A stretch of 64,000 nucleotides of DNA from Kiritimatiellota bacterium B12222 (GTDB taxonomy: Bacteria; Verrucomicrobiota; Kiritimatiellia; SS1-B-03-39; UBA6053): positions 3,658,001 to 3,722,000 of the forward strand of contig CP120722.1 of assembly GCA_029719485.1 (NCBI GenBank), written 5' to 3'. Below the pieces are notes generated by a model that saw only the letters and a list, made by a program, of their open reading frames with translations, was not told the origin of the DNA and searched no databases. The translations under genes were made by a program, and so were the position numbers. Within the stretch, counting starts at the first letter, position 1. Every line of letters starts with the position of its first letter. Shown here one piece after another: positions 1-64,000 of this stretch.

Positions 1-208
1 GCAATACTTTTTTCATCTTCCTCCAGAGTGCTCGTCAATTACATCAATCCACAGCACGATCACCGTTCCATGTTTAAACCAAGAATCTCTGAGTTCGGAG
101 CTTTAAATCAATAAAGCAACCCCACCGAAAATATCCAAATAAAAGTTAACGTAATCATGACCAAAACACACGAAGCCCACCCTCACCATTCCGTCAGGTT
201 TTCAGATC

Positions 209-539
209 TCAGGGCGCCGTTTCCGGCAACGTATAGGTGATATTCTCATTGTTAATCGTAATATACTTTTTATTTTTCAGTTGCGCGATGAGTGTTGTCA
301 GTTCTTTTTCTTCCAGTGTTTTTTGAAACAAGGCATTAATGGTGTTGGAAAGCGTTTTCACTTTTCGAGGCCGCGAGCTCCCTCTCCCGATCAGGCTTTC
401 GACAATTGCGGAAATTTTCTCTGAGTTGCTCGTGGCATTTGACACTTTCAGTAAAGGTATTTCAGCAAGGTCTTTGAAGGATCGCTAAGTTTTTAGGCTG
501 CACGTTTTCAAAATCAATAAGGACGTAATTCATTTTCAT
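209..539 (-). pseudogene. Internally deleted PIN/NYN-type ('DFENV') protein remnant
   Basis: On the minus strand, codons from 539 read MKMNYVLIDFENVQPKNLA, which looks like the N-terminus of the small PIN-like/NYN nuclease-type family that begins with a VDFENVQP motif. That frame hits TGA at 464-462. A second frame, open from 484 down to the stop at 209, reads FKDLAEIPLLKVSNATSNSE and then a basic SRPRKVKTLSNTINALF segment, which resembles the C-terminal end of the same family as I remember it. The acidic-residue nuclease core that should lie between (roughly 100 or more residues) is absent, and the halves meet out of frame near 480. I read this as a deletion plus frameshift. A downstream ATG at 445 leaves a 78-codon open frame that could still make a C-terminal fragment. 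Family assignment is from memory of the motifs. Confidence 0.6.
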
Positions 540-605
540 AATGTATTTTTATTGTTTAGCCAAAAGCTCAGTCATTCGGGCCCTCGCACAAGCGTATTCC
601 CCTTT

Positions 606-992
606 TCAGGGGGTAGTTTTCCGATGTCGAAGATTCTGAATAATCAGCGAGAAAATCAAGCCCACGGGAAAGAGAATCCATACAAAGGGGACGATGATGA
701 TGACAAGCACCGAAACCAGAGTCCAGAGCCATGTTTTCCCTTTCCCGGGGCGAATGAGCCCATCCGCAACAACAGGCACAGCCAAAACCATTAAGCCCAA
801 CCCGCCGGCCTGAGTCATCGGAATCTGCCAAAAGCCAAAGATCCACCCGAAGATCATGATAAAATACAACCCCGTTGACATACAGATAAGCCCCATCCGT
901 ACGTAGCGATGAGCTTTCGTATCCGGAGTTTCCGGCGGACAATACCTCGGCACCCCCTCCTTGGGGACATGAATAATTACCTTTTTTGACAT
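606..992 (-). CDS. Small integral membrane protein, unknown function
   Basis: This 128-residue protein has a short polar N-terminus (VPKEGVPRYCPPETPD) followed by about three hydrophobic segments, near residues 30-55, 58-78 and 88-115, and a basic tail (NLRHRKTTP). The polar N-terminus with two Pro-rich turns and one Cys, then a membrane bundle, fits an inner-membrane protein. I recognise no family. It is transcribed leftwards like its neighbours, but gaps on both sides give no clear operon. No strong Shine-Dalgarno sequence precedes the ATG at 992. A frame-shadow reading of the same stretch exists, but this frame has the coherent hydrophobic pattern. Confidence 0.55.
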   Translation of the reverse strand: MSKKVIIHVPKEGVPRYCPPETPDTKAHRYVRMGLICMSTGLYFIMIFGWIFGFWQIPMTQAGGLGLMVLAVPVVADGLIRPGKGKTWLWTLVSVLVIIIVPFVWILFPVGLIFSLIIQNLRHRKTTP

Positions 993-1079
993 GAGATCAT
1001 GTGGAAGAATTTACAGATTTTCTACACGCGAAAAAACCGCCCCACCGGGAAAGCTTAAATATGAGCGTTTGTTTTGTGC

Positions 1080-1466
1080 TTAATCGCCGGAAAAATAATA
1101 AAGGATCCCCCTGACGGTGTCGACATAAACCACTTCATAGATACTCGGTCCACTCAAGGTGTCTCTATAATGATACTCCCACTTTATTCCCGTCTCGATT
1201 TGGTTTCGATCCCACCACGGATAACGTTCTCCAAAAGGATCCCATTCATCAGAGTTCAGGGCTGAATACGGGGTTCTCGTCCACCCCCCTGCCATAACAT
1301 GATCATTCCTCGACACAATTGATTCAGCATAGAGGATACAGTCATCTACGCTTGCGTTAAAACGAAGCAGATAACGATAGGTACCTACCCCCAGGGCATT
1401 TCTTTTCCTCTTATTTTTCTGAACGTATCCCGCATCAGGCATTCGCTCACTAGTTTGATTAAACAT
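1080..1466 (-). CDS. Hypothetical protein, coupled to upstream membrane protein
   Basis: This 128-residue, soluble-looking protein is rich in Tyr, Trp and Arg (WDPFGERYPWWDRNQ, IKWEYHYRDTLSG), with no signal peptide and no membrane segment. Its ATG at 1466 follows directly on the TAA stop (1469-1467) of the upstream membrane-protein gene with no base between. This points to translational coupling and a shared transcript. No family recognised. The stop-start junction and the shared strand are what support it as a real gene; the product could be a partner or soluble domain of the upstream membrane protein. Confidence 0.5.
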   Translation of the reverse strand: MFNQTSERMPDAGYVQKNKRKRNALGVGTYRYLLRFNASVDDCILYAESIVSRNDHVMAGGWTRTPYSALNSDEWDPFGERYPWWDRNQIETGIKWEYHYRDTLSGPSIYEVVYVDTVRGILYYFSGD

Positions 1467-2120
1467 TTACGGACGTACGCCTACATAGAGATAAATCCCC
1501 GATGACCGCTCGCGAAAAGTAATGGCATGGGATGTCCATTGATTTTTAAATTCAGGCCCCGCAATCAACACTCCTTGAGAGTAAGGCCAATGAATTGCGA
1601 CACAACTCGCACCGGTTAACGAGGCATCCACAAGTCCAATGCTAGGTTTTTCAGCAAGCAGTTTATCTAAGAAAGAAGGAAACTCCGAAACCGGAAGCCG
1701 TCTAACACCGGGCCCATTCGATACCGGGTCAATTATCTCAAAAGGATCAACCTGATCTTGGGCAAGTTTGGATATCGCCCATGCTTGTAACTCATCCAAG
1801 GAGACACATTTTTCCACGTAAACGCGAAAGCCCGTAAAGTACGCCCCCATAATCCCCCACTTCAATGAATTAATACAAATAACCGCAATGACCAATGCTC
1901 CAATAATCCTCAATCTCCCCAAGTTCAAACAGGCAGAACCTACGAAGGAAACCACACCCATCCACAGTAAAATTGGAAAAATAATCAATAACGGCAAGGT
2001 GTTAAAACTCACATTCAACCGTCCACACATAAACAATGCCATATAAAGACATACCCAACCACCCAGCATCAACAGAATGGTGATGAGAGGACCTTTGTAT
2101 CTATCATTCATGTTTTTCAT
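1467..2120 (-). CDS. Membrane protein, four N-terminal TM segments, unknown function
   Basis: About 217 residues. Four hydrophobic segments fill the first half (around residues 12-32, 42-64, 70-92 and a short one ending near FTGFRVYV), and a polar C-terminal domain follows (SLDELQAWAISKLAQDQVDPFE onwards, in parts). The C-terminal part shows an alternating strand/turn pattern ending in SGIYLYVGVRP. I prefer the ATG at 2120 over 2129 because AAGGA on the minus strand sits 9 nt before it. The stop abuts the start codon of the next gene (1466), so the two are probably co-translated. Family not recognised. Confidence 0.55.
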   Translation of the reverse strand: MKNMNDRYKGPLITILLMLGGWVCLYMALFMCGRLNVSFNTLPLLIIFPILLWMGVVSFVGSACLNLGRLRIIGALVIAVICINSLKWGIMGAYFTGFRVYVEKCVSLDELQAWAISKLAQDQVDPFEIIDPVSNGPGVRRLPVSEFPSFLDKLLAEKPSIGLVDASLTGASCVAIHWPYSQGVLIAGPEFKNQWTSHAITFRERSSGIYLYVGVRP

Positions 2121-2398
2121 CTTTAGCATTCCTTAGTGATCGAGCCTCATAAACCCAAGCGCAATAAAATTCTTACGAGCAATCACCAAATCAGGAGATG
2201 TGGAAAGTCTATGAATGCCCTCGGATCCGGTCATAATGCGTGCTGAAAGCAGGATGCATATGAAATGGGATGTGAGAGTGAACCAAAAGCAAAGCCACAG
2301 GCTGAGCCAGCAAAAAACGCACCACCAGAACATCACCCGTCAATATGTGAAGGGCAGAAGCAAGCGGTTTCATATCGTTTGGGGAGACTAAAAGCGCT

Positions 2399-3136
2399 CT
2401 ACTTCCGGGAAAACTGTTTAAACAGCATCTTAAAAAAAAGGCGCGTATCATAAATGGGACGAATGTGGCTGGTTTCATCTCCATAAATTGCGGCAATCGG
2501 TACCGATCCCATACGAATATCAATTTCATCCAATTTCAATAAAATCTCCGACTCCGCCGCAAACCCTGCCGTATCCGGAATGACCATGGTCACGACATCG
2601 GTTTGATAGAGTCTAAATCCATTTTGGGTGTCAGGGATATATTGGTTCATTTGACGATTCAACAACCGCGACATCAAACGATTGGTCCAACGCCTAATCA
2701 GGGGCATTCTTGCCCGATCATGCATCCGATTCCCTACCAACACCGGAATACCCGTCCGTTCGTAGGTGTCAAAAAAGCGGGGAACATCTGCGGGATCGTG
2801 TTGGCCATCCGCATCCATGGTCACCAGCGCATCATATCCTTCTGCCGCCGCATATTGATATCCCTGCGCCAAAGATTTTCCTTTGCCATAGTTTTGCGTA
2901 TTTCGAATCACCACCGCGCCCGCAGCTTCAGCAAGTTCGGAGGTCGCATCCTCCGACCCATCATCCACCACCAACACGTTTAACTTCATCTCCCGCAAGG
3001 CCGTCACCAAGGGACCAATATGCCCCGCCTCATTGAGCGCAGGAATAATGACTAAATAATTTTGGCAGGCAAACTCATCTAACTCCGGGGATTCAAACCC
3101 TTGAAAACTAGAGGTCTTATCCTTAGCCCGCAACAT
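2399..3136 (-). CDS. GT2 glycosyltransferase, dolichol/polyprenyl-P-sugar synthase-like
   Basis: About 245 residues with a GT-A fold signature. The N-terminal strand is YLVIIPALNEAGHI, followed by VLVVDDGSEDAT (nucleotide binding), RNTQNYGKGKSLAQGYQYA, and the metal-binding MDADGQHDPADV. The acceptor-side motif is DTQNGFRLY and the protein ends in a basic tail. The set matches the DPM1/DPG-synthase-like GT2 subfamily, which moves a sugar from a nucleotide donor to a polyprenyl phosphate or lipid at the inner membrane face. No C-terminal TM segments are present. The ATG at 3136 lies inside the end of lipA (14-nt overlap), so the gene is probably translated by coupling. A longer in-frame start would run deep into lipA and is unlikely. 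Confidence 0.82.
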   Translation of the reverse strand: MLRAKDKTSSFQGFESPELDEFACQNYLVIIPALNEAGHIGPLVTALREMKLNVLVVDDGSEDATSELAEAAGAVVIRNTQNYGKGKSLAQGYQYAAAEGYDALVTMDADGQHDPADVPRFFDTYERTGIPVLVGNRMHDRARMPLIRRWTNRLMSRLLNRQMNQYIPDTQNGFRLYQTDVVTMVIPDTAGFAAESEILLKLDEIDIRMGSVPIAAIYGDETSHIRPIYDTRLFFKMLFKQFSRK

Positions 3137-4019
3137 GGGAAGTTTGCCCCTCACGCCATGCTTGCATTTCAGCATAGAGTGCATCTGCTTTATATGAGGA
3201 GCGAACCATCGGCCCTGATGCCACAGCTTTAAAGCCGATTTCTCTGGCTTTGGCTTCATAACGCGCAAATTCATCCGGATGTACAAAGCGGTGCACGGGT
3301 TCATGATCTTTGCTGGGACGCAAATATTGTCCAATGGTCAACATATCACAGCCATTCTCACGCAAATCATACAACGTCTCGATCACTTGCTCTTCCGTTT
3401 CGCCTAAGCCCACCATGATCCCACTTTTCACTTCCAAGGTGGGTTGCCACTCAGAAGCCCTGCGCAAGGCCCACATGGAACGACCATAATTGGCCTGCGG
3501 ACGAATTTGCGCCTGCAAATGACGCACCGTTTCAATATTATGGGAAAAAACTTCGGGGGCAGCCTCTAATACCAAATTCAAACTGGCTTCACGGCCTTCA
3601 AAATCGGGCGTCAACACTTCTACCGTTATTCCCGGAACCGCTTCTTTGACCGCCACAATGGTTTCGCCAAAAATATCAGCCCCTCCATTGAGCTGATCAT
3701 CCCGGTTGACCGAAGTGATCACAATGTGCTTCAGCGCCATTTCTTTGGCTGCGGTTGCGACCCGTCGCGGTTCCAATTTGTCTAATTCCGGTGGACGTCC
3801 GGATTTTACTGAACAAAAACGACAACTTCGCGTACAGGTGTCCCCCAAAATCATCACCGTTGCCGTACCGGTACTCCAACATTCATGACGATTAGGGCAT
3901 TTCGCCTCTTCGCATACCGTGTGCAAACGTAAGTTGCCCACTAATCCATGAACTTTGTTAAAGTTTTGGTTGGTTTGAAGAGTTTTCCGGATCCAAGGGG
4001 GCAATCGTTTCTGTTCCAT
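3123..4019 (-). CDS. lipA: Lipoyl synthase (radical SAM)
   Basis: LipA inserts two sulfurs into protein-bound octanoyl groups to make lipoyl cofactor for 2-oxoacid dehydrogenases and the glycine cleavage system. Both iron-sulfur clusters are readable. The auxiliary cluster ligands are C36, C41 and C47 (CX4CX5C in CEEAKCPNRHEC). The radical-SAM cluster ligands are C62, C66 and C69 (CTRSCRFC). The C-terminal RSSYKAD serine, which in known LipA ligates the auxiliary cluster, is also present. Length is about 298 residues, normal for the family. I choose the ATG at 4019 because AGGAGG lies 3 nt upstream; the alternative TTG at 4037 is weaker. No lipB is seen nearby; the next gene is an overlapping glycosyltransferase. 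Confidence 0.96.
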   Translation of the reverse strand: MEQKRLPPWIRKTLQTNQNFNKVHGLVGNLRLHTVCEEAKCPNRHECWSTGTATVMILGDTCTRSCRFCSVKSGRPPELDKLEPRRVATAAKEMALKHIVITSVNRDDQLNGGADIFGETIVAVKEAVPGITVEVLTPDFEGREASLNLVLEAAPEVFSHNIETVRHLQAQIRPQANYGRSMWALRRASEWQPTLEVKSGIMVGLGETEEQVIETLYDLRENGCDMLTIGQYLRPSKDHEPVHRFVHPDEFARYEAKAREIGFKAVASGPMVRSSYKADALYAEMQAWREGQTSHVAG

Positions 4020-4122
4020 GAGCCTCCTATAAACCAAGTCCCCTATTTTGTCAGCCCAAAAGGGTACTCATCGCTGTAAAGCTCAAAATGGTGCTGGTAT
4101 CTTTGATAAGACAAGGCCTGGC

Positions 4123-4440
4123 TCATCCCTTTCTGCCCCGCTCCAGCATAAAATTCAGGATAAACAGCCCCCCGCTACACATCGCCCCCAAATAAAGAGA
4201 AGATCTCGCCTGCTTAAATCCCATCTCCAAGATCACCGGCTCTTCTCCACCAGGGAAATACTGATATTGACTCACATCTGCATATCCCAACCATGTCCCA
4301 AAGATGCCCACCACCAACGGCAACATAAACCACATGGGATGAGGGAAATCGAGGGGCAATAAAATGCGGACCGTATTGATCACAGTCATTGTCACAATAA
4401 TGATGCCACAGAGTCCGCTATGGATAAACAGTTCAATCAT
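4123..4440 (-). CDS. Small membrane protein, unknown function
   Basis: This 105-residue protein has three hydrophobic segments (near residues 5-28, 36-52 and 82-98). Between the second and third lies a polar loop (DVSQYQYFPGGEEPVILEMGFKQ, in parts) with a run of acidic residues. The last segment has GAMCSGGLFILNF. The arrangement is loosely reminiscent of small MotA/ExbB-like channel fragments, but no diagnostic motif is visible and I do not assign a family. It lies upstream of lipA on the same strand with a gap of about 100 bases. Confidence 0.5.
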   Translation of the reverse strand: MIELFIHSGLCGIIIVTMTVINTVRILLPLDFPHPMWFMLPLVVGIFGTWLGYADVSQYQYFPGGEEPVILEMGFKQARSSLYLGAMCSGGLFILNFMLERGRKG

Positions 4441-4649
4441 CGTTCTTCATCTGAATAAAATACAAAAGAGCACCCCTATTTAAAACAGCTCTCATTTACC
4501 TTTAAACAAGCAAGCTCACGCACAGCAATCCAATTAAAAGGGTTTAAATGTAGTTAAAGAGGAACAGTATAATCTCAATCTCGGAAAAAGAAAACTTAAA
4601 CAGCGTGTCTGCTCTCCGCTGCGGAGGACTTGAGGTCTGAAAAAACACT

Positions 4650-6566
4650 TTAGAACTTACACCCAAAGGGACTTGCGGGTAGATGCTCCGAATTACATAA
4701 AAGATGCACAAGTGGATTATCCGCCCAAGCATAACGTACCTGACAGGGCTCAGCCACCTGTGCAGCACTCACCTCCACCTGGTTTTCCGAAATAATCCGG
4801 GCTTCCGCGGGTAAAAACACCCCGTCTTTTCCCGCCAAGGTAAATCCATCCGGCGAAGAAACCCCTTCACAGCGAAGCCCGTCGCCCGTATGGTCAAATC
4901 GACAAAGTACTTTGTGGCCAGACCGTTCACAGGACGCGATCATGGGACCACCCGGCAGCAAGTCTTGTCCGTAAGTCCCCACCAAGGCCGCCCTCGCAAG
5001 TCGCTCCCCCACAGGACCTTTATTTTTGGGATGAATGTCCAACGCGTCCCCAAGTCCCAACGTAACGGCAAGCCCCACGCCCTCCAAATCTGAAACAGCC
5101 CTTTGCGCTTCACGCATCACCGCCCAAGTACTCCCGTCCTCATATGCCATCGCCGCATTAAATTCAGGAAGTTGCACCACATAAAACCCCAACTCAGGCT
5201 GGGCAAATTGCCAACGCCAGTCTTCAATCAACCCGCGTAACAAAACTTCGTATTCCTCAGCACGACGCGCATTCGATTCACCCTGATACCAGAGCACACC
5301 GCGAAAAGGCATCGGCATCATGGGCCGAATCATATTATCAAATAAAATATGCGGAGAGTTGTGGTTCCCATGCCCCATGAGTGCCGTTTCAGTGATCACA
5401 CCATAATCCTGTTCCCGACAACAGCGCCACTCTCCCCCCAACGAAATCTTGAGCTCAGGGTGCCCTTCGGGATAAATCCTCATCTCTTCTGCAGGCCCAG
5501 CCAGCCCACCCTCGCCTCTAAAAGAGACCACCCGAACCGCCAACGACAAGCGCTCACCCTGACTCAGTGATTCAGGAATTCCATACTCGCGATATTTTTC
5601 CCACACCCCTGAATCTAATCCTTCTCCCATCCGCCCCACCTCTTCACCATTCGCATAGGTGATGTCCGTTTTGTCGATAGCCCCCAAATGTAACATCAAG
5701 CGTTTGCCCTGCCACTCCTCAGGCAGATCCACCTGAAGCCTAAACCAAAACACACCCGAGTTCTCATGACCGCGTGTCTGCCACTTTCCAGGAATCAACA
5801 TTTGCTCCCACTCAGAATCATCGAAATCAGAAGCGGCCCATCCCTCTTCCCATCCCCGATTGCCCTGATCCACCGGCAATATCGATATCAACCCCTCTTC
5901 ATTGAGATCATTCCGATAGCGCTCCCACCAATCAGGTTGATGCACTTCTTGACGATACGCATCCTCCCACTGCCGAAAATGAGGAAGACGCGCCAGCCCC
6001 TGCTGACTGATCCACGCCTCAAGAAAACTTCCTCCCCAGGCACTCGACACCACCCCAACAGGCACAGATAACCCGCAAGCCAAGCGTTTGGCAAAGGCAT
6101 AGCCCACCGCAGAAAATAGAGCGACAGTTTCAGGACTGCAGACCTGCCACGTCCCCGAAACATCAGATTCAGGAGTTAAAACCGCCCGTCGCTCCACCGT
6201 AAACAAGCGAATAGTCGGATGGTTCGCCGAGGCAATCGCCTCTTCTCCATATTCAGCACAGGTCTTAAGCGACATCGACATATTGGACTGACCGGAAGCC
6301 AACCACAATTCCCCAACCAGAATATCCTCAAGCAACACTTGCTCATCACACTCAGGCAACCATGCCCGCAGCGTAAGGGGTCCACCCGCTTTTAAAGGTG
6401 GAAGCCACACCCTGAACTCTCCGTTCGCATTGCTCAACGCTTCGGCCTTTTCTCCCCCGCACTCAACCACAACCCGTTTACCAGCCTCAGCCTTCCCCCA
6501 AATGGGAACGGTTACATTTTGTGGTAACAACATATGGGACTGAAAAAATTGATTAAAGTGTAACAT
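4650..6566 (-). CDS. Sialate O-acetylesterase-family protein (SGNH/DUF303)
   Basis: About 638 residues. It opens with an N-terminal beta domain starting QFFQSHMLLPQNVTVPIWG, the usual opening of this family. The SGNH esterase core follows, with nucleophile Ser94 in ASGQSNM, then VVSSAWGGS, YQGESNA and a C-terminal DIHPKNK that supplies the His. A jelly-roll insert like that of GH2 N-terminal domains (FWFRLQVDLPEEW to RVVSF) splits the core at roughly residues 240-370. Family members remove acetyl groups from sialic acids or plant and algal polysaccharides. The first ATG that keeps the family start is 6566; no signal peptide is visible, so either the enzyme is cytoplasmic or it uses another route. 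It diverges from cysI. Confidence 0.85.
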   Translation of the reverse strand: MLHFNQFFQSHMLLPQNVTVPIWGKAEAGKRVVVECGGEKAEALSNANGEFRVWLPPLKAGGPLTLRAWLPECDEQVLLEDILVGELWLASGQSNMSMSLKTCAEYGEEAIASANHPTIRLFTVERRAVLTPESDVSGTWQVCSPETVALFSAVGYAFAKRLACGLSVPVGVVSSAWGGSFLEAWISQQGLARLPHFRQWEDAYRQEVHQPDWWERYRNDLNEEGLISILPVDQGNRGWEEGWAASDFDDSEWEQMLIPGKWQTRGHENSGVFWFRLQVDLPEEWQGKRLMLHLGAIDKTDITYANGEEVGRMGEGLDSGVWEKYREYGIPESLSQGERLSLAVRVVSFRGEGGLAGPAEEMRIYPEGHPELKISLGGEWRCCREQDYGVITETALMGHGNHNSPHILFDNMIRPMMPMPFRGVLWYQGESNARRAEEYEVLLRGLIEDWRWQFAQPELGFYVVQLPEFNAAMAYEDGSTWAVMREAQRAVSDLEGVGLAVTLGLGDALDIHPKNKGPVGERLARAALVGTYGQDLLPGGPMIASCERSGHKVLCRFDHTGDGLRCEGVSSPDGFTLAGKDGVFLPAEARIISENQVEVSAAQVAEPCQVRYAWADNPLVHLLCNSEHLPASPFGCKF

Positions 6567-6697
6567 GGGCGATACTCCGAATCTAAGAAAGACCCATCCC
6601 CATATCAATTCGGTTCAAGAATCAATATCCGAATATCATCAATTCTCCGCCCAATAAGAGCCCTTAGGCCTTAATGGTGCATACTTAGCGATTGAGA

Positions 6698-6724
6698 TTG
6701 ACCCTTCAGGGCCCAATTTACTAT
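6698..6724 (+). promoter_or_regulatory. Candidate sigma-70-type promoter for cysI
   Basis: TTGACC at 6698-6703 is followed 15 bases later by TACTAT at 6719-6724, both close to the sigma-70 hexamers. Transcription would begin about 30 bases before the cysI start at 6760. The region lies between the divergent esterase and cysI. The 15-nt spacing is shorter than the ideal 17, so confidence is modest. Confidence 0.35.
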
Positions 6725-6759
6725 AGGAACACTCTCTTTAACCCGTATCCCCCAGCACA

Positions 6760-8505
6760 ATGCCTGAAAAGATTTTAGACCTTTCCAAACCTGTTCCCGA
6801 ACATTTCGAACATGTGGAACATATCAAAGAAGCCAGTAACTATCTGCGTGGTACCATCGTCGAAGGCCTCAACGACCCTCTCACCGGTGCAATCGCGTCG
6901 GATGACACCCAACTGACCAAATTTCATGGCTCCTACATGCAGGACGACCGTGAACTCCGCAATGATCGTCGGCATTCTAAATTAGAGCCGGCCTATAGCT
7001 TTATGATTCGGGTGCGGGTTCCTGGTGGAATTTGTACCGCGCAACAATATTTAGACATGGACCACATTGCGAACACCCTCGCAAACGGCACCATTAAATT
7101 GACCACCCGGCAAGCCTTTCAGTTTCATGGGGTCCTCAAACGGAACCTCAAACAAACCATGCAGGAAATCATCAAATCCAAGCTCGATTCGATCGCAGCC
7201 TGTGGAGATGTAAACCGGAATGTCATGTGCAACCCCAATCCATATCAATCTGAAGTTCATGAAGAAGTTTACCAAGCTTGCTGTAAGATTTCAGATCATT
7301 TGACGCCCAATACCAGTTCCTATTATGAAATTTGGATGGATGGGGAAAAATTGGAACACACACCCAAATTCCGCGCCGAAATAGGCAACGATGAAGAGCC
7401 CTTGTACACCAAACGCTACCTGCCACGTAAATTTAAAATTGCCGCCGCGATCCCTCCTTACAATGACGTGGATATTTACGCCAATGACATTGGTCTCATC
7501 GCCATTGAAGAAGACGGGAAACTGATCGGCTTTAACGTCGCCATTGGTGGCGGCATGGGCATGACCCACGGCATGAAGGAAACCTATCCCCGTCTGGCTT
7601 CCTTAATCGGGTTTGTCCCCACCGACAAAATCGTCGACACCTGCGAAAAAATCATGACCATTCAACGGGACTACGGATGCCGTGATAACCGCAAACACGC
7701 CCGCTTTAAATACACCATTGATGACTACGGCTTGGACTTCATTGTCGAAGAACTCAACAAACGTTGTGGCTACGATATCCAAGAAGCCAAACCCTTTGAA
7801 TTCATTCGCAATGGCGACACCTACGGCTGGCAAAAAGGCACCAACGGCAAATGGTTCCTCACTTTGTTTATCGAAGGTGGACGTGTCAAAGACACCAAAC
7901 AACACAAGTGGATGACCGCCTTGCGCGAAGTCGCCGAAACTTGTGGCGATGTTGATTTCCGCCTCTCCGGTAACCAAAATATCTTGGTGGGCAATGCCTC
8001 TGACGAAGATAAAGAAAAGATCGATGCCATTTTGGCCAGCTACAAAGTGGGCGAATATGCAAACCTTAGCGGATTGCGTCGCAACTCTATCGCCTGTGTT
8101 GCCCTCAATACCTGCGGATTGGCTATGGCCGAATCTGAACGCTATTTACCCGAACTCATTACCAAAATTGAGGAAATCACCGAAGAAGTGGGATTGCGCG
8201 ACGACGAGATCGTCATTCGCATGACCGGTTGCCCCAACGGATGTGGCCGCCCCTACCTCGGTGAAATCGGCTTCGTCGGTAAAGCCCCCGGAAAATACAA
8301 CTTGTACTTAGGTGCGGGCTTCTCCGGAGAACGTTTGAATAAAATGTACAAAGAAAACATCGGTGAAGAAGAAATCCTCAGTGAATTAAAACCGATCCTG
8401 AAAGCCTACGCCACCGAACGTGAAGAAGGCGAACGCTTCGGCAGCTTCACCATCCGTAAAGGATACGTGAAAGCCACCATAGAAGGCAAAGACTTCAACG
8501 ACTGA
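6760..8505 (+). CDS. cysI: Assimilatory sulfite reductase hemoprotein, beta subunit
   Basis: A 581-residue protein that closely follows CysI: an N-terminal SNYLRGTI...LTGAI segment, KFHGSYMQDDRELR, TTRQAFQFHG and DVNRNVMCNPNPY. The siroheme/4Fe-4S cysteines are in CVALNTC (about C445 and C451) and CPNGC (about C490 and C494), followed by GRPYLGEIGFVGKAPGKYNLY. The enzyme reduces sulfite to sulfide with six electrons from the CysJ flavoprotein. A matching cysJ lies at 31.1-32.9 kb, on the opposite strand and 22 kb away, so the subunits are not co-transcribed. No Shine-Dalgarno sequence is obvious before the ATG. A rho-independent terminator follows at once. Confidence 0.95.
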   Translation: MPEKILDLSKPVPEHFEHVEHIKEASNYLRGTIVEGLNDPLTGAIASDDTQLTKFHGSYMQDDRELRNDRRHSKLEPAYSFMIRVRVPGGICTAQQYLDMDHIANTLANGTIKLTTRQAFQFHGVLKRNLKQTMQEIIKSKLDSIAACGDVNRNVMCNPNPYQSEVHEEVYQACCKISDHLTPNTSSYYEIWMDGEKLEHTPKFRAEIGNDEEPLYTKRYLPRKFKIAAAIPPYNDVDIYANDIGLIAIEEDGKLIGFNVAIGGGMGMTHGMKETYPRLASLIGFVPTDKIVDTCEKIMTIQRDYGCRDNRKHARFKYTIDDYGLDFIVEELNKRCGYDIQEAKPFEFIRNGDTYGWQKGTNGKWFLTLFIEGGRVKDTKQHKWMTALREVAETCGDVDFRLSGNQNILVGNASDEDKEKIDAILASYKVGEYANLSGLRRNSIACVALNTCGLAMAESERYLPELITKIEEITEEVGLRDDEIVIRMTGCPNGCGRPYLGEIGFVGKAPGKYNLYLGAGFSGERLNKMYKENIGEEEILSELKPILKAYATEREEGERFGSFTIRKGYVKATIEGKDFND

Positions 8506-8531
8506 TCGATTTAGTCGATCATCTTGATTTA

Positions 8532-8563
8532 AAAACACAGGTCATTACGGCCTGTGTTTTTTT
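8532..8563 (+). terminator. Rho-independent terminator of cysI
   Basis: A 10-bp perfect stem (AAAACACAGG / CCTGTGTTTT) with a 9-base loop runs into a T tract. It starts 27 bases after the cysI stop. Confidence 0.85.
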
Positions 8564-8621
8564 GTGCGCACCTCCTCAAATTGAAATGCCCCCTCATCAT
8601 CACCTTCCTCCTGCCTACATC

Positions 8622-8662
8622 AAAAAAAAAGCTGCTCCAATTCCATGTAGAATTGGAGCAGC
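8622..8662 (-). terminator. Rho-independent terminator of the DUF1254 gene
   Basis: A 12-bp perfect inverted repeat (GCTGCTCCAATT / AATTGGAGCAGC, 8-base loop) is followed on the minus strand by nine T (8630-8622). It lies about 30 bases beyond the stop of the 8.7-10.3 kb gene and faces the cysI terminator, which separates two convergent units. Confidence 0.9.
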
Positions 8663-8693
8663 ACTTGCCCTCAGTTACAATGAGGGAAAGAAC

Positions 8694-10316
8694 CTATTTT
8701 ACGAGTTCAACCTCTGAAGGCCTCCAGCTCTTGGCAAAGAACGGTTCCTGCGGGCTATAAAAACGTAACATCGGGAAATAGCCTCTATCAGGAAGCGTCT
8801 GAATCCAGTTACCACGCTTCACGCCCTTGGGTTGCTCTGGAGCTAAATAGATAGTCACCGAACCATCTTCAGCTACTTCAGCCGCTGGTGATGGATAACT
8901 TTGACTACCTGCACGAGGATAACGCTGTGGCGTGTCCAGCATGGAACGAGACATGGTATCATAAAGCGTGAGCGACCAGAATTTTTCCGCAGGAATGCCC
9001 TTCGGCAAAGTGATCTTGTAGGTTTTAGCGCCATCAAAATAATTGCTATCCGCATCCACCATCGTCCACAGGTAGGTCGAGCCAATTCCAGGCAAACGCA
9101 TGGCCATCGCCGGCGTAATACCAGTAACCCCATAAAAGAAAGCCTGACGAGCATCGAGCTGACGATAACCGGTCGTGGGAAAGGGTTTAACCCCTTCCTT
9201 GGTAATCATGGGAATGGGGGTCTCAAATTCATACCCCGTCGTGAACAGCATATTCTGCCAATTGCCTTTCTCGTAATAATACCAATCCCGATTCCGAGAA
9301 TTGATGAACAGACTGCGTGACGTAGCATTACCTACTTTAAGCGCTTCCGTAAGAATTTTCTTCATACGCGCATCAGGAGCGAAAGGCTTGCCTTTGACGA
9401 TGCCAATGGCCGCAATGGGCCCCATCAACTCAGGATCAAGAGAAGTCGCAGGCTCCTGCTGAATCACCTCGTTAAGCATTTCGTAATAGGTCCAATCATT
9501 CGGCGGAAGGGTATTCATCACCTTCCCACTCCCTTCATGGAAGATGGTAGCCGGTGGGGGTGTAATCGCACCGAGCGCAGCCTTACCGGCCAAGAACTCA
9601 GCGATCGGAGTTCCCACCCCCCCGGGGTTGTAAGGATAAACTTTGGTGAACTTTTTAATGCGTTCAACCACGGGTTTGGGATCTTTTCCCTCTTCCAGAA
9701 ACGCCCGTGCAAACCAAACCCCATGAATGGTTTTAGAATGTGCAACATTGAACTCACCCTCAGGTAAAGGCCCGTCGTATCCAGGAGGCACAATCAAATA
9801 CTTCCCACCTTCGCCACGATCAGGACCAGGCAATCCCATATCAATCACCCAACGAAACCATGCGTCTTGAACCGTACCCAGCACCTGCGGCGGAACTTCA
9901 ATCACCATAGGTCCGCTTGAAAGATTCAAACTACTGATCACATAAATCGTATCCGCATTTGCAGTCAGGAACAGTGACTGGGCATCCATCAATTCAGAGA
10001 AAACAATCACTTCGTTGTCTTTAGCCCCCACACTGGCAATCCCTTGCCGAACCGCATGAATACTCACCCCCTGCAAGGTGTCCGAAAAAGCACGAACCGC
10101 GTGAGTGAAGTCTAGGTTATCATACACTTTCTCAAGCGTTTCTTTACTGGGCTGACCGTTATGGAAATCGAGAACACCTATGCGGGTTTCTACCAAATCG
10201 GGCGTAGTAATCGATGACGGGAATGGCGTTTGGGAAAAGGCAGAACTCGCGACCAATGTGGTCAACAAGCTTCCCACAAGTACTCTGCGGGTGGATCGAT
10301 TTTGTTTAGTTTTCAT
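8694..10316 (-). CDS. Exported DUF1254/DUF1214 protein
   Basis: A 540-residue protein with a cleavable signal (TRRVLVGSLL core, likely cut after ASSAFS). An RR pair precedes the hydrophobic core, but Sec export is as likely as Tat. The mature protein has the DUF1254 region (about residues 60-200, with NADTIYVISSLNLSSGPMVI) and the C-terminal DUF1214 region (about 410-535, with FWSLTLYDTMSRSML and GNWIQTLPDRGYF). The biochemical function of this pair is not established to my knowledge. A diverged paralogue lies directly upstream on the same strand, 320 bases away. Its own terminator follows at 8622-8662. Confidence 0.85.
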   Translation of the reverse strand: MKTKQNRSTRRVLVGSLLTTLVASSAFSQTPFPSSITTPDLVETRIGVLDFHNGQPSKETLEKVYDNLDFTHAVRAFSDTLQGVSIHAVRQGIASVGAKDNEVIVFSELMDAQSLFLTANADTIYVISSLNLSSGPMVIEVPPQVLGTVQDAWFRWVIDMGLPGPDRGEGGKYLIVPPGYDGPLPEGEFNVAHSKTIHGVWFARAFLEEGKDPKPVVERIKKFTKVYPYNPGGVGTPIAEFLAGKAALGAITPPPATIFHEGSGKVMNTLPPNDWTYYEMLNEVIQQEPATSLDPELMGPIAAIGIVKGKPFAPDARMKKILTEALKVGNATSRSLFINSRNRDWYYYEKGNWQNMLFTTGYEFETPIPMITKEGVKPFPTTGYRQLDARQAFFYGVTGITPAMAMRLPGIGSTYLWTMVDADSNYFDGAKTYKITLPKGIPAEKFWSLTLYDTMSRSMLDTPQRYPRAGSQSYPSPAAEVAEDGSVTIYLAPEQPKGVKRGNWIQTLPDRGYFPMLRFYSPQEPFFAKSWRPSEVELVK

Positions 10317-10636
10317 AGGTTTTATTTTTGTTGGGATTAAGGATACCTCTGTATCCTTGGATGAAGTTTAAGGGCATTACTGGGTTTTAGAGGGGTTTGT
10401 GATTTTGAGTATACAACTGCAAGGCAGTGCCCCATCCCCCCCCCCAAGCCTTTGTCTATATGGGATCGCATGTTCAATACTTTCCCTCTGTTTAAAACAG
10501 AGTCTTGGGGGTGTACCCCAGACTTTTATAGGGCCGTACCTTTGTCGCTGAATTCCTTTGGCGTAAAACAGCAACAAGAATTTCCCACTAAAAATCCGGA
10601 AATTCTAGTTTAAGGGCATAGTCTTTTTAAAGAGGA
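10317..10636. other. Intergenic spacer between the two DUF1254 genes
   Basis: No convincing gene in 320 bases. It holds a C10 homopolymer (10436-10445), a small hairpin GGATAC-CTCT-GTATCC (10341-10356), and a 12-base direct repeat AGTTTAAGGGCA that occurs near both ends (about 10366 and 10608), each close to a gene boundary. The spacer must carry any promoter or termination signal that lets the two paralogues be expressed separately; none is clear by eye. Confidence 0.5.
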
Positions 10637-12073
10637 CTACTTTACGATTTGTGCAACGGGTGGTTTCCATGATCCATCTAACGCAGCCTCTTTCGGCCAG
10701 TAAAGTCGCATATAAACAGCGAAAGATCCCTTGGGCGCGGGCAACCAATTGGATTCCAATTCTTTACCAGGCGATTCGTTCTGAACATAAAGGGTAACAG
10801 ATCCGTCGGCACCCTTCTTAAGTTCCGACAGCATCGGCGAGTTGATCAGATAACGATTGATGGGGTTGGCAACCAACAAACTCTGAGGAAGTTCATACAT
10901 CGTGAGCGACCAAAAGGCGTGTACAGGAGGAAGCTCCCCTTCCGCAAATCGGATGGTGTAGCGGTTGGTACCCGTCAGGGCATTTCCTTGAGCATCGACC
11001 CGAAAAACGGGGTAAATCGCTTCCTGCTTAGAATTGCCATAGATGCCTAATACCGCAGCCGCCATACGATACAGGTAGTTGCCATTTAAATACGCCCGGG
11101 TACCAAAAAGTTCACCTGAGGTAATTTTACCTTCATCCACCTGTTTGACCAGACCACCAAACTCAGTCCACGCATCAGCTAATCCCTGTTGCATGGCCTG
11201 TTGAATTTCGGGAGAGTATTGGCTCGCATCGAAGGTCTTGCCTGCGCCAATACCGATCTTGGCAAAGCGCTCCATCAGTTCAACTTCAGAAGGAACAGTG
11301 GGACAAAATTGCAATACAAAGTTCAACACTTCAAATTGCTTAAGCGAAGTTCTTTCTTCTTCAGGCGTACACGGAACCATGTAGTCAATGGCAGGAGCCG
11401 CAACCGGTGCCGCCGTCCCTAAATATTGACTCAAGGTCTCTACCTTATATTGCGCCTGAATCTTTTTTACATTGTCGATATCAGCGGGGTTAAACAGCTG
11501 GGTGCGGTAAAAAATGATGTTCATCTCCGTATCGGAACGAATCACTTCTTTAATCCCAGGAGGGGTTTCCCCTTTCCAATGAGGTCCCGCCAAAAGGAAT
11601 TTACCCGCACCATTCCCCGTGGCGCGACTGCCCGCATACGCAAAGTTGTAGGTATATGCATCGATAAACTGAACCGAATAATAACGGTCTTTTTCAATCT
11701 CAGGTACCGTAAGCACCAACGGTTCGGTCCGCAAATCCGCTCCTAAAAATGAATAAGGGGTGTCCGAATTGGGGGTCTGAATGGCCGTATCCGCAGGCGT
11801 ATACACGCGAGGAACGTTAATAATGGTATTCGGTGCCCCTTTATATTCCGCAGTGCCCGGTTTGAAAAAGTAATCATAATTGACCCGATAGTTGTCCACC
11901 ACCGGAAACCCATAGATGGCAGCCTCTTTGGCAATGGCTCGAGCTTCAGCAGGCGTAAGAGCTGACGCTTCATCAGTAGCCGCAGCGGCTTGAGCAAGCC
12001 CCACGGTTCCCAACATCACAAGGGATGTAAGTAATTTTTTATACCCTGTGGTCAGTATCGTTTTATATAACAT
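10637..12073 (-). CDS. Exported DUF1254/DUF1214 protein, second paralogue
   Basis: About 478 residues. A basic start (MLYKTILTTGYKK) leads into a hydrophobic signal ending LAQAAAA. The DUF1254 part is KEAAIYGFPVVDNYRVNYDYF to LRTEPLVLTVPEIEKDRYYSVQFID. The DUF1214 part is HAFWSLTMYELPQSLLVANPINRY and GSFAVYMRLYWPKEAAL (both in parts), ending in PPVAQIVK. The end parallels the neighbour's PSEVELVK. I choose the ATG at 12073 because AGGA lies about 8 nt upstream; an ATG at 12079 is only 2 nt from it. Sequence divergence from the neighbour is large, so the duplication is old or the copies were acquired separately. Exported role unknown. Confidence 0.85.
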   Translation of the reverse strand: MLYKTILTTGYKKLLTSLVMLGTVGLAQAAAATDEASALTPAEARAIAKEAAIYGFPVVDNYRVNYDYFFKPGTAEYKGAPNTIINVPRVYTPADTAIQTPNSDTPYSFLGADLRTEPLVLTVPEIEKDRYYSVQFIDAYTYNFAYAGSRATGNGAGKFLLAGPHWKGETPPGIKEVIRSDTEMNIIFYRTQLFNPADIDNVKKIQAQYKVETLSQYLGTAAPVAAPAIDYMVPCTPEEERTSLKQFEVLNFVLQFCPTVPSEVELMERFAKIGIGAGKTFDASQYSPEIQQAMQQGLADAWTEFGGLVKQVDEGKITSGELFGTRAYLNGNYLYRMAAAVLGIYGNSKQEAIYPVFRVDAQGNALTGTNRYTIRFAEGELPPVHAFWSLTMYELPQSLLVANPINRYLINSPMLSELKKGADGSVTLYVQNESPGKELESNWLPAPKGSFAVYMRLYWPKEAALDGSWKPPVAQIVK

Positions 12074-12308
12074 TTTCATTTCCTGCCTTTGAGACGCGTA
12101 TTGCACACTTTGTGAATATTTAACTTGGCTATAAAATACAGCCCTACACATGGAGAGGATCTATCATTCACCCGCAAAATATGCAATTACTGAAACATAC
12201 GACACATCGTAAATCACGAACCTTCCGGCTTCTATGTACAAGGAAGCGATCACGTTCTCCGTTCGCACCAAAGCTTGTCTTCCCCCCAGCTTTCGTTACA
12301 AGGGCAAC

Positions 12309-13244
12309 ATGACAGATGCCCCCTCAATCGATTCCCCCTCTTTAAATACCCGTGCCGGCATGGTGGCCGTCGTTGGCGCAGCCAATGCCGGAAAATCTTC
12401 ACTGATCAATCAACTGACCGGTGAAAAAGTGTCCATTGTAAGCCCCGTGGCCCAAACCACTCGTAACGTAGTGCGTGCCATTCTCACGGAAAAAGACAAA
12501 CAGGTGGTCTTTCTCGATACCCCGGGAGTTCATCGCACAGGTAAAAAACAACTCAACCAACACATGAACAAAATGGCTCGCGGATCCACCGAAGGTGTGG
12601 ATGTGGTCATGTTGGTGATGGACCGCGCCGCCAAACCTTCTTTAGAAGTAAACGGGTGGATGCGACGCCTCGCTGAAGAAAAAGAGACCCAATTACTTTT
12701 CCTGCTCAATAAATGTGACAAGGACGATCGATCCGGCCAATTTTTCAAAGACCAATGGGCCGAAATCTCTGCAGAGGTTGAAGATCCACCACACATCACC
12801 TGGATGGAAGTTTCCGCAAATCTGGGTCTCAATGTGGATACTTTACGTGAGTGGTTGCTCAATGCCATGCCTCTCAGCCCCCTTTTATTTCCAGAAGATA
12901 TGGTCTCTGATTTCCCCCGCAAACTCGCCATTGGTGATTTCATCCGTGAAAAATTCCTCACCCGTTTGCGTGAAGAACTCCCCCACTCCATCGCGGTGTG
13001 GGTGGAAACCCTGGAAGAAACCGACAATAAATGGAAAATCGAAGCCCATGTCTTGGTCCGCCAAAATTCCCAAAAAGGCATGGTCATCGGCAATAAAGGC
13101 CGCGTCCTCAAAGCCGTGCGCGGAGAAGCCGCCACCGAATTACACGAGATCTATGGCGTGAGAATTGACCTACGACTCATCGTTAAAGTAGAAAAAGACT
13201 GGGACAAAAACTTCTGGATTTTGAGGAAACTGGGCTATGCCTAA
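12309..13244 (+). CDS. era: GTPase Era, ribosome maturation
   Basis: Era is a KH-domain GTPase that binds the 3' end of 16S rRNA and assists 30S assembly. The GTPase motifs are G1 GAANAGKSS (near residue 20), the QTTRN switch, G3 DTPG, G4 NKCD and G5 SAN. The C-terminal KH domain has KGMVIGNKGRVLKAVRGEA (IGxxG loop). The ATG at 12309 (MTDAPSID) follows GGGCAAC. An earlier in-frame start at 12234 would add 25 residues unlike the family. The stop is followed by a hairpin and then four overlapping glycosyltransferase genes on the same strand, an unusual neighbourhood for era. Confidence 0.95.
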   Translation: MTDAPSIDSPSLNTRAGMVAVVGAANAGKSSLINQLTGEKVSIVSPVAQTTRNVVRAILTEKDKQVVFLDTPGVHRTGKKQLNQHMNKMARGSTEGVDVVMLVMDRAAKPSLEVNGWMRRLAEEKETQLLFLLNKCDKDDRSGQFFKDQWAEISAEVEDPPHITWMEVSANLGLNVDTLREWLLNAMPLSPLLFPEDMVSDFPRKLAIGDFIREKFLTRLREELPHSIAVWVETLEETDNKWKIEAHVLVRQNSQKGMVIGNKGRVLKAVRGEAATELHEIYGVRIDLRLIVKVEKDWDKNFWILRKLGYA

Positions 13245-13307
13245 AGCAGCTCGGCACCCGGAAGCTTGCTTCCGTCCCCCCCTCGTCACCCAAGGATATC
13301 TCATCTC

Positions 13308-14996
13308 GTGTCGCGTCATTCTCTAGAAGCAAAGGGGGGCGAACCGCCCAGACAAACGCTGAATCTGATCGCGTGCATTCTCATTCAAGGAAACCCTGCA
13401 TATAGCTCTTCCGGGAAAGAGACGATCCTGTCCGTGCTTCAACATACCGATCTCGACCTCCACGCGTTTATCGATCGAGCAGAACGCATAACCCTTCCTC
13501 CACACAAACGTCTTCATCTTCACGCCCTTCCCTCTCCTGACCCATCCGCAGCAGATGGAATGCGGTTCCTGGTAAAATGTGAGGCCTTGCGTCAGTTGAG
13601 CACCCTCCCTGATGTGGACGGCATCCTGATGCTGGATGCGGATACCGTCATCGTCAAATCGCTTTCCCTCGCGGACCTTTCCGCCCCCCTGCACCAAGCC
13701 GATTGGGCCATCTCCGAGCAAACCGGCATCCGAGGAACGGAGATGACTCGGCAAGATTTCCTCGAACATTACACCCACGTCTCCCTCGCCTATTGCGACC
13801 CCACGGCTTCCCCACCCGACTTGGCCGATTTCCGCTATGTAAACACCGGCGTCTTTCTGGTTCGCATCGCCGCCCTGCTTCCCTTTTTAGACTGGACCGA
13901 AAACATCCTCCACCAGAAACCTTCTTTGAGCATAGACGGGAAACTCATTGGAGATCAGGACCTCATTCAATACTGGATCCATCATCATCCTGGGCTACGA
14001 TTTCAATTGCTCGACGCATCTTGGAACCATTGCCCTCTCTGGCATCACGACTTTCCCACTGCCCACGCCCGGATCGTGCATTTGAGTAATTTCCTCCTCG
14101 GCCCCACCATGGATACAAGTTCATGGCTACGGGCATTTCGTCAGCAAGGCACTTCAAACGCACTGCCCTTTCCCACCGAAGAGGATGCGCCACCTATTCC
14201 CCCTTGGCCCGGCCTGCTGATCGTCATCGTGACCTATCGCTCAGCCACCACTTTAGAAACAACCCTAAACGACGCCATGAATATACCCGGCGCATCCGTC
14301 GTGGTGGTCGATAATCACTCAGACGATGAAAGCGCAGCCCTGGCCATGAAAGCTGGAGCAACCGTCATTTCTCTAAAGAAAAATGTAGGGTTTGCAAAAG
14401 CGGTGAACAGAGCTGTTACCGAGACCAGCAGTCAAGATCTGCTCCTTTTAAATCCCGACTGCCAAATGCCCGCAGCGGTCGCCTCCCAAGCGCTCACCCT
14501 CCTTCAAGAAAATCCCAAAGCCTGTTGCAGTCCGGATTTAAATCATGGAGGACTGATCATCCCCGGTGTTCAACAGGGCTATTCTCGACGCAAAATCGGC
14601 ATAGAGATCGGTGAAGATACCCCCGTCGTCCCCTCCCGCCTACAAAACCTCATCCAAAAGACTCCAGGATATCATCGTAAGAAATGTCCATGGATTTTAG
14701 GCACCGCTCTGTTCTGCAAACGGGAAACCTTTGCCGCCGCCGGGGGATTGGACGAACACTATTTTCTCTACATGGAAGATGTGGTCTTTGGAGAAACGCT
14801 CTCCCGAAAAGGCCATCCCATGCTTCGCGTTCCCGCATGCGTCACCCATATTCAACAAAGCGGATCGAACATTCCCCATGCGCAGCGAAGGCAGCTGCTC
14901 CGTGAGGCACGCATCCAATATGCCCGAATTCATTATGGGAATTTCTTCACCCAAAGTCTGCTGTACGTACTTCGAAAAAGAGGCGCAAGCTTATGA
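13308..14996 (+). CDS. Two-domain glycosyltransferase (N-terminal GT8-like plus C-terminal GT2)
   Basis: About 562 residues in two catalytic-looking halves. The N-terminal part (LNLIACILIQG to about residue 290) carries LDADTVIV, a DxD-type metal site, and FRYVNTGVFLV and GDQDLIQYW, as in GT8/glycogenin-like transferases. The C-terminal part (from PGLLIVIVTYRS) is GT2: VVVVDNHSDDES, KKNVGFAKAVNRA, LLLNPDC and YFLYMEDVVFG, the pattern of rhamnosyltransferase-like enzymes. The GTG at 13308 has AAGG 11 nt upstream; the TTG at 13266 sits within a hairpin loop and is unlikely. Its last codons overlap the next gene by 4 nt (ATGA). Probably one membrane-associated enzyme that adds two sugars to a surface glycan. 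Confidence 0.78.
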   Translation: MSRHSLEAKGGEPPRQTLNLIACILIQGNPAYSSSGKETILSVLQHTDLDLHAFIDRAERITLPPHKRLHLHALPSPDPSAADGMRFLVKCEALRQLSTLPDVDGILMLDADTVIVKSLSLADLSAPLHQADWAISEQTGIRGTEMTRQDFLEHYTHVSLAYCDPTASPPDLADFRYVNTGVFLVRIAALLPFLDWTENILHQKPSLSIDGKLIGDQDLIQYWIHHHPGLRFQLLDASWNHCPLWHHDFPTAHARIVHLSNFLLGPTMDTSSWLRAFRQQGTSNALPFPTEEDAPPIPPWPGLLIVIVTYRSATTLETTLNDAMNIPGASVVVVDNHSDDESAALAMKAGATVISLKKNVGFAKAVNRAVTETSSQDLLLLNPDCQMPAAVASQALTLLQENPKACCSPDLNHGGLIIPGVQQGYSRRKIGIEIGEDTPVVPSRLQNLIQKTPGYHRKKCPWILGTALFCKRETFAAAGGLDEHYFLYMEDVVFGETLSRKGHPMLRVPACVTHIQQSGSNIPHAQRRQLLREARIQYARIHYGNFFTQSLLYVLRKRGASL

Positions 14997-15868
14997 TCTA
15001 TTATAGCTTACCCGGTCATGGGATGTATGGGGGCATCAAAACCGGAGCCCAATTCGTTTATCATCTCCAAAACGCAGGCATTCCATGCGTCTTGGTGACC
15101 CCAGAGGGCTTGGCTCCCCAATGGTTCGACATCTCCATTCCAGTCATCTCAGAGGAAACATGTTTCCCCTCTCTGAGCGCTGCGGATACCATGATCTTTT
15201 CGTTACCTTTTGACTACGAACGCCTCAAAGCGCTCCCCTCCAAATTGATCTACCATTGCCAAGGAACCCATCCCGCAATGATCCCCATTTGTCAGGATCC
15301 AGACATTCTGCTGTTCTCCGCCTGGCCCCAAGCCGAGAATGAAATGCGCCACATCTCGGGTCGAGAAACCTACGATACCGGCATCGCCGTTTCCGATGTC
15401 TTTTTTTATGACGGACGTGTCAAAAGTGGCAAAAAGGTTGCCGTGATGCCCCGCCGGGGAGCCGAATGGATTCAAGCCTGTCAGCAAGCCCAACCTGAAA
15501 AAATATACCTGACCATCGATGGTGCACACGAACGGGAAACTGCGGCCATCATGAAAGAGAGTTCGATCTATCTGGCGACGTCCGTCGATGAAGGATTCGG
15601 CTTACCCGCCTTAGAAGCCATGGCCGCAGGCTGCGCGGTACTGAGCGTCCCTGTACGTGGAGGAATGGCCTTTTTACACCATGGCAAAAATGCCTCCATC
15701 GTGCCACCCGAACAGTTAGCAACCGAGTTTAGCCAACTCAACTCGACCACGGCGCAACGGTATCGTGATTATGGCCGGGTCACCGCCTCCCAGTATCGCA
15801 TGGCCGCACAGTATCAAAAGATCTGCCACCTTTTAGAAAGCCGCGCCGGAGAATGGTTATGTGCATAA
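14993..15868 (+). CDS. GT4-type glycosyltransferase (GT-B fold)
   Basis: A 291-residue protein. The N-terminus has PGHGMYGGIKTGAQFVYHLQNAG, the glycine-rich acceptor loop of GT-B enzymes. The C-terminal half has the nucleotide-sugar site SVDEGFGLPALEAMAAGCAV (E-x7-E type motif) followed by VPVRGGM. It is shorter than usual GT4 enzymes (about 350-400), with a compact middle. It overlaps the previous gene by 4 nt and the next by 16 nt, so all four transferases are co-translated. Likely adds one residue of a cell-surface glycan; donor and acceptor cannot be read. Confidence 0.82.
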   Translation: MIYYSLPGHGMYGGIKTGAQFVYHLQNAGIPCVLVTPEGLAPQWFDISIPVISEETCFPSLSAADTMIFSLPFDYERLKALPSKLIYHCQGTHPAMIPICQDPDILLFSAWPQAENEMRHISGRETYDTGIAVSDVFFYDGRVKSGKKVAVMPRRGAEWIQACQQAQPEKIYLTIDGAHERETAAIMKESSIYLATSVDEGFGLPALEAMAAGCAVLSVPVRGGMAFLHHGKNASIVPPEQLATEFSQLNSTTAQRYRDYGRVTASQYRMAAQYQKICHLLESRAGEWLCA

Positions 15869-16617
15869 AAAGTTGTACCGTCATCATTTTATCCTGTGAC
15901 CGCACGGGGCTTCTGCTTAGTTGCCTTCATGCCTTAGAGCAGGCGATTTCATCCGCCCGTCAGCTTGTCCCCAGCTTTGAAATCGTGGTGGTGGACAATG
16001 CGGGACGCTTTCCGATTGCGCAACCAGAACTCCCCGGCTCCCCAAAACTTATACGAGTAGATACCCATCACTCTTTCGCTGCCGCCAATAACTTAGCTGC
16101 CAAAGGTCATCCTGCGGAGAGCTACCTCTTATTAAATAATGATGTATTTCTTCATCCCGGCGCCCTAACGCCCCTCTTCGATCTTCTGACCAAAGAACCC
16201 CGCACAGGCATCGTTGGCACCCGCTTGCATTATCCTGATGGAAGCGTGCAACATGCTGGGGTTGGATTTGGAGAAATCCCCGATGGTGGCGGCAGTCATA
16301 TCGGCATCGGCAACGCCCCAGCAACCGTAGCCCAAACCGTGCAACACCCCCAAGCCGTCACCGGCGCCTGTATGCTGATCCGCGATCAGACCTGGCAACA
16401 ACTAGAGGGATTATCCCTGCGCTATGATTTCGGCTCGGAAGATGTGGATTTCTGCCTGCGTGCGGGTCAACACGGATGGAGAATCGCCTGTTGCCCAGGC
16501 CCATCCTCCCTACATTTAGAAGCCTCCACCCCTGGCCGGATCGAGCGGGACGTTCCCTCCCGCATCCAATTCACCTCCCTTTGGAAAGAGAAAATTACTC
16601 ATGACATCCCCTCGTAA
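15853..16617 (+). CDS. GT2 glycosyltransferase
   Basis: A 254-residue GT-A enzyme: CTVIILSCDRTGLLLSCL, EIVVVDNAGRF, then LLLNNDVFLHPGAL (NND replaces the usual DxD, as is common in rhamnosyltransferase-like GT2), GTRLHYPDGSVQHAG, VTGACMLI and FGSEDVDFCLRA (ED base motif). No TM segment. The ATG at 15853 and a second ATG at 15859 both lie in the end of the upstream gene, and the 3' end overlaps the next start at 16601. Third of the four-gene transferase run. Confidence 0.85.
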   Translation: MVMCIKSCTVIILSCDRTGLLLSCLHALEQAISSARQLVPSFEIVVVDNAGRFPIAQPELPGSPKLIRVDTHHSFAAANNLAAKGHPAESYLLLNNDVFLHPGALTPLFDLLTKEPRTGIVGTRLHYPDGSVQHAGVGFGEIPDGGGSHIGIGNAPATVAQTVQHPQAVTGACMLIRDQTWQQLEGLSLRYDFGSEDVDFCLRAGQHGWRIACCPGPSSLHLEASTPGRIERDVPSRIQFTSLWKEKITHDIPS

Positions 16618-17611
16618 CCCCGGCATTTCCCTCCTCGTCCATACCCGGAACTCCCAAGACAGCCTGGAAAAAACCTTAGCCTCTGCCCAGGGAGTAGACG
16701 AGGTACTGATCATCGACATGGAGAGCGCCGACAACACCCTGGCCATTGCAAAAAAGTTTGGCGCGCGTATCCTTTCCATTCCTCCAAATGATCGGGTGGA
16801 TGAGATCCGAAATACCTATCTAGAGGAAGTGAGCTTTGACTGGACCCTGGTGCTGGATTCCGACGAGTTTCTCCCTGCAGACGGCATCACCACCTTGCAA
16901 GCCCTGCGTCAACAAGCACACAGCGGGAACTATGACGCTGTAAAACTCCCCCGCTACAATATCATTGCCGACCGCGTATTGACCTCCTGTGGATGGTATC
17001 CCGACCAACAACTGCGTTTTTTCAAAACAGGGTTTGGCAATTGGGGGGATGGTCATCATCACTCCCCTACCTGTAAATCCGGCGAAAAACGCACCCTGAC
17101 CTTACAGCCACCACAATGCCTGCATATTCATCATCAAAATTATAAAAACTTTCGCGAAGTGATTCAAAAACAACTTCACTACGCCTTAAGTGACCACTAT
17201 GATTCAGATGAAAAGCCTTTTGAATTTCAGAAATATGTGATGGAGGCCTATGACATCTTTGCAGAGCGACACGATGTGGAAAACGAAGGCGACTTTGCCA
17301 CCGCACTGGCAACCATTATGGCCTGGGACCAAGTAATACGCGGACTCATTCACTGGGACGATCTAGGACGGTCCGCCCCCTTAATGGAAGCGTTTTCATT
17401 GCCCATCCGCACCCAAGAAACCGAACTCGCCTCTACGCAAGAGGATTTAAAAGAACTTCACGCTCAGCACACAACCTTACGCGCACAATACACAGCGCTA
17501 CAAGCCGAGAAGGCTCAATGGCAAGCCATCCAAGCCACCCGCTGGTACCGGTTCATGCAGGGCCTCATCAACCGATTCCCCCGTCTCATCGCTAAAATTT
17601 CCAACAAATAA
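16601..17611 (+). CDS. GT2 glycosyltransferase with C-terminal coiled coil
   Basis: A 336-residue protein of the WaaE/KdtX-like GT2 branch: ISLLVHTRNSQDSLEKTL, VDEVLIIDMESADNT, DWTLVLDSDEFLP (DSDE metal site), YPDQQLRFFK and a His-rich HIHHQNYKNF acceptor segment. After residue about 270 there is a coiled coil (ETELASTQEDLKELHAQ onward, heptad Leu/Ala) and then a basic amphipathic tail (WYRFMQGLINRFPRLIAK). The tail may tether the enzyme to the membrane or to a partner. It is the last gene of the era-linked transferase run; relatives often act on lipopolysaccharide core. Confidence 0.83.
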   Translation: MTSPRNPGISLLVHTRNSQDSLEKTLASAQGVDEVLIIDMESADNTLAIAKKFGARILSIPPNDRVDEIRNTYLEEVSFDWTLVLDSDEFLPADGITTLQALRQQAHSGNYDAVKLPRYNIIADRVLTSCGWYPDQQLRFFKTGFGNWGDGHHHSPTCKSGEKRTLTLQPPQCLHIHHQNYKNFREVIQKQLHYALSDHYDSDEKPFEFQKYVMEAYDIFAERHDVENEGDFATALATIMAWDQVIRGLIHWDDLGRSAPLMEAFSLPIRTQETELASTQEDLKELHAQHTTLRAQYTALQAEKAQWQAIQATRWYRFMQGLINRFPRLIAKISNK

Positions 17612-17735
17612 TTGTTAGCCTCCCCCTGGGTCATGACCGACCCCGCCTTGGGTAAAAAACACTTGCACTCTGCATAAAGCTGACTTATAAAGTTACTGTT
17701 TCGCAAATGTAATCATATTTCTATCCCCCTGCTTT

Positions 17736-18947
17736 ATGAAAAAGACTTTTTCCGGATTCTTAGCGTTCTGCCTCAGCGCCCTCCCTCTGTTCGCCCAAGA
17801 AGACATCTATGAGAATGGCATGTCGTATCCACCTCTCGCTGAAGTTTCGATTGAAGACTTCGACGTCCCCGTCGATACTGATGAGGTTCACGTCCTCGTC
17901 ACCCTCGACAAAGAGACGTCCAACACCGTGGTTGCTCATATCCGCGTATTCGACGGAGAAGGTGGTCGTGCGAAACCTGACAGAACCCAAGCTGTCATCT
18001 TCCGCCCCGGCGATCCTCTCACCAAAACCGCGAGCTTTAAAGTGGGAAGCATGAAAGAAGGCAACAACCTGAGAGCCGTCCAATCTTCCGTCCCCGATGG
18101 TGGAAAACAAAAAGGGGGCAGCATCCGGATCACCGCGAAAAAAGGTGCGGTGAACGAACCCGTCGAAGGCGGCCGTGCCCCCCATCCTTTCAGGCCCTTA
18201 GGTACATTGGTCTATTCTGAGACGGGCAAGACCATTCAATTTGATGACAAAGGAGGACCCAACACCTTTTCAACCTCTCTTCATCATGGACGCACCCAAG
18301 ACGGGAATCAGGAAACAGGTTATTACGGCACCGTCGAGATGGGAGGCTTTATTCGCCATTCGGACGAACTCCTCCTCTCTACCCTCCGTTTACCCGAACC
18401 CGTAAAATCCACCTCTTCAGGTAAAACCTACCCCTTCCGTGCCGCCATGCTCTCGGGACACAATACCCCCGAAACCCAATTCAAATATGGCAGCGTGGAA
18501 TGGGTAGTCAAAATGCCCAATCGCAAATACTCTTGGCCCGCATTGTGGTTATTACCCACCACCGGATGGCCACCAGAGATCGATGTTTATGAAGGATTTG
18601 GCTACAATGGTTCTTGGAGATTCCCCTCGAATTTTGCCACCAATATTCATGGAGGACAACATGGACAACGGGCCTTCACCCGACCCGCCATGCATTTAAA
18701 GATGTCAGACTTCGGATTGGCCAACACCCTCGACTCCGAATTCCATACCTTTGCCGTCACCGTCCACCCCGACTGGATCGTCATCTTCGTAGACGGAATT
18801 GAAACCATGCAATACGCCAATCCTTTCAAAGGACGTACCTGGTATCCGCTCACCAATGTCGCCGTCAAAGCCAAACAAGATTCAAACTATGATGAAGGGT
18901 CTGGAGACATGGCCATTCGTTCCATTAAAGTGTGGCGTTCCGAATAA
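17736..18947 (+). CDS. Secreted GH16-family glycanase
   Basis: A 403-residue protein with a signal peptide (MKKTFSGFLAFCLSALPLFA, likely cut before QED). An N-terminal region of about 120 residues (DTDEVHVLVTLDKETSN) looks like a beta-sandwich accessory domain. The GH16 core follows, with SAYLRFPE-like HSDELLLSTLRLPEP, KYGSVEWVVKMP and SWPALWLLP. The catalytic EIDVYE holds nucleophile Glu281, Asp283 and acid/base Glu286. The later HTFAVTVHPDWIVIFVDG is also typical. Family members cut beta-1,3/1,4-glucans, agar or carrageenan; the accessory domain and the motif spacing suggest a marine-type substrate, but this cannot be read. Stand-alone gene. Confidence 0.88.
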   Translation: MKKTFSGFLAFCLSALPLFAQEDIYENGMSYPPLAEVSIEDFDVPVDTDEVHVLVTLDKETSNTVVAHIRVFDGEGGRAKPDRTQAVIFRPGDPLTKTASFKVGSMKEGNNLRAVQSSVPDGGKQKGGSIRITAKKGAVNEPVEGGRAPHPFRPLGTLVYSETGKTIQFDDKGGPNTFSTSLHHGRTQDGNQETGYYGTVEMGGFIRHSDELLLSTLRLPEPVKSTSSGKTYPFRAAMLSGHNTPETQFKYGSVEWVVKMPNRKYSWPALWLLPTTGWPPEIDVYEGFGYNGSWRFPSNFATNIHGGQHGQRAFTRPAMHLKMSDFGLANTLDSEFHTFAVTVHPDWIVIFVDGIETMQYANPFKGRTWYPLTNVAVKAKQDSNYDEGSGDMAIRSIKVWRSE

Positions 18948-18968
18948 TGATCTGCTGTGCTTCGAAAG

Positions 18969-19664
18969 ATGAAACCCCTTCACCCTCTCGAAGCACAGTT
19001 ACGCCAACGCGCAGATCCCGACATTGCGGAGAAAGCAAAACGCTTTCATAAAGCGAAGGAAAAAGAGACCCTTACCCTCGGCATCCGCATGCCCATATTG
19101 CGCGCACTCGCAAAAGAAAACCTAGACCTCCCGCTCACCGACCTCCCTCAACTCCTCGCTTCCACCTTTCACGAATCACGACTGCTTGCTTTGCTCATTT
19201 TGGTGCAAAAGTATAAAAAGGCGGATGATCTGGGTCAAAAACAGATTTACGACTTTTATCTCGCTCATACTCAATTCATCAATAGCTGGGATCTCGTTGA
19301 CTGCTCCGCCTATTTCATTGTGGGCCCATATTTGGAAAACAAAAGTAGAGCGCCCCTCTTTCATCTCTCCTCATCCGATAGCCTCTGGGAACGACGCATC
19401 GCCATGTTGGCCACCCTACATTACATCCGCAAGAAAGACTACGAAATCTCCCTCCGCCTGGCCAAGATTTTACTCCGAGATCCAGAGGACCTCATCCACA
19501 AAGTGGTGGGCTGGATGCTCAAAGAAATTGCAAATCGAGATAAACCCGTGGCTGATGCTTTTCTCAAAACACATTATCGGGACATGCATCGCACCACCCT
19601 CCGCTACTGCCTAGAAAAATATCCGCAAAAAGAACGGCGCGCATACCTGCAAGGAATGGTATAA
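18969..19664 (+). CDS. AlkD-like DNA alkylation repair glycosylase (HEAT-like)
   Basis: About 231 residues built of HEAT-like helix pairs. The motifs match the AlkD family: IRMPILRALAKE near the start, then NSWDLVDCSAYFIVGPYL, whose Trp and second Asp correspond to the catalytic pair of AlkD, and SLWERRIAMLATLHYI with the DNA-backbone Arg. HKVVGWMLKEIANRD follows. AlkD enzymes remove bulky or cationic N3/N7-alkyl purines. The ATG at 18969 (MKPLHPLE) is preferred; a GTG 12 bases earlier is possible. It ends 10 bases before gluQ and is probably co-transcribed with it. Confidence 0.87.
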   Translation: MKPLHPLEAQLRQRADPDIAEKAKRFHKAKEKETLTLGIRMPILRALAKENLDLPLTDLPQLLASTFHESRLLALLILVQKYKKADDLGQKQIYDFYLAHTQFINSWDLVDCSAYFIVGPYLENKSRAPLFHLSSSDSLWERRIAMLATLHYIRKKDYEISLRLAKILLRDPEDLIHKVVGWMLKEIANRDKPVADAFLKTHYRDMHRTTLRYCLEKYPQKERRAYLQGMV

Positions 19665-19674
19665 TTGCCCCGTT

Positions 19675-20508
19675 ATGAATAAACCCACTTACCGCGGTCG
19701 CCTCGCCCCGACCCCCACGGGTGATCTTCACCTGGGCCATGCACGCACCTTTCACCAAGCCTGGAAACGGGCCAGGGACGCCCGGGGACAAATCCTGATG
19801 CGGATGGAAGATCTCGACCGTCAACGCTGCAAACCTGAATTCACTCACCACGCCTTAGCTGATCTCAGCTGGCTAGGCTTGGACTGGGATGACGATATCT
19901 GCATCCAATCTCAACACCCCCACCGCTACCTCGCCGCCTGGCAAAAATTGAAAAACGAAGGTTGGATATATCCCTGCACACGCTCTCGAAAAGAACTACG
20001 TTCTCTCCCCCTGCCCGACACCCAAGACGAACAGGATGCCGAAGCCATCTTCCCCATCGAGTGGAGACCCCCACCGGGGGCGGAGCAGGCCTACGACTCT
20101 CCCGAAGGAGTCACCTGGCGCTTCCGAGTCCCGGAAGGTGAGGTCATTACCTTTTCCGACCTTCGGAAAGGCAATATTTCTTACATTGCCGGACAAGATT
20201 TTGGAGACTTCAGCCTGTGGCGACGCGACAATATTCCGGCCTACGAACTTTCCGTGGTCGTGGATGACATCGCCCAGGGCATCACCGAAGTGGTGCGTGG
20301 CGCAGACCTTCTCCGCTCTACCGCCCGACAACTTCTCATCTACCGCGCCCTCAACGCCACTCCCCCCGCCTGGTCTCACGAACCCTTGGTGCGCGACCCT
20401 CAAGGCGTACGCCTCGCCAAACGTTTTCACTCCCTTTCCATCAGAGAATTGCGTGAATCGGGCAAAACGCCCGAAGAAGTGCTCGCGCTCGCCTATAGCC
20501 ATACTTAA
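19675..20508 (+). CDS. gluQ: Glutamyl-Q tRNA(Asp) synthetase
   Basis: GluQ is a truncated GluRS paralogue that glutamylates queuosine at the wobble base of tRNA-Asp. The protein has 277 residues and lacks an anticodon-binding domain. The class I motifs are RLAPTPTGDLHLGHARTF (HIGH-type) and RLAKRFHSLSIREL (KMSKS-type). LMRMEDLDRQRC and WRRDNIPAYELSVVVDDIAQGITEVVRGADLL (in parts) are typical. The Cys-rich zinc site of the E. coli protein is reduced to one Cys in IYPCTRSRKEL, so zinc is probably not bound. It sits 10 bases after the AlkD-like gene. Confidence 0.92.
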   Translation: MNKPTYRGRLAPTPTGDLHLGHARTFHQAWKRARDARGQILMRMEDLDRQRCKPEFTHHALADLSWLGLDWDDDICIQSQHPHRYLAAWQKLKNEGWIYPCTRSRKELRSLPLPDTQDEQDAEAIFPIEWRPPPGAEQAYDSPEGVTWRFRVPEGEVITFSDLRKGNISYIAGQDFGDFSLWRRDNIPAYELSVVVDDIAQGITEVVRGADLLRSTARQLLIYRALNATPPAWSHEPLVRDPQGVRLAKRFHSLSIRELRESGKTPEEVLALAYSHT

Positions 20509-20513
20509 CGCCG

Positions 20514-21986
20514 TTAACGCCTGCCTTTCTTAAACAGCATTCGCGTCTGCACCGCCAACAAAGGCACACAAGAGAATAGAGGCAAGGTCAGAGGCAACAG
20601 CCAAAACCATACGCGTTGTCGCAGGCGGAAGAAAAAAGTATGCGTTTGTAAAAAAGGAGGTCGCGCCAGTCGACAAAGCATAAACGTGACCACAAAACTC
20701 AGCAAGGACAGCATGCCAATGATCACCAGAATACGCGGTGCCATGTAATACGCCACGGAACTGTGTAGCCCCATCACCGCAGCCATGCCCGGCAACCATC
20801 CTAACCAAACGAAAATGAAGGCCCACAACGTGGCCGTTTGTTGCATCAACAACACCTTCAACCACAGCCCCAGCTTCCACCCAAAGGAACGCTCGAGAGC
20901 GGCATCCTCAGAAAAAACCAACCCCGCGCCACTTTTCATGCCCATTGCCCACTGCATATTGCGTGAAAAAGTTTTGTAAAATCCGGAGTTTCCTTCTTCA
21001 GGAACATCAAAATTCAAGCAGTGAGGCAACTGTAAAGGCAACACCTGATACTCCCCATTAAAAAATAATCGTGCTTTCCAGTACAGGGCACAATCTTCTG
21101 CAGCATCTGTTTCCGGCCAAAACCCTAAGGCGCTCAAGGTTGCGAAAGAGAGACTTTGCCTGGAAAAACTCCCTAGGCTGTAGGGATGAATCCGATCAAA
21201 CACCACAGACATCAAGCCGGCAAAATTCCACATGGTAGTGTGCGCACGACGCCCCCAAAAGTTCGACGCACACACCGTAACGGGCCGAAAGCCCCGACGC
21301 TGACGATCAGGACAGCTGAGAAAATGGTAACTCAAACAGGACAAAAATTGTGGATCTAAGCTCCCTGACGAATCGAGACAAGTCACCAAAGCCTTGCCTT
21401 CTTCAATACCTTTACGCGACAAGACATGTCGCACCATTTGAGCCGCCGCATTCAGATTCGCACCCGTAGACACCGGATTTCCTTTCATCACCTCAAAGGG
21501 TGAAATATAACTCGCCGCAAAGGTTTCATGTTGCTCACGATGAAAATCCCAAATTGCATTTTTCACCTGAGGATGCGTCGAATCAGCCATTGCAAAAAAG
21601 ACCAACACCCTTTGTTTATCAAATTGTAGTGAACATAAATTTTCCAATCTCCGCTTTACATTTTCAAGTGACTCAGAGGAAACAGGCATCAAAACGACAT
21701 GAAAAAGCTCCCCAACAGGAGGTGCATCCGATGGGAACCGCGCCTGATCTATTTTTTGCGTCCAATCCATCGCCCGTCCCCGTTTTAATAAAACTTGAGA
21801 GCAACAGAAAAGAATCAAGGTGTAAAAAAGAAACAGTAGCCAGTAGAGATCAAATACCAACAGAAACAAAATAGCCCCAACAGGCTTTAAAAAAGCACAA
21901 ACCACAAAGCCGAGAAGCAGCCCCCAGCTCAGTAGACCCGTCGGTATCCACATCCCTTCAGAGGGATAAGCGCTTGAAGTTTTCAT
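20514..21986 (-). CDS. Membrane-embedded GT2 glycosyltransferase, cellulose-synthase-like
   Basis: A 490-residue protein with two N-terminal TM segments (about residues 14-65), a cytoplasmic GT-A domain (about 90-350) and three or four C-terminal TM segments (370-475). This is the layout of processive beta-glycosyltransferases. Motifs are partly degenerate: the central LDSSGSLDP stands where DxD-type DAD is expected, TDAAEDCALYWKA gives the ED base motif, and RNMQWAMG replaces QxxRW. Its ATG shares a base with the stop of the upstream PEGA gene (TAATG), so the two are coupled. Probably makes or exports an envelope glycan; the changed DxD leaves activity uncertain. Confidence 0.75.
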   Translation of the reverse strand: MKTSSAYPSEGMWIPTGLLSWGLLLGFVVCAFLKPVGAILFLLVFDLYWLLFLFYTLILFCCSQVLLKRGRAMDWTQKIDQARFPSDAPPVGELFHVVLMPVSSESLENVKRRLENLCSLQFDKQRVLVFFAMADSTHPQVKNAIWDFHREQHETFAASYISPFEVMKGNPVSTGANLNAAAQMVRHVLSRKGIEEGKALVTCLDSSGSLDPQFLSCLSYHFLSCPDRQRRGFRPVTVCASNFWGRRAHTTMWNFAGLMSVVFDRIHPYSLGSFSRQSLSFATLSALGFWPETDAAEDCALYWKARLFFNGEYQVLPLQLPHCLNFDVPEEGNSGFYKTFSRNMQWAMGMKSGAGLVFSEDAALERSFGWKLGLWLKVLLMQQTATLWAFIFVWLGWLPGMAAVMGLHSSVAYYMAPRILVIIGMLSLLSFVVTFMLCRLARPPFLQTHTFFFRLRQRVWFWLLPLTLPLFSCVPLLAVQTRMLFKKGRR

Positions 21987-23395
21987 TACAAAACATCCTC
22001 CAAAAGCACACCCAAAGATTTGACTTTGGACGGTTGTTCTTCTTGAGGCCCTAAAGGCAAGGAAATCACTTGCCCCGATTCAGCATCCAACGCAATAAGT
22101 TCACCTGCGACATAATGAAAAGCACTACCCGGCAAAATCGTCAACACAGTACGAGGGGTCAGATCTTGATTCAAATCAACCAAAAAGATTTCATCCCCTT
22201 GCCCATATAACACCTGCGAACCTTTTTGCACAAAGGCAGGACTGGTCATCTCCGGAACCCCTTCCACCAACCACTTTATCTTCCACCCTTCATTGAAAAT
22301 CCTAGCGTCATCCTCTGGCGCAATGGCTTGACGAATCCCCAGCTCATGATCGGTCCATACCAACACATCTCCGGTCTCTTCCGAGATTTGGAGACCACGT
22401 ACCACACGATCACTCAACAAATTCGGCAAATCCGATTGCCATAACGACCCCTCAATTTCATGCAACAACACCGATCCACTCGCCAAAGGGTAAATGCGTA
22501 CAAATTTCTCCCGTCCTAAAAATCCTTTTTTAAAATCAAATTCGGTAGTCTCGGTTTCCAATATCTTGCCTGTATAATCTTTCAAAAAGAATTGCCCCTC
22601 CTCATTGACACCATACACGTTCCCATCGCCCAAACCCAACCCCACCCATTCATCCGCAAAGTTAGCTACTTTAGAATTTCGTTTCAAATTGAGCACGTCG
22701 ATCTCTTCATTTCGATACGCAAATAACCACTCGGGTTGATCGGCGGACCACAGAATTTCCTGCACATCATCGGCCATCAAGTTGGTAATATCCTGAATCT
22801 TTTGTGTCGTTTCACTCACCACAATTCGTAGAAAAATTTCTTTGCGGGATTGCTGAATTTTCATCACCACAATGGGACTGCCCGGAACCGTAAAAATGCG
22901 CTCAATCTTCAAGGCTTCTTCAGAAAACCCTTCAGGAAAAAGAGAACGAAAGGTTTTATGCTCAGAACAAAACAACGCAACCTCGGCAGGCGTCGATGCA
23001 TTCATCACCAGGGAATAGCTGGTACCCTCCAACGGAATCAGCGTATCATAACGCCCCTCCCCCCATTTTTTCACCTGAGAGCTATCCGGAATCAACACCA
23101 GAGGATTCAACACCGTAGCCTCCCCTTTTCGAATGACCAAACTTTGCTCATAGGGATAATACCCCGACTTTTGCGCCTGCAACAAATACGTACCTGTTTG
23201 CAAATCAGGCAACGTGAGGGGTGTTTGCTGGGCAACCTCCTTGCCATTGAGCAGGATCGTGCTCTCACGGGGCACGGTTTCAATCACCGCCAATCCAGCA
23301 TTCAAAGCCCGCAGGCTGTGAAAGATCAACCACGGGCACAGACTCGCAAAGATCAACACAAATGCGGCAAACAGAATTTTTCTTAGTGTCATCAT
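21986..23395 (-). CDS. Membrane-anchored PEGA-domain protein with propeller-like region
   Basis: A 469-residue protein with an N-terminal membrane anchor (about residues 5-27), then a PEGA domain (about 37-95: VIETVPRESTILLNGKEV, TGTYLLQAQKSGYYPYE). The rest is a repetitive beta-strand region (YGVNEEGQFFLKDYTG, SLWQSDLPNLLSDRV, GDVLVWTDHELGIRQA) resembling a degenerate beta-propeller. PEGA domains are extracytoplasmic beta-sandwiches linked to cell-surface roles. The start lies one base after the ptsI stop and the stop overlaps the GT2 start, so the three genes form one unit. A likely role is a periplasmic sensor or scaffold for the glycosyltransferase; this is inferred from context. Confidence 0.72.
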   Translation of the reverse strand: MMTLRKILFAAFVLIFASLCPWLIFHSLRALNAGLAVIETVPRESTILLNGKEVAQQTPLTLPDLQTGTYLLQAQKSGYYPYEQSLVIRKGEATVLNPLVLIPDSSQVKKWGEGRYDTLIPLEGTSYSLVMNASTPAEVALFCSEHKTFRSLFPEGFSEEALKIERIFTVPGSPIVVMKIQQSRKEIFLRIVVSETTQKIQDITNLMADDVQEILWSADQPEWLFAYRNEEIDVLNLKRNSKVANFADEWVGLGLGDGNVYGVNEEGQFFLKDYTGKILETETTEFDFKKGFLGREKFVRIYPLASGSVLLHEIEGSLWQSDLPNLLSDRVVRGLQISEETGDVLVWTDHELGIRQAIAPEDDARIFNEGWKIKWLVEGVPEMTSPAFVQKGSQVLYGQGDEIFLVDLNQDLTPRTVLTILPGSAFHYVAGELIALDAESGQVISLPLGPQEEQPSKVKSLGVLLEDVL

Positions 23396-23396
23396 A

Positions 23397-25175
23397 TTAG
23401 AAAAAGAGTAATTCCTTCAATTCCGGCACCGCCTCTTCAAGCATCTCACGACTCGCTTGTAAAATGCTTTCCTTGTCGGTTGCGATCAGGGCATCTTGCG
23501 CCAAGGACGCGGCCTTTTTCTGAGAGAGATTAGCCGCGAGATGTTTAATAAGTGGAACCGATCCCGGAGCGACACTGAGATCTGTAATCCCCAACCCAAT
23601 AAGAATAGGCAACAGTAAGGGACTGCCCGCCATTTCCCCACAGACCGAAGTGGAAATCTGATGTTGTTTGGCGGCAGCAACCGTATGCTGAAGCAGGGAG
23701 AGAACGGCAGGATGCAAGGGATCATACAAAGGAGCGACCTCCTGTTCGAGTCGGTCAACGGCGATGGTGTATTGCACCAAATCATTGGTACCCACGCTGA
23801 AAAAGCCGGTTTGCGAAGCCATCCGATCCGCGGTCAGTGCCGCCGAAGGCGTTTCAATCATCACCCCAGATACGAGATCCGCACCATGTGCCACCCCCTC
23901 AGCTTCCAATTCCGCTTTTGCAGTCCGAAGCAGTTCATCGGCCTGATGAATTTCATCCACCGCACTCACCATGGGATACATCAGCTGAATATTTCCAAAC
24001 CGGGCCGCACGCAGGATGGCTCTGAGCTGAACCTTAAACACATCCGGCCGAATCAGACTCAATCGAATCCCGCGACAACCCAAGGGAGAATGGGACTGCT
24101 CCTTGATATGCTGGTGTGACATAAATTTATCGCCACCCACGTCTAAGGTGCGAATCACCACCTTGGAAGGATGCATCGCCTGGGCCACCGCTTCATAAGC
24201 TGCCGCCTGCTCGTCCTCGGAGGGCAAATCAGGTCGTGATAAAAACAAAAATTCCGTACGAAAAAGTCCAATACCATCCGCGCCCGACTCCAACACCCGA
24301 TCCAGATGTTCAGGTAACTCTAGATTGGCAAAAACCCGTATCGCATACCCATCCGTGGTTTTGACCGCCTTATTTTTTGTCTTCTTTAAGCCCGCCAGCA
24401 AATCCGACCGCAAATGCTCAAGATGTCCGTATTGCGCACGTTGATCCTGACTGGGATTTAACACGACCCGCCCTTGCGTCCCATCAATCAAGATTTCATC
24501 CCCACTCTGCACTCTTTCACAAAGGGCTTCCAATCCCACCACCGCAGGAATCCCCAACGCCCTCGCAATAATGGCCGCATGGGAGGTCGCCCCTCCCATT
24601 TCCGTGGCAATGCCCAGAATCAAACGTTTATCCAGCAAAGCCGTCACCGAAGGAAGTAGATCATGAGCAACAATAATAACGCCTTCTCGACGTTCAATGA
24701 CGGTGCCATTCCCTTCTTCTTCCAAATTTTGTAAAATCCGATTCATCAAATCTTTGACATCCGCCCCCCGCTCTTGAATATACCCCTCCTCCATATCCGA
24801 AAATCGTTTGGCATAAATCCTCATCACGTCGCGCAACACATGCTCAAGATTGAGTTTCCGCTTCCTCAAGCCCTCCACCACTTTTTCAATAAAAGAGCAG
24901 TCATCAATCATCATGATATGAACATCAAAAATGGAAGCCGCTTTTTCATCGATGGTTTCGCCCACATGTTTGCGAATTTCCATCAATTGCGTGCGCGTGG
25001 CCAGCAACGCATCCTGCAAACGTGCAATTTCCCCCGGAATCCCGGCCTCCTCAATGCCTTTCCGCACGATATTCTTTTCGATATCTTCCAAGAGTTGAAC
25101 CTTCCCCACCGCAAGCCCACGGGACGTACCACGTCCCTGAAAGGTGACTTGTTTCGTTTCTTTGGATTTCATCAT
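23397..25175 (-). CDS. ptsI: Phosphoenolpyruvate-protein phosphotransferase (PTS enzyme I)
   Basis: Enzyme I takes phosphate from PEP and passes it to HPr. The 592-residue length is typical. The N-terminal HPr-binding helices are followed by the phospho-His motif GGATSHAAIIARALGIPAVVG (in parts, His199). The PEP barrel has GLFRTEFLFLSR, RTLDVGGDK, GCRGIRLSL, GTNDLVQYTIAVDR and the catalytic-Cys CGEMAG. No ptsH or EII permease lies nearby. The downstream PEGA and GT2 genes share the transcript, so this enzyme I may serve regulation (nitrogen- or carbon-type PTS) rather than sugar uptake. That last point is inference. Confidence 0.95.
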   Translation of the reverse strand: MMKSKETKQVTFQGRGTSRGLAVGKVQLLEDIEKNIVRKGIEEAGIPGEIARLQDALLATRTQLMEIRKHVGETIDEKAASIFDVHIMMIDDCSFIEKVVEGLRKRKLNLEHVLRDVMRIYAKRFSDMEEGYIQERGADVKDLMNRILQNLEEEGNGTVIERREGVIIVAHDLLPSVTALLDKRLILGIATEMGGATSHAAIIARALGIPAVVGLEALCERVQSGDEILIDGTQGRVVLNPSQDQRAQYGHLEHLRSDLLAGLKKTKNKAVKTTDGYAIRVFANLELPEHLDRVLESGADGIGLFRTEFLFLSRPDLPSEDEQAAAYEAVAQAMHPSKVVIRTLDVGGDKFMSHQHIKEQSHSPLGCRGIRLSLIRPDVFKVQLRAILRAARFGNIQLMYPMVSAVDEIHQADELLRTAKAELEAEGVAHGADLVSGVMIETPSAALTADRMASQTGFFSVGTNDLVQYTIAVDRLEQEVAPLYDPLHPAVLSLLQHTVAAAKQHQISTSVCGEMAGSPLLLPILIGLGITDLSVAPGSVPLIKHLAANLSQKKAASLAQDALIATDKESILQASREMLEEAVPELKELLFF

Positions 25176-25594
25176 GAGTATATCTACTCCAGCCTAGCGG
25201 TCTGTAAACCTTAAACAAGCCCATCACTAAATCAATATCATAGCGGGAGCTGCCGCATCCTGCGGCGGAAAACCCACAATGGGAGCTGCCGCATCCTGCG
25301 GCGGAAAAACCGGGCCATCCCGACCCGCCTCCACAAATAAAACTCAAATCCCGAAGGGATGGCTCCCCAAAGCCCAGTCCGTCAGGGCTGGTGCGATCCA
25401 TCCCCCACAACCCAGAGGCCTGTAAGGCCGGCTCCCCCCCCTCAATGCAGGCCAAAATCGGCTTTCAGCACACTCCCCACCAGTGATTCAAACAGGAATG
25501 ACCCTAATCCATTCTTATTTTCCATAGGAATTGACGTGACCCTGACGAAATTCATGACATAAGACTGTGCCCCCATTTTTAAAAGGAAAAGATT
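25176..25594. repeat. Intergenic hairpin-repeat cluster between ptsI and aspS
   Basis: Non-coding, 419 bases. A 28-base direct repeat occurs at 25245-25272 and 25281-25308; each copy holds the hairpin CCGCA-TCC-TGCGG. Then come ATCCC-GAA-GGGAT (25348-25360) followed by GGCTCCCC, a second stem CCAGTCC-GTCA-GGGCTGG (about 25374-25391), and GGCCT-GTA-AGGCC (25417-25429) followed again by GGCTCCCC. On the minus strand the first two hairpins read CCGCA-GGA-TGCGG followed by CAGCTCCC, the same plan. The last 100 bases presumably hold the aspS promoter; TTGACG at 25531 is a possible -35. Confidence 0.8.
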
Positions 25595-27379
25595 ATGAAA
25601 CGTACCCATACTTGTGGCGAATTAAGCCAGGAACAAATTGGCGAATCCATCGTGTTATGCGGATGGGTCGACACCGTCCGCGATCACGGCGGCATTATTT
25701 TCATCGATTTACGTGACCGTTACGGCATCACGCAAGTGGTTTGCGACCCAGATGATAACGCCGCAGCCACAGAAATTGCGAAATCCACCCGTCCTGAATA
25801 TGTGATTCAAGTCAACGGTACCGTTCGAGGGCGTCCCGCCGACATGGTCAACGCTCGCCTGAGCACCGGTGGCATCGAAGTCATTGGCAATGAAGTCACG
25901 ATCTTAAACCGCAGCAAAACCCCTCCTTTCCCCTTGGAAGAAGAAAAAGCGGACAAAGTGAGTGAAGAACTGCGGATGGAATCCCGTTTCCTCGATCTCC
26001 GTCGTCCCTCCATGCAAAACCGTCTGCGGAAACGCCATAAAATGTCGATCGCCATTCGTAAATTCATGGATGCACAAGAGTTTGTGGAAGTGGAAACCCC
26101 CATTTTAACCAAAAGTACCCCCGAGGGTGCTCGCGATTATTTGGTTCCCAACCGTGTCACTCCCGGCACCTTTTATGCCTTACCCCAAGCACCACAACAG
26201 TACAAACAGTTGCTGATGATGGGCGGAATTGACCGCTATTTCCAAATGGCTCGTTGCTTCCGCGACGAAGATTTGCGTGCCGATCGTCAACCCGAGTTTA
26301 CCCAAATCGACGTTGAAATGTCTTTTGTGGATGCCGAAGATCTCTACGGCATTATCGATGGTCTGCTGGCCTCCGTGATGGAAGCGTCCGGACATCCTGT
26401 TCCTGAATTACCCCTGCCCCGCATCACCTGGCATGAGTCCATGGACCGTTTTGGTTCCGACAAACCTGACTTGCGTTTCGGCTGGGAACTCAAAGATTTG
26501 GCCCCTGTATTCCAAGGTACCCAATTTAAAGTCTTCGGCAAAGTGATCGAAGGCGGTGGCGCAGTGAAAGCCATCAACGCCAAAGGCTTGGCCGGTGTGC
26601 CTATTCGTCAGATCGACGAATGGACCGAATTGGCTAAATCCCATGGCATGGGCGGACTCGCCTACATCCGCGCACAAGAAGACGGCAGCTGGAAATCTCC
26701 CATTGTAAAATTCTTCTCCGAAGCAGAGATCGAAGGCCTCAAAACCACCTTGGATATTGAAGCCGGCGATTTGGTGCTCTTCGCAGCCTCCGACTCCAGC
26801 TTAGTGGTCAATGAATTCCTCGGTCGTCTCCGGATTGAAACTGCAAATCAGGCCGGAATCATTCCTCAGGACGAGTTCAAATTCACTTGGGTCACCGAAT
26901 TCCCCTTATTCGAAACCAACGAAGCTGGTCGCTTGGTGCCCATGCATCACCCCTTCACCTCTCCCCTGCCTGAAGATGCACATCTGTTAGATACCGACCC
27001 TGCCAAAGCGCGGGCCGTGGCGTATGACATCGTGCTCAACGGCGTTGAACTCGGTTCCGGGTCCATTCGTATCCACGATCCGGAACGTCAGGGACAAATG
27101 TTCGATCTGCTCAAAATCTCCGAAGAAGAGAAACAAGATCGCTTTGGTCACCTGCTCAACGCTCTCGCCTACGGCGCACCTCCCCACGGAGGCATCGCCC
27201 TTGGTTTCGATCGTTTGGCGCTACTCATGGCGGGTGGAAACACCATCCGTGACGTCATCGCCTTCCCCAAAAACCATAAAGGCATTGATTTGATGATGGA
27301 CGCGCCCTCCAGCGTAGACGCCAAGCAATTGCATGACGTCCACATTCAACTGGACCTTCCCCCAACAACTGAAGGATAA
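25595..27379 (+). CDS. aspS: Aspartyl-tRNA synthetase
   Basis: A class IIb synthetase of 594 residues, the bacterial length with the GAD insertion. The N-terminal OB-fold anticodon domain has VLCGWVDTVRDHGGIIFIDLRDRYG (in parts). Motif 1 is FMDAQEFVEVETPILTKSTPEG, motif 2 is ARCFRDEDLRADRQPEFTQID (in parts) and motif 3 is GIALGFDRLALLMAG. The GAD region lies at about residues 300-420. AAGGA before the ATG gives a good ribosome site. It charges tRNA-Asp; whether it also handles tRNA-Asn cannot be judged here. lepA follows after 43 bases. Confidence 0.97.
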   Translation: MKRTHTCGELSQEQIGESIVLCGWVDTVRDHGGIIFIDLRDRYGITQVVCDPDDNAAATEIAKSTRPEYVIQVNGTVRGRPADMVNARLSTGGIEVIGNEVTILNRSKTPPFPLEEEKADKVSEELRMESRFLDLRRPSMQNRLRKRHKMSIAIRKFMDAQEFVEVETPILTKSTPEGARDYLVPNRVTPGTFYALPQAPQQYKQLLMMGGIDRYFQMARCFRDEDLRADRQPEFTQIDVEMSFVDAEDLYGIIDGLLASVMEASGHPVPELPLPRITWHESMDRFGSDKPDLRFGWELKDLAPVFQGTQFKVFGKVIEGGGAVKAINAKGLAGVPIRQIDEWTELAKSHGMGGLAYIRAQEDGSWKSPIVKFFSEAEIEGLKTTLDIEAGDLVLFAASDSSLVVNEFLGRLRIETANQAGIIPQDEFKFTWVTEFPLFETNEAGRLVPMHHPFTSPLPEDAHLLDTDPAKARAVAYDIVLNGVELGSGSIRIHDPERQGQMFDLLKISEEEKQDRFGHLLNALAYGAPPHGGIALGFDRLALLMAGGNTIRDVIAFPKNHKGIDLMMDAPSSVDAKQLHDVHIQLDLPPTTEG

Positions 27380-27380
27380 T

Positions 27381-27410
27381 TCGAAATCGAAATCGTAATC
27401 GTAATCGAAC
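27381..27410. repeat. Hexanucleotide microsatellite in the aspS-lepA gap
   Basis: The spacer reads as tandem hexamers, two of CGAAAT then two of CGTAAT, ending CGAA. Short CGAAAT/CGTAAT runs like this are prone to slippage, and this one fills most of the 43-base gap. Confidence 0.75.
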
Positions 27411-27422
27411 CCTAGAAACTTT

Positions 27423-29225
27423 ATGTCCCGCGACCTCTCACATATCCGTAACTTTTCGATCATTGCCCATATTGATCACGGTAAATCCACCTTGGCTGAC
27501 CGCATTTTGCAATTAACCAAGGCCGTCGACGAACGTGACATGACCGAGCAAATGCTTGATGACATGGATCTCGAACGCGAACGGGGCATCACCATCAAAG
27601 CCCACCCGGTTTCGATGTTTTATGATGCCAAGGATGGCCAACGCTACCAGTTCAACCTCATCGATACCCCCGGACACGTGGACTTCTCCTACGAAGTGAC
27701 CCGAAGTCTCGCCGGTTGCGAAGGAGCCATACTGGTGGTGGATGCCGCTCAGGGTGTAGAAGCCCAAACTGTGGCCAACGTCATGTTGGCCATGGAACAG
27801 GAACTCGAAATCATCCCTGTCATCAATAAAATTGATTTGCCCAATGCAGATATCCCTGCGGTAAAAAGACAAGTTGAAGAACTGTTGGCCATTCCCATGG
27901 AAGACGCCATCCCGGTGAGCGCAAAAACGGGCGACAATATCGAAGCCGTTTTGGAAGCCATCGTCGCCAAAGTCCCCCCGCCCACCACCGACGAAAACCA
28001 AGGCACTCGTGCACTGGTTTTTGATTCCTTTTACGACGCCTATCGTGGCGTCGTGACCTATGTGCGGATGTTTGATGGCGACATTGTCCCCCACTCCAAA
28101 ATTCAACTCATGGCCACCGGCAAAGAGTTTGAAGTAAAGGAAGTCGGTGTGTTTAGTCCCGCCATGAGAAAGTTAGACAAACTTTCTGCCGGAGAAACAG
28201 GCTACATCATCGCCAATATCAAAGAATCATCCGATATTAAGATTGGCGACACCATCACCCGTAAAGATCAACCCGCAAAACAGGCCCTGGAAGGCTTCCA
28301 AGAAGTTCATCCCATGGTGTTCTGTGGCGTATATCCCGTAGATGGCTCCGAGTACGAAAAACTCAAGTACGCCATCGAAAAATTATCTTTAAATGACGCC
28401 TCCTTTTCTTCCATCGCCGAATCTTCCGTCGCCCTCGGCTTCGGATTTCGTTGTGGATTTCTCGGACTCCTACACATGGAAATCATCCAAGAACGCCTCC
28501 GTCGTGAATACGACGTGGACATCATCTCCACCTACCCCGGTGTGGTTTACGAAGTGTTCTTAAACAATGGTGAAAAACTCATCATCGACAACCCCGTGCA
28601 TTTGCCAGACCCCACCACCATCGATCACATCGAAGAACCTTTTCTGCGCTGTACCCTCATTTGTCCCAATGAAATGATTGGCGATTTGATGAATCTGATT
28701 CGTGACCGACGCGGCGATATTTCACAAACCGAATCTATTGATGGTGGACGCCTCATCTTGACCGCCCACCTGCCCCTCAACGAAATCGTCATCGACTTCT
28801 ACGACAAACTCAAAAGTCTCAGCCGCGGATACGCCAGCTTTGACTACGAGTATGAAGGCTATAAAGAAAACGATTTGGTGAAAATGGAAATTTTGGTACA
28901 CGGCGAACCTGTAGATGCCTTTGCCGCCATTGTCCATCGTGATAAATCGGTCTCCATTGGTCGAAACATTTGCAAAAAACTGGTGGAAGAAATTCCCCGC
29001 ATGCAATTCCCCATCGCAGTACAGGCCTGCATCGGACGCAACATCATCGCCCGTGAAACCGTACCCGCCTTCCGTAAAGACGTCACCTCACGCTGTTACG
29101 GCGGTGACATCAGCCGTAAACGCAAATTGCTGGAAAATCAGAAAGCCGGTAAGAAGAAGATGAAAATGGTTGGAAAAGTGAACATTCCCCAGGAAGCGTT
29201 CATGAAGATTCTGAAATCCGATTAA
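27423..29225 (+). CDS. lepA: Elongation factor 4 (LepA), back-translocating GTPase
   Basis: A 600-residue translational GTPase with G1 AHIDHGKST, switch RGITIKAHPV, G3 DTPGHVDF, G4 NKIDLPNAD and G5 SAKTGDN. EF-G-like domains II, III and V follow, then the LepA-specific C-terminal domain ending RKRKLLENQKAGKKKMKMVG (in parts). LepA binds the ribosome and promotes back-translocation or 30S biogenesis. It follows aspS on the same strand and is probably co-transcribed. A repeat-rich non-coding stretch follows the stop. Confidence 0.97.
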   Translation: MSRDLSHIRNFSIIAHIDHGKSTLADRILQLTKAVDERDMTEQMLDDMDLERERGITIKAHPVSMFYDAKDGQRYQFNLIDTPGHVDFSYEVTRSLAGCEGAILVVDAAQGVEAQTVANVMLAMEQELEIIPVINKIDLPNADIPAVKRQVEELLAIPMEDAIPVSAKTGDNIEAVLEAIVAKVPPPTTDENQGTRALVFDSFYDAYRGVVTYVRMFDGDIVPHSKIQLMATGKEFEVKEVGVFSPAMRKLDKLSAGETGYIIANIKESSDIKIGDTITRKDQPAKQALEGFQEVHPMVFCGVYPVDGSEYEKLKYAIEKLSLNDASFSSIAESSVALGFGFRCGFLGLLHMEIIQERLRREYDVDIISTYPGVVYEVFLNNGEKLIIDNPVHLPDPTTIDHIEEPFLRCTLICPNEMIGDLMNLIRDRRGDISQTESIDGGRLILTAHLPLNEIVIDFYDKLKSLSRGYASFDYEYEGYKENDLVKMEILVHGEPVDAFAAIVHRDKSVSIGRNICKKLVEEIPRMQFPIAVQACIGRNIIARETVPAFRKDVTSRCYGGDISRKRKLLENQKAGKKKMKMVGKVNIPQEAFMKILKSD

Positions 29226-29749
29226 GGCGTCTCATGGGCCTTTGTGACAGGGTCCCTACACACACGAATCCCAAAGGGATGGCTCTCCAAAGCCCTGTCC
29301 AAAAAGGCGGGTTGGATACCTGATGAAGAATGAAAAGCTGTCCCTACACACACGAATCCCAAAGGGATGGCTCTCCAAAGCCCAGTCCGTAAGGGCTGGT
29401 ATTTGGGGCCGGAGAGAATGGGGAGTGCTGAAAGCACGGCTCTCTCGCTGGCTGACCTAAACTCAACCCGATTTGGAATACACAACTAAATCAAACATGC
29501 TGCTCCATGCAGTAAGAGAGGCGTCCGTAGCGGACTCACATTCAAGAGAGAAGTGTGGATTTAATCCCGAAGGGGCTATAGTATGGACCAAATGCTGAGC
29601 TTGCTCGGCCTGCGGAGCGATCTCATTGCCGATTAAAGTCCATGAAAAGTCACTTCTCCCACAGAAAGGACCAGTCCCCCATGACATCTACGAACTACTG
29701 ACACGGCGAAGCCGCTCGTAACCATTGACAAATGACTACGGACCACTGA
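29226..29749. repeat. Intergenic hairpin-repeat cluster downstream of lepA
   Basis: Non-coding, 524 bases between lepA and lepB. Two direct copies of a roughly 60-base element (about 29252-29312 and 29340-29400) each contain ATCCC-AAA-GGGAT, then GGCTCTCC, then a 6-7 bp second stem. Further hairpins are GTGCT-GAA-AGCAC (29425-29437) followed by GGCTCTCT, GTCCG-TAG-CGGAC (29523-29535), GCTGAGC-TT-GCTCGGC (29594-29609) and CGGC-GAA-GCCG (29704-29714). No open frame here is convincing. Confidence 0.8.
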
Positions 29750-30931
29750 CTAATACACAAATCCAGCCTTATCATCGTGGATCCCACGATTGAAGAAAGG
29801 CCATGGCACAAATACCCCCGTGCCAATAATATTTTTGGCAGGCACTCCGCCAAAATAACGACCATCTAATGAATGGTAGGTATTGTCACCCATCATCAAA
29901 AATTCGTCCTCTCCCAGCAGCAGTTCTGAGCTCGGATCAGCAAATAAAGGGGCCGTGTGGTAACGAGCATAAATTTGCGGAGAAGGATTTGAATACCCTG
30001 AATAGTTTTCGTCTTCGTATTGACGTTCAAACTGCCAAGGCTCATCTACCACCTCACCATCAACGATCAGTCGACCATCCCGTATAGAAATCGTTTCCCC
30101 AGGCAAACCGGTCAGACGTTTAATGTATGCGCTATTCGCCCGTACCAAGGGAAGTCCTGTGGTACTAAACACCACAATATTTCCACGTGATGGACGTACA
30201 AAATTGACACTCACCCGATTCACAATGATATGATCGCCCTGCTTTAACAATCCCTTGGCAATCACATCCCCTTTTTGCACCCGGGTTCCCGGCTCAGGAA
30301 ACCATGGATTTAAAATCGCATGCCAATTGTTTTCAGCACTCGGCTCCTGTTCAAAAATCATATCCTTATGGATTTTGTGATTTTTTCCGCCAATATTAAT
30401 AACGTAATAGGTATCCGCACTTTTCCAAAACTGACTGCCCGGCATCACCCCCGCCGCTTTGGCTTCAATAGACTTATAGCGGGAACCCGTGAGGAGAAAC
30501 TTACCAAAACGGACAGGCACTTTGTCTGTCCAGTTCGGTTCATATTCCGCTTGGGCTGTAATCCCATACAGCGTGGGTTGCATAGAACCAGTGGGAATTT
30601 GATACGGCTGAAAAAAGTAAGTTCTAAACCCCAAGGCTACCGCCAATACCACCACAATCACTTCGACATTTTCCCGCAAGGCATAGGCTTTACGTGGGGC
30701 GGGATGCACATCCCGAGCCAAAGCAGAGGCATTATCCGCCAAGGCGACCCCTTCGGCATAATGTTTCGACTTCAAATGCGCTTTCAAATCTACCTGCAAC
30801 TGCCACAACCGATCCCTAATCTCGGCCGTAATCAAGTCATCTTTCATCCTCCGAGCGTACTTGACCTGAAAAATGGCATGCTCAATGTGTTTACGTTGCT
30901 TTTTTTGTTCAGCAGATTGAAATAAGTTCAT
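29750..30931 (-). CDS. lepB: Signal peptidase I
   Basis: Type I leader peptidase that removes signal peptides outside the inner membrane. It has 393 residues, longer than most. A charged cytoplasmic N-terminus (about 85 residues, helical) is followed by one TM segment (about 89-105) and the catalytic domain. The nucleophile is Ser116 in QIPTGSMQPTL and the general base is Lys271 in YIKRLTGLPGE. Box E is GDNTYHSLDGRYFGGVP. An insertion of roughly 100 residues separates Ser and Lys (155 apart, compared with about 40-55 in short enzymes). The secreted PEP-CTERM and CAZyme proteins of this window are likely clients. Confidence 0.94.
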   Translation of the reverse strand: MNLFQSAEQKKQRKHIEHAIFQVKYARRMKDDLITAEIRDRLWQLQVDLKAHLKSKHYAEGVALADNASALARDVHPAPRKAYALRENVEVIVVVLAVALGFRTYFFQPYQIPTGSMQPTLYGITAQAEYEPNWTDKVPVRFGKFLLTGSRYKSIEAKAAGVMPGSQFWKSADTYYVINIGGKNHKIHKDMIFEQEPSAENNWHAILNPWFPEPGTRVQKGDVIAKGLLKQGDHIIVNRVSVNFVRPSRGNIVVFSTTGLPLVRANSAYIKRLTGLPGETISIRDGRLIVDGEVVDEPWQFERQYEDENYSGYSNPSPQIYARYHTAPLFADPSSELLLGEDEFLMMGDNTYHSLDGRYFGGVPAKNIIGTGVFVPWPFFNRGIHDDKAGFVY

Positions 30932-31002
30932 AAGGGTGAGACCTAGCTATTTTAACCGCAGATGTACACAGATTTAGACGGATGTTTTACTGAAACTGAA
31001 CA

Positions 31003-31038
31003 CAAAATAGGGTTTACGCTCTTCGCAGTAAACCCTAT
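31003..31038 (-). terminator. Terminator of cysJ
   Basis: A perfect 11-bp inverted repeat (ATAGGGTTTAC / GTAAACCCTAT, 10-base loop) at 31007-31038 is followed on the minus strand by TTTTG. It lies about 45 bases beyond the cysJ stop and before lepB, which is read in the same direction. The T run is short, so termination may be partial. Confidence 0.65.
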
Positions 31039-31083
31039 CTGAAATGTCACTGTTTTGTGCATTCGCGTGAAGAACCTTCCGGA

Positions 31084-32895
31084 TCAATAAACATCCCGTT
31101 GATAACGACGGTCTTTTTGAAGTTGTTTGACGTAGGCGTCAGCATCTTCCGCAGATTTACCCCCCTGCTCTTTCACAATATTGATCAAGGTTTGATGTAC
31201 ATCGTGTGCCATGCGACTTTCATCACCGCAGACATAGAAATGAGCACCTTCCTCTAACCATGCGTAGAGCTGTTTGGCCTGTTCCTGCATACGATGTTGC
31301 ACATACAGTTTTTCTTTTTGATCACGACTAAACGCCACATCTACCCGATCCAACACCCCGGTTTTCAACCACTGTTGCCATTCGGTTTGATAAAGGAAAT
31401 CGGTATCAAAGTGTTGCTCACCAAAGAACAACCAGTTTTTGCCCCCCCCTTGGATCTCCCGCTCTTCCACAAAGGAACGGAAAGGTGCAATGCCCGTTCC
31501 AGGTCCCATCATGATCACTGGGGTATCCACTGATGCAGGCAACTTGAAGTTTTTGTTCGCGTCCACATACACTCGAATCGTTTCGTCCAAAGCTACACGA
31601 TCCGCCAAATACGTGGAACAAACGCCTTTACGCATGCGGCCATGAGCTTCGTAGCGGGTAACCCCCACGCAAAGATGCACTTCATCAGGATGCGCATTCA
31701 AACTGGAGGCGATGGAATACAACCGCGGAGGCAATTTACGCAATAAATCTGTAAAATCAGTAAGCGCAAGCCCTTTCACCGGCCAGGTTTTAATCACATC
31801 AATAATTTCGCGACCGTAGAGCCAGTCATTTAATCCATCCGTATTATCAATCAACGTAGAGAGCTCTTTGCTCTGCGCCAAATCGGCATAGGCCCGCAAG
31901 AATGGACGAGTCAAGGTGGTGATTTCGTAGGTCCCCATCAAGGCATCCCGAAAACTTTCAATGCCCCGACTGGTCACCACGTCCTCATCCGCATTAGCTC
32001 CGAGAGCTTCAATGACTTCATCCACGATATCCGCATCATTGCTCGGCACCACCCCCAAGGCATCACCAGGCTGATACACCAATCCGCTGTCTTCCAACGA
32101 CAACTCTAAATGCAACGTTTCTTTAGACGATCCGCGACCATTCAAATTGATCCGTTCTAACAAAGGCGCAGGGAATGGATTCTTTTTATTAAACTCACTG
32201 ACAGCTGCGGTAGCAGCTCCACCCGCAGCCACAGCCACAGGAGCGGCCACCGATGCAGCCAATTTTGCGGAAAACTTTTCAGCCACTTCCGCAATCCAGG
32301 CTTCTGCTTTGTCTTCATAATCGACATCACAGTCTACCCGATCCAACAAACGCGTGCCGCCCAATTCAGCAAAACGCTGGTCAAAATCCTGACCCGTTTT
32401 GCAGTAAAATTCATAACTGGTATCCCCCAACGCCAACACCGCAAAACTGATGCCATCCATCTTAGGAGCACGACGACCATTAATAAAAGCATGCAGATCC
32501 ATCGCGGTATCCGGAGGATCGCCTTCGCCATGGGTACTCACCACCACACATATATTCTTTTCAGCTTTGAGCTTTTGAGTTTTGTAACTGCCCATATCCG
32601 CCAAAGTCGCCGCAACCCCTTTGGCCTGTAAAGCCCCCACCAATTCGCTCGCAACACCTTCCGCATTTCCAGTTTGCGAACCAAATAAGACCGTTACAGA
32701 TTCACTTTCCCCAGCAGCGGCAACCGCTTGCGCAACCGGTGAAACAGCCCCCGCCATCGATGCATTAATGCCCCCAATATACCCGCAAAGCCATGAAGCC
32801 TGATCGGGCGACAAGGTCACCAGCAAATCATTCAGTTTTTGATGTTGTTCCGGTGTCAGAGGTCCGACACCCGCAGCGAGAGGAGGAATGGTCAT
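31084..32895 (-). CDS. cysJ: Sulfite reductase [NADPH] flavoprotein, alpha subunit
   Basis: A 603-residue diflavin reductase. An N-terminal extension (PLTPEQHQKLNDLLVTLSPDQASWLCGYI, in parts) precedes the FMN flavodoxin domain (VLFGSQTGNAEGVASEL, STHGEGDPPDTA, ALGDTSYEFYC). The FAD domain has PRLYSIASS and the NADPH domain MGPGTGIAPFRSFVEER, FFGEQHFDTDF and YVCGDESRMAHDV. It shuttles electrons from NADPH to the CysI hemoprotein encoded 22 kb away. An Ala/Pro-rich linker (AASVAAPVAVAAGGAA) joins the FMN and FAD halves. A terminator-like hairpin follows. Confidence 0.94.
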   Translation of the reverse strand: MTIPPLAAGVGPLTPEQHQKLNDLLVTLSPDQASWLCGYIGGINASMAGAVSPVAQAVAAAGESESVTVLFGSQTGNAEGVASELVGALQAKGVAATLADMGSYKTQKLKAEKNICVVVSTHGEGDPPDTAMDLHAFINGRRAPKMDGISFAVLALGDTSYEFYCKTGQDFDQRFAELGGTRLLDRVDCDVDYEDKAEAWIAEVAEKFSAKLAASVAAPVAVAAGGAATAAVSEFNKKNPFPAPLLERINLNGRGSSKETLHLELSLEDSGLVYQPGDALGVVPSNDADIVDEVIEALGANADEDVVTSRGIESFRDALMGTYEITTLTRPFLRAYADLAQSKELSTLIDNTDGLNDWLYGREIIDVIKTWPVKGLALTDFTDLLRKLPPRLYSIASSLNAHPDEVHLCVGVTRYEAHGRMRKGVCSTYLADRVALDETIRVYVDANKNFKLPASVDTPVIMMGPGTGIAPFRSFVEEREIQGGGKNWLFFGEQHFDTDFLYQTEWQQWLKTGVLDRVDVAFSRDQKEKLYVQHRMQEQAKQLYAWLEEGAHFYVCGDESRMAHDVHQTLINIVKEQGGKSAEDADAYVKQLQKDRRYQRDVY

Positions 32896-33073
32896 AAATT
32901 TTATACCCTAGTAAGTTTATAGAGATTGCGTTATATACGCAAAGGCAGGTAAAAGTCAAATAAAAGGCTACTTGTAATAATACAGCAAATCGGAAAGGCA
33001 AACCGATTCGCCGATGGATAACACTCTCTTGGTGAACGCCCCCCTCATCTACCCACAACCTTTTTTCGCTCCC

Positions 33074-33892
33074 TTAGCGCAAAGACAATAAACGACGGCG
33101 TAAAACCACCAACCCCATTCCCGTAGCAAAAATCAACAGCAAGGAAGAGGGTTCAGGAATTTGACGAAGCTCAAACCCACTAAAGCCCCCTAAAACACCA
33201 TCATCCCGCGTGATTCCGATATATTCCAAATTTTGAACCCCACTAAAGGTGTAGCTATGGGGTATTCCCCCATCGTTATCGCTATGATAAGTGACCGTTC
33301 CATTATGGGTGACCCCATTATAACCACTCTCCAGGGTGAAATCTAAAACAATGGTGTACGTGCGCAATCCAACTCCGTTAATGGCATTCGCCCCCCCTGA
33401 TGCACCAGGCCCATTAAAATAGTCCCCGCTGTCCGAACTAACACGGGTGATGGCAGTGGCTCTTGCTTGAGTACCGTCACTTGCAAAGTCATCGTCCGTG
33501 GCGATTGCCCCAACAAAAAAACCTAGAGAAAGAAAATCCCCACCCGCAACACCCGCGCCCGTTAAGGGATCAAGAGTCGCCGTGAGGGAAAACTTACCGA
33601 CGGCAGTCCCCTTCCGGTCGTTAATGTAACTTCCAAGATAAAGGAGGGCTGAATCACTTTCAGTCCCTACCATACTCCCATCCGCTCTAAAATCATCCGA
33701 AGCCACCCAGGTGGCTGAACCACCCGCAGCGGTAATCTCACTACTGAAAACACCGGCATCCGTCCCGTTTAAGGTTTCAGAACTCAACCCGCCAAAGGCG
33801 TCTGAAATCAACACCATGTCACCAAACGAGATACTGGACAACAGCAACAGCAAAAAGGTCGACACTTTAATAAGAGGGAAGGGAAAATTCAT
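33074..33892 (-). CDS. PEP-CTERM sorting-domain protein
   Basis: A 272-residue exported protein with an N-terminal signal (hydrophobic VSTFLLLLLSSISFG). The body is low in Cys and Lys and rich in Gly, Ser, Asp and Thr, and is predicted to be all-beta. The C-terminus has RQIPEPSSLLLIFATGMGLVV and a basic RRRLLSLR end, the tripartite PEP-CTERM signal recognised by exosortase. The body gives no enzyme motif; it may be a matrix or surface adhesin-like protein. The gene stands alone. No exosortase is in this window. Confidence 0.85.
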   Translation of the reverse strand: MNFPFPLIKVSTFLLLLLSSISFGDMVLISDAFGGLSSETLNGTDAGVFSSEITAAGGSATWVASDDFRADGSMVGTESDSALLYLGSYINDRKGTAVGKFSLTATLDPLTGAGVAGGDFLSLGFFVGAIATDDDFASDGTQARATAITRVSSDSGDYFNGPGASGGANAINGVGLRTYTIVLDFTLESGYNGVTHNGTVTYHSDNDGGIPHSYTFSGVQNLEYIGITRDDGVLGGFSGFELRQIPEPSSLLLIFATGMGLVVLRRRLLSLR

Positions 33893-34146
33893 AATGGGGC
33901 TCCTAATGCTTTCAATGATTCATGGTATAATAACAAAGAGGCTACAATAGAAACATCATAGAAATTTCAACCAGGTAACTCTTATCGGTCAGTCAGCACT
34001 TGCATCCTCCAGCCCCTCTTCCCCCCAACTCTTCAACACGGGGCCATCTCATGCGTATCCTCGCCCGGGACAAATAGACCTTCCCCTCGTCACTTAGATT
34101 TCATAGGATACCTCAAACATTCCTTTCAACACCCACTCCTCCTTCC

Positions 34147-35310
34147 ATGCTCGATAAGAAAATGATGCGTCGCATCGCCTTGAACCAACAAGGTTTACTT
34201 AAGCCCCATTCTTTTGGCCAAGGCAAAGCCGCCACCCTCAAAGCCATCGAACAAATTGGATATGTACAAATCGACACCATTTCCGTGGTGGAGCGTGCCC
34301 ACCATCATGTAGTGAGCTCTCGGGTAAAAGACTATCAGCCCGAATTTCTCGCCCACTGGGTTTCCGAACGAAAACTTTTTGAATACTGGTTCCATGCGGC
34401 CGCCTGGCTCCCTATGCGCGATTACCGCTTTGCTTTACCGCGAATGAACGCCATCAAAGCAGGGAACTACCACTGGATTCAACATCGGGACCTCCCCTTG
34501 CAAAAACAAATCCTTGCACGTATCACCCAAGAAGGCCCCTTAAAATCGCGCGACTTCAAACAAGCCCCCAACAGTTCAAATGGATGGTGGGACTGGAAAC
34601 CCGCCAAACAAGCATTGGAACAACTGTTTATGCAAGGCGATTTGATGGTGACCCGACGCGAGGGCTTTCAGAAAGTCTACGACCTTCGCGAAAGAGTCCT
34701 CCCTTCTGAGGTAAATACCACAGAACCCACTTTAGCAGAGTTCGCGTCACATCTACTCGACACCTCGCTTCGCGCACATGGTTTCGTTACCCCCAAAATG
34801 ATTACCTACCTACGTAAAGGACCCGCACTTCGAAAAGCCGTCACCGAAGAAATCGCCGCCCGTATGGATGCTAATGAACTCGTCTCGACAAATGCCCCTT
34901 CAGGCAGCTTGGTCTATATGACACCCGAAATCGCCGACACAGCTCCTCTACGCGCAAGCGCAACGGTTCGCATACTCTCCCCTTTTGACAATGTGCTCAT
35001 TCAACGCGAGCGAGTACGAGAGGTATTTGACTTTGACTATCAAATCGAATGCTACACCCCAGCCTCCAAACGGAAATTTGGATACTTTTGCCTCCCCATT
35101 CTTTACCGAGACCAGCTGATAGGCCGAATCGACTGCAAAGCGCATCGCAAAGAACAGCACTTGGAAATCAAAGCGGCCTACATCGAGGGAAAGGTCGACG
35201 CCTCATTTCCGGAAGCCATGGATGCGGCCCTACACCACTTCAGCAAAATGAATCACTGCCAACACATCACTGGCGACCGAAACTGGCACAAACACCGCCC
35301 AAAATCCTAA
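34147..35310 (+). CDS. YcaQ-like winged-helix DNA glycosylase family protein
   Basis: A 387-residue protein of the HTH_42/YcaQ family. It has ALNQQGLL near the start, then IGYVQIDTISVVERAHHHVVSSR (in parts), where the Q-I-D triad corresponds to the catalytic QxD of YcaQ. EYWFHAAAWLPMRDYRF and ILSPFDNVLIQRERVREVFDFDY follow. E. coli YcaQ unhooks DNA interstrand crosslinks. Agreement across the N-terminal 100 residues and the LSPFDNVL block is good. The ATG at 34147 has no clear Shine-Dalgarno sequence. With the AlkD-like enzyme at 19 kb, this makes two alkyl/crosslink-repair genes in the window. Confidence 0.85.
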   Translation: MLDKKMMRRIALNQQGLLKPHSFGQGKAATLKAIEQIGYVQIDTISVVERAHHHVVSSRVKDYQPEFLAHWVSERKLFEYWFHAAAWLPMRDYRFALPRMNAIKAGNYHWIQHRDLPLQKQILARITQEGPLKSRDFKQAPNSSNGWWDWKPAKQALEQLFMQGDLMVTRREGFQKVYDLRERVLPSEVNTTEPTLAEFASHLLDTSLRAHGFVTPKMITYLRKGPALRKAVTEEIAARMDANELVSTNAPSGSLVYMTPEIADTAPLRASATVRILSPFDNVLIQRERVREVFDFDYQIECYTPASKRKFGYFCLPILYRDQLIGRIDCKAHRKEQHLEIKAAYIEGKVDASFPEAMDAALHHFSKMNHCQHITGDRNWHKHRPKS

Positions 35311-35379
35311 AAACAAAAGCCCACCACCCCTCACCACTATTCCGGAGCCCTCTGGCCAAAGAAAATCACGCATTCTCCC

Positions 35380-35408
35380 TTGCGTTTTAAACTTTCGATC
35401 ACTATAAG
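35380..35408 (+). promoter_or_regulatory. Candidate promoter of rpsB-tsf
   Basis: TTGCGT (35380-35385) and TATAAG (35403-35408) are 17 bases apart, a standard sigma-70-type arrangement, and would start a leader of about 95 bases ahead of rpsB. That leader may hold autoregulatory structure; none is obvious by eye. Confidence 0.5.
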
Positions 35409-35509
35409 CACGCCCAGTTTCGCCATCGCGGAACGGAAGCGAGTACGAATCAACCTCCCTGAATCGTCAAAGCGGATTGTCTAAAACACTAATAAAACAT
35501 GGAGAAATT

Positions 35510-36472
35510 ATGGAAAATACCGTAAGTTTGCCGACCACGAGTCTGCAAGAATTGCTTGATGCTGGCGTACATTTTGGTCACCAAACCAAACGTTGGAACC
35601 CCTACATGTCGAAGTATATCTTCGGCGAACGTAAAGGCCTTTACGTCATTGACCTCGGAAAATCCTTGGTTTCATTGCGCATCGCACAAAAATTTGTATA
35701 CGACACCGCCGTACGTGGTCGTCAAGTATTGTTCGTAGGCACCAAGAAACAGGGCCAGGACATTGTAAAAGAAACCGCTGAAAAATTGCACCAGCCCTAC
35801 GTCATTCATCGTTGGTTGGGTGGTATGCTGACCAACAACAGCACCATTCAAGGTTCAATTGCTCGCATGAAAGAATTGCAAGCCATTGAAGACAAAGGCG
35901 AAATGGACGCGGTTGCCGGTTCTAAAAAAGAAGCTGCACGTATGCGTCGTGAATTGACCAAATTACAACGCAACTTGGGTGGTATGGCCAACATGGACAA
36001 ACTTCCTGCTGCATTGATTGTGGTTGACGTGGTTCGTGAATCCATTGCCGTACAAGAAGCTCGCCGTTTGGGCATTCCCGTGGTGGCGATTGTAGATACC
36101 AACGCGGATCCTCGCATCATTGATTATCCCATCCCCGGTAACGATGACAGCTTGCGCTCTATCGGTTGCATCATGGGTCTTTTGGGTGAAACCATCCAAC
36201 ACGCTTCTAACGAATATGCCCGTATCGCTGCTGACGAAGCCCGCAAACGCGCTGCTGCTGAAGCTGAACAAGCTGAAAAACGTAAACAAGCTGAAATCGA
36301 GCGTAAAGCCCGTCAAGAAGCTGAAAAAACCAAGCGCGACGAAGTCATCAAAGCTGCCGCCGCTAAATTGGCTGAAGAAGGCAAAAAAGCCGAAGCTGCA
36401 GCAACGGAAGCTCCTGTAGCTGAAGCACCTGCCGCAACTGAAGCGCCTGAAGAAACCAAATCTGAAGGGTAA
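35510..36472 (+). CDS. rpsB: 30S ribosomal protein S2
   Basis: S2 core of about 225 residues (LLDAGVHFGHQTKRWNPYMSKYIFGERKG in parts; TNNSTIQGSIARMKEL; AALIVVDVVRESIAVQEARRL; DTNADP), followed by a Lys/Glu/Ala-rich helical tail of about 95 residues (KRAAAEAEQAEKRKQAEIE) that is not part of the standard S2 fold. GGAGA lies 4 bases before the ATG at 35510; an earlier in-frame ATG at 35477 lacks such a site. tsf follows 40 bases later, the classic pair. Confidence 0.97.
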   Translation: MENTVSLPTTSLQELLDAGVHFGHQTKRWNPYMSKYIFGERKGLYVIDLGKSLVSLRIAQKFVYDTAVRGRQVLFVGTKKQGQDIVKETAEKLHQPYVIHRWLGGMLTNNSTIQGSIARMKELQAIEDKGEMDAVAGSKKEAARMRRELTKLQRNLGGMANMDKLPAALIVVDVVRESIAVQEARRLGIPVVAIVDTNADPRIIDYPIPGNDDSLRSIGCIMGLLGETIQHASNEYARIAADEARKRAAAEAEQAEKRKQAEIERKARQEAEKTKRDEVIKAAAAKLAEEGKKAEAAATEAPVAEAPAATEAPEETKSEG

Positions 36473-36513
36473 CCCCTTCCCCCTCACTCTATAAACGTAA
36501 GGAAATTGAGAAT

Positions 36514-37350
36514 ATGCAAATCTCTGCAAAACAAGTAAAAGTACTTCGCGACATCACGAATGTCGGTATGATGGAATGCAAAAAAGCATTGCAAGAAACT
36601 GAAGGCGACGTTGATGCCGCCGTAAAACTGCTGCGTGAACGCGGCATGGCTGTGGCCGCTAAAAAAGCGGACCGCGCTGCCAATGAAGGTCAAGTAGACA
36701 TTGCGGTGGCTGCTGACGGCAAAAACGCTTCTATGGTTGAAGTAAACTGCGAAACAGATTTCGTAGCCAAAAATGACAACTTCCAAGCATTCGTTCAAGA
36801 TTTGGCCGTAAAAGGCTTGGACGCTGCCGACAACGAACTCGCAAGCATCGAAAAAGAAAACATCGCTGTAAAAATTAGCGAAGTTGGCGAAAATCTAGTT
36901 CTGGCTCGCAATGCGCGTTACGAACTTCAAGGCCCTGGTGCCATTGGCCGCTACATCCATCTCGGTGGTAAAGTGGGCGTACTGGTTGAAATTGGCTGCG
37001 AAAACGACGCCAACACAGCCTCTGATGCCTTGGTGGATCTGGGTAAAGAAATTGCCTTGCACATCGCAGCGGCCAATCCTTCATCTCTCGACCGTGATGG
37101 CGTAGATGCTGATTTGATCGCTTCTGAAAAAGAACTGTTCGCGAAACAAGTAGAAGGCAAACCCGAACACATCATCGATAAAATTATCGGCGGTAAAGTG
37201 GAAAAATTCTACTCACAAATCGTATTGCTCGAACAAGGCTTCGTCAAAGATCCTGATATGAGCATTACCGAATTGTTGGCCAAAACCAGCAAAGAAGTCG
37301 GTGATACCCTGAGTATCCGCCGTTTCGTACGTTTCCAGATCGGCGGCTAA
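36514..37350 (+). CDS. tsf: Elongation factor Ts
   Basis: EF-Ts, the guanine-nucleotide exchange factor for EF-Tu. It has 278 residues. The N-terminal UBA-like domain (VKVLRDITNVGMMECKKALQE) leads to the signature ANEGQVDIAV and VEVNCETDFVAKND, with later GGKVGVLVEIGCE. The C-terminal module is AKTSKEVGDTLSIRRFVRFQ. It is co-transcribed with rpsB and is followed by a strong terminator. Confidence 0.97.
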   Translation: MQISAKQVKVLRDITNVGMMECKKALQETEGDVDAAVKLLRERGMAVAAKKADRAANEGQVDIAVAADGKNASMVEVNCETDFVAKNDNFQAFVQDLAVKGLDAADNELASIEKENIAVKISEVGENLVLARNARYELQGPGAIGRYIHLGGKVGVLVEIGCENDANTASDALVDLGKEIALHIAAANPSSLDRDGVDADLIASEKELFAKQVEGKPEHIIDKIIGGKVEKFYSQIVLLEQGFVKDPDMSITELLAKTSKEVGDTLSIRRFVRFQIGG

Positions 37351-37372
37351 TCCCCTCCCATCTGAAACCAAG

Positions 37373-37404
37373 AAAGCCTTCACTTCGGTGAAGGCTTTTT
37401 TTTG
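37373..37404 (+). terminator. Terminator of rpsB-tsf
   Basis: An 11-bp stem (AAAGCCTTCAC / GTGAAGGCTTT) with a TTCG tetraloop and an 8-base T tract begins about 20 bases after the tsf stop. Confidence 0.93.
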
Positions 37405-37525
37405 TGCCTGAACCATTGTGCCCCAGCACAAGCAAACTCAACGCCATGCGCCTTCATTTCTAAAAATGTGGATGTCCTGCCGATAAACCCCTTGCCAATT
37501 TTATAAACGCACACACACTCAGAAA

Positions 37526-38887
37526 ATGTCCCCTATGAAATTGCTACTCCCCATACTCTGCGTGCTGACCGCGACCCTGACTTTAGCTGAGGTTCGACCC
37601 AAACCGCTGATGAAAGATTTTATGGGCATCAATGGCCACTTTCAGTTTAAACCTGAACTCTATGCCCAAACCTGTCGTCTGGTTCGCAATTATCATAACA
37701 TGAACTGGGATGTTAAAACGCCTGGCGACCCGATCACGTTCCCTCACTGCGTGAATAAAGTAGATTGGAACAAACACGTCTACGGGAAATGGGTCGCACA
37801 GGGGTTCGAAGTTGATCTTTGTGCCCAGTTCGGAACCTTCGGTGAAGAAAACGAACAATACCTTAACTTGTGGCAAGGCCAAGCACCATGGATCTATGAC
37901 TACGGATATGAGATGGCGAAATATTTCGGTCCTTCCGGAGATCATAAACTTGTCACATCAATTGAGATAGGAAACGAACCGGGAAATGATTTCGATGAAG
38001 CCCTTTACCAAAAGCTATTTATCCAAATGGCAAAAGGCATCCGGGCCGCCGATCCTGAACTGAAAATCGTCAGCGCTACGGCACAGTCTGGGACAGCGGA
38101 TAAATATTCAAAATCACTGGAAGAAACCTTCGCCTCCCCCGAAATCTTACCACTATATGACGTGATAAATCTTCATGTCTACGCGGTAAAACCCAAACAG
38201 GCAGGACAAAGTCCTTGGGACCGCAGCTATCCGGAAGACCCCCGTTTGGACTACTTAAACGTCGTCGATGCCGCCATCGCATTTCGTAACCAACAGGCCG
38301 TCGGAAAAGAAGTTTGGATCACCGAGTTTGGATATGACGCCTGCACCGAAGAGGCCATGTTAACCCGCGAAGGCTGGGCTAAAAAACTAAATTGGACGGG
38401 CGTAAGCGATCAACAACAGGCCCAATATATCGTGCGTTCATTTTTTTGTTTTGCAGAACGCGACATTCAACGCGCCTACTTATATTTCTTCAATGATGAT
38501 GACAAAGCCTCCGTACATGCCGCCTCCGGTTTGACCCGTAACTTTGTACCCAAACCCTCCTTCTGGGCAGTCAAACAATTATACGAAAATCTAGGAAACT
38601 ACCGATTCAACAGGATCGTACACAAAGTCGATGCGCATATGTATGTGTATGAATTCATTCACGGGAGCAATGAGAACAAAATCATTTGGGTACTGTGGTC
38701 ACCTACCGGGGTGAATAGAGAAGCAACCCTTACCCTTCACGATTTACCTGGTGAACTTACACGCGTTGAAAAAATGGCCCTCGAAAACATTCCGGCAAAA
38801 TCAATAGACCAGCCATTGCACGATCCACACAGCCTCAAAATCACCATCACCGAAAGCCCCATATATTTATTTTTTGATATGAAGTGA
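37526..38887 (+). CDS. Secreted clan GH-A-like glycoside hydrolase
   Basis: A 453-residue protein with a signal peptide (MKLLLPILCVLTATLTLAE from the second Met). It continues as a TIM-barrel-like domain with IEIGNEPG (acid/base Glu151) and VWITEFGYD (nucleophile Glu267), the two-Glu spacing of clan GH-A (GH5, GH39 and similar). DVINLHVYA and QARYIVRSFF-type strands lie between. A C-terminal beta domain of about 90 residues (KIIWVLWSPTGVNREATLTL) follows, ending FFDMK. The substrate cannot be told; the family number is uncertain. Confidence 0.75.
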   Translation: MSPMKLLLPILCVLTATLTLAEVRPKPLMKDFMGINGHFQFKPELYAQTCRLVRNYHNMNWDVKTPGDPITFPHCVNKVDWNKHVYGKWVAQGFEVDLCAQFGTFGEENEQYLNLWQGQAPWIYDYGYEMAKYFGPSGDHKLVTSIEIGNEPGNDFDEALYQKLFIQMAKGIRAADPELKIVSATAQSGTADKYSKSLEETFASPEILPLYDVINLHVYAVKPKQAGQSPWDRSYPEDPRLDYLNVVDAAIAFRNQQAVGKEVWITEFGYDACTEEAMLTREGWAKKLNWTGVSDQQQAQYIVRSFFCFAERDIQRAYLYFFNDDDKASVHAASGLTRNFVPKPSFWAVKQLYENLGNYRFNRIVHKVDAHMYVYEFIHGSNENKIIWVLWSPTGVNREATLTLHDLPGELTRVEKMALENIPAKSIDQPLHDPHSLKITITESPIYLFFDMK

Positions 38888-38934
38888 TGCCCGCTTAAAT
38901 CAAAGAAAAATATCCCTAACCAAACGCTAACACA

Positions 38935-38971
38935 ATATACGCCTTGACGTATATTCATATTGACGTATATA
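38935..38971 (+). promoter_or_regulatory. ars promoter with repeated operator sequence
   Basis: TTGACG (38944-38949) and TATATA (38966-38971) are 16 bases apart and form the likely promoter. The 11-mer TTGACGTATAT occurs twice (38944-38954 and 38960-38970), and ATATACG-6-CGTATAT forms an inverted repeat (38935-38954). This fits an ArsR-type binding site that overlaps the promoter. The predicted transcription start is at or very near the arsR ATG (38978). Confidence 0.7.
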
Positions 38972-38977
38972 CAGGGC

Positions 38978-39379
38978 ATGGAAAAATTATTGGCTGTATA
39001 TAAATGTCTTTGTGACGAAACCCGCTTGCGCATCTTAAACTTACTTCAAGTTTCACCCCTCTGCGTCTGCCACATTCAGCATGTGCTTGATATCTCTCAA
39101 GTAAATGTCTCTCGTCATTTGGCCTACCTCAAAAAACATGACTTAGTCGAAACCACCCGGGTGCAAAATTGGACCATCTACACCCTGCCCCAAGACCCCT
39201 CTCCTGAATTGGCCCTCAACTTGGCCTGTCTACAAGATCTCGTACAAACCGAAGAAATCTTCAAACAAGACCGCAACAACCTCAGCACCCTTTTAGATGC
39301 AGAGGATGTTCAACAAATTTTATCCGAAGGCGGATGCTGCATCCCTCAACCTGAACCTCAAACACACCCTCACCTATGA
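38978..39379 (+). CDS. arsR: ArsR-family arsenic-responsive repressor
   Basis: A winged-helix metalloregulator of 133 residues from the ATG at 38978. KCLCDETRLRILNLL opens the fold, and LCVCHIQHVL supplies the C-x-C pair (C29, C31) that in ArsR binds As(III)/Sb(III). The recognition helix is ISQVNVSRHLAYLKKHDLV. The C-terminus has an extra GGCC pair. It presumably represses this operon from the repeats just upstream. The stop overlaps arsD by 4 bases (ATGA). Confidence 0.93.
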   Translation: MEKLLAVYKCLCDETRLRILNLLQVSPLCVCHIQHVLDISQVNVSRHLAYLKKHDLVETTRVQNWTIYTLPQDPSPELALNLACLQDLVQTEEIFKQDRNNLSTLLDAEDVQQILSEGGCCIPQPEPQTHPHL

Positions 39380-39723
39380 AAACGCTTACCATCTACGATC
39401 CCCCTTTGTGCTGCTCCAGTGGAGTATGTGGACCCTCTGTCGACCCCGAATTGGTTCGCGTCAATGCAGACCTCGAATGGCTTAAAAGCGAAGGCATTGA
39501 AGTCACCCGTTTCAATTTAGCCCAACAACCTATGGATTTTGCGGCCAATGAAAAAGTAAAAACCATGCTTCAAGAAGCCGGGGACGACTCATTACCCCTT
39601 CTCTTTTTAGACGGCCATTTGATCGCCTCTCGCTTTTACCCCACCCGCGAACAATTCAGCGCCCTGTTTGATCTCAAATCGGAACAAGGCTGCGGATGTG
39701 ATGCAGAAGGATGCTGCTCATGA
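39376..39723 (+). CDS. arsD: Arsenite metallochaperone ArsD
   Basis: ArsD passes As(III) to ArsA. In this 115-residue protein the metal site is Cys12, Cys13 and Cys18 (LCCSSGVCG), exactly as in characterised ArsD. The body has LEWLKSEGIEVTRFNL and LPLLFLDGHL in a thioredoxin-like fold. It ends in a Cys-rich CGCDAEGCCS tail, a vicinal pair seen in several ArsD proteins. It overlaps both neighbours by 4 bases. Confidence 0.93.
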   Translation: MKTLTIYDPPLCCSSGVCGPSVDPELVRVNADLEWLKSEGIEVTRFNLAQQPMDFAANEKVKTMLQEAGDDSLPLLFLDGHLIASRFYPTREQFSALFDLKSEQGCGCDAEGCCS

Positions 39724-41477
39724 ACGAATGGCTGGATCAAGCCCCTCCCATCCTGTTGTTCACCGGAAAAGGGGGCGTAGGCAAAACGTCTCTGGCCTGT
39801 GCCTCGGCCATTGCTTTGGCAGACCAGAGCAAAAAGGTGTTATTGGTCAGTACAGACCCCGCATCCAATTTGGATGAAGTGCTGCAAACGACCCTCGCAT
39901 CTGAAGCAGGTCCGGTTACAGATGTTCCAGGCCTCTCCGCCTTAAACATTGATCCCCTGGTCGCCGCAGCCCGCTATCGTGAACGCATGGTCGCCCCTCT
40001 TCGTGGCATTCTGCCCGACGAGAGTCTTCGCAATATCGAAGAGCAACTCTCTGGCGCTTGCACCGTTGAAATCGCATCATTCAATGAATTTACCTCACTC
40101 ATCGGCGATCCCCAGCAGCTCGCCCAATACGATCATGTGGTTCTCGACACTGCGCCCACCGGACACACCCTGCGTTTGCTTTCCCTCCCCGCAGCCTGGA
40201 ACGATTTTATTTTAGAAAACCAAACCGGCTCCTCCTGCTTAGGCCCCCTCTCCGGTCTCAAAGAACAGCGTAAGGTCTACGAGCAGGCCTTAAAAGCACT
40301 TCAGGATCCGACCATGACCCGCGTGGTCATCGTCAGCCGTCCAGAAACCAGCAGCCTACGCGAAGCCGCCCGTGCAACCACCGAACTACAAGCCGAAAAT
40401 ATTTCCGGTCTGTTCTTGGTGATTAACGGCGTGTTCAAAGCAGGTGACAGCACCGACCCCCTCGCCCAAGCCTGGGAAAACAAAGCCTCTCTTTGTTTGG
40501 AGGCCCTTCCCGAAAGCCTCAAATCGCTCAGCCATTGCACCCGACCTTTTCGTCCCGGCGGATTAATCGGACCCGAGGCCCTGCGGGCATTTTTGTCGGA
40601 CAGCCCTCAAGAACTCCCAAACATATCTCCTCAAGCTTTACCTGAGCACTCAACACTTCAAAGTCTGGTGGACCAATTCATCGCCCAAGGTCCTGGCGTT
40701 ATCATGACCATGGGAAAAGGAGGCGTCGGCAAAACCACCGTCGCAGCCGCCATTGCCAGGGCCATCGCCCAACAAGGACATCCTGTCCATCTCTCCACCA
40801 CCGATCCTGCGGCACATATTGCCGAGGCTCTAGGTGAAGGCTTGCCCACGCTGGAAGTCAGTCGCATCGATCCTCAAGAGGAAACCCGCAAACATATTGA
40901 AGAAGTCATGGACAAGGCGGGCAAAGATCTCGATGAAGCCGGACGCGAATTACTACTCGAAGAACTGCGATCTCCCTGCACCGAAGAAGTGGCGGTTTTC
41001 CAAGCCTTTGCCCGTACCGTGGCCAAAGGGGATGATCAATTTGTGGTCTTGGACACCGCCCCCACCGGTCATACCTTACTGCTACTTGATGCCTCGGAAG
41101 CCTACCATCGGGAAGTCTTGCGCGGGAAAGGAGAACTCCCCGCCTACGTCACAGACTTACTGCCCAAACTTCGCAACCCTGCGTTCACGCGGGTGCTGTT
41201 GGTCACCCTGCCCGAAGCAACCCCCGTCCATGAAGCCCAACGTCTGCAAGAAGATCTCGGTCGTGCTGAAATTCATCCCGCCGGCTGGGTACTCAATCAA
41301 AGTCTCGCCGGTTCTGCGCCCAGCGATCACCGTCTGCAAATCCAAGCCCAACGTGAGATTACCTACCTCAATGAAGCCTCGGATCTTGCAAAACAATTGG
41401 TGATTATTCCCTGGCTCATTCAAGAACCAGCAGGTGCCAACGGACTCGACGCCCTTTTAACTGCCCAGACCCATTAA
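39720..41477 (+). CDS. arsA: Arsenite efflux ATPase ArsA (two nucleotide-binding halves)
   Basis: About 585 residues in two homologous ATPase halves. Each half has a P-loop GKGGVGKT (near residues 20 and 335), a DTAPTGHTL signal-transduction motif, and an STDPA loop. The second half carries ALPAYVTDLLPKLRNP-type helices. ArsA energises arsenite export through the membrane carrier. The ATG at 39720 overlaps the arsD stop (ATGA); an in-frame ATG at 39711 is possible but less likely. It is paired here with an Acr3-type carrier rather than ArsB. Confidence 0.95.
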   Translation: MNEWLDQAPPILLFTGKGGVGKTSLACASAIALADQSKKVLLVSTDPASNLDEVLQTTLASEAGPVTDVPGLSALNIDPLVAAARYRERMVAPLRGILPDESLRNIEEQLSGACTVEIASFNEFTSLIGDPQQLAQYDHVVLDTAPTGHTLRLLSLPAAWNDFILENQTGSSCLGPLSGLKEQRKVYEQALKALQDPTMTRVVIVSRPETSSLREAARATTELQAENISGLFLVINGVFKAGDSTDPLAQAWENKASLCLEALPESLKSLSHCTRPFRPGGLIGPEALRAFLSDSPQELPNISPQALPEHSTLQSLVDQFIAQGPGVIMTMGKGGVGKTTVAAAIARAIAQQGHPVHLSTTDPAAHIAEALGEGLPTLEVSRIDPQEETRKHIEEVMDKAGKDLDEAGRELLLEELRSPCTEEVAVFQAFARTVAKGDDQFVVLDTAPTGHTLLLLDASEAYHREVLRGKGELPAYVTDLLPKLRNPAFTRVLLVTLPEATPVHEAQRLQEDLGRAEIHPAGWVLNQSLAGSAPSDHRLQIQAQREITYLNEASDLAKQLVIIPWLIQEPAGANGLDALLTAQTH

Positions 41478-41498
41478 CCCACCACAAGGCATCCCCTC

Positions 41499-41993
41499 AT
41501 GACACAGTCCCCATACAAGATTCTCTTTCTCTGCACTGGCAACTCTGCACGAAGCATTCTCTCCGAATTTCTATGTCGCCAATTTTTTTCAGATAAATTC
41601 GAGGCCTACAGCGCCGGCTCCGATCCCAAAGACGCCCCTAACCCCATGGCCCTCACCGTACTCAAAGAAGATTTCAATATTGACGTCTCCGACGCACGCA
41701 GCAAATCCTGGGACGAGTTCAAAGATGTAAATTTTGATTTTGTGCTCACCTTATGTGATGACGCCAAAGAAAGCTGTCCCGTATGGCCCGGTCAACCTGT
41801 GGTTGCCCACTGGAGCACTAAAGATCCCTCGGATGCGCCGGAGGAAGAACGTCGGAAAGCCTTCTCTCGCACCGCCCAATTGATTCGTTTTCGCTTGGAG
41901 CTCTTCGCATCACTTCCCATTGCAAAATTGGATCGACTCAAACTCGAGTTAGAAACCCAAGCCATCAGTACAAACACCCCACCAGAAGCCTAA
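41499..41993 (+). CDS. arsC: Arsenate reductase, low-Mr phosphatase type (first copy)
   Basis: A 164-residue protein with the P-loop CTGNSARS (nucleophile Cys12) and the redox pair in LCDDAKESC (Cys86 and Cys93). DPSDAP supplies the acid Asp. This is the thioredoxin-coupled ArsC class. A C-terminal extension of about 25 residues (LKLELETQAISTNTPPEA) goes beyond the usual fold. It starts 21 bases after arsA. A second, distinct arsC closes the operon. Confidence 0.9.
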   Translation: MTQSPYKILFLCTGNSARSILSEFLCRQFFSDKFEAYSAGSDPKDAPNPMALTVLKEDFNIDVSDARSKSWDEFKDVNFDFVLTLCDDAKESCPVWPGQPVVAHWSTKDPSDAPEEERRKAFSRTAQLIRFRLELFASLPIAKLDRLKLELETQAISTNTPPEA

Positions 41994-42028
41994 GCACGCT
42001 TCTTCACCCCCTCTTCATTGGAAACATC

Positions 42029-43090
42029 ATGACAGAACCAGAAAATACCGGCATCAGCTTTTTTGAAAGATATCTCACCCTGTGGGTCGCCTTATGTATG
42101 ATCGCCGGCATCCTCATCGGCCAATTCATCCCCGCGATTCCCGAAACTTTAGGCAAACTCGAATACGCGAACGTCTCCATTCCCGTAGCCATTCTCATCT
42201 GGATTATGATCTATCCCATGATGATGAAAGTAGATTTCAACAGTGTAAAAAATGTCCGAAAAAACCCCAAAGGTCTCTGGATCACCTGGGTCACCAACTG
42301 GCTAATCAAACCCTTCACCATGTTTGGGATTGCCTGGTTTTTCTTCTACGTCGTCTTCAAAAACTTCATCTCCCCCGAACTGGCCAAAGATTATCTCGCA
42401 GGTGCCGTGCTCCTCGGCGCAGCGCCCTGTACCGCCATGGTGTTTGTGTGGAGTCACCTCACCAAAGGCAACCCTTCCTACACGGTGGTGCAGGTGGCCA
42501 GTAACGACCTGATCATTTTGGTCGCCTTCGTGCCTATCGTCAAATTCCTGTTGGGCATCAGCAATGTATCCGTCCCGTGGGACACCCTGATTCTCTCTGT
42601 AGTTTTATTTGTGGTCGTGCCTTTAACTGCGGGTGCATTCACCCGTGGACACATGATCAAAACCAAAGGAAAGGACTATTTCGAAAACACCTTTCTACCC
42701 AAATTTGGCAACACCACCATTACCGGACTGTTGTTGACCCTGGTGATCATCTTCTCCTTTCAAGGCTCCGTCATTATCGCAAACCCTTTCCATATTGCCT
42801 TGATCGCGGTACCGTTGATTATTCAAACCGTCCTCATCTTCTTCGTAGCCTATCTGGCGGCCCGTGCCTTAAAATTGCCTCATAACATCGCGGCCCCCGC
42901 GGGGATGATTGGTGCCTCTAACTTTTTTGAATTAGCTGTGGCTGTCGCGATTGCCGTTTTTGGTACCACCTCTCCCGTAGCCCTGGCTACCATCGTGGGT
43001 GTCCTGGTAGAAGTACCTGTAATGTTAGCCCTGGTCCGTTTTGCCAATCGCACAACCCCTTGGTTTAAAAACAACAGCCCCATGGCCTAA
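42029..43090 (+). CDS. acr3: Acr3-family arsenite efflux permease
   Basis: A 353-residue inner-membrane carrier with about ten TM segments. It has the Acr3 signatures [16 protein letters not shown] and [13 protein letters not shown] with the conserved Cys134, and the C-terminal [10 protein letters not shown] with its conserved Glu. It moves As(III), and in some members Sb(III), out of the cell. Linkage to arsA and arsD suggests ATP-driven transport. It lies 35 bases after the first arsC. Confidence 0.95.
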
Positions 43091-43118
43091 AACAATCTCC
43101 CTAACCTCAAAAAACATT

Positions 43119-43553
43119 ATGTCTAAAAAAATAAATCTACTCTATCTCTGTACCGGAAATTCCTGCCGGAGCCAAATGGCGGAAGGATGGACCCATGCCC
43201 TCAAAGGTGATCAAATCGAGGTCTACTCCGCTGGAATCGAAACCCACGGTCTCAATCCCAATGCGGTCAAAGTCATGGCCGAAGCGGGTGTCGATATCAC
43301 GGGTCAAAAATCACAACACATCGACGAATTCAAAGGTACCCCGATTGATGTCGTGATCACCGTCTGCGCCCACGCCCACGAAACCTGTCCCTTTTTCCCC
43401 GGCGAGGCCAAAGTGCTTCATGTCGGATTTGACGATCCGCCCAAACTCACACCAGCCGATGCGACCGAAGAAGAAAAACTCGACGCCTTTCGCCGTGTAC
43501 GTGATGAAATCAAAGCCTTCGTCGAAACCCTTCCAGACGCTCTGAACCTCTAA
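43119..43553 (+). CDS. arsC: Arsenate reductase, low-Mr phosphatase type (second copy)
   Basis: A 144-residue ArsC. The P-loop is [14 protein letters not shown] (nucleophile Cys11) and the redox pair is in VCAHAHETC (Cys83 and Cys90), the arrangement of thioredoxin-linked ArsC. FDDPP supplies the acid Asp. It is closer to the standard ArsC length than the first copy and clearly diverged from it. The ATG at 43119 is chosen; earlier in-frame codons lie inside acr3. It is the last gene of the operon. Confidence 0.93.
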
Positions 43554-43578
43554 ATCTCATTCCCAGATGAACACCTTC

Positions 43579-43613
43579 TCCCCATCCCTCATTCGGGTGG
43601 GGATTTTGTTTTT
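43579..43613 (+). terminator. Terminator of the ars operon
   Basis: A 9-bp stem (TCCCCATCC / GGGTGGGGA, one T-G wobble, 7-base loop) runs into TTTTGTTTTT, starting 25 bases after the last arsC. Confidence 0.88.
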
Positions 43614-43732
43614 AACATGATCTTTTCCTACCTCAAACTATCTTCAGGAAACACCCCACACCCTCCACCTCATACCAACCAACAAATACCCACGCCCCAA
43701 AGACCACTGACAAGTGACGGATGCTCCCCCCC

Positions 43733-45082
43733 CTACACCTGAAAGTCTTCGTGGAATTGCAGGAGCCCCTGCTTCCTCAAGCCCCCTCGATATAAACGGG
43801 GATGCTGATCCGGTCCAAACAAGGCATGCGCGACCCGTTTGGTTTTAGAATTAAATGCTTCGTCAGGTAAGCAGGACCACAATTCTGGATGGGGCAAACC
43901 AGGGGCCACACAAATACGCCATGGCATCACGGCATTGATAAACAGCGTGCCCGCCCGTACGGGTCCCACCAATCGGGGATCCCCCGCCTTCCCTGTCGGA
44001 CAGGCCACCATCAATCGCTTCATCCCACCACGCACCCACTCCTTTTCAGACTGCCCCTCTCTTCTTAAAAAGAGCTGGGTCAACGAAATCTCATCCGCAA
44101 CCCATTGCGCCATGGCCCGAAAACGCAGTCGCGGATGGTTACCGGACCGACAATGATCCTGATGCCAACTCTCTGCAGCCAAAGCCCGATCCAAAAAGTG
44201 ATGTTGATGTGGCCACCATAAATCCCACAACTTTCGACAGCTGAACCAAAGCGGTAAACCAGCCTCCACCTCATCTGGGGGCAACAATCCGCCCGAGCCC
44301 AACAACAACGCATAAGCCACTTCCGGACGTTCACCGGACATGGCTTTCAACATTGATATCGGAATACACCTCGCCAAAGATTCCGCCGTATCCGCATTCT
44401 GTTTATAGCCCAAGCCCCGCATCAATGCCGCATACAAGGCCTGTTCTTCCCCTACGGCCTGAATCACGCGCGACATGCGCAACGCTTTTCGTCTCAAGCG
44501 TTCTTGTCCGGCCGCCTCTAACATCTCCGCGCACTCTTGTTCTGTTTTCGATTCGAAAAAAGCACGTAATCCCGATTTTGCCCCAGTCTGCTGCCAAGGA
44601 TAGGCACGCAAATCAATGCTATCAAAAAAGAAATGAGAGCGTTGATCCAACAAAGGCTTCAACGCCACCTCCTCACAAGCCCCAGGCAACAGCCCCTCCG
44701 GCAATTCCCCATGTTCATAACAGACATGCAAGCCCACCCGGGCATAACGGGGGTCACCGCTATGTCCATGATGTTTCCAATCCATGGGACGAATATGAAT
44801 CTCGATATCTCCCCGCACCCGACGCCCGCCCACCGACCATTCCGCATCTAAAAAATCGGGCCCGCTTTCCTGGTTCCACTGCCCCGGATGCAAAATCCGA
44901 ACCTCCTCCCCCCGCTCCGTTTCCAAAGGTTCAGGACGCAATCGGTTATCAAACCAAATACAGTGTAAATGCCGTTCCGAAAAGGGATCCCATCCCGGCT
45001 CAGGTTCGGCAACACCTTGCGCGTGCACCTGACGTAACTGCTGATACAGTTCAGCTTTTTCAAAAGAGTTTGTATGGTTCAT
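43733..45082 (-). CDS. DUF2851-family protein
   Basis: About 449 residues. The family core is visible: HCIWFDNRL, VRILHPGQWNQESGPDFLDAEW, GDIEIHIRPMDWKHHGHSGDPRY and VGLHVCYEHG, with conserved Asp, Glu and His that could bind metal. Members occur in Bacteroidota and Verrucomicrobiota; their function is not known to me, though the acidic and His-rich core is compatible with a nuclease-like active site. The second half is helical. The ATG at 45082 (MNHTNSF) is chosen over an earlier start that adds twelve unlike residues. Confidence 0.85.
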   Translation of the reverse strand: MNHTNSFEKAELYQQLRQVHAQGVAEPEPGWDPFSERHLHCIWFDNRLRPEPLETERGEEVRILHPGQWNQESGPDFLDAEWSVGGRRVRGDIEIHIRPMDWKHHGHSGDPRYARVGLHVCYEHGELPEGLLPGACEEVALKPLLDQRSHFFFDSIDLRAYPWQQTGAKSGLRAFFESKTEQECAEMLEAAGQERLRRKALRMSRVIQAVGEEQALYAALMRGLGYKQNADTAESLARCIPISMLKAMSGERPEVAYALLLGSGGLLPPDEVEAGLPLWFSCRKLWDLWWPHQHHFLDRALAAESWHQDHCRSGNHPRLRFRAMAQWVADEISLTQLFLRREGQSEKEWVRGGMKRLMVACPTGKAGDPRLVGPVRAGTLFINAVMPWRICVAPGLPHPELWSCLPDEAFNSKTKRVAHALFGPDQHPRLYRGGLRKQGLLQFHEDFQV

Positions 45083-45215
45083 ACTACTCGAAAGCGAGCC
45101 AGCCGGACATTTCCGCAAAAAACTGAACCTTTTTTTTCACCCCCACAATAATCCTACGCCGTCATCCCCACACCCAAGGGGTTATAGCCTTGAGTCGTCT
45201 TGGTGGGATTGCGCA

Positions 45216-46574
45216 TTACCCCAGTTGTTTTTTGAGGCGGACCCACACCCCATATCCGTAAATGACAGTGATAAACACCCCTGACCAGACTGAAATACAC
45301 GCCCCCCACCAAATCCCCAAATCCGACGGAATCATATGCGCCATCAGCACCGGCACCAACAACACCGGGGCAAGCACTTGACGGTACAGCCCGATCCAAA
45401 TGGCAAACATGGGCCGTTGCAACCCTTGCAGCACCGAGGTGATGGTAAACAACATCACATAGGCATAAAATGCCAACATCGATATGCGCAAACATCGGGC
45501 TCCAATGGCGATCACCTCGGGGTCATCGATAAACAGACTCATCCAAAACGGCGCAAAGATCGCCACCAACGGGCCGCCAACAATATAAATATATCCGCCA
45601 TAGCGTAAACAGACCCACAAGGTTTCCTGAATGCGATCCAAGCGTTTGGCCCCCAGACTGTGTCCGGTTAAGGTCATGGCCGCCGTATTCAACCCAATGG
45701 CCGGCAACAATGCAATTTGGTCAATGCGCATGGCCGTGCCAAAGGCGGCCAATACCGGAGTACCCAAATTCGCGGCGTAATAGGTGTATAAAAAGATGCC
45801 CGCGGCAATGGTCAACATATTGATCATGGCCGGTAAACCTTGCCCCATCAACCGACCTTGCAAGGCCAGCCGGGGGATCACCCCCGACCAGGGCACTCTG
45901 GCCAAAACGCCATGGCGCATAGCCATCACCCACATGTAGACCACCGTCAGTCCCTGCAACAAAACGGTCGCACGGGCGATCCCCGCAAATCCCATGGGCG
46001 ACAAGCCCCATCCCCCAAACACAAACCACAGGTCCAACACAATATTCAGCAGAAAGCCCACAATCAAAGAGTCGCGAAAAGGTCGGGTTTCCCCATGCGC
46101 ACTCAACATTCCATTCAAGGCCGACGACAACACAAAACAAGGCGTCCCCAAAAAAATCATGCGCATATAAGACGTCGCCAAAGTCAATTCTTCCCCCTTC
46201 ACCTGCATGATCCCCAAGAGTTGCGGGGTGTACACCCATCCCATCACCCCCACCCCCACGCTCATCCCCAAAGCAAAGAGTAAGGATTGAGCCCCCCATT
46301 TATGCTCCAAGTCATGATCTTCCGCACCCAAAGAATGACTCATCAGGGCTGCGGTGGCCGACTGACAGCCATGGCAAACCGCAATAATCAAGAAAAACAC
46401 TGGAAAAGAGGCACTTAGGGCCGCCAGAGCCGAGATCGATAACCGTCCTGCCGCCCAAGTATCCACCACATTGTACATGGTCTGAAAAAACATCCCGGTA
46501 ATCACCGGAATGGAAATCGATCGAACCAACACCGGAATCGGCTGATCTTTAAGGTGTGTACGGGAAGGAGGCAT
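45216..46574 (-). CDS. MATE-family multidrug/cation antiporter
   Basis: About 452 residues with twelve hydrophobic segments in two six-helix halves. The first half has PVITGMFFQTMYNVVDTWAAG and ALAALSASFPV, typical of MATE. The second half has GLPAMINMLTIAAG and AAFGTAMRIDQIALLPAIGLN, an NorM-like repeat of the first. It exports cationic compounds in exchange for Na+ or H+. No regulator is next to it; a non-coding spacer of about 130 bases separates it from the DUF2851 gene. Confidence 0.9.
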   Translation of the reverse strand: MPPSRTHLKDQPIPVLVRSISIPVITGMFFQTMYNVVDTWAAGRLSISALAALSASFPVFFLIIAVCHGCQSATAALMSHSLGAEDHDLEHKWGAQSLLFALGMSVGVGVMGWVYTPQLLGIMQVKGEELTLATSYMRMIFLGTPCFVLSSALNGMLSAHGETRPFRDSLIVGFLLNIVLDLWFVFGGWGLSPMGFAGIARATVLLQGLTVVYMWVMAMRHGVLARVPWSGVIPRLALQGRLMGQGLPAMINMLTIAAGIFLYTYYAANLGTPVLAAFGTAMRIDQIALLPAIGLNTAAMTLTGHSLGAKRLDRIQETLWVCLRYGGYIYIVGGPLVAIFAPFWMSLFIDDPEVIAIGARCLRISMLAFYAYVMLFTITSVLQGLQRPMFAIWIGLYRQVLAPVLLVPVLMAHMIPSDLGIWWGACISVWSGVFITVIYGYGVWVRLKKQLG

Positions 46575-46697
46575 AAGTTCGAACGACAAAAAGGACAAGG
46601 AGAGCCCATTCTCTATGCCTAAAATTCAATTTTGGAAATCTGAAAAGGCAACTGTTTAAGATTGGAATCGGGTTCTAACTCTGTACGAAAACCTTAT

Positions 46698-47576
46698 ATG
46701 AAAATTTCTACGATGGTGTCGCAGCTCAGTGTATCTGCAAGTTTACTCCTCTTTCTGAATGCATGCGCCCCCCAAACTCCGGTGGCGAAAGCCAAAGCCA
46801 CGGCCATCCCCGTGCCACAATCCACGCCACGGCCACAGGTACAGACAACCACCGCCCTGCCCCAACCTACAGAAGCGATTGTAAACCCTACCCCGGCTCC
46901 TGTCACCTTTGACCCTCGCAACCCGGATTGGGACCTGAGATATCAAGAGTTATACCAAGAATTTGCAGAGAAATTTACCCCACCCACCCCCGGGGATACC
47001 GTCACCGTCACCTTGCTCAATGGCCGGAGCATCAACGCGACCCTCCTGCAGGTGAATGAAAACGATCTGGCCCTGGACATGGCAAACGGCGTGATCACTT
47101 ATAATCTCGAAAGCCTGAGCCCTGAATCAGCGGCGACCTTCTTTCGTTCTGCCTATGCAGAAAAGCAAGCACGTGCACAAGGAAGTCTCGAATTTCGTCG
47201 TTGGGAAGTCGAATCAAAAATAGGCTTCATTCCCACCACACCCCCACCCCCAACCGTGACCGATCAAGAAATCAATGTGGCCTTAGGCGGAGTGCCCTCA
47301 ACGGGCAACACCAGCACCCCACGCAGTGGTCCCCCCGTAAATGAAGGTCCCTACGACCAAGTAACTCAAGTGGTAGACTACATTCGAAAAAACGCAGCCC
47401 TGCCCAACTCTCTACGCATCAAAAACTGGGGAAAAGTTGAACCCCATAAAAGCGGATATAAAGTACGGGTGCAATACAGCCTCGAATCCGCCGGCGGATT
47501 TGGTCTCAGCCATGAAGATATGATGTTCTTTATGACCGCAAATGGTCGCGTGTATCGCAAAGCCGCTGTGAAGTAA
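46698..47576 (+). CDS. Predicted lipoprotein of unknown function
   Basis: About 292 residues. A type II signal (hydrophobic SVSASLLLFLNAC with lipobox LNAC) is followed by a Pro/Thr/Ala-rich linker of about 55 residues. A beta-rich domain follows (DTVTVTLLNGRSINATLLQVNENDLAL, in parts; TYNLESLSPESAATFF), which resembles a small SH3-like or Sm-like unit. A Pro-rich stretch and a C-terminal domain (VDYIRKNAALPNSLRIKNWGKVE, in parts; YKVRVQYSLESAGGF) complete it. It starts opposite the divergent MATE gene. The ATG at 46698 gives the signal directly; the earlier start at 46662 is weaker. Confidence 0.7.
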   Translation: MKISTMVSQLSVSASLLLFLNACAPQTPVAKAKATAIPVPQSTPRPQVQTTTALPQPTEAIVNPTPAPVTFDPRNPDWDLRYQELYQEFAEKFTPPTPGDTVTVTLLNGRSINATLLQVNENDLALDMANGVITYNLESLSPESAATFFRSAYAEKQARAQGSLEFRRWEVESKIGFIPTTPPPPTVTDQEINVALGGVPSTGNTSTPRSGPPVNEGPYDQVTQVVDYIRKNAALPNSLRIKNWGKVEPHKSGYKVRVQYSLESAGGFGLSHEDMMFFMTANGRVYRKAAVK

Positions 47577-47660
47577 GGGCGAAAGGGATTTAAAGACCTC
47601 CCGGGTTTCTTTCGAATCCAACCAGCCCCATCTGAGCGCTATTCACTCAGCACCTGCTTA

Positions 47661-48296
47661 TTATGGCCCCACCGTACTAAAACTTTCATCCAGATAAGCC
47701 ACCCATCGGGTACCATCTTTTGGATTGGGAATCCGCCCCTCTAATACCGGACTCGTCCCCCACTCACTTTCGGGAGGCATTTCCCGCAGCATCAAACGAT
47801 AACTGGGTGCATCTTTCGAGAGTTGACGAGGATCGTAGAGTAAATACACGGGGGCGTACCCCTTTTCTACCAACTCCTCCAACTTGACCGGCATGCGACC
47901 CTGATCGCGGTGAAAGGTTTTAATGTGACGCACCCACACCCGCATTTGCTCCTGACTCTGCTCCACCATGGGTTCAGAGGTATCCGCATCACGCGCCGGC
48001 AAGGCAAAAATCATCATCATCGGTACCATCACTAACCAAAACAGCACCGAAAAAGCGCCTGTAATACTCCCCGTCATCGCTTGACCGTAAACCGACCCCT
48101 GAGGTTTTTTAGTTAAAATAAGCATCCCCAACGCCACAGACATCACGCCCAACAACAAGGCAGGAAATGTGATCATCATCGTCGGTCCCCAGGCCCGTGT
48201 TTTTTCCATGACCGCAATCCCCGGAATAAAAAAAGCCAAAGATAAAAAGCCAAAGAATAAAGGCAATAAAGGGAAAGGTTTACGTAGGTAATTCAT
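47661..48296 (-). CDS. Membrane protein with C-terminal soluble domain, unknown
   Basis: A 211-residue protein with three TM segments (near residues 8-27, 38-60 and 75-98) followed by a soluble domain of about 100 residues (QMRVWVRHIKTFHRDQGRMPVKLEELVEKGY, in parts; LYDPRQL; TRWVAYLDESF). The FHRDQGRMPVKLEEL pattern is reminiscent of pilin-like or type II secretion pseudopilin sequences that pair a helix with a PxxLEEL turn, but the N-terminus has no prepilin site. It is transcribed with maf and sufE upstream, 10 bases away. No function assigned. Confidence 0.6.
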   Translation of the reverse strand: MNYLRKPFPLLPLFFGFLSLAFFIPGIAVMEKTRAWGPTMMITFPALLLGVMSVALGMLILTKKPQGSVYGQAMTGSITGAFSVLFWLVMVPMMMIFALPARDADTSEPMVEQSQEQMRVWVRHIKTFHRDQGRMPVKLEELVEKGYAPVYLLYDPRQLSKDAPSYRLMLREMPPESEWGTSPVLEGRIPNPKDGTRWVAYLDESFSTVGP

Positions 48297-48305
48297 ATCT
48301 GCTGC

Positions 48306-48860
48306 TTAAGTTTGATTCAAAAATTCGATCACTTGCGCCAGGGGCAAGCCCACCACATTACTATAACTGCCCACAATCGACGCCACAAAACCGGCCGCTC
48401 CACTTTGAATACCGTAGGCCCCAGCCTTATCCATCGGATCTCCACTCGCGACATACGCACGAATTTCCTCCGCCGAAAGTACTCGAAAACAAACTGAAGT
48501 TCTCACACAAGTACTGATCTCAGGTCCAACAGATCCACACAACGCAAAACCCGTCATCACCTCATGCGACCGACCGGAAAGAGCCGTCAACATGCGCACC
48601 GCATCCGCTTCATCTTGAGGTTTACCTAAAACCTCCCCCTCCAACACCACCACAGTATCCGCAGCCAACACCCGGGATTCAGGAAAATCTTGTGCCACCG
48701 CTTGCGCTTTCAGTTTGGATAAGCGCAACACCATCGCCTCAGCCCCTTCATGACGCAAAGGACTCTCATCAACATCAGCAGAGCGTTGCTCAAATTCAAG
48801 CCCTGCACTACGCAACAATTCTGCCCGACGGGGAGATGCGGAGGCCAGAACCAGTTTCAT
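48306..48860 (-). CDS. maf: Maf-family nucleotide pyrophosphatase
   Basis: About 184 residues. SASPRRAELL near the N-terminus, VLAADTVVVLEG and the QDEADAVRMLTALSGRSHEVMTG segment (in parts) are typical. So is AYGIQSGAAGFV with GSYSNVVGLPL. Maf proteins hydrolyse non-canonical or excess nucleoside triphosphates (dTTP/UTP type). The ATG at 48860 overlaps the sufE stop by ATGA, so the two genes are coupled. Confidence 0.92.
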   Translation of the reverse strand: MKLVLASASPRRAELLRSAGLEFEQRSADVDESPLRHEGAEAMVLRLSKLKAQAVAQDFPESRVLAADTVVVLEGEVLGKPQDEADAVRMLTALSGRSHEVMTGFALCGSVGPEISTCVRTSVCFRVLSAEEIRAYVASGDPMDKAGAYGIQSGAAGFVASIVGSYSNVVGLPLAQVIEFLNQT

Positions 48861-49270
48861 GCGGCGGCGGTCGCGTAGGCCCAAATCGTTTGAATCATCG
48901 ACTTAAAGCCATTGCTTCGAGTCATGGTCAGCTTGGACATCAAGCCGATCTTCTCCAAAAACACCAAATCAGACCCTAAAATCTCGTCCGGTTTCCGATC
49001 CTGATACACTCGCAACAACACCGCGATCAATCCCTGCACAATCAAGGCATCACTCTCCGCCTCCAAATGCATTTTTCCCTCCTGCATATCCGCATACAAC
49101 CACACCTGAGACTGACAGCCCTTCACTTTATGGGCATCATCCTTGTAAGCCGGGGTCATGGGGCTCAGCTCCCGCCCTAACTCAATAATGTGTGCATATT
49201 TTTCCTGCCAATCTTCAAAGAAGGCAAATTCATCAATTAACTCTTGTTGGGCTTCAGCTATCGTACTCAT
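48857..49270 (-). CDS. sufE: Cysteine desulfuration protein SufE
   Basis: SufE takes sulfur from SufS for iron-sulfur cluster assembly. It has 137 residues from the ATG at 49270. The acceptor Cys52 is in KVKGCQSQVWLYAD, matching the position in E. coli SufE, and DALIVQGLIAVLLRVYQ and the C-terminal SNGFKSMIQTIW are typical. An earlier in-frame start would add a hydrophobic stretch unlike SufE. No sufS or suf operon is seen here. It overlaps maf. Confidence 0.94.
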   Translation of the reverse strand: MSTIAEAQQELIDEFAFFEDWQEKYAHIIELGRELSPMTPAYKDDAHKVKGCQSQVWLYADMQEGKMHLEAESDALIVQGLIAVLLRVYQDRKPDEILGSDLVFLEKIGLMSKLTMTRSNGFKSMIQTIWAYATAAA

Positions 49271-49562
49271 AAGGCGCAACATAGGCCCAACAAAAAACAA
49301 GTCAACCAAGGAGCAAACGAAAGCAGGAACACAGCATTCCCACAGCACAAAAATGTGAGCGCATGGCTGCGTGTAGTAATCTCACACAGAACTTCTCCGG
49401 ATACCCTCACTCTTCAGTCCTGTGAAAATGAGGGGACTTCCCCACTCATATCTCCAATTCCGTCAAAAAATATTCTTAAAGAAACTACGTAATACCATTG
49501 ACAAAATAATCTTTTTTGCTCTACTTACTCTTAACAATCACCACGTACCCCAACAATTTATT

Positions 49563-50255
49563 ATGAACAAAATTCACGGTAATATTCTACTTACAACAGC
49601 ATGTTTTTGCTTTTCAGCACTCAGTACGGCCGCGCCCATCACCCTGAGTGCCACGGATGACAATTATGTGTATACGGGTGATAAAGACACCAATTATAAT
49701 TCCGAAAATTCGCAAATCTTAGTGAAAAATGCGACTTCGAATGACCGGATCGGCTTTGTGAAATTTGATTTAAGTGCTGTAATCGGCAGTATTGATCTCA
49801 GTCAGGGTGCAACCCTGAACCTGACCTTCTCGCAAATGGGCAATGGGGGATCTGGCGACACGGCGACCTTCACCTTTGCCGCACTGGAAACAGTTGGCGC
49901 AAATAATGAAGACTGGGATGAAACCACAGTTACCTACAACTCCCGTCCCACAGGCACCTTCACAGACCTCGGGACGGATTATAACTGGTCTTACAACGCC
50001 AGTAATGCGCCGCATGCTGTGACGATCACTGATCTCACCGACTACGTACATGCAGACAACACCGTGACATTTCGAATTTTCGGACCGCAACTTCCAGACA
50101 CCGGGAACAATCCTTACTGGCATTCCAGTGAAGCCACCACCGCAGCCTATCGCCCCTCTTTGACCGTAATCCCCGAGGCCTCCACCTTAGGCCTCATGGC
50201 CATCGGCATGATCGCGGTTATCGGCCTCAGTCGCCGGCGCAAAGTTGCCGCTTAA
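49563..50255 (+). CDS. PEP-CTERM protein with DNRLRE-type domain
   Basis: A 230-residue exported protein. Signal peptide (ILLTTACFCFSALSTAAP, cut near TAA), then a beta domain with TLSATDDNYVYTGDKDTNYN (in parts), DRIGFVKFDLSAV and WDETTVTYNSRP, the DNRLRE domain pattern. The C-terminal signal is VIPEASTLGLMAIGMIAVIG with a basic SRRRKVAA end. The ATG at 49563 gives the signal; the earlier in-frame ATG would add 47 residues unlike a signal. A terminator follows. Likely a surface or matrix protein sorted by exosortase. Confidence 0.87.
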   Translation: MNKIHGNILLTTACFCFSALSTAAPITLSATDDNYVYTGDKDTNYNSENSQILVKNATSNDRIGFVKFDLSAVIGSIDLSQGATLNLTFSQMGNGGSGDTATFTFAALETVGANNEDWDETTVTYNSRPTGTFTDLGTDYNWSYNASNAPHAVTITDLTDYVHADNTVTFRIFGPQLPDTGNNPYWHSSEATTAAYRPSLTVIPEASTLGLMAIGMIAVIGLSRRRKVAA

Positions 50256-50281
50256 GATCTCAGATCGTTGATACCATCATC

Positions 50282-50318
50282 CCCCGCCACCCACACCCTT
50301 GGGTCGCGGGGTTTCTTT
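50282..50318 (+). terminator. Terminator of the DNRLRE PEP-CTERM gene
   Basis: A two-part stem (CCCCGC then ACCCA, pairing with TGGGT then GCGGGG, one C-C mismatch) runs into TTTCTTTT about 30 bases after the stop. Confidence 0.78.
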
Positions 50319-50373
50319 TGCTTTCCTCCCGCTGTGGATTGACCTCCATCCCCTTTTTTCATAGGAACTCCAC

Positions 50374-51267
50374 ATGAACATTCTCCGCCGCAGTATTCTC
50401 TCCGTCCCGGGTCACCGGATTTCCATGCACGAAAAAGCCACCACATCCGCCGCGGATGTGATCATGCTGGATCTGGAAGACAGCTGTCCGCCTGCAGAAA
50501 AAGTAGCCGCCCGTGCACTCATCGCATCCTCCATCCAAAATTTAGCGTGGCAGGGCAAAACCCTCACCGTTCGCATCAACGACTTGGCTGGCCCCTTCGC
50601 CCTTCAGGATGTATTGACCCTCATCCCCGAAATCGGCCATCAAATCGACACCCTCGTAGTACCCAAAGTCGAATCGGCCGCCCAAATTCACTATTTAGAC
50701 CATTTACTCACCGCACTGAATTGCAATCTGGGTATTGAACCCATTATCGAAAGTGCCCAAGCCCTGCGTGACGCCTCGGAAATTGCCGCTGCCTCCCCTC
50801 GCATCCGCTGCCTCGTTTTTGGGATTGCCGATTACTCTGCCAGCATCAATATGCCCCTTAGTTCCATCTCCGGTCACGGCGAAAATGACGGCATCTATCC
50901 CGGTGACCCGCTGCACTTTGTCTACAGCCGCCTGATCATGTGCGGTAAAGCTGCTGGCCTCAAAGTGATCGACGCCCCCTATGGCAACTTCCGGGATCCC
51001 GAGGGATTGAACAGTTCAGCTGCCCGCAGTCGTGCCCTAGGTTTCGATGGTAAATGGTGCATTCATCCCGCTCAACTTGACGCCGTAAATGCAGCCTTTT
51101 CTCCAAATCCCGAAGAAATCGAACGCGCACAAAAAGTACTTGCCGCGTTTAAAACCGCCCTCGAGGCAGGACGTGGCGCAGCCGCCATTGGCGACTCCAT
51201 GATCGACCAAGCCTCTGTCCGCATGGCCGAAGATGTCATGGCGCGCGCAGAAGCCGCCAAAGCGTAA
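50374..51267 (+). CDS. HpcH/CitE-family lyase (malyl-CoA or citrate-lyase-beta-like)
   Basis: A 297-residue TIM-barrel protein. RRSILSVPGHRISMHEKA near the start binds the CoA moiety in relatives. DVIMLDLEDSCPPAEK carries the catalytic acid/metal Glu-Asp, VRINDL the Arg, and VVPKVESAAQ and IIESAQALRDA the second metal Glu. FDGKWCIHPAQLDAVN is the family C-terminal hallmark. Members cleave malyl-CoA, methylmalyl-CoA, citramalyl-CoA or citryl substrates; the present specificity cannot be told from the sequence. AGGA before the ATG gives a good ribosome site. Confidence 0.83.
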   Translation: MNILRRSILSVPGHRISMHEKATTSAADVIMLDLEDSCPPAEKVAARALIASSIQNLAWQGKTLTVRINDLAGPFALQDVLTLIPEIGHQIDTLVVPKVESAAQIHYLDHLLTALNCNLGIEPIIESAQALRDASEIAAASPRIRCLVFGIADYSASINMPLSSISGHGENDGIYPGDPLHFVYSRLIMCGKAAGLKVIDAPYGNFRDPEGLNSSAARSRALGFDGKWCIHPAQLDAVNAAFSPNPEEIERAQKVLAAFKTALEAGRGAAAIGDSMIDQASVRMAEDVMARAEAAKA

Positions 51268-51269
51268 TC

Positions 51270-51315
51270 CATTCCGAGCGTCGGAACGCCCGCGTCCTCT
51301 TCTTCCGATCCTCGG
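51270..51315. repeat. Pair of triloop hairpins with the same stem
   Basis: TTCCGA-GCG-TCGGAA (51270-51284) and TTCCGA-TCC-TCGGAA (51301-51315) stand 31 bases apart in the spacer after the lyase gene. The stems are identical and the loops differ. They share the 3-base loop plan of the other intergenic hairpins but lack the GGCTC tail. Confidence 0.75.
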
Positions 51316-51382
51316 AACCCTACAAGCCCCCTAGCTATTCTATACTCTTTACAATTTAGACCGCCTGTAATAAAATTGGCGG

Positions 51383-52330
51383 ATGAGAAACTCCTCCAAG
51401 GTCCTTTTGAGCGTACTACTGCTCTTTCCCTTCATCATTCCTGCTGTATTAATTAATTCACTGGATGGATCAGGAAATACCACCGCCCCCCTGGGTGGCC
51501 AAGGATGGAACTATGTGGGTCGCATTACAGGTTCCGCAACCTCCAGCGTCACCTATGTCGGCAACAATTGGTTCATCACCGCCAACCATGTTAAAGTTTC
51601 CGATACCCCCACCTCCATCTATTTTAATGGCCACACTCACAACATCACCCAATGGAGCAACCAACTGTCCTACGGGATGTATAACGCGGATTTAGTAATG
51701 TTTCGAGTAGATGGAAGTATTGCCGTACCGAATATTACCTTACATTCAGATCCTATCGTATCAGGAACCAACGTCACGATGATCGGGAACGGACGCAATC
51801 GCCAAGTCCCCTTGACCACCTGGCATATCGGCACAGACCCCGGCACGGATGTGTGGAGCGAAAGCGTGTCTCCTGACACCGACCTTACCCGAGAGGGCTA
51901 TAAGTGGGGCACGGGAAGCAGTAAACGTTGGGGCACCAATGAGGTGGCTTTATCTAACTTACTCCTTAACGATGGCTATGGTACATCCGTGATGTTCTCC
52001 ACGACCTTCGACGACGCAGGCGGCAGCAATGAAGCCCAAGGCGCGACTTATGATTCCGGAGGTGGCGTGTTCATCCAAAATGGATCAGCGTGGGAACTGG
52101 CGGGCATGATGGTGGCCGTCGATCGCCATATCGGACAACCTGCTTCCACCAGCGTCTACGGAAATCCCACCTACAGCGTAGACCTTTCCTACTATCAGGC
52201 CGAAATTGAGAGCATCCTCGTGATACCTGAGGTCAGCTCTTTGCAGCTGAGCTCGCTAATGCTTTTAGTATGTGCCCTCATATGCTGCCGCTTAAAAAAA
52301 TCTCCCAAGCCCAATGCTCCTCAAACCTGA
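51383..52330 (+). CDS. Trypsin-like serine protease with PEP-CTERM anchor
   Basis: A 315-residue exported protein. Signal (KVLLSVLLLFPFIIPAV) and then a chymotrypsin-fold pattern: the His in NNWFITANHVK, the Asp in YNADLVMFRV and the Ser in TYDSGGGVFIQ, in the right order for a catalytic triad (GDSGGP is altered to YDSGGG). The C-terminus is a PEP-CTERM-like tripartite signal (VIPEVSSLQLSSLMLLVCAL, then RLKK), with PEV in place of PEP. The end overlaps the PL11 gene by 17 bases. A surface-anchored protease is the simplest reading; substrates unknown. Confidence 0.78.
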   Translation: MRNSSKVLLSVLLLFPFIIPAVLINSLDGSGNTTAPLGGQGWNYVGRITGSATSSVTYVGNNWFITANHVKVSDTPTSIYFNGHTHNITQWSNQLSYGMYNADLVMFRVDGSIAVPNITLHSDPIVSGTNVTMIGNGRNRQVPLTTWHIGTDPGTDVWSESVSPDTDLTREGYKWGTGSSKRWGTNEVALSNLLLNDGYGTSVMFSTTFDDAGGSNEAQGATYDSGGGVFIQNGSAWELAGMMVAVDRHIGQPASTSVYGNPTYSVDLSYYQAEIESILVIPEVSSLQLSSLMLLVCALICCRLKKSPKPNAPQT

Positions 52331-54614
52331 TCCCGTGTTGAAGATCCACGTCATCCCATCCGCCCTCCGAGTAGGCCTCCTCGCGATTTTCTGTTTAATT
52401 CCCCCGGCCATCTGCCAAGATCTCACCCTCCAAAATCCCGACTTCGAGTCAGGTACCCCACCTTCCCTTCCCCACTGGAGATGGTGGTCCCGCAACCACG
52501 AAGGCTCAAGTATCCGCACCGATGCACAAGCCCCTCAAGGAAAGTACAGCGTTCGCATTGAACATGAGGGCCCTCGCGATTGGGCCTTTTCAAATGCCAC
52601 CACCTTCCCTGTGACCCCGGGAAGCTATTTTCGCATTTCGGCCCAAGTAAAAGTTGAAAAAGGCGTAGTAACCTTGGCGGCCGTAGGCCTACAGGAGAAC
52701 GACGTGCTGACCTGGGATATCGGGTCGACCCGAACAGGCCCCACCCCAGCGTGGAAAAAAATATCGGCCTTGATCGAAGTTCCTGAGCACTGCAATCGCA
52801 TCTACCTTCGTTTTGTAGGACAGGGAAAAACCATGGCCTGGGTCGACGAACTCCATATTGAATCCGCGGCCGCACCTCCCCCCAAAAAACCAAAACCTAA
52901 AATAGCAGAGCTTAGCCCCACCCGCATTCAAGAAAACATGGATCGGGCAATGATTGCCCGTCCACGTGAAGACGGTTCCGTATATCTGGGCTGGCGTTTG
53001 CTCCCATATGATCCGGGAGACATCTCCTTTACGGTCTACCGACAAAATGCAGATGAAACCTGGACCAAGCTTACCCCCATTCCCCTCAGTCAAAGCAGCA
53101 ACTTTGTCGACTCTTCAGCCCCTAAAAGCCCAAACCTTCACTATCAGGTTCGCAAAGTAATCGGCGGCATCGAACAAAGCACGCCCATTGCAAGCGCCCA
53201 ATCTTCCCATACCGAAAACAAGGCCTACATCAGCCTACCGCTCCAACGCGCAGAGGGTTTTCAAAAAGTGGGTATCGCCGACCTCGATGGCGATGGTCGC
53301 TACGACTTTGTCATCAAAACACCTGCCCAGAATATTGACCCCTACGCCAAGTATTGGAAACCCAGCCCGGATAGCTACAGCTTAGAGGCCTACAGCGCTG
53401 AAGGCACCTTTTTATGGCGACATCCCTTAGGCTGGTCCATCGAACGCGGCATCTGGTATTCCCCCTATGTCGTCTTTGATTTTAATGGCGATGGCTTGGC
53501 AGAAGTGGCGGTCAAAACCGGCACGGGCGATCCGCGCGACGCATCGGGACGGGTGACCCAAGGTGAAGAATTCCTCACCCTCCTCGATGGACGTACCGGT
53601 CACATCATCACCCAAACCGCCTGGCCCTCCAGAACCCTCTTTGATCAAACCTCCTCCCCCTACAATTACGCTTCGAGAAATCAATTGGGTGTGGCCTATT
53701 TAGATGGAAAAACCCCATGCCTCCTGGTCGCGAGGGGTACCTATAATGTCATGGTTCTCGAGGCCTACACCCTCCAAGGCTCCTCGCTGAAAAAATGTTG
53801 GGAATGGTCCAATATCGACCTGCCCTCTCGTTTTCAAGGACAGGGAGCCCATGGCATGCATGTCGCCGACCTTGATGGCGACGGACGGGACGAAGTGGTG
53901 CTCGGTTCGGTGGTGATTGACGACAATGGAGACGCCCTTTGGTCCACCGGACGCGGACATCCTGATCACGTTTACCTCGGAGAATTAGACCCCGCCCACC
54001 CCGGATTAGAAATCTACTACGGATTGGAAACCCATCAAAAAAATGGATACGGCATGGGGATGGTCGATGCCGCAACCGGCACCGATCTATGGGGATTTCC
54101 AGGTCCCACCCGTCACATCCACAGTCAGGGTATGGGCAGCGACATCGATCCCCGTTATGACGGCGTCGAATTCTATTCCGTCGATACCGACGCAGAAAAA
54201 AAACCCGATCGCGGATTTCTCTGGAGCAGCTCCGGTGAGTTAATTCAATCAGGGATTCCCTGGCGTTTTGGCCCCCACACCGTTTATTGGGATGCCAACT
54301 TACAACGTGAGCTCCTTTGGAAAAGCCAGATTCAACGTTTTGATGGCGTAAAACTTCGGCCCAAGATCCAAGGAAACGTAGTGGCCGTCGCTGATATTTA
54401 CGGCGACTGGCGGGAAGAAATCATCACCTCGGTGAACGGAGAAATCCGTATCTACACCACCACCCTCCCCGCAGAGGATCGGCGGGTATGCCTCATGTCT
54501 GATCCCATCTATCGGATCGATGTAGCACATGCCTCCATGGGCTACTTTCAAATCCCCATGTTAAGTTACGACTTAACCCGCGCCCCGACTCCCGCAAACC
54601 AACCCCTTCCTTAA
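52314..54614 (+). CDS. Secreted rhamnogalacturonan lyase, PL11 family
   Basis: A 766-residue protein with a signal peptide (ALRVGLLAIFCLIPPAICQ). An N-terminal carbohydrate-binding-like domain (about residues 40-175: DFESGTPPSLPHWRWWS) precedes the catalytic eight-bladed propeller of YesW/YesX-type lyases. It carries repeated Ca-binding loops (ADLDGDGRYDF, DFNGDGLAEVAVKTGTGD, VADLDGDGRDEVVLGS) and WRFGPHTVYWDANLQREL. The enzymes cleave the rhamnose-galacturonic acid backbone of pectin. It overlaps the protease gene upstream and converges on the SulP gene with a 4-base overlap. Confidence 0.9.
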   Translation: MLLKPDPVLKIHVIPSALRVGLLAIFCLIPPAICQDLTLQNPDFESGTPPSLPHWRWWSRNHEGSSIRTDAQAPQGKYSVRIEHEGPRDWAFSNATTFPVTPGSYFRISAQVKVEKGVVTLAAVGLQENDVLTWDIGSTRTGPTPAWKKISALIEVPEHCNRIYLRFVGQGKTMAWVDELHIESAAAPPPKKPKPKIAELSPTRIQENMDRAMIARPREDGSVYLGWRLLPYDPGDISFTVYRQNADETWTKLTPIPLSQSSNFVDSSAPKSPNLHYQVRKVIGGIEQSTPIASAQSSHTENKAYISLPLQRAEGFQKVGIADLDGDGRYDFVIKTPAQNIDPYAKYWKPSPDSYSLEAYSAEGTFLWRHPLGWSIERGIWYSPYVVFDFNGDGLAEVAVKTGTGDPRDASGRVTQGEEFLTLLDGRTGHIITQTAWPSRTLFDQTSSPYNYASRNQLGVAYLDGKTPCLLVARGTYNVMVLEAYTLQGSSLKKCWEWSNIDLPSRFQGQGAHGMHVADLDGDGRDEVVLGSVVIDDNGDALWSTGRGHPDHVYLGELDPAHPGLEIYYGLETHQKNGYGMGMVDAATGTDLWGFPGPTRHIHSQGMGSDIDPRYDGVEFYSVDTDAEKKPDRGFLWSSSGELIQSGIPWRFGPHTVYWDANLQRELLWKSQIQRFDGVKLRPKIQGNVVAVADIYGDWREEIITSVNGEIRIYTTTLPAEDRRVCLMSDPIYRIDVAHASMGYFQIPMLSYDLTRAPTPANQPLP

Positions 54615-56296
54615 GCGCCTCCTTCCTGGCGATCCGGTTCTGTCTCAATCCACTCCAAGGCCCGTTGTAACCCCGCTTTGCGATCACCCACTTCCTCAAG
54701 ACCATCGAGTTCAAAGAAGCCAAACTTTTCCAATCGATCCCGCGTACGCTCTTGAGAACCCGCCACCAAAACACGAGCCCCTTCGGCCGTGGCATCTTTC
54801 ACCATATTCTCAAGGCCCAAACATACCGTAACTCCCAACAAGGAGACGTTACTCAGATCAATCACCAGTACTTTCGCATGCTTCATGGCGGCATGCTCCC
54901 GCGCAATCGCTTTGGCCACACCAAAGATCATGGGACCATTTAATTGAAACAGCAACACCTTCCCCGCGGCCTCTTCCATGAGCTCTTTTTCGTCCTCAGG
55001 CAACTCCAAGCCCGCTTCCGTCACCCCAATGGTCCGCACTTCTTTAGAAGACAAATCGGACAGTCGTTTAATCGTCAATAGATTCGCAATAAACACCCCG
55101 ACCCCCACCGCCATCACCAAATCGACAAAAACGGTCAGCACCAACACCACCCACATCATAAACGTACTGGAACGGGAAAAGTGATGCACCCGCTGCATAA
55201 AACTCCAATCCAAAATATCGATCCCCACCTTCAGCGCAATCGCCGCCAACACCGCCATCGGTACCGGTGCAATCAAGGGCGCCGCCCCCAACAACAACGT
55301 GAGCAAAATCAAAGCCCGAATGATTCCCGCCAAATTGCTACGGGCCCCAATTTGAATATTCACCACCGTTCCCATGGTCGCGCCTGCCCCCGGCAGACCT
55401 CCAAACAATCCTGAAATCATATTGGCAAAGCCCTGCCCCACCAATTCCCGGTCGCTGTCGTGATATTCCCGGGTAAGCGAATCCGCAATCATCGCCGTCA
55501 GTAAGGTGTCAATACAACCCAACACTCCCAACACCAAACCATCAAACAACACCCGACTGAGCAACGCACTATTCATGATCGGCAGTCGAAACTGCGGCAA
55601 TCCCATGGGAATTTCACCAATACGCCGAATGTCGTCGGCGTTAAACAACCACATCGATAACAGGGTCGTCGCCAGCAAAGCCACCAATTGTGGCGGACAT
55701 TTCCGTCGCCACTTTTTGGGGTAAAACATCAAAATCGCAAAAGCAAAACCGCCCAGCGCAAATTCAGGATACGAAATCGTCTGCAACATATGCGGCAGCC
55801 CCCGCAAAATTCCTATCGCGCCCCCACCCGGAGACGGCACCCCTAAAAAGGGAGGCAACTGCATCAAAATCAGCAAAATCCCAATGCCCGACATAAATCC
55901 AGAGATCACCGAATAGGGCATCAAGGTGATAAATTTTCCTAACTTCAAAGCCCCCAATAAAATTTGGAACAAACCCGCAATGATCACCACCGTAAAGGCC
56001 ATCGCCAAGCCTTGTTCGGGGTACGAGGCCGTCAGGGAGGCAATCACCGCAGTCATGATCACCGTCATCGGACCCGTGGGTTCGGAAATTAACCGTTTAC
56101 TGCTACCAAACAGGGCGGCAAACAATCCCACCAACACCGCGCCAATTAACCCAGACTTGGCTCCCGCCCCCGACGCCACCCCAAAAGCCAAAGCCAAAGG
56201 AAGAGAAATAATCGCGGTAGTAATCCCGCCCGCGATGTCAGGACCTAAACTTTTGAACTGTATTTTTGATAAATTCACGGAAGGGCTATAATTCAC
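54611..56296 (-). CDS. SulP-family anion permease with STAS domain
   Basis: A 561-residue inner-membrane carrier. TM bundle from about residue 18 to 415, with AGGITTAIISLPLALAFGVASGAG (in parts), SEPTGPMTVIMTAVI, LVGQGFANMISGLFGGLPGAGA (in parts) and VPMAVLAAIALKVG, typical of SulP transporters. The cytoplasmic STAS domain is at about 450-550 (VLLFQLNGPMIFGVAK, VLVIDLSNVSLLGVT). Substrates in the family are sulfate, bicarbonate or other anions. The genes for cysI and cysJ elsewhere in the window make sulfate possible, but it is not adjacent to them. Confidence 0.9.
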   Translation of the reverse strand: MNYSPSVNLSKIQFKSLGPDIAGGITTAIISLPLALAFGVASGAGAKSGLIGAVLVGLFAALFGSSKRLISEPTGPMTVIMTAVIASLTASYPEQGLAMAFTVVIIAGLFQILLGALKLGKFITLMPYSVISGFMSGIGILLILMQLPPFLGVPSPGGGAIGILRGLPHMLQTISYPEFALGGFAFAILMFYPKKWRRKCPPQLVALLATTLLSMWLFNADDIRRIGEIPMGLPQFRLPIMNSALLSRVLFDGLVLGVLGCIDTLLTAMIADSLTREYHDSDRELVGQGFANMISGLFGGLPGAGATMGTVVNIQIGARSNLAGIIRALILLTLLLGAAPLIAPVPMAVLAAIALKVGIDILDWSFMQRVHHFSRSSTFMMWVVLVLTVFVDLVMAVGVGVFIANLLTIKRLSDLSSKEVRTIGVTEAGLELPEDEKELMEEAAGKVLLFQLNGPMIFGVAKAIAREHAAMKHAKVLVIDLSNVSLLGVTVCLGLENMVKDATAEGARVLVAGSQERTRDRLEKFGFFELDGLEEVGDRKAGLQRALEWIETEPDRQEGGA

Positions 56297-56482
56297 CTCT
56301 TGGATTTGTCAATAAATCCCTGACGCTTCTATAGGCAGATACTTCAGATCACCCAACCTCTCTCTTTTCTCCGAAATAGAGCCGTAAAACCGTCGAGACT
56401 TGAATATTCAGCTTGCCACTATGCATTGATTTCTATAGCCAAATCGCATCCTTAAAACATTCATACCGATAGGAAAAACCAA

Positions 56483-57712
56483 ATGTCAGACGTAAAAAAA
56501 GTTGCTTTTCTCACCGCGGGTGGCTTGGCCCCTTGCCTTTCTTCCGCGATTGCGGCCCTCATCGAACGCTACACCGAAGTAGCACCTGAAGTCGAATTGA
56601 TCGCCTACACCAGTGGCTATAAAGGTCTCTTGCTGGGTGAATCCTTACCCATCACCGATGAAATTCGTAAAAACGCAGCCGTGTTGTACAAACATGGTGG
56701 TAGCCCCATCGGAAACAGCCGGGTAAAACTCACCAACGTCAAAGACTGCCTCAAACGTGGTTTGGTTAAAGAAAGCGAAAACCCCTTGGAAGTCGCAGCC
56801 AACCAACTCACCAAAGACGGCGTAGACGTCTTGCACACCATCGGTGGCGACGATACCAACACCACTGCAGCTGATTTGGCCGCCTTCCTCGCCAACAACA
56901 ACTACGATTTGACCGTAGTCGGTCTGCCTAAAACCATCGACAACGATGTCATCCCCATCAAACAGTCCTTAGGTGCCTGGACCGCTGCCGAAGAAGGCGC
57001 AAAATACTTCGCCAACGTGGTGGCCGAACACAATGCCAATCCTCGCATGCTCATCATTCACGAAGTGATGGGACGCAACTGTGGTTGGCTCACCGCCGCC
57101 ACGGCAGCAGCCTACAGCAAACTCCTCGACAACATGGAGTTCGTACCCAGCATTGGCCTTTCCCGCGAACGCAAAGACGTTCACGCGGTCTTCGTACCCG
57201 AAATGGCCGTCGATCTCAAAGCCGAAGCCCAACGCCTGAAAGCCATCATGGATGAACACGACTGCGTGAACATTTTCATCTCTGAAGGCGCCGGTCTCGA
57301 ATCCATCGTCGCCGAAATGGAAGCTGCGGGCGAAGAAGTACCCCGCGATGCCTTTGGTCATGTTAAATTAGATGCCGTTAATCCCGGCGCCTGGTTCGGC
57401 AAACAGTTTGCTTCCATGTTGGACGCCGAAAAAACCCTCATTCAAAAGAGTGGATATTACAGTCGGGCCGCCCCAAGTAACGAAGCGGACATCGCGCTCA
57501 TCAAACGCTGTGCCCATTTGGGTGCAGATTGCGCCCTTCGCCATGAATCCGGCGTTATCGGTGAAGATGAAGAACAGGGCAATGAGCTCCGCGCCATTGA
57601 ATTCCCACGGATCAAAGGTGGCAAACCCTTCGACATCGATCAAGCGTGGTTCAATGACCTGCTCGCAGGCATCGGACAAGCCAAAGGGGCCAAGCTGGAC
57701 GTCAGTCACTGA
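56483..57712 (+). CDS. pfp: Pyrophosphate-dependent 6-phosphofructokinase
   Basis: A 409-residue PFK-fold enzyme. The diagnostic residues are those of PPi-dependent enzymes: GGDDTNTTA at 121-129 (Asp in place of the ATP-enzyme Gly) and PKTIDND at 149-155 (Lys in place of Gly). MGRNCGWLTA (substrate loop) and the C-terminal DIALIKRCAHLG are typical. It interconverts fructose 6-phosphate and the 1,6-bisphosphate with pyrophosphate, so glycolysis and gluconeogenesis can share it. ATAGGA lies ahead of the ATG. A terminator follows. Confidence 0.92.
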   Translation: MSDVKKVAFLTAGGLAPCLSSAIAALIERYTEVAPEVELIAYTSGYKGLLLGESLPITDEIRKNAAVLYKHGGSPIGNSRVKLTNVKDCLKRGLVKESENPLEVAANQLTKDGVDVLHTIGGDDTNTTAADLAAFLANNNYDLTVVGLPKTIDNDVIPIKQSLGAWTAAEEGAKYFANVVAEHNANPRMLIIHEVMGRNCGWLTAATAAAYSKLLDNMEFVPSIGLSRERKDVHAVFVPEMAVDLKAEAQRLKAIMDEHDCVNIFISEGAGLESIVAEMEAAGEEVPRDAFGHVKLDAVNPGAWFGKQFASMLDAEKTLIQKSGYYSRAAPSNEADIALIKRCAHLGADCALRHESGVIGEDEEQGNELRAIEFPRIKGGKPFDIDQAWFNDLLAGIGQAKGAKLDVSH

Positions 57713-57735
57713 TTCAACAACAGATCAGCCCCCAG

Positions 57736-57769
57736 AAACCTCCCTCCTTTACAGGATGGGAGGTTTTTT
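57736..57769 (+). terminator. Terminator of pfp
   Basis: A 9-bp stem (AAACCTCCC / GGGAGGTTT) with a 13-base loop and a six-T run (counting the stem end) starts about 24 bases after the stop. Confidence 0.85.
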
Positions 57770-58106
57770 ATGGCCCTCCTCAAAGGAACCCAGGCGTTCA
57801 ACCTCCAAGAATTCCACCCTCTCGCCCTCCCAACACCGCTAGCCTTCCCCCCTCCCCCAGAACACTCCCGCGCCCTTGCGTGCCCTCAACTCAGAAGCTT
57901 TCCGAGACTCGAAAGCGATACAGCTACCAACTTCCAACCTACGGAAACTACGGCGGCAGGTATTTCACCAAGCAAACTCTTCATTTCCTTCATGGTGAAC
58001 AAAAAAAGCAGAGATTCACCCAGAGCCTCCCACCCCCAAAAAAGCCCACTCCCCAGCACTCGAATAAACTCGACCCCATGTCGCTCCTGATTTATCCTTT
58101 TCACAC
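57770..58106. other. Spacer upstream of the RHS-core gene
   Basis: No gene is convincing in these 337 bases. Short overlapping frames exist, none with a ribosome site or a recognisable domain. The stretch is C-rich and A-rich on the plus strand and continues in composition into the first part of the RHS gene, so the RHS gene's 5' part may itself be eroded. Confidence 0.45.
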
Positions 58107-59438
58107 ATGCCCCTTCCAAACTTTAGGCCCAAACTCTTTCTGCTCATCCTGCTCTTTATGACGATGATGTTCGGGCTCCGTGCATCTACACCTACGACCA
58201 CGCATCGACCCCTTTTCGCATTCATCACATCACACAACACTCCCTATGCGGCTACGATGAATCCCCCAACACCCCGACGTCACAGCGCCATCATCGACCC
58301 AAACAAAACAAGCTCTACGCCTACGATCCACCCACGCGCCATACACAATCAAAAAAACAAAAGCCCTCATAATAAAGGCATTCCTCCTCTTTACGCCCTT
58401 ATTCCCCTGATCACCCTCCCCCGTCGCAAACGTAAACCAGCCCTACGATGCGCCCCCACAACTATCCAAAAAGAAAAACAAACATACGCCAACACCACCC
58501 CCACGCTATGCAGCATTTATATCTATGACTACAGCGCAACGACCAACGATCTAATCAAAGCAAAGGCTTATGAAGGCTACGGCTTCAGATACGATGACCC
58601 CGAAACAGGTAAATGGCCAAATCGCGATCCCATTGAAGAAGACGGGGGATACAATCTTTATGGGTTCGTTGGGAATGATGGGGTGAATCGCTGGGATTAT
58701 TTGGGAACAGATTTTATAGGAGCTTTTGATTTTTCCGTTGCCAGTACGGGAAATGTATCTGGTCATCTTGTTTTAATATTGTGGGAAAGCGACTGTGTTA
58801 TACCTGATGATAAAATGAATTCATGGCATACTTACGATGATTTTATTAAACTTACAGATAGCCTTGAAGGTGATATCAATAACGTTCCTGGAGAATATAT
58901 GGAGCTTGTTCCCTCTGATGTACATTTAGGAGGTAATGGGAAAGGGGTTTATAACATGAAAGGAATTGGAGAAGGGGTGAAAATTAGTGGGAAAGTTAGA
59001 ATATCGATTGTGGAAATTAGTAAAGAGGATATGAATAAAGAAAGAGTTGCAAGTGCCTCTGAAATAATACCAATATTTCAAGGATCAGATGAAGATGTTT
59101 CTGCAAAATGGGCGTCGATGGTTACTTCTGCAAAAAATTATAAATTTGCAGAGCAAGAAATGGACCTTGAAAACTTAAAGAATTTCCCAAATTCTATATA
59201 CGGAGATCCTAGGCCTGAATATAAGATTTCAATGTTGTTAAAAACTAAGAATGGAAATTTGCCTACAAGTTTCCCGCCTTCTTTAAACAATAGCAACACT
59301 TTCGCTATGACAGTTCTAAGGGAAAATGAATTATCTTTAGATAACATATCAAACAGAAAAATAAGATTTCCAGGAAATAGAGAGCCGAAAAGTGATTGGG
59401 GTGATGGGGCTGCAAATATAAAGTGGGAGTTAGATTGA
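58107..59438 (+). CDS. Short RHS-core protein with variable C-terminal (toxin-like) domain
   Basis: A 443-residue protein. The N-terminus has a hydrophobic stretch ([16 protein letters not shown]) that could be a signal. A Pro/Thr-rich low-complexity region of about 120 residues follows. At about residues 155-195 lies the RHS-repeat-associated core: [39 protein letters not shown]. After the core comes an unrelated tail of about 245 residues in visibly AT-rich DNA (from 58.7 kb), with no recognised domain. RHS proteins with a swapped C-terminal tail are the pattern of polymorphic toxins. Here most of the RHS shell is missing, so it may be a displaced C-terminal cassette. The tail could be toxic; no active-site motif is readable. 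Confidence 0.7.
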
Positions 59439-59866
59439 AACTTATAGTTATTACTTTTGTTGGGATGCTTTTTGTAGCACCTTTCGTATGTTATTTTTGG
59501 ATGACTAGTGAACGTATTATAGTACATTCTAAAAACGATGACCTTGTATCATCCTTGTCTCAAAAATATTGGACTACTGGTGAAGATAAAGAGGATGTTT
59601 TTAAAAAGCTTGAGATAGAAATATCTAAAAGTTTTATTAAGGGAGCTGATAAAGATTCAGTAATTAGAAAAATCAACCATGAGTTTAAAAATAGAGCTGT
59701 CTGGGAATTAAGTCCTCCTAAAAAAAGGTTGCTTGGTGATGTCATTATAATTACGCTTTCTGAAAATTTGGATGGGACAACTTCTGGGAAATTACACGTA
59801 AAATTTTCTTTTGAATCAAATTTATTAACTGAAATCAAATTGTTTGACGATTACGCTAGTTTATAG
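59435..59866 (+). CDS. Small membrane-anchored protein, candidate immunity partner
   Basis: About 143 residues. An N-terminal hydrophobic segment ([20 protein letters not shown]) is followed by a Lys/Glu/Ser-rich soluble domain ([51 protein letters not shown]). The TTG at 59435 overlaps the stop of the RHS gene, and GGGAG lies 5 bases before it; a GTG at 59423 is the alternative. The DNA is as AT-rich as the preceding RHS tail, so the two were probably acquired together. Immunity function is inferred only from position and composition. Confidence 0.6.
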
Positions 59867-60236
59867 GGTGAAGGCTACAGTCCGAAAAAGGGGTTAGACT
59901 GTGAGGACGTGAATTTAATATCTGACCCTTAACTTTGTTTTCTTTGATACATTCCCTCTCTCTCCTTCCCCCTGAACCCCCGCAGGCCCCACGCCAGGCC
60001 GCTCGTTCCTCGCTCAACCTGTCACGGTTCCTGCTCCTCCCCAAAGACCCCGGCCCGCCCGCAAGTCTGCGCCCCTGAATCCCCCCGCAGACTTCCCGGC
60101 AGTCCCAACCCCAAGTGGACTCGCTACGCTCGACAACCCCAGCCCCATCGCGCCGCGCAGGTGTCGCGCCAACCACCCGGCTTTTCCCCCTTCGCCCCCA
60201 AGCCCGGCGGCTGTCACGCCCCCAGCTACTTTCCCC

Positions 60237-60369
60237 GGAGCAATACCGAAGAGATGTTATGCGTTCGTTCGTCGCAAGCTCCTCACACGTAGCCGCTGAT
60301 CCGTCCTCAGTCGCAGGCTCCTTCCGGTCGGGCGGCGACATCGCATAACATCCACTTCGGTATCGCTCC
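60237..60369. repeat. Long imperfect inverted repeat (cruciform)
   Basis: The left arm at 60237-60263 and the reverse complement of the right arm at 60342-60369 match over about 27 bases, with one or two substitutions and a 1-base length difference (shared core ATACCGAAG...GATGTTATGCG). The 78-base interior is GC-rich. On either strand the arms end with GTTATGCG inward, so the polarity is the reverse of an integron attC site. Confidence 0.75.
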
Positions 60370-60523
60370 CGCCTCCTTCGTCGGCCCCCCGGCGCTCATC
60401 CCCCATTCAGAGAAAAAGGGTCTGCCCGTACATTGTAACATTTTACTAATTTTAATAACTGATACTTGCTTCTTTTCCTTTGTAATTACATCGTCTTCTT
60501 TCCCCCTGAATACTCCTTAGGCG

Positions 60524-60563
60524 CACAAGCCATGCCTTCGGCACACAAGCCATGCCTTCGGCA
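60524..60563. repeat. Two tandem 20-bp units, each with a triloop hairpin
   Basis: The 20-mer CACAAGCCATGCCTTCGGCA occurs twice head to tail. On the minus strand each unit reads TGCC-GAA-GGCA followed by TGGCTTGTG, the same stem-GAA-stem-GGCT plan as the hairpins near aspS and lepA. Confidence 0.75.
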
Positions 60564-60797
60564 GGCAAGTCCCCCGCAGGCTCCCTCACCCATTATCCCT
60601 ACCATTTCTATGGTTAGATGAATTTTATGTTTGAATTCCTATCCCTTTATCGCCCCCCTCCCCCTTTTTTCAGACACACATAACAAACGCCCTCGTTTCA
60701 GCATAGGCATCAACTATTATCTTCGTATTTTCCTAAAGACTAAACCGCTAGACCCACTTGACGGACACTGTATATATGATTAGTGGATTTCATTGTA

Positions 60798-61643
60798 ATG
60801 TTGTTATCCTCTAATCAATTAAATATCTATTGCAGAGCCGCCGAAGAACTTCTCATGCCGGATATCGGCTTAGGTAACTATGCCGAGCGGGCTTTTGCTT
60901 TTCTTGAGAAAATTACTCCTTGTGAGTTTGTATTTTTCGGGACGTTCAACGTGGGTACGGATGTGCTGGAAACCAGGCTCAGTCAAATGGTTCCGGGATT
61001 TGAACAGTCCATGGAAGCCTATTCTGAACTGATGTCCAAGTATCCACTCTATAATTGGGATCACACGGTAAACGAAGGAAAACCGTTTACACGTAGCGAT
61101 TTTTTCTCGCGCCGCCAATTCCATCAAATGGATATCTTTGAAGAAGTTTATAAACCTTTGGGTATCGACGATCACTGTGCCATTTATGTCCCTGGGGTTG
61201 AGGGTGAAATTTCATTCTTTGGCATTGAGCGCTCCCGAGGGGCTGACTACACTCTGGAGGAACGAAATCTACTGACCCTTGCACAATCCCTGCTGGGAAG
61301 TGCCCGAAATTTAGCAAAATCCTTCAGCCGACTTGCCGATCCCCTGCCGGAGCCAGCGTCCCTTTGTCGTGGAGGGTTGAGTATTCGTGAATCCGACGTC
61401 TTGACCTTGATGACCCATGGAAAAACGAACGAAGAAATCGGGATGATTCTGAATATTCAACTCAACACCGTCAAAGAACACGTAAAGCGGATTTTGGCCA
61501 AGACGGATTCACCCAACCGGCTGTCCGCCTCCCTCTGGGCCATGCGTAAGGCCCGCGAGGATCAAACCCGGCCCCTCAAGTGCAATTTACCCTCCAAACG
61601 AATTTCTATGCGGGGAGTACAGCCCCAACTTGAAAAGGTCTAG
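60798..61643 (+). CDS. LuxR-type transcriptional regulator
   Basis: About 281 residues. The N-terminal domain (about 20-180; LEKITPCEFVFFGTFN, DDHCAIYVPGVEGEISFFGIER, in parts) looks like a GAF-like sensory fold; the ligand cannot be read. The C-terminal LuxR-type HTH lies at about 190-245: LSIRESDVLTLMTHGKTNEEIG and LNTVKEHVKRILAKTDSPNR (both in parts). The ATG at 60798 is chosen; a GTG at 60783 is in frame. The downstream PEP-CTERM gene is 58 bases away, across a C9 run, and may be a target. Confidence 0.8.
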   Translation: MLLSSNQLNIYCRAAEELLMPDIGLGNYAERAFAFLEKITPCEFVFFGTFNVGTDVLETRLSQMVPGFEQSMEAYSELMSKYPLYNWDHTVNEGKPFTRSDFFSRRQFHQMDIFEEVYKPLGIDDHCAIYVPGVEGEISFFGIERSRGADYTLEERNLLTLAQSLLGSARNLAKSFSRLADPLPEPASLCRGGLSIRESDVLTLMTHGKTNEEIGMILNIQLNTVKEHVKRILAKTDSPNRLSASLWAMRKAREDQTRPLKCNLPSKRISMRGVQPQLEKV

Positions 61644-61701
61644 CCCCCCCCCCGAAAGAGGTATTGCGGATATCACTGCTGTTATCATATATTCGCAGAC
61701 T

Positions 61702-62304
61702 ATGAATACTTTAGCAAAAAAAATTGTATGCACTCTCCTCTTCCTTATCGGCCTGCCGATTTTTGGAAACATTCTAATCAGTAACAGCGGAAATCTCTTC
61801 ACTTTTGAAGTTTTACCCGGTCAAAGTACACCGCTATCTCCAGGGGCAGCCAATTACAGTTCCGGAAATGTATCAGATTTTCACGGAATCTTTTTTACAA
61901 GTGCCGCTTCTGCGCAACCCACCAGCTCAGTGGTCTCAAATACACTTTTTGACCATACGGGTACCGCCATTTCGGACAGTCTGGTGAACCGGCTTTTTAC
62001 AGACAGTGGCAACCCGAGTGCAGGGAACATTGTCGGTTTCGGAAATAAAAATGGATTCAGTAACGAATACGGATTTACGGTGGCGGGCGGCACCCTGGTC
62101 CTCGAGGCCTTTGAGGCCGATAACTTTACCTTACCCGAATCGCCCATCACAGGATTGATTTACAACACAACTTTTCATCCGAATACAAGCGGCTACAGTG
62201 CGGACCTCACGCCCGTTACAATCCCCGAAGCCACAAGTGTTTTATCGATACTCTTCGGTTTGGCAGTCATTGCCCTTAGGAAAAGGATCAACCCTTGTAT
62301 TTAG
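61702..62304 (+). CDS. PEP-CTERM sorting-domain protein
   Basis: A 200-residue exported protein: signal (KKIVCTLLFLIGLPIFG), then a Gly/Ser/Asn-rich beta-type body without Cys (SNSGNLFTFEVLPG, GNKNGFSNEYGFTVAGGTLV). It ends in VTIPEATSVLSILFGLAVIA and a basic RKRINPCI terminus. PEA stands where PEP is most common. The ATG at 61702 gives the signal; an earlier in-frame ATG would add 24 residues. It follows the LuxR-type gene. The likely role is in extracellular matrix or surface structure. Confidence 0.82.
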   Translation: MNTLAKKIVCTLLFLIGLPIFGNILISNSGNLFTFEVLPGQSTPLSPGAANYSSGNVSDFHGIFFTSAASAQPTSSVVSNTLFDHTGTAISDSLVNRLFTDSGNPSAGNIVGFGNKNGFSNEYGFTVAGGTLVLEAFEADNFTLPESPITGLIYNTTFHPNTSGYSADLTPVTIPEATSVLSILFGLAVIALRKRINPCI

Positions 62305-62483
62305 TCACTTTCATATAAGTGATGTCTGACGTTTTGTTTCTTCCTTTGATGGGTCCCTTTCCTCCTCTTCCCCCTGCCCCACCAAGCTAAGTGCGATAAT
62401 TTTAAGTTGAAGTATTGATCAGCAGAATAAAATCTGCCAACGACGCTCAATCCAAAACTTCAAAAAATCCGAAGGAACAAACC

Positions 62484-62975
62484 ATGATACAAACAACAAA
62501 GGTATTCATTCTGACAGTGGTTATCGCTTTTTGCGGAATCGTGAATGCAGCTCCAGAAGAAGGCATCGGGATGGGAATTATTGTGGGTGAACCCACGGGT
62601 CTGAGTTTGAAAAAATGGATCAATGATACTCGCGCACTGGATGCCGGAATTGCGTGGTCCTTTTCGGGAAACAACTCTTTCCACCTGCATGCCGACTATC
62701 TCATCCACCGCTTTGACCTCATGGCTGAAGATGCGAAGGGCCAGTTCCCTTTGTATTTTGGTATAGGCGCACGGGTGAAATTTGAAAACATTAACGATGG
62801 TAATGGATCGTATGACGAAGATGTCTGGGTCGGTGTTCGAGTGCCTTTGGGTATCTCTATTCTGTTTTCAGAAACACCGGTGGAACTTTTTGCAGAAATT
62901 GTACCCGTTTTAGATTTGGTCCCTGACACAAACTTCGATCTCAACGCGGCCGTGGGTGCCCGTTATTACTTCTGA
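62484..62975 (+). CDS. Predicted outer-membrane beta-barrel protein
   Basis: About 163 residues. A signal peptide (MIQTTKVFILTVVIAFC, cut near NAA) is followed by alternating-strand sequence: GMGIIVGEPTGLSLKKW, ALDAGIAWSFSGNNSFHLHADYLIH (in parts), LYFGIGARVKFEN and VGVRVPLGISILF. It ends in LNAAVGARYYF, a terminal aromatic Phe typical of outer-membrane proteins. EPTGLSLKKW is reminiscent of a small OmpW/DUF3996-type family. AAGGA lies ahead of the ATG at 62484. Function unknown. Confidence 0.78.
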   Translation: MIQTTKVFILTVVIAFCGIVNAAPEEGIGMGIIVGEPTGLSLKKWINDTRALDAGIAWSFSGNNSFHLHADYLIHRFDLMAEDAKGQFPLYFGIGARVKFENINDGNGSYDEDVWVGVRVPLGISILFSETPVELFAEIVPVLDLVPDTNFDLNAAVGARYYF

Positions 62976-63207
62976 AGTCACCAGAGAGTGACGCCCTCGG
63001 ACAAAGTCACACTGAACTCCCCCCCTCTTTTTTTTGATACATCTGCTCAAACCACAAATCAGGGTGATTTCAAGCACCTGCCCCTAGGAGTCCCCGACAC
63101 ATCGCTCGCCATAAGGGTAAAAGGTCTCGTTTATTTCAAAGTGACTTCCCAGCCCTCAACTTGCGATTGGCATTGATCTAAAGGACTTTTTGCATAAGGG
63201 GTCCTTC

Positions 63208-64000
63208 ATGATGATGAAACCGCTTGCAGAACAACTCGAAATTTTGACCGCCCGCACCGTGGATCTACACAGCCGTGAAGAGCTGGAAAAGAAAATCAAA
63301 CGTGCCATCGATACCAACACCCCTTTGCGGGTGAAATATGGTGCAGACCCCTCCGCACCTGATATTCACCTGGGTCACAGCGTCGGATTGCGCAAATTGC
63401 GCGAATTTCAAGACTGCGGTCATAAAGTGGTGTTCATCATCGGCGATTTCACCGGTATGATTGGCGATCCCAGTGGCAAATCCAAAACCCGCCCTTCTCT
63501 TACCAAAGAGCAAGTCATGGCCAACGCGGTCTCTTATCAGGAACAGGTCTTTAAAATCCTCGATCGTGATCAAACAGAACTCCGCTTTAACGGCGAATGG
63601 TTTGACCCCATGACTTTCGGCGATGTTATCAAACTTAGCGCCAAGGTCACCGTCGCTCAAATGCTGCAACGTGACGATTTTTCTAATCGATATGCCGCCA
63701 ACCAACCGATTTCATTGGTCGAATTCCTCTACCCCTTGGTACAAGGATACGATTCGGTCATGGTTGAAGCCGATGTTGAACTCGGAGGCACTGATCAGTT
63801 GTTTAACTTGCTTCTCGGACGCGAATTGCAAAAAGATGCAGGACAAGAACCCCAAGTCGTCATGACCCTGCCCCTACTTGAGGGCTTGGACGGCGTACAG
63901 AAAATGTCCAAAAGTCTCAACAACTACGTGGGCGTTTCCGATGCCCCGAATGACATGTTTGGCAAACTCATGTCCGTGAGCGACGATCTGATGTGGCGCT
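63208..64000 (+). CDS. tyrS: Tyrosyl-tRNA synthetase (truncated by window end)
   Basis: 264 codons are present and the 3' end lies outside the window. Class I motifs are visible: the HIGH-type DIHLGH followed by [18 protein letters not shown], the tyrosine-binding [13 protein letters not shown] and [15 protein letters not shown], and the KMSKS loop [14 protein letters not shown]. The form matches the TyrZ-like branch. ATG codons at 63208, 63211 and 63214 are in frame; AAGGGG six bases before 63208 supports that one. A 6-bp inverted repeat AAGGAC...GTCCTT (63181-63206) surrounds the ribosome site and may limit access to it. Confidence 0.93.

Follow-up and report, generated by a model that had tools for sequence, protein, structure and literature searches.

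Among the described systems closest to the locus reported here are an Rfam family and a subclass of Y1 transposases. The family, Acido-Lenti-1 (RF01687), is filed by Rfam under 'Gene; sRNA'; it was rated a probable RNA, not cis-regulatory, by Weinberg et al. 2010 (PMC2864571), and a 2026 paper (PMC13298647) still treats it as a possible gene regulator. The few open-access papers on Acido-Lenti-1 that we consulted do not connect it with a transposase, and earlier recognition elsewhere is possible. TnpA_Y1 subclass 1.2 was defined by Quentin et al. 2018 (PMC6006769) by the signatures DH[IV]H, WQ and YxxxQxxHH and a length of about 148 aa. In that survey its members occur mostly in Cyanobacteria and Bacteroidetes, are entered as 'no' for REP, and are generally without the terminal structures of IS200.

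Hairpins of the ptsI-aspS spacer

The locus lies in a window of 64,000 nucleotides, the whole stretch of DNA that was analysed, from Kiritimatiellota bacterium B12222. The ptsI and aspS genes are transcribed divergently, so that neither ends in the spacer between them, and this spacer contains five hairpins (h1-h5):

23397-25175, minus strand: ptsI (gene name from the original prediction)
25245-25275, plus strand: h1 repeat, GGGAGCT followed by GCCGC-ATCCT-GCGGC, second hairpin type
25252-25266: h1 hairpin
25281-25311, plus strand: h2 repeat, second copy of the h1 type
25288-25302: h2 hairpin
25347-25392, minus strand: full-length two-hairpin element of Acido-Lenti-1 type, matching RF01687
25348-25360: h3 hairpin, reading ATCCC-GAA-GGGAT then GGCTCCCC from 25348; on the minus strand, hairpin 2 of the element
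25361-25372, minus strand: 12-nt linker of the element, CTTTGGGGAGCC
25373-25392, minus strand: hairpin 1 of the element (h4)
25379-25393: h4 hairpin, AGTCC-GTCA-GGGCT, overlooked in the original prediction
25417-25429: h5 hairpin, reading GGCCT-GTA-AGGCC then GGCTCCCC from 25417
25417-25437, minus strand: h5 half copy, a lone hairpin of the hairpin-2 type with a GGGGAGCC foot at 25430-25437, as in h3
25595-27379, plus strand: aspS (gene name from the original prediction)

The original prediction grouped h3, h5 and the minus-strand form of h1 and h2 (GCCGCAGGATGCGGC followed by AGCTCCC, which occurs twice) as a single family of covarying hairpins with a common tail. The hairpins and their tails are located as it described, at 25348, at 25417 and twice on the minus strand, but they belong to two different repeat types. 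The h1 and h2 repeats, 31 nt each and 97% identical within 25245-25311, are a type separate from the element of h3 and h5, and no transposase partner of the h1/h2 type, if there is one, was found. We note that this covarying type, whose core is GCATCYTGC and whose foot is often GGGAG (GCCGCATCCTGCGGC, CGGGGCATCCTGCCCCG, CGCCTGCATCTTGCAGGCG), is present at four sites (window 25245-25311; L159:885-915; L010:6397-6440; L084:1650-1760) and adjoins Acido-Lenti-1 elements in at least two genomes.

The other type is already in Rfam. A search of all 4227 Rfam families matched positions 25347-25392 (minus strand) to RF01687 over model positions 1-46 with 31.4 bits, which is under the gathering score of 37 for this family; the E-value is 1.4e-5 when 301 bases are searched and 4.8e-5 for 1 kb, and a genome-wide search recovers the same copy (G000:C1:3683347-3683392, E 5e-5). 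In the 46-nt unit a 12-nt linker joins an 8-bp hairpin to a triloop hairpin of 5 bp, and in the match hairpin 1 corresponds to h4 and hairpin 2 to h3; the full-length structure and linker are present in the focal copy, with four non-standard positions in hairpin 1. The GGCTCCCC tail of the original prediction is the complement, on the other strand, of the internal linker of the element (GGGGAGCC, a variant of GGAGAGYC), and the foot of hairpin 2 is either GGGGAGCC or GAGAGYC. The h5 half copy is part of a composite h3-h4-h5 module. A CRISPR or riboswitch was considered and rejected, the remaining Rfam matches in the 1-kb region being far under their cut-offs.

That the hairpins are intrinsic terminators or mRNA-end structures of the flanking genes is extremely unlikely. 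Two weak terminator-like matches are present on the minus strand of the spacer (0.8 expected in shuffles), but the divergent ptsI and aspS leave no gene end there, the two hairpins of the original prediction precede GGCTCCCC and not a T run, and copies are found in many unrelated places.

The focal hairpin cluster is absent from the ptsI-aspS spacer of two congeners, G003 and G004; in both, this spacer is occupied by a small gene with no assigned function (L067 and L060, respectively). A scan of genome contigs with PtsI, which served placement only, gave one Verrucomicrobia locus only (41% identity). A separate palindrome, TTCCGA-NNN-TCGGAA, in which the central triplet is free and copies often stand in tandem 31 nt apart, occurs in the window at 51272-51317 and also upstream of aspS in G002, G006 and G008 (L061, L063, L064). 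There are 117 copies in the focal genome and 364 in G006, the reversed pattern has none, and the palindrome is nearly absent outside this family of organisms; it has the look of a paired operator or repeat particular to that family.

Copies, covariation and folding

The window has a further cluster of the same family of hairpins, larger than the first, between the convergent lepA and lepB genes (29255-29560), so that the placements in the window are one divergent spacer (25.2 kb) and one convergent spacer (29.3 kb). Its tails are GGCTCTCC, GGCTCTCTC and GAGAGGC, and its elements span 29267-29444; bit scores and E-values marked R2 come from a home-made covariance model, and these E-values are rough:

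29267-29312, minus strand: degenerate element with hairpin 2 and linker intact and hairpin 1 damaged (R2 38.2 bits, rough E 2.9e-8)
29355-29400, minus strand: second full-length two-hairpin element (RF01687 30.4 bits, E 9.8e-5; R2 62.2 bits, this copy itself having been part of model R2)
29425-29444, minus strand: isolated half copy of the hairpin-2 type with a GAGAGCC foot (R2 16.5 bits, rough E 0.038, model positions 26-45)

Across the focal genome there are 48 RF01687 matches at E<=0.1, many of them in arrays, and six copies other than the focal one reach the gathering score of 37 (best 41.1 bits). The arrays reach tens of copies in both orientations. A paralogous cluster near G000:C1:4405690 repeats the h2-h3-h4-h5 order whole, with GGCTCTCC and GGCTCTCTC tails, which makes a drifted GGCTCTCC the best reading of GGCTCCCC; the paralogous cluster (L159) also has a hairpin related to h1 and h2 with a GCATCTTGC core. 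The h5 hairpin has the same place and form in the 4405690 module and in both modules that flank a transposase gene in G003.

A literal scan of the genome for the hairpins, as the original prediction advised, gives no such picture. In a 462-kb sample of the genome, a stem of at least 5 followed by GGCTCC has 7 matches against 5 with the tail reversed, and a stem followed by GCTCCC has 8 against 8. There is no enrichment because the tail varies, and the family is visible only to a structure-aware search. Matches to the GGGAGCTGCCGCNNNNNGCGGC pattern in relatives were mostly unrelated near-matches, and an underpowered covariance model (R1) of the four hairpins alone, with 22 positions, found nothing at E<=0.001, own genome included. 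The phage collection gave weak matches only, most of which carry either no annotation or that of a transposase, IS200-type or other.

The covariation with pairing kept that had been proposed from the hairpins of the spacer is real, and it is strong across the genome and the phylum (94% paired against 71% in shuffles). Among 26 aligned elements, 94.1% of cells are paired compared with 70.8% after shuffling, 10 of the 13 pairs have changed on both sides, and sliding the partners by one column lowers pairing to 47-54%. A set of 140 rows, which was fitted to the model and hence leans towards it, gives 94.2% paired and 70.0% in shuffles, and 11 of its 13 pairs show changes on both sides. The elements are thus, like REPs, multi-copy intergenic palindromes with compensatory stem changes. 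G-U pairs make up about 10 of the ~1505 paired cells in the 140-row set, for which the tRNA control (6 genes only) is too small to weigh; this scarcity may hint at DNA over RNA. As DNA, the focal copy folds weakly, with z of -1.1 on one strand and -1.6 on the other, and the fold of the G003 copy is good (z -2.7), as would be expected if the focal copy were decaying.

The modest z-scores of single copies and the missing enrichment of the literal pattern in 462 kb are what chance hairpins in a G+C-rich spacer would give. We attach practically no credence to this explanation, given an Rfam match with E of about 1e-5, a paralogous cluster whose order is the same, and modules almost identical to the focal one in a second genome; homologous copies already refute it.

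Flanks of the YxxxQxxHH transposase genes

No transposase accompanies the hairpins locally, as the original prediction noted, but the family flanks Y1/HUH genes across the phylum. In several genomes, chosen for holding RF01687 matches, about 70-220 bp separate such matches from Y1 genes (G242:C61, G190:C1, G230:C142, G202:C9, G195:C11 twice, G280:C112, G280:C39, G208:C1). The clearest layout is in G003, of the same genus, in which a gene for a 152-aa Y1 transposase (L143:1405-1863) is bracketed by an h3-h4-h5 module on each side, both near-identical to the focal one. The encoded protein passes the NCBIfam IS200/IS605 cut-off, is far under the cut-off of the REP-transposase model, and fits the subclass 1.2 signature. 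The same inverted layout surrounds the transposase of a Bacteroidota plasmid (Persicobacter, CP012861.1), and the left copy there is found also by Rfam's model.

We sorted 73 Y1 loci by their tyrosine motif, excluding two unresolved loci. The element at >=20 bits flanks 30 of the 47 YxxxQxxHH genes (classes assigned by text pattern, not by tree) and none of the 26 other Y1 genes (P=1e-8); with the loci that fed the model removed the proportion is 27 of 44, and a looser cut-off gives 35/47 compared with 2/26. The flank search covered 1.5 kb and missed copies farther out, and within it 17 of the 47 loci of subclass-1.2 type have no element at 20 bits. Of the 58 nearest copies, whose orientations were read by hand, 49 point outwards with hairpin 1 beside the gene (P=9e-8). 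In the reverse direction, a Y1 gene of this type lies within 1.5 kb of 4 of 35 element loci and of 1 of 119 control windows from the own genome. The IS200-like loci L195, L196, L197, L202 and L224 (YxxxQ without HH) have no element, and no insertion junction or target site of the element was resolved. A plasmid of Bernardetia (Bacteroidota; L226), with a gene of subclass-1.2 type, has no such element and carries other flanking hairpins, a repeat at L226:1850-2600 (AGCTGCGTAGCT / AGCTATGCAGCT) near TTTGTAGAA or its complement, so that the partner repeats of subclass 1.2 may be of two or more kinds.

It is very unlikely that the cluster is a canonical REP family of the GTAG class mobilized by an ordinary class-2 RAYT transposase. 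The general design is the same, with short palindromes and a constant foot, several families per genome, and grouping near a Y1 gene; Opitutus terrae, of the Verrucomicrobia, is rich in GTAG REPs (PMC3733652), and h1 and h2 start with GGGAG, somewhat like Pseudomonas REPs such as the TGTGGGAGC-hairpin (PMC2817692). However, the 5' foot of h3-h5 lacks the GT[AG]G tetranucleotide, and among the Y1 loci sorted, class 2 (YxxxNP) has no locus with the element at >=20 bits, nor has any other of the 26 outside subclass 1.2.

The focal genome has 17 Y1_Tnp matches. At four of its loci (L024, L025, L026, L030) there are hairpin arrays that are alike in general build but differ in their linkers, and the transposases of L024, L025 and L026 each stand amid arrays that have a linker variant of their own. 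The G003 transposase has no close relative in this genome, the best being L025 with 48% identity. Since such a relative is lacking and the cluster is absent from the G003 and G004 spacers, the focal copies are probably fossils without a cognate enzyme. We also observed a frameshifted relative of the G003 transposase (L027, G000:C1:923676-923885); its coding sequence is divided between two reading frames, and it may be an inactivated member of the YxxxQxxHH group.

An unlikely alternative is that the element acts as a small RNA or a cis-regulatory RNA, is transcribed and folds, and covaries through selection at the RNA level. In its favor are the strength of the covariation, the Rfam entry and the rating of Weinberg et al. 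It fits poorly with the inverted pairs that tie the element tightly to a single transposase subclass, the arrays of tens of copies in both orientations, the placement in a divergent as well as a convergent spacer, and the congeners whose orthologous spacer has no cluster; the rarity of G-U pairs may point the same way, but its tRNA control is too small to weigh it. The original prediction had named selection on RNA or on single-stranded DNA structure as its two options; of these single-stranded DNA is the better one, and RNA selection is not needed as an explanation.

A putative mobile DNA module and its described relatives

Family membership, covariation, multi-copy spread, the statistical tie to the genes and the inverted outward flanking were all obtained here, and we consider it likely that the ptsI-aspS cluster is an eroded example of a mobile DNA module, REP-like and non-autonomous, that is the partner of YxxxQxxHH (subclass 1.2) transposases. 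Its mobilization we infer by analogy with IS200/IS605 elements, including IS608, and with REP/RAYT systems. The transposase would read the folded single strand, for example at replication forks, and would cut in or beside the linker, and the element would thereby spread to intergenic sites by copying or transposition. That different transposases stand amid different linker and stem variants would explain how stems change while pairing is kept. The element in the ptsI-aspS spacer would then most likely be a leftover lacking its cognate enzyme.

More generally, we think it probable that Acido-Lenti-1 is not an RNA but a single-stranded DNA recognition and mobility module of subclass-1.2 TnpA_Y1, REPtron-like, with a two-hairpin unit and a range of at least two phyla, and that it was overlooked since its two halves were entered separately, one as an sRNA and one as a transposase lacking terminal structures. 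This reading would join two orphans, an Rfam family without known function and a transposase subclass without a DNA partner in the main survey (PMC6006769). If it is true, Acido-Lenti-1 annotations mark mobile DNA and not sRNAs. Because different transposases adjoin different stem and linker variants, the hairpin-linker-hairpin units and their candidate enzymes would be ready substrates for work on the co-evolution of HUH enzymes and hairpins. The case also counsels caution, as RNA is not proven by covariation alone.

Compared with RF01687 as described, the focal copy has the same 46-nt two-hairpin consensus and aligns to it end to end; the family is an sRNA in Rfam, whereas here it behaves as transposase-flanking repetitive DNA. 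The partner genes carry the DH[IV]H, WQ and YxxxQxxHH signatures of subclass 1.2 at about 150 aa. Unlike in the survey of that subclass, inverted two-hairpin elements flank most such genes here, and they come from another phylum, plus one Bacteroidota plasmid. With IS200/IS605 elements of the IS608 type (TnpA subclass 1.1) the system shares a related transposase and hairpins at both gene ends, but its hairpin units are also dispersed and arrayed without the gene. The likeness to REP, REPIN and BIME sequences and their RAYT transposases (PMC2817692, PMC3733652) extends to short covarying palindromes with a constant foot, dispersed copies and arrays of alternating orientation, several families per genome, and inverted pairs around the transposase. 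It differs from these in that the GT[AG]G foot is missing, the partners are of class 1.2 where RAYTs are of class 2 (YxxxNP), and the unit is a pair of hairpins of different size joined by a fixed linker.
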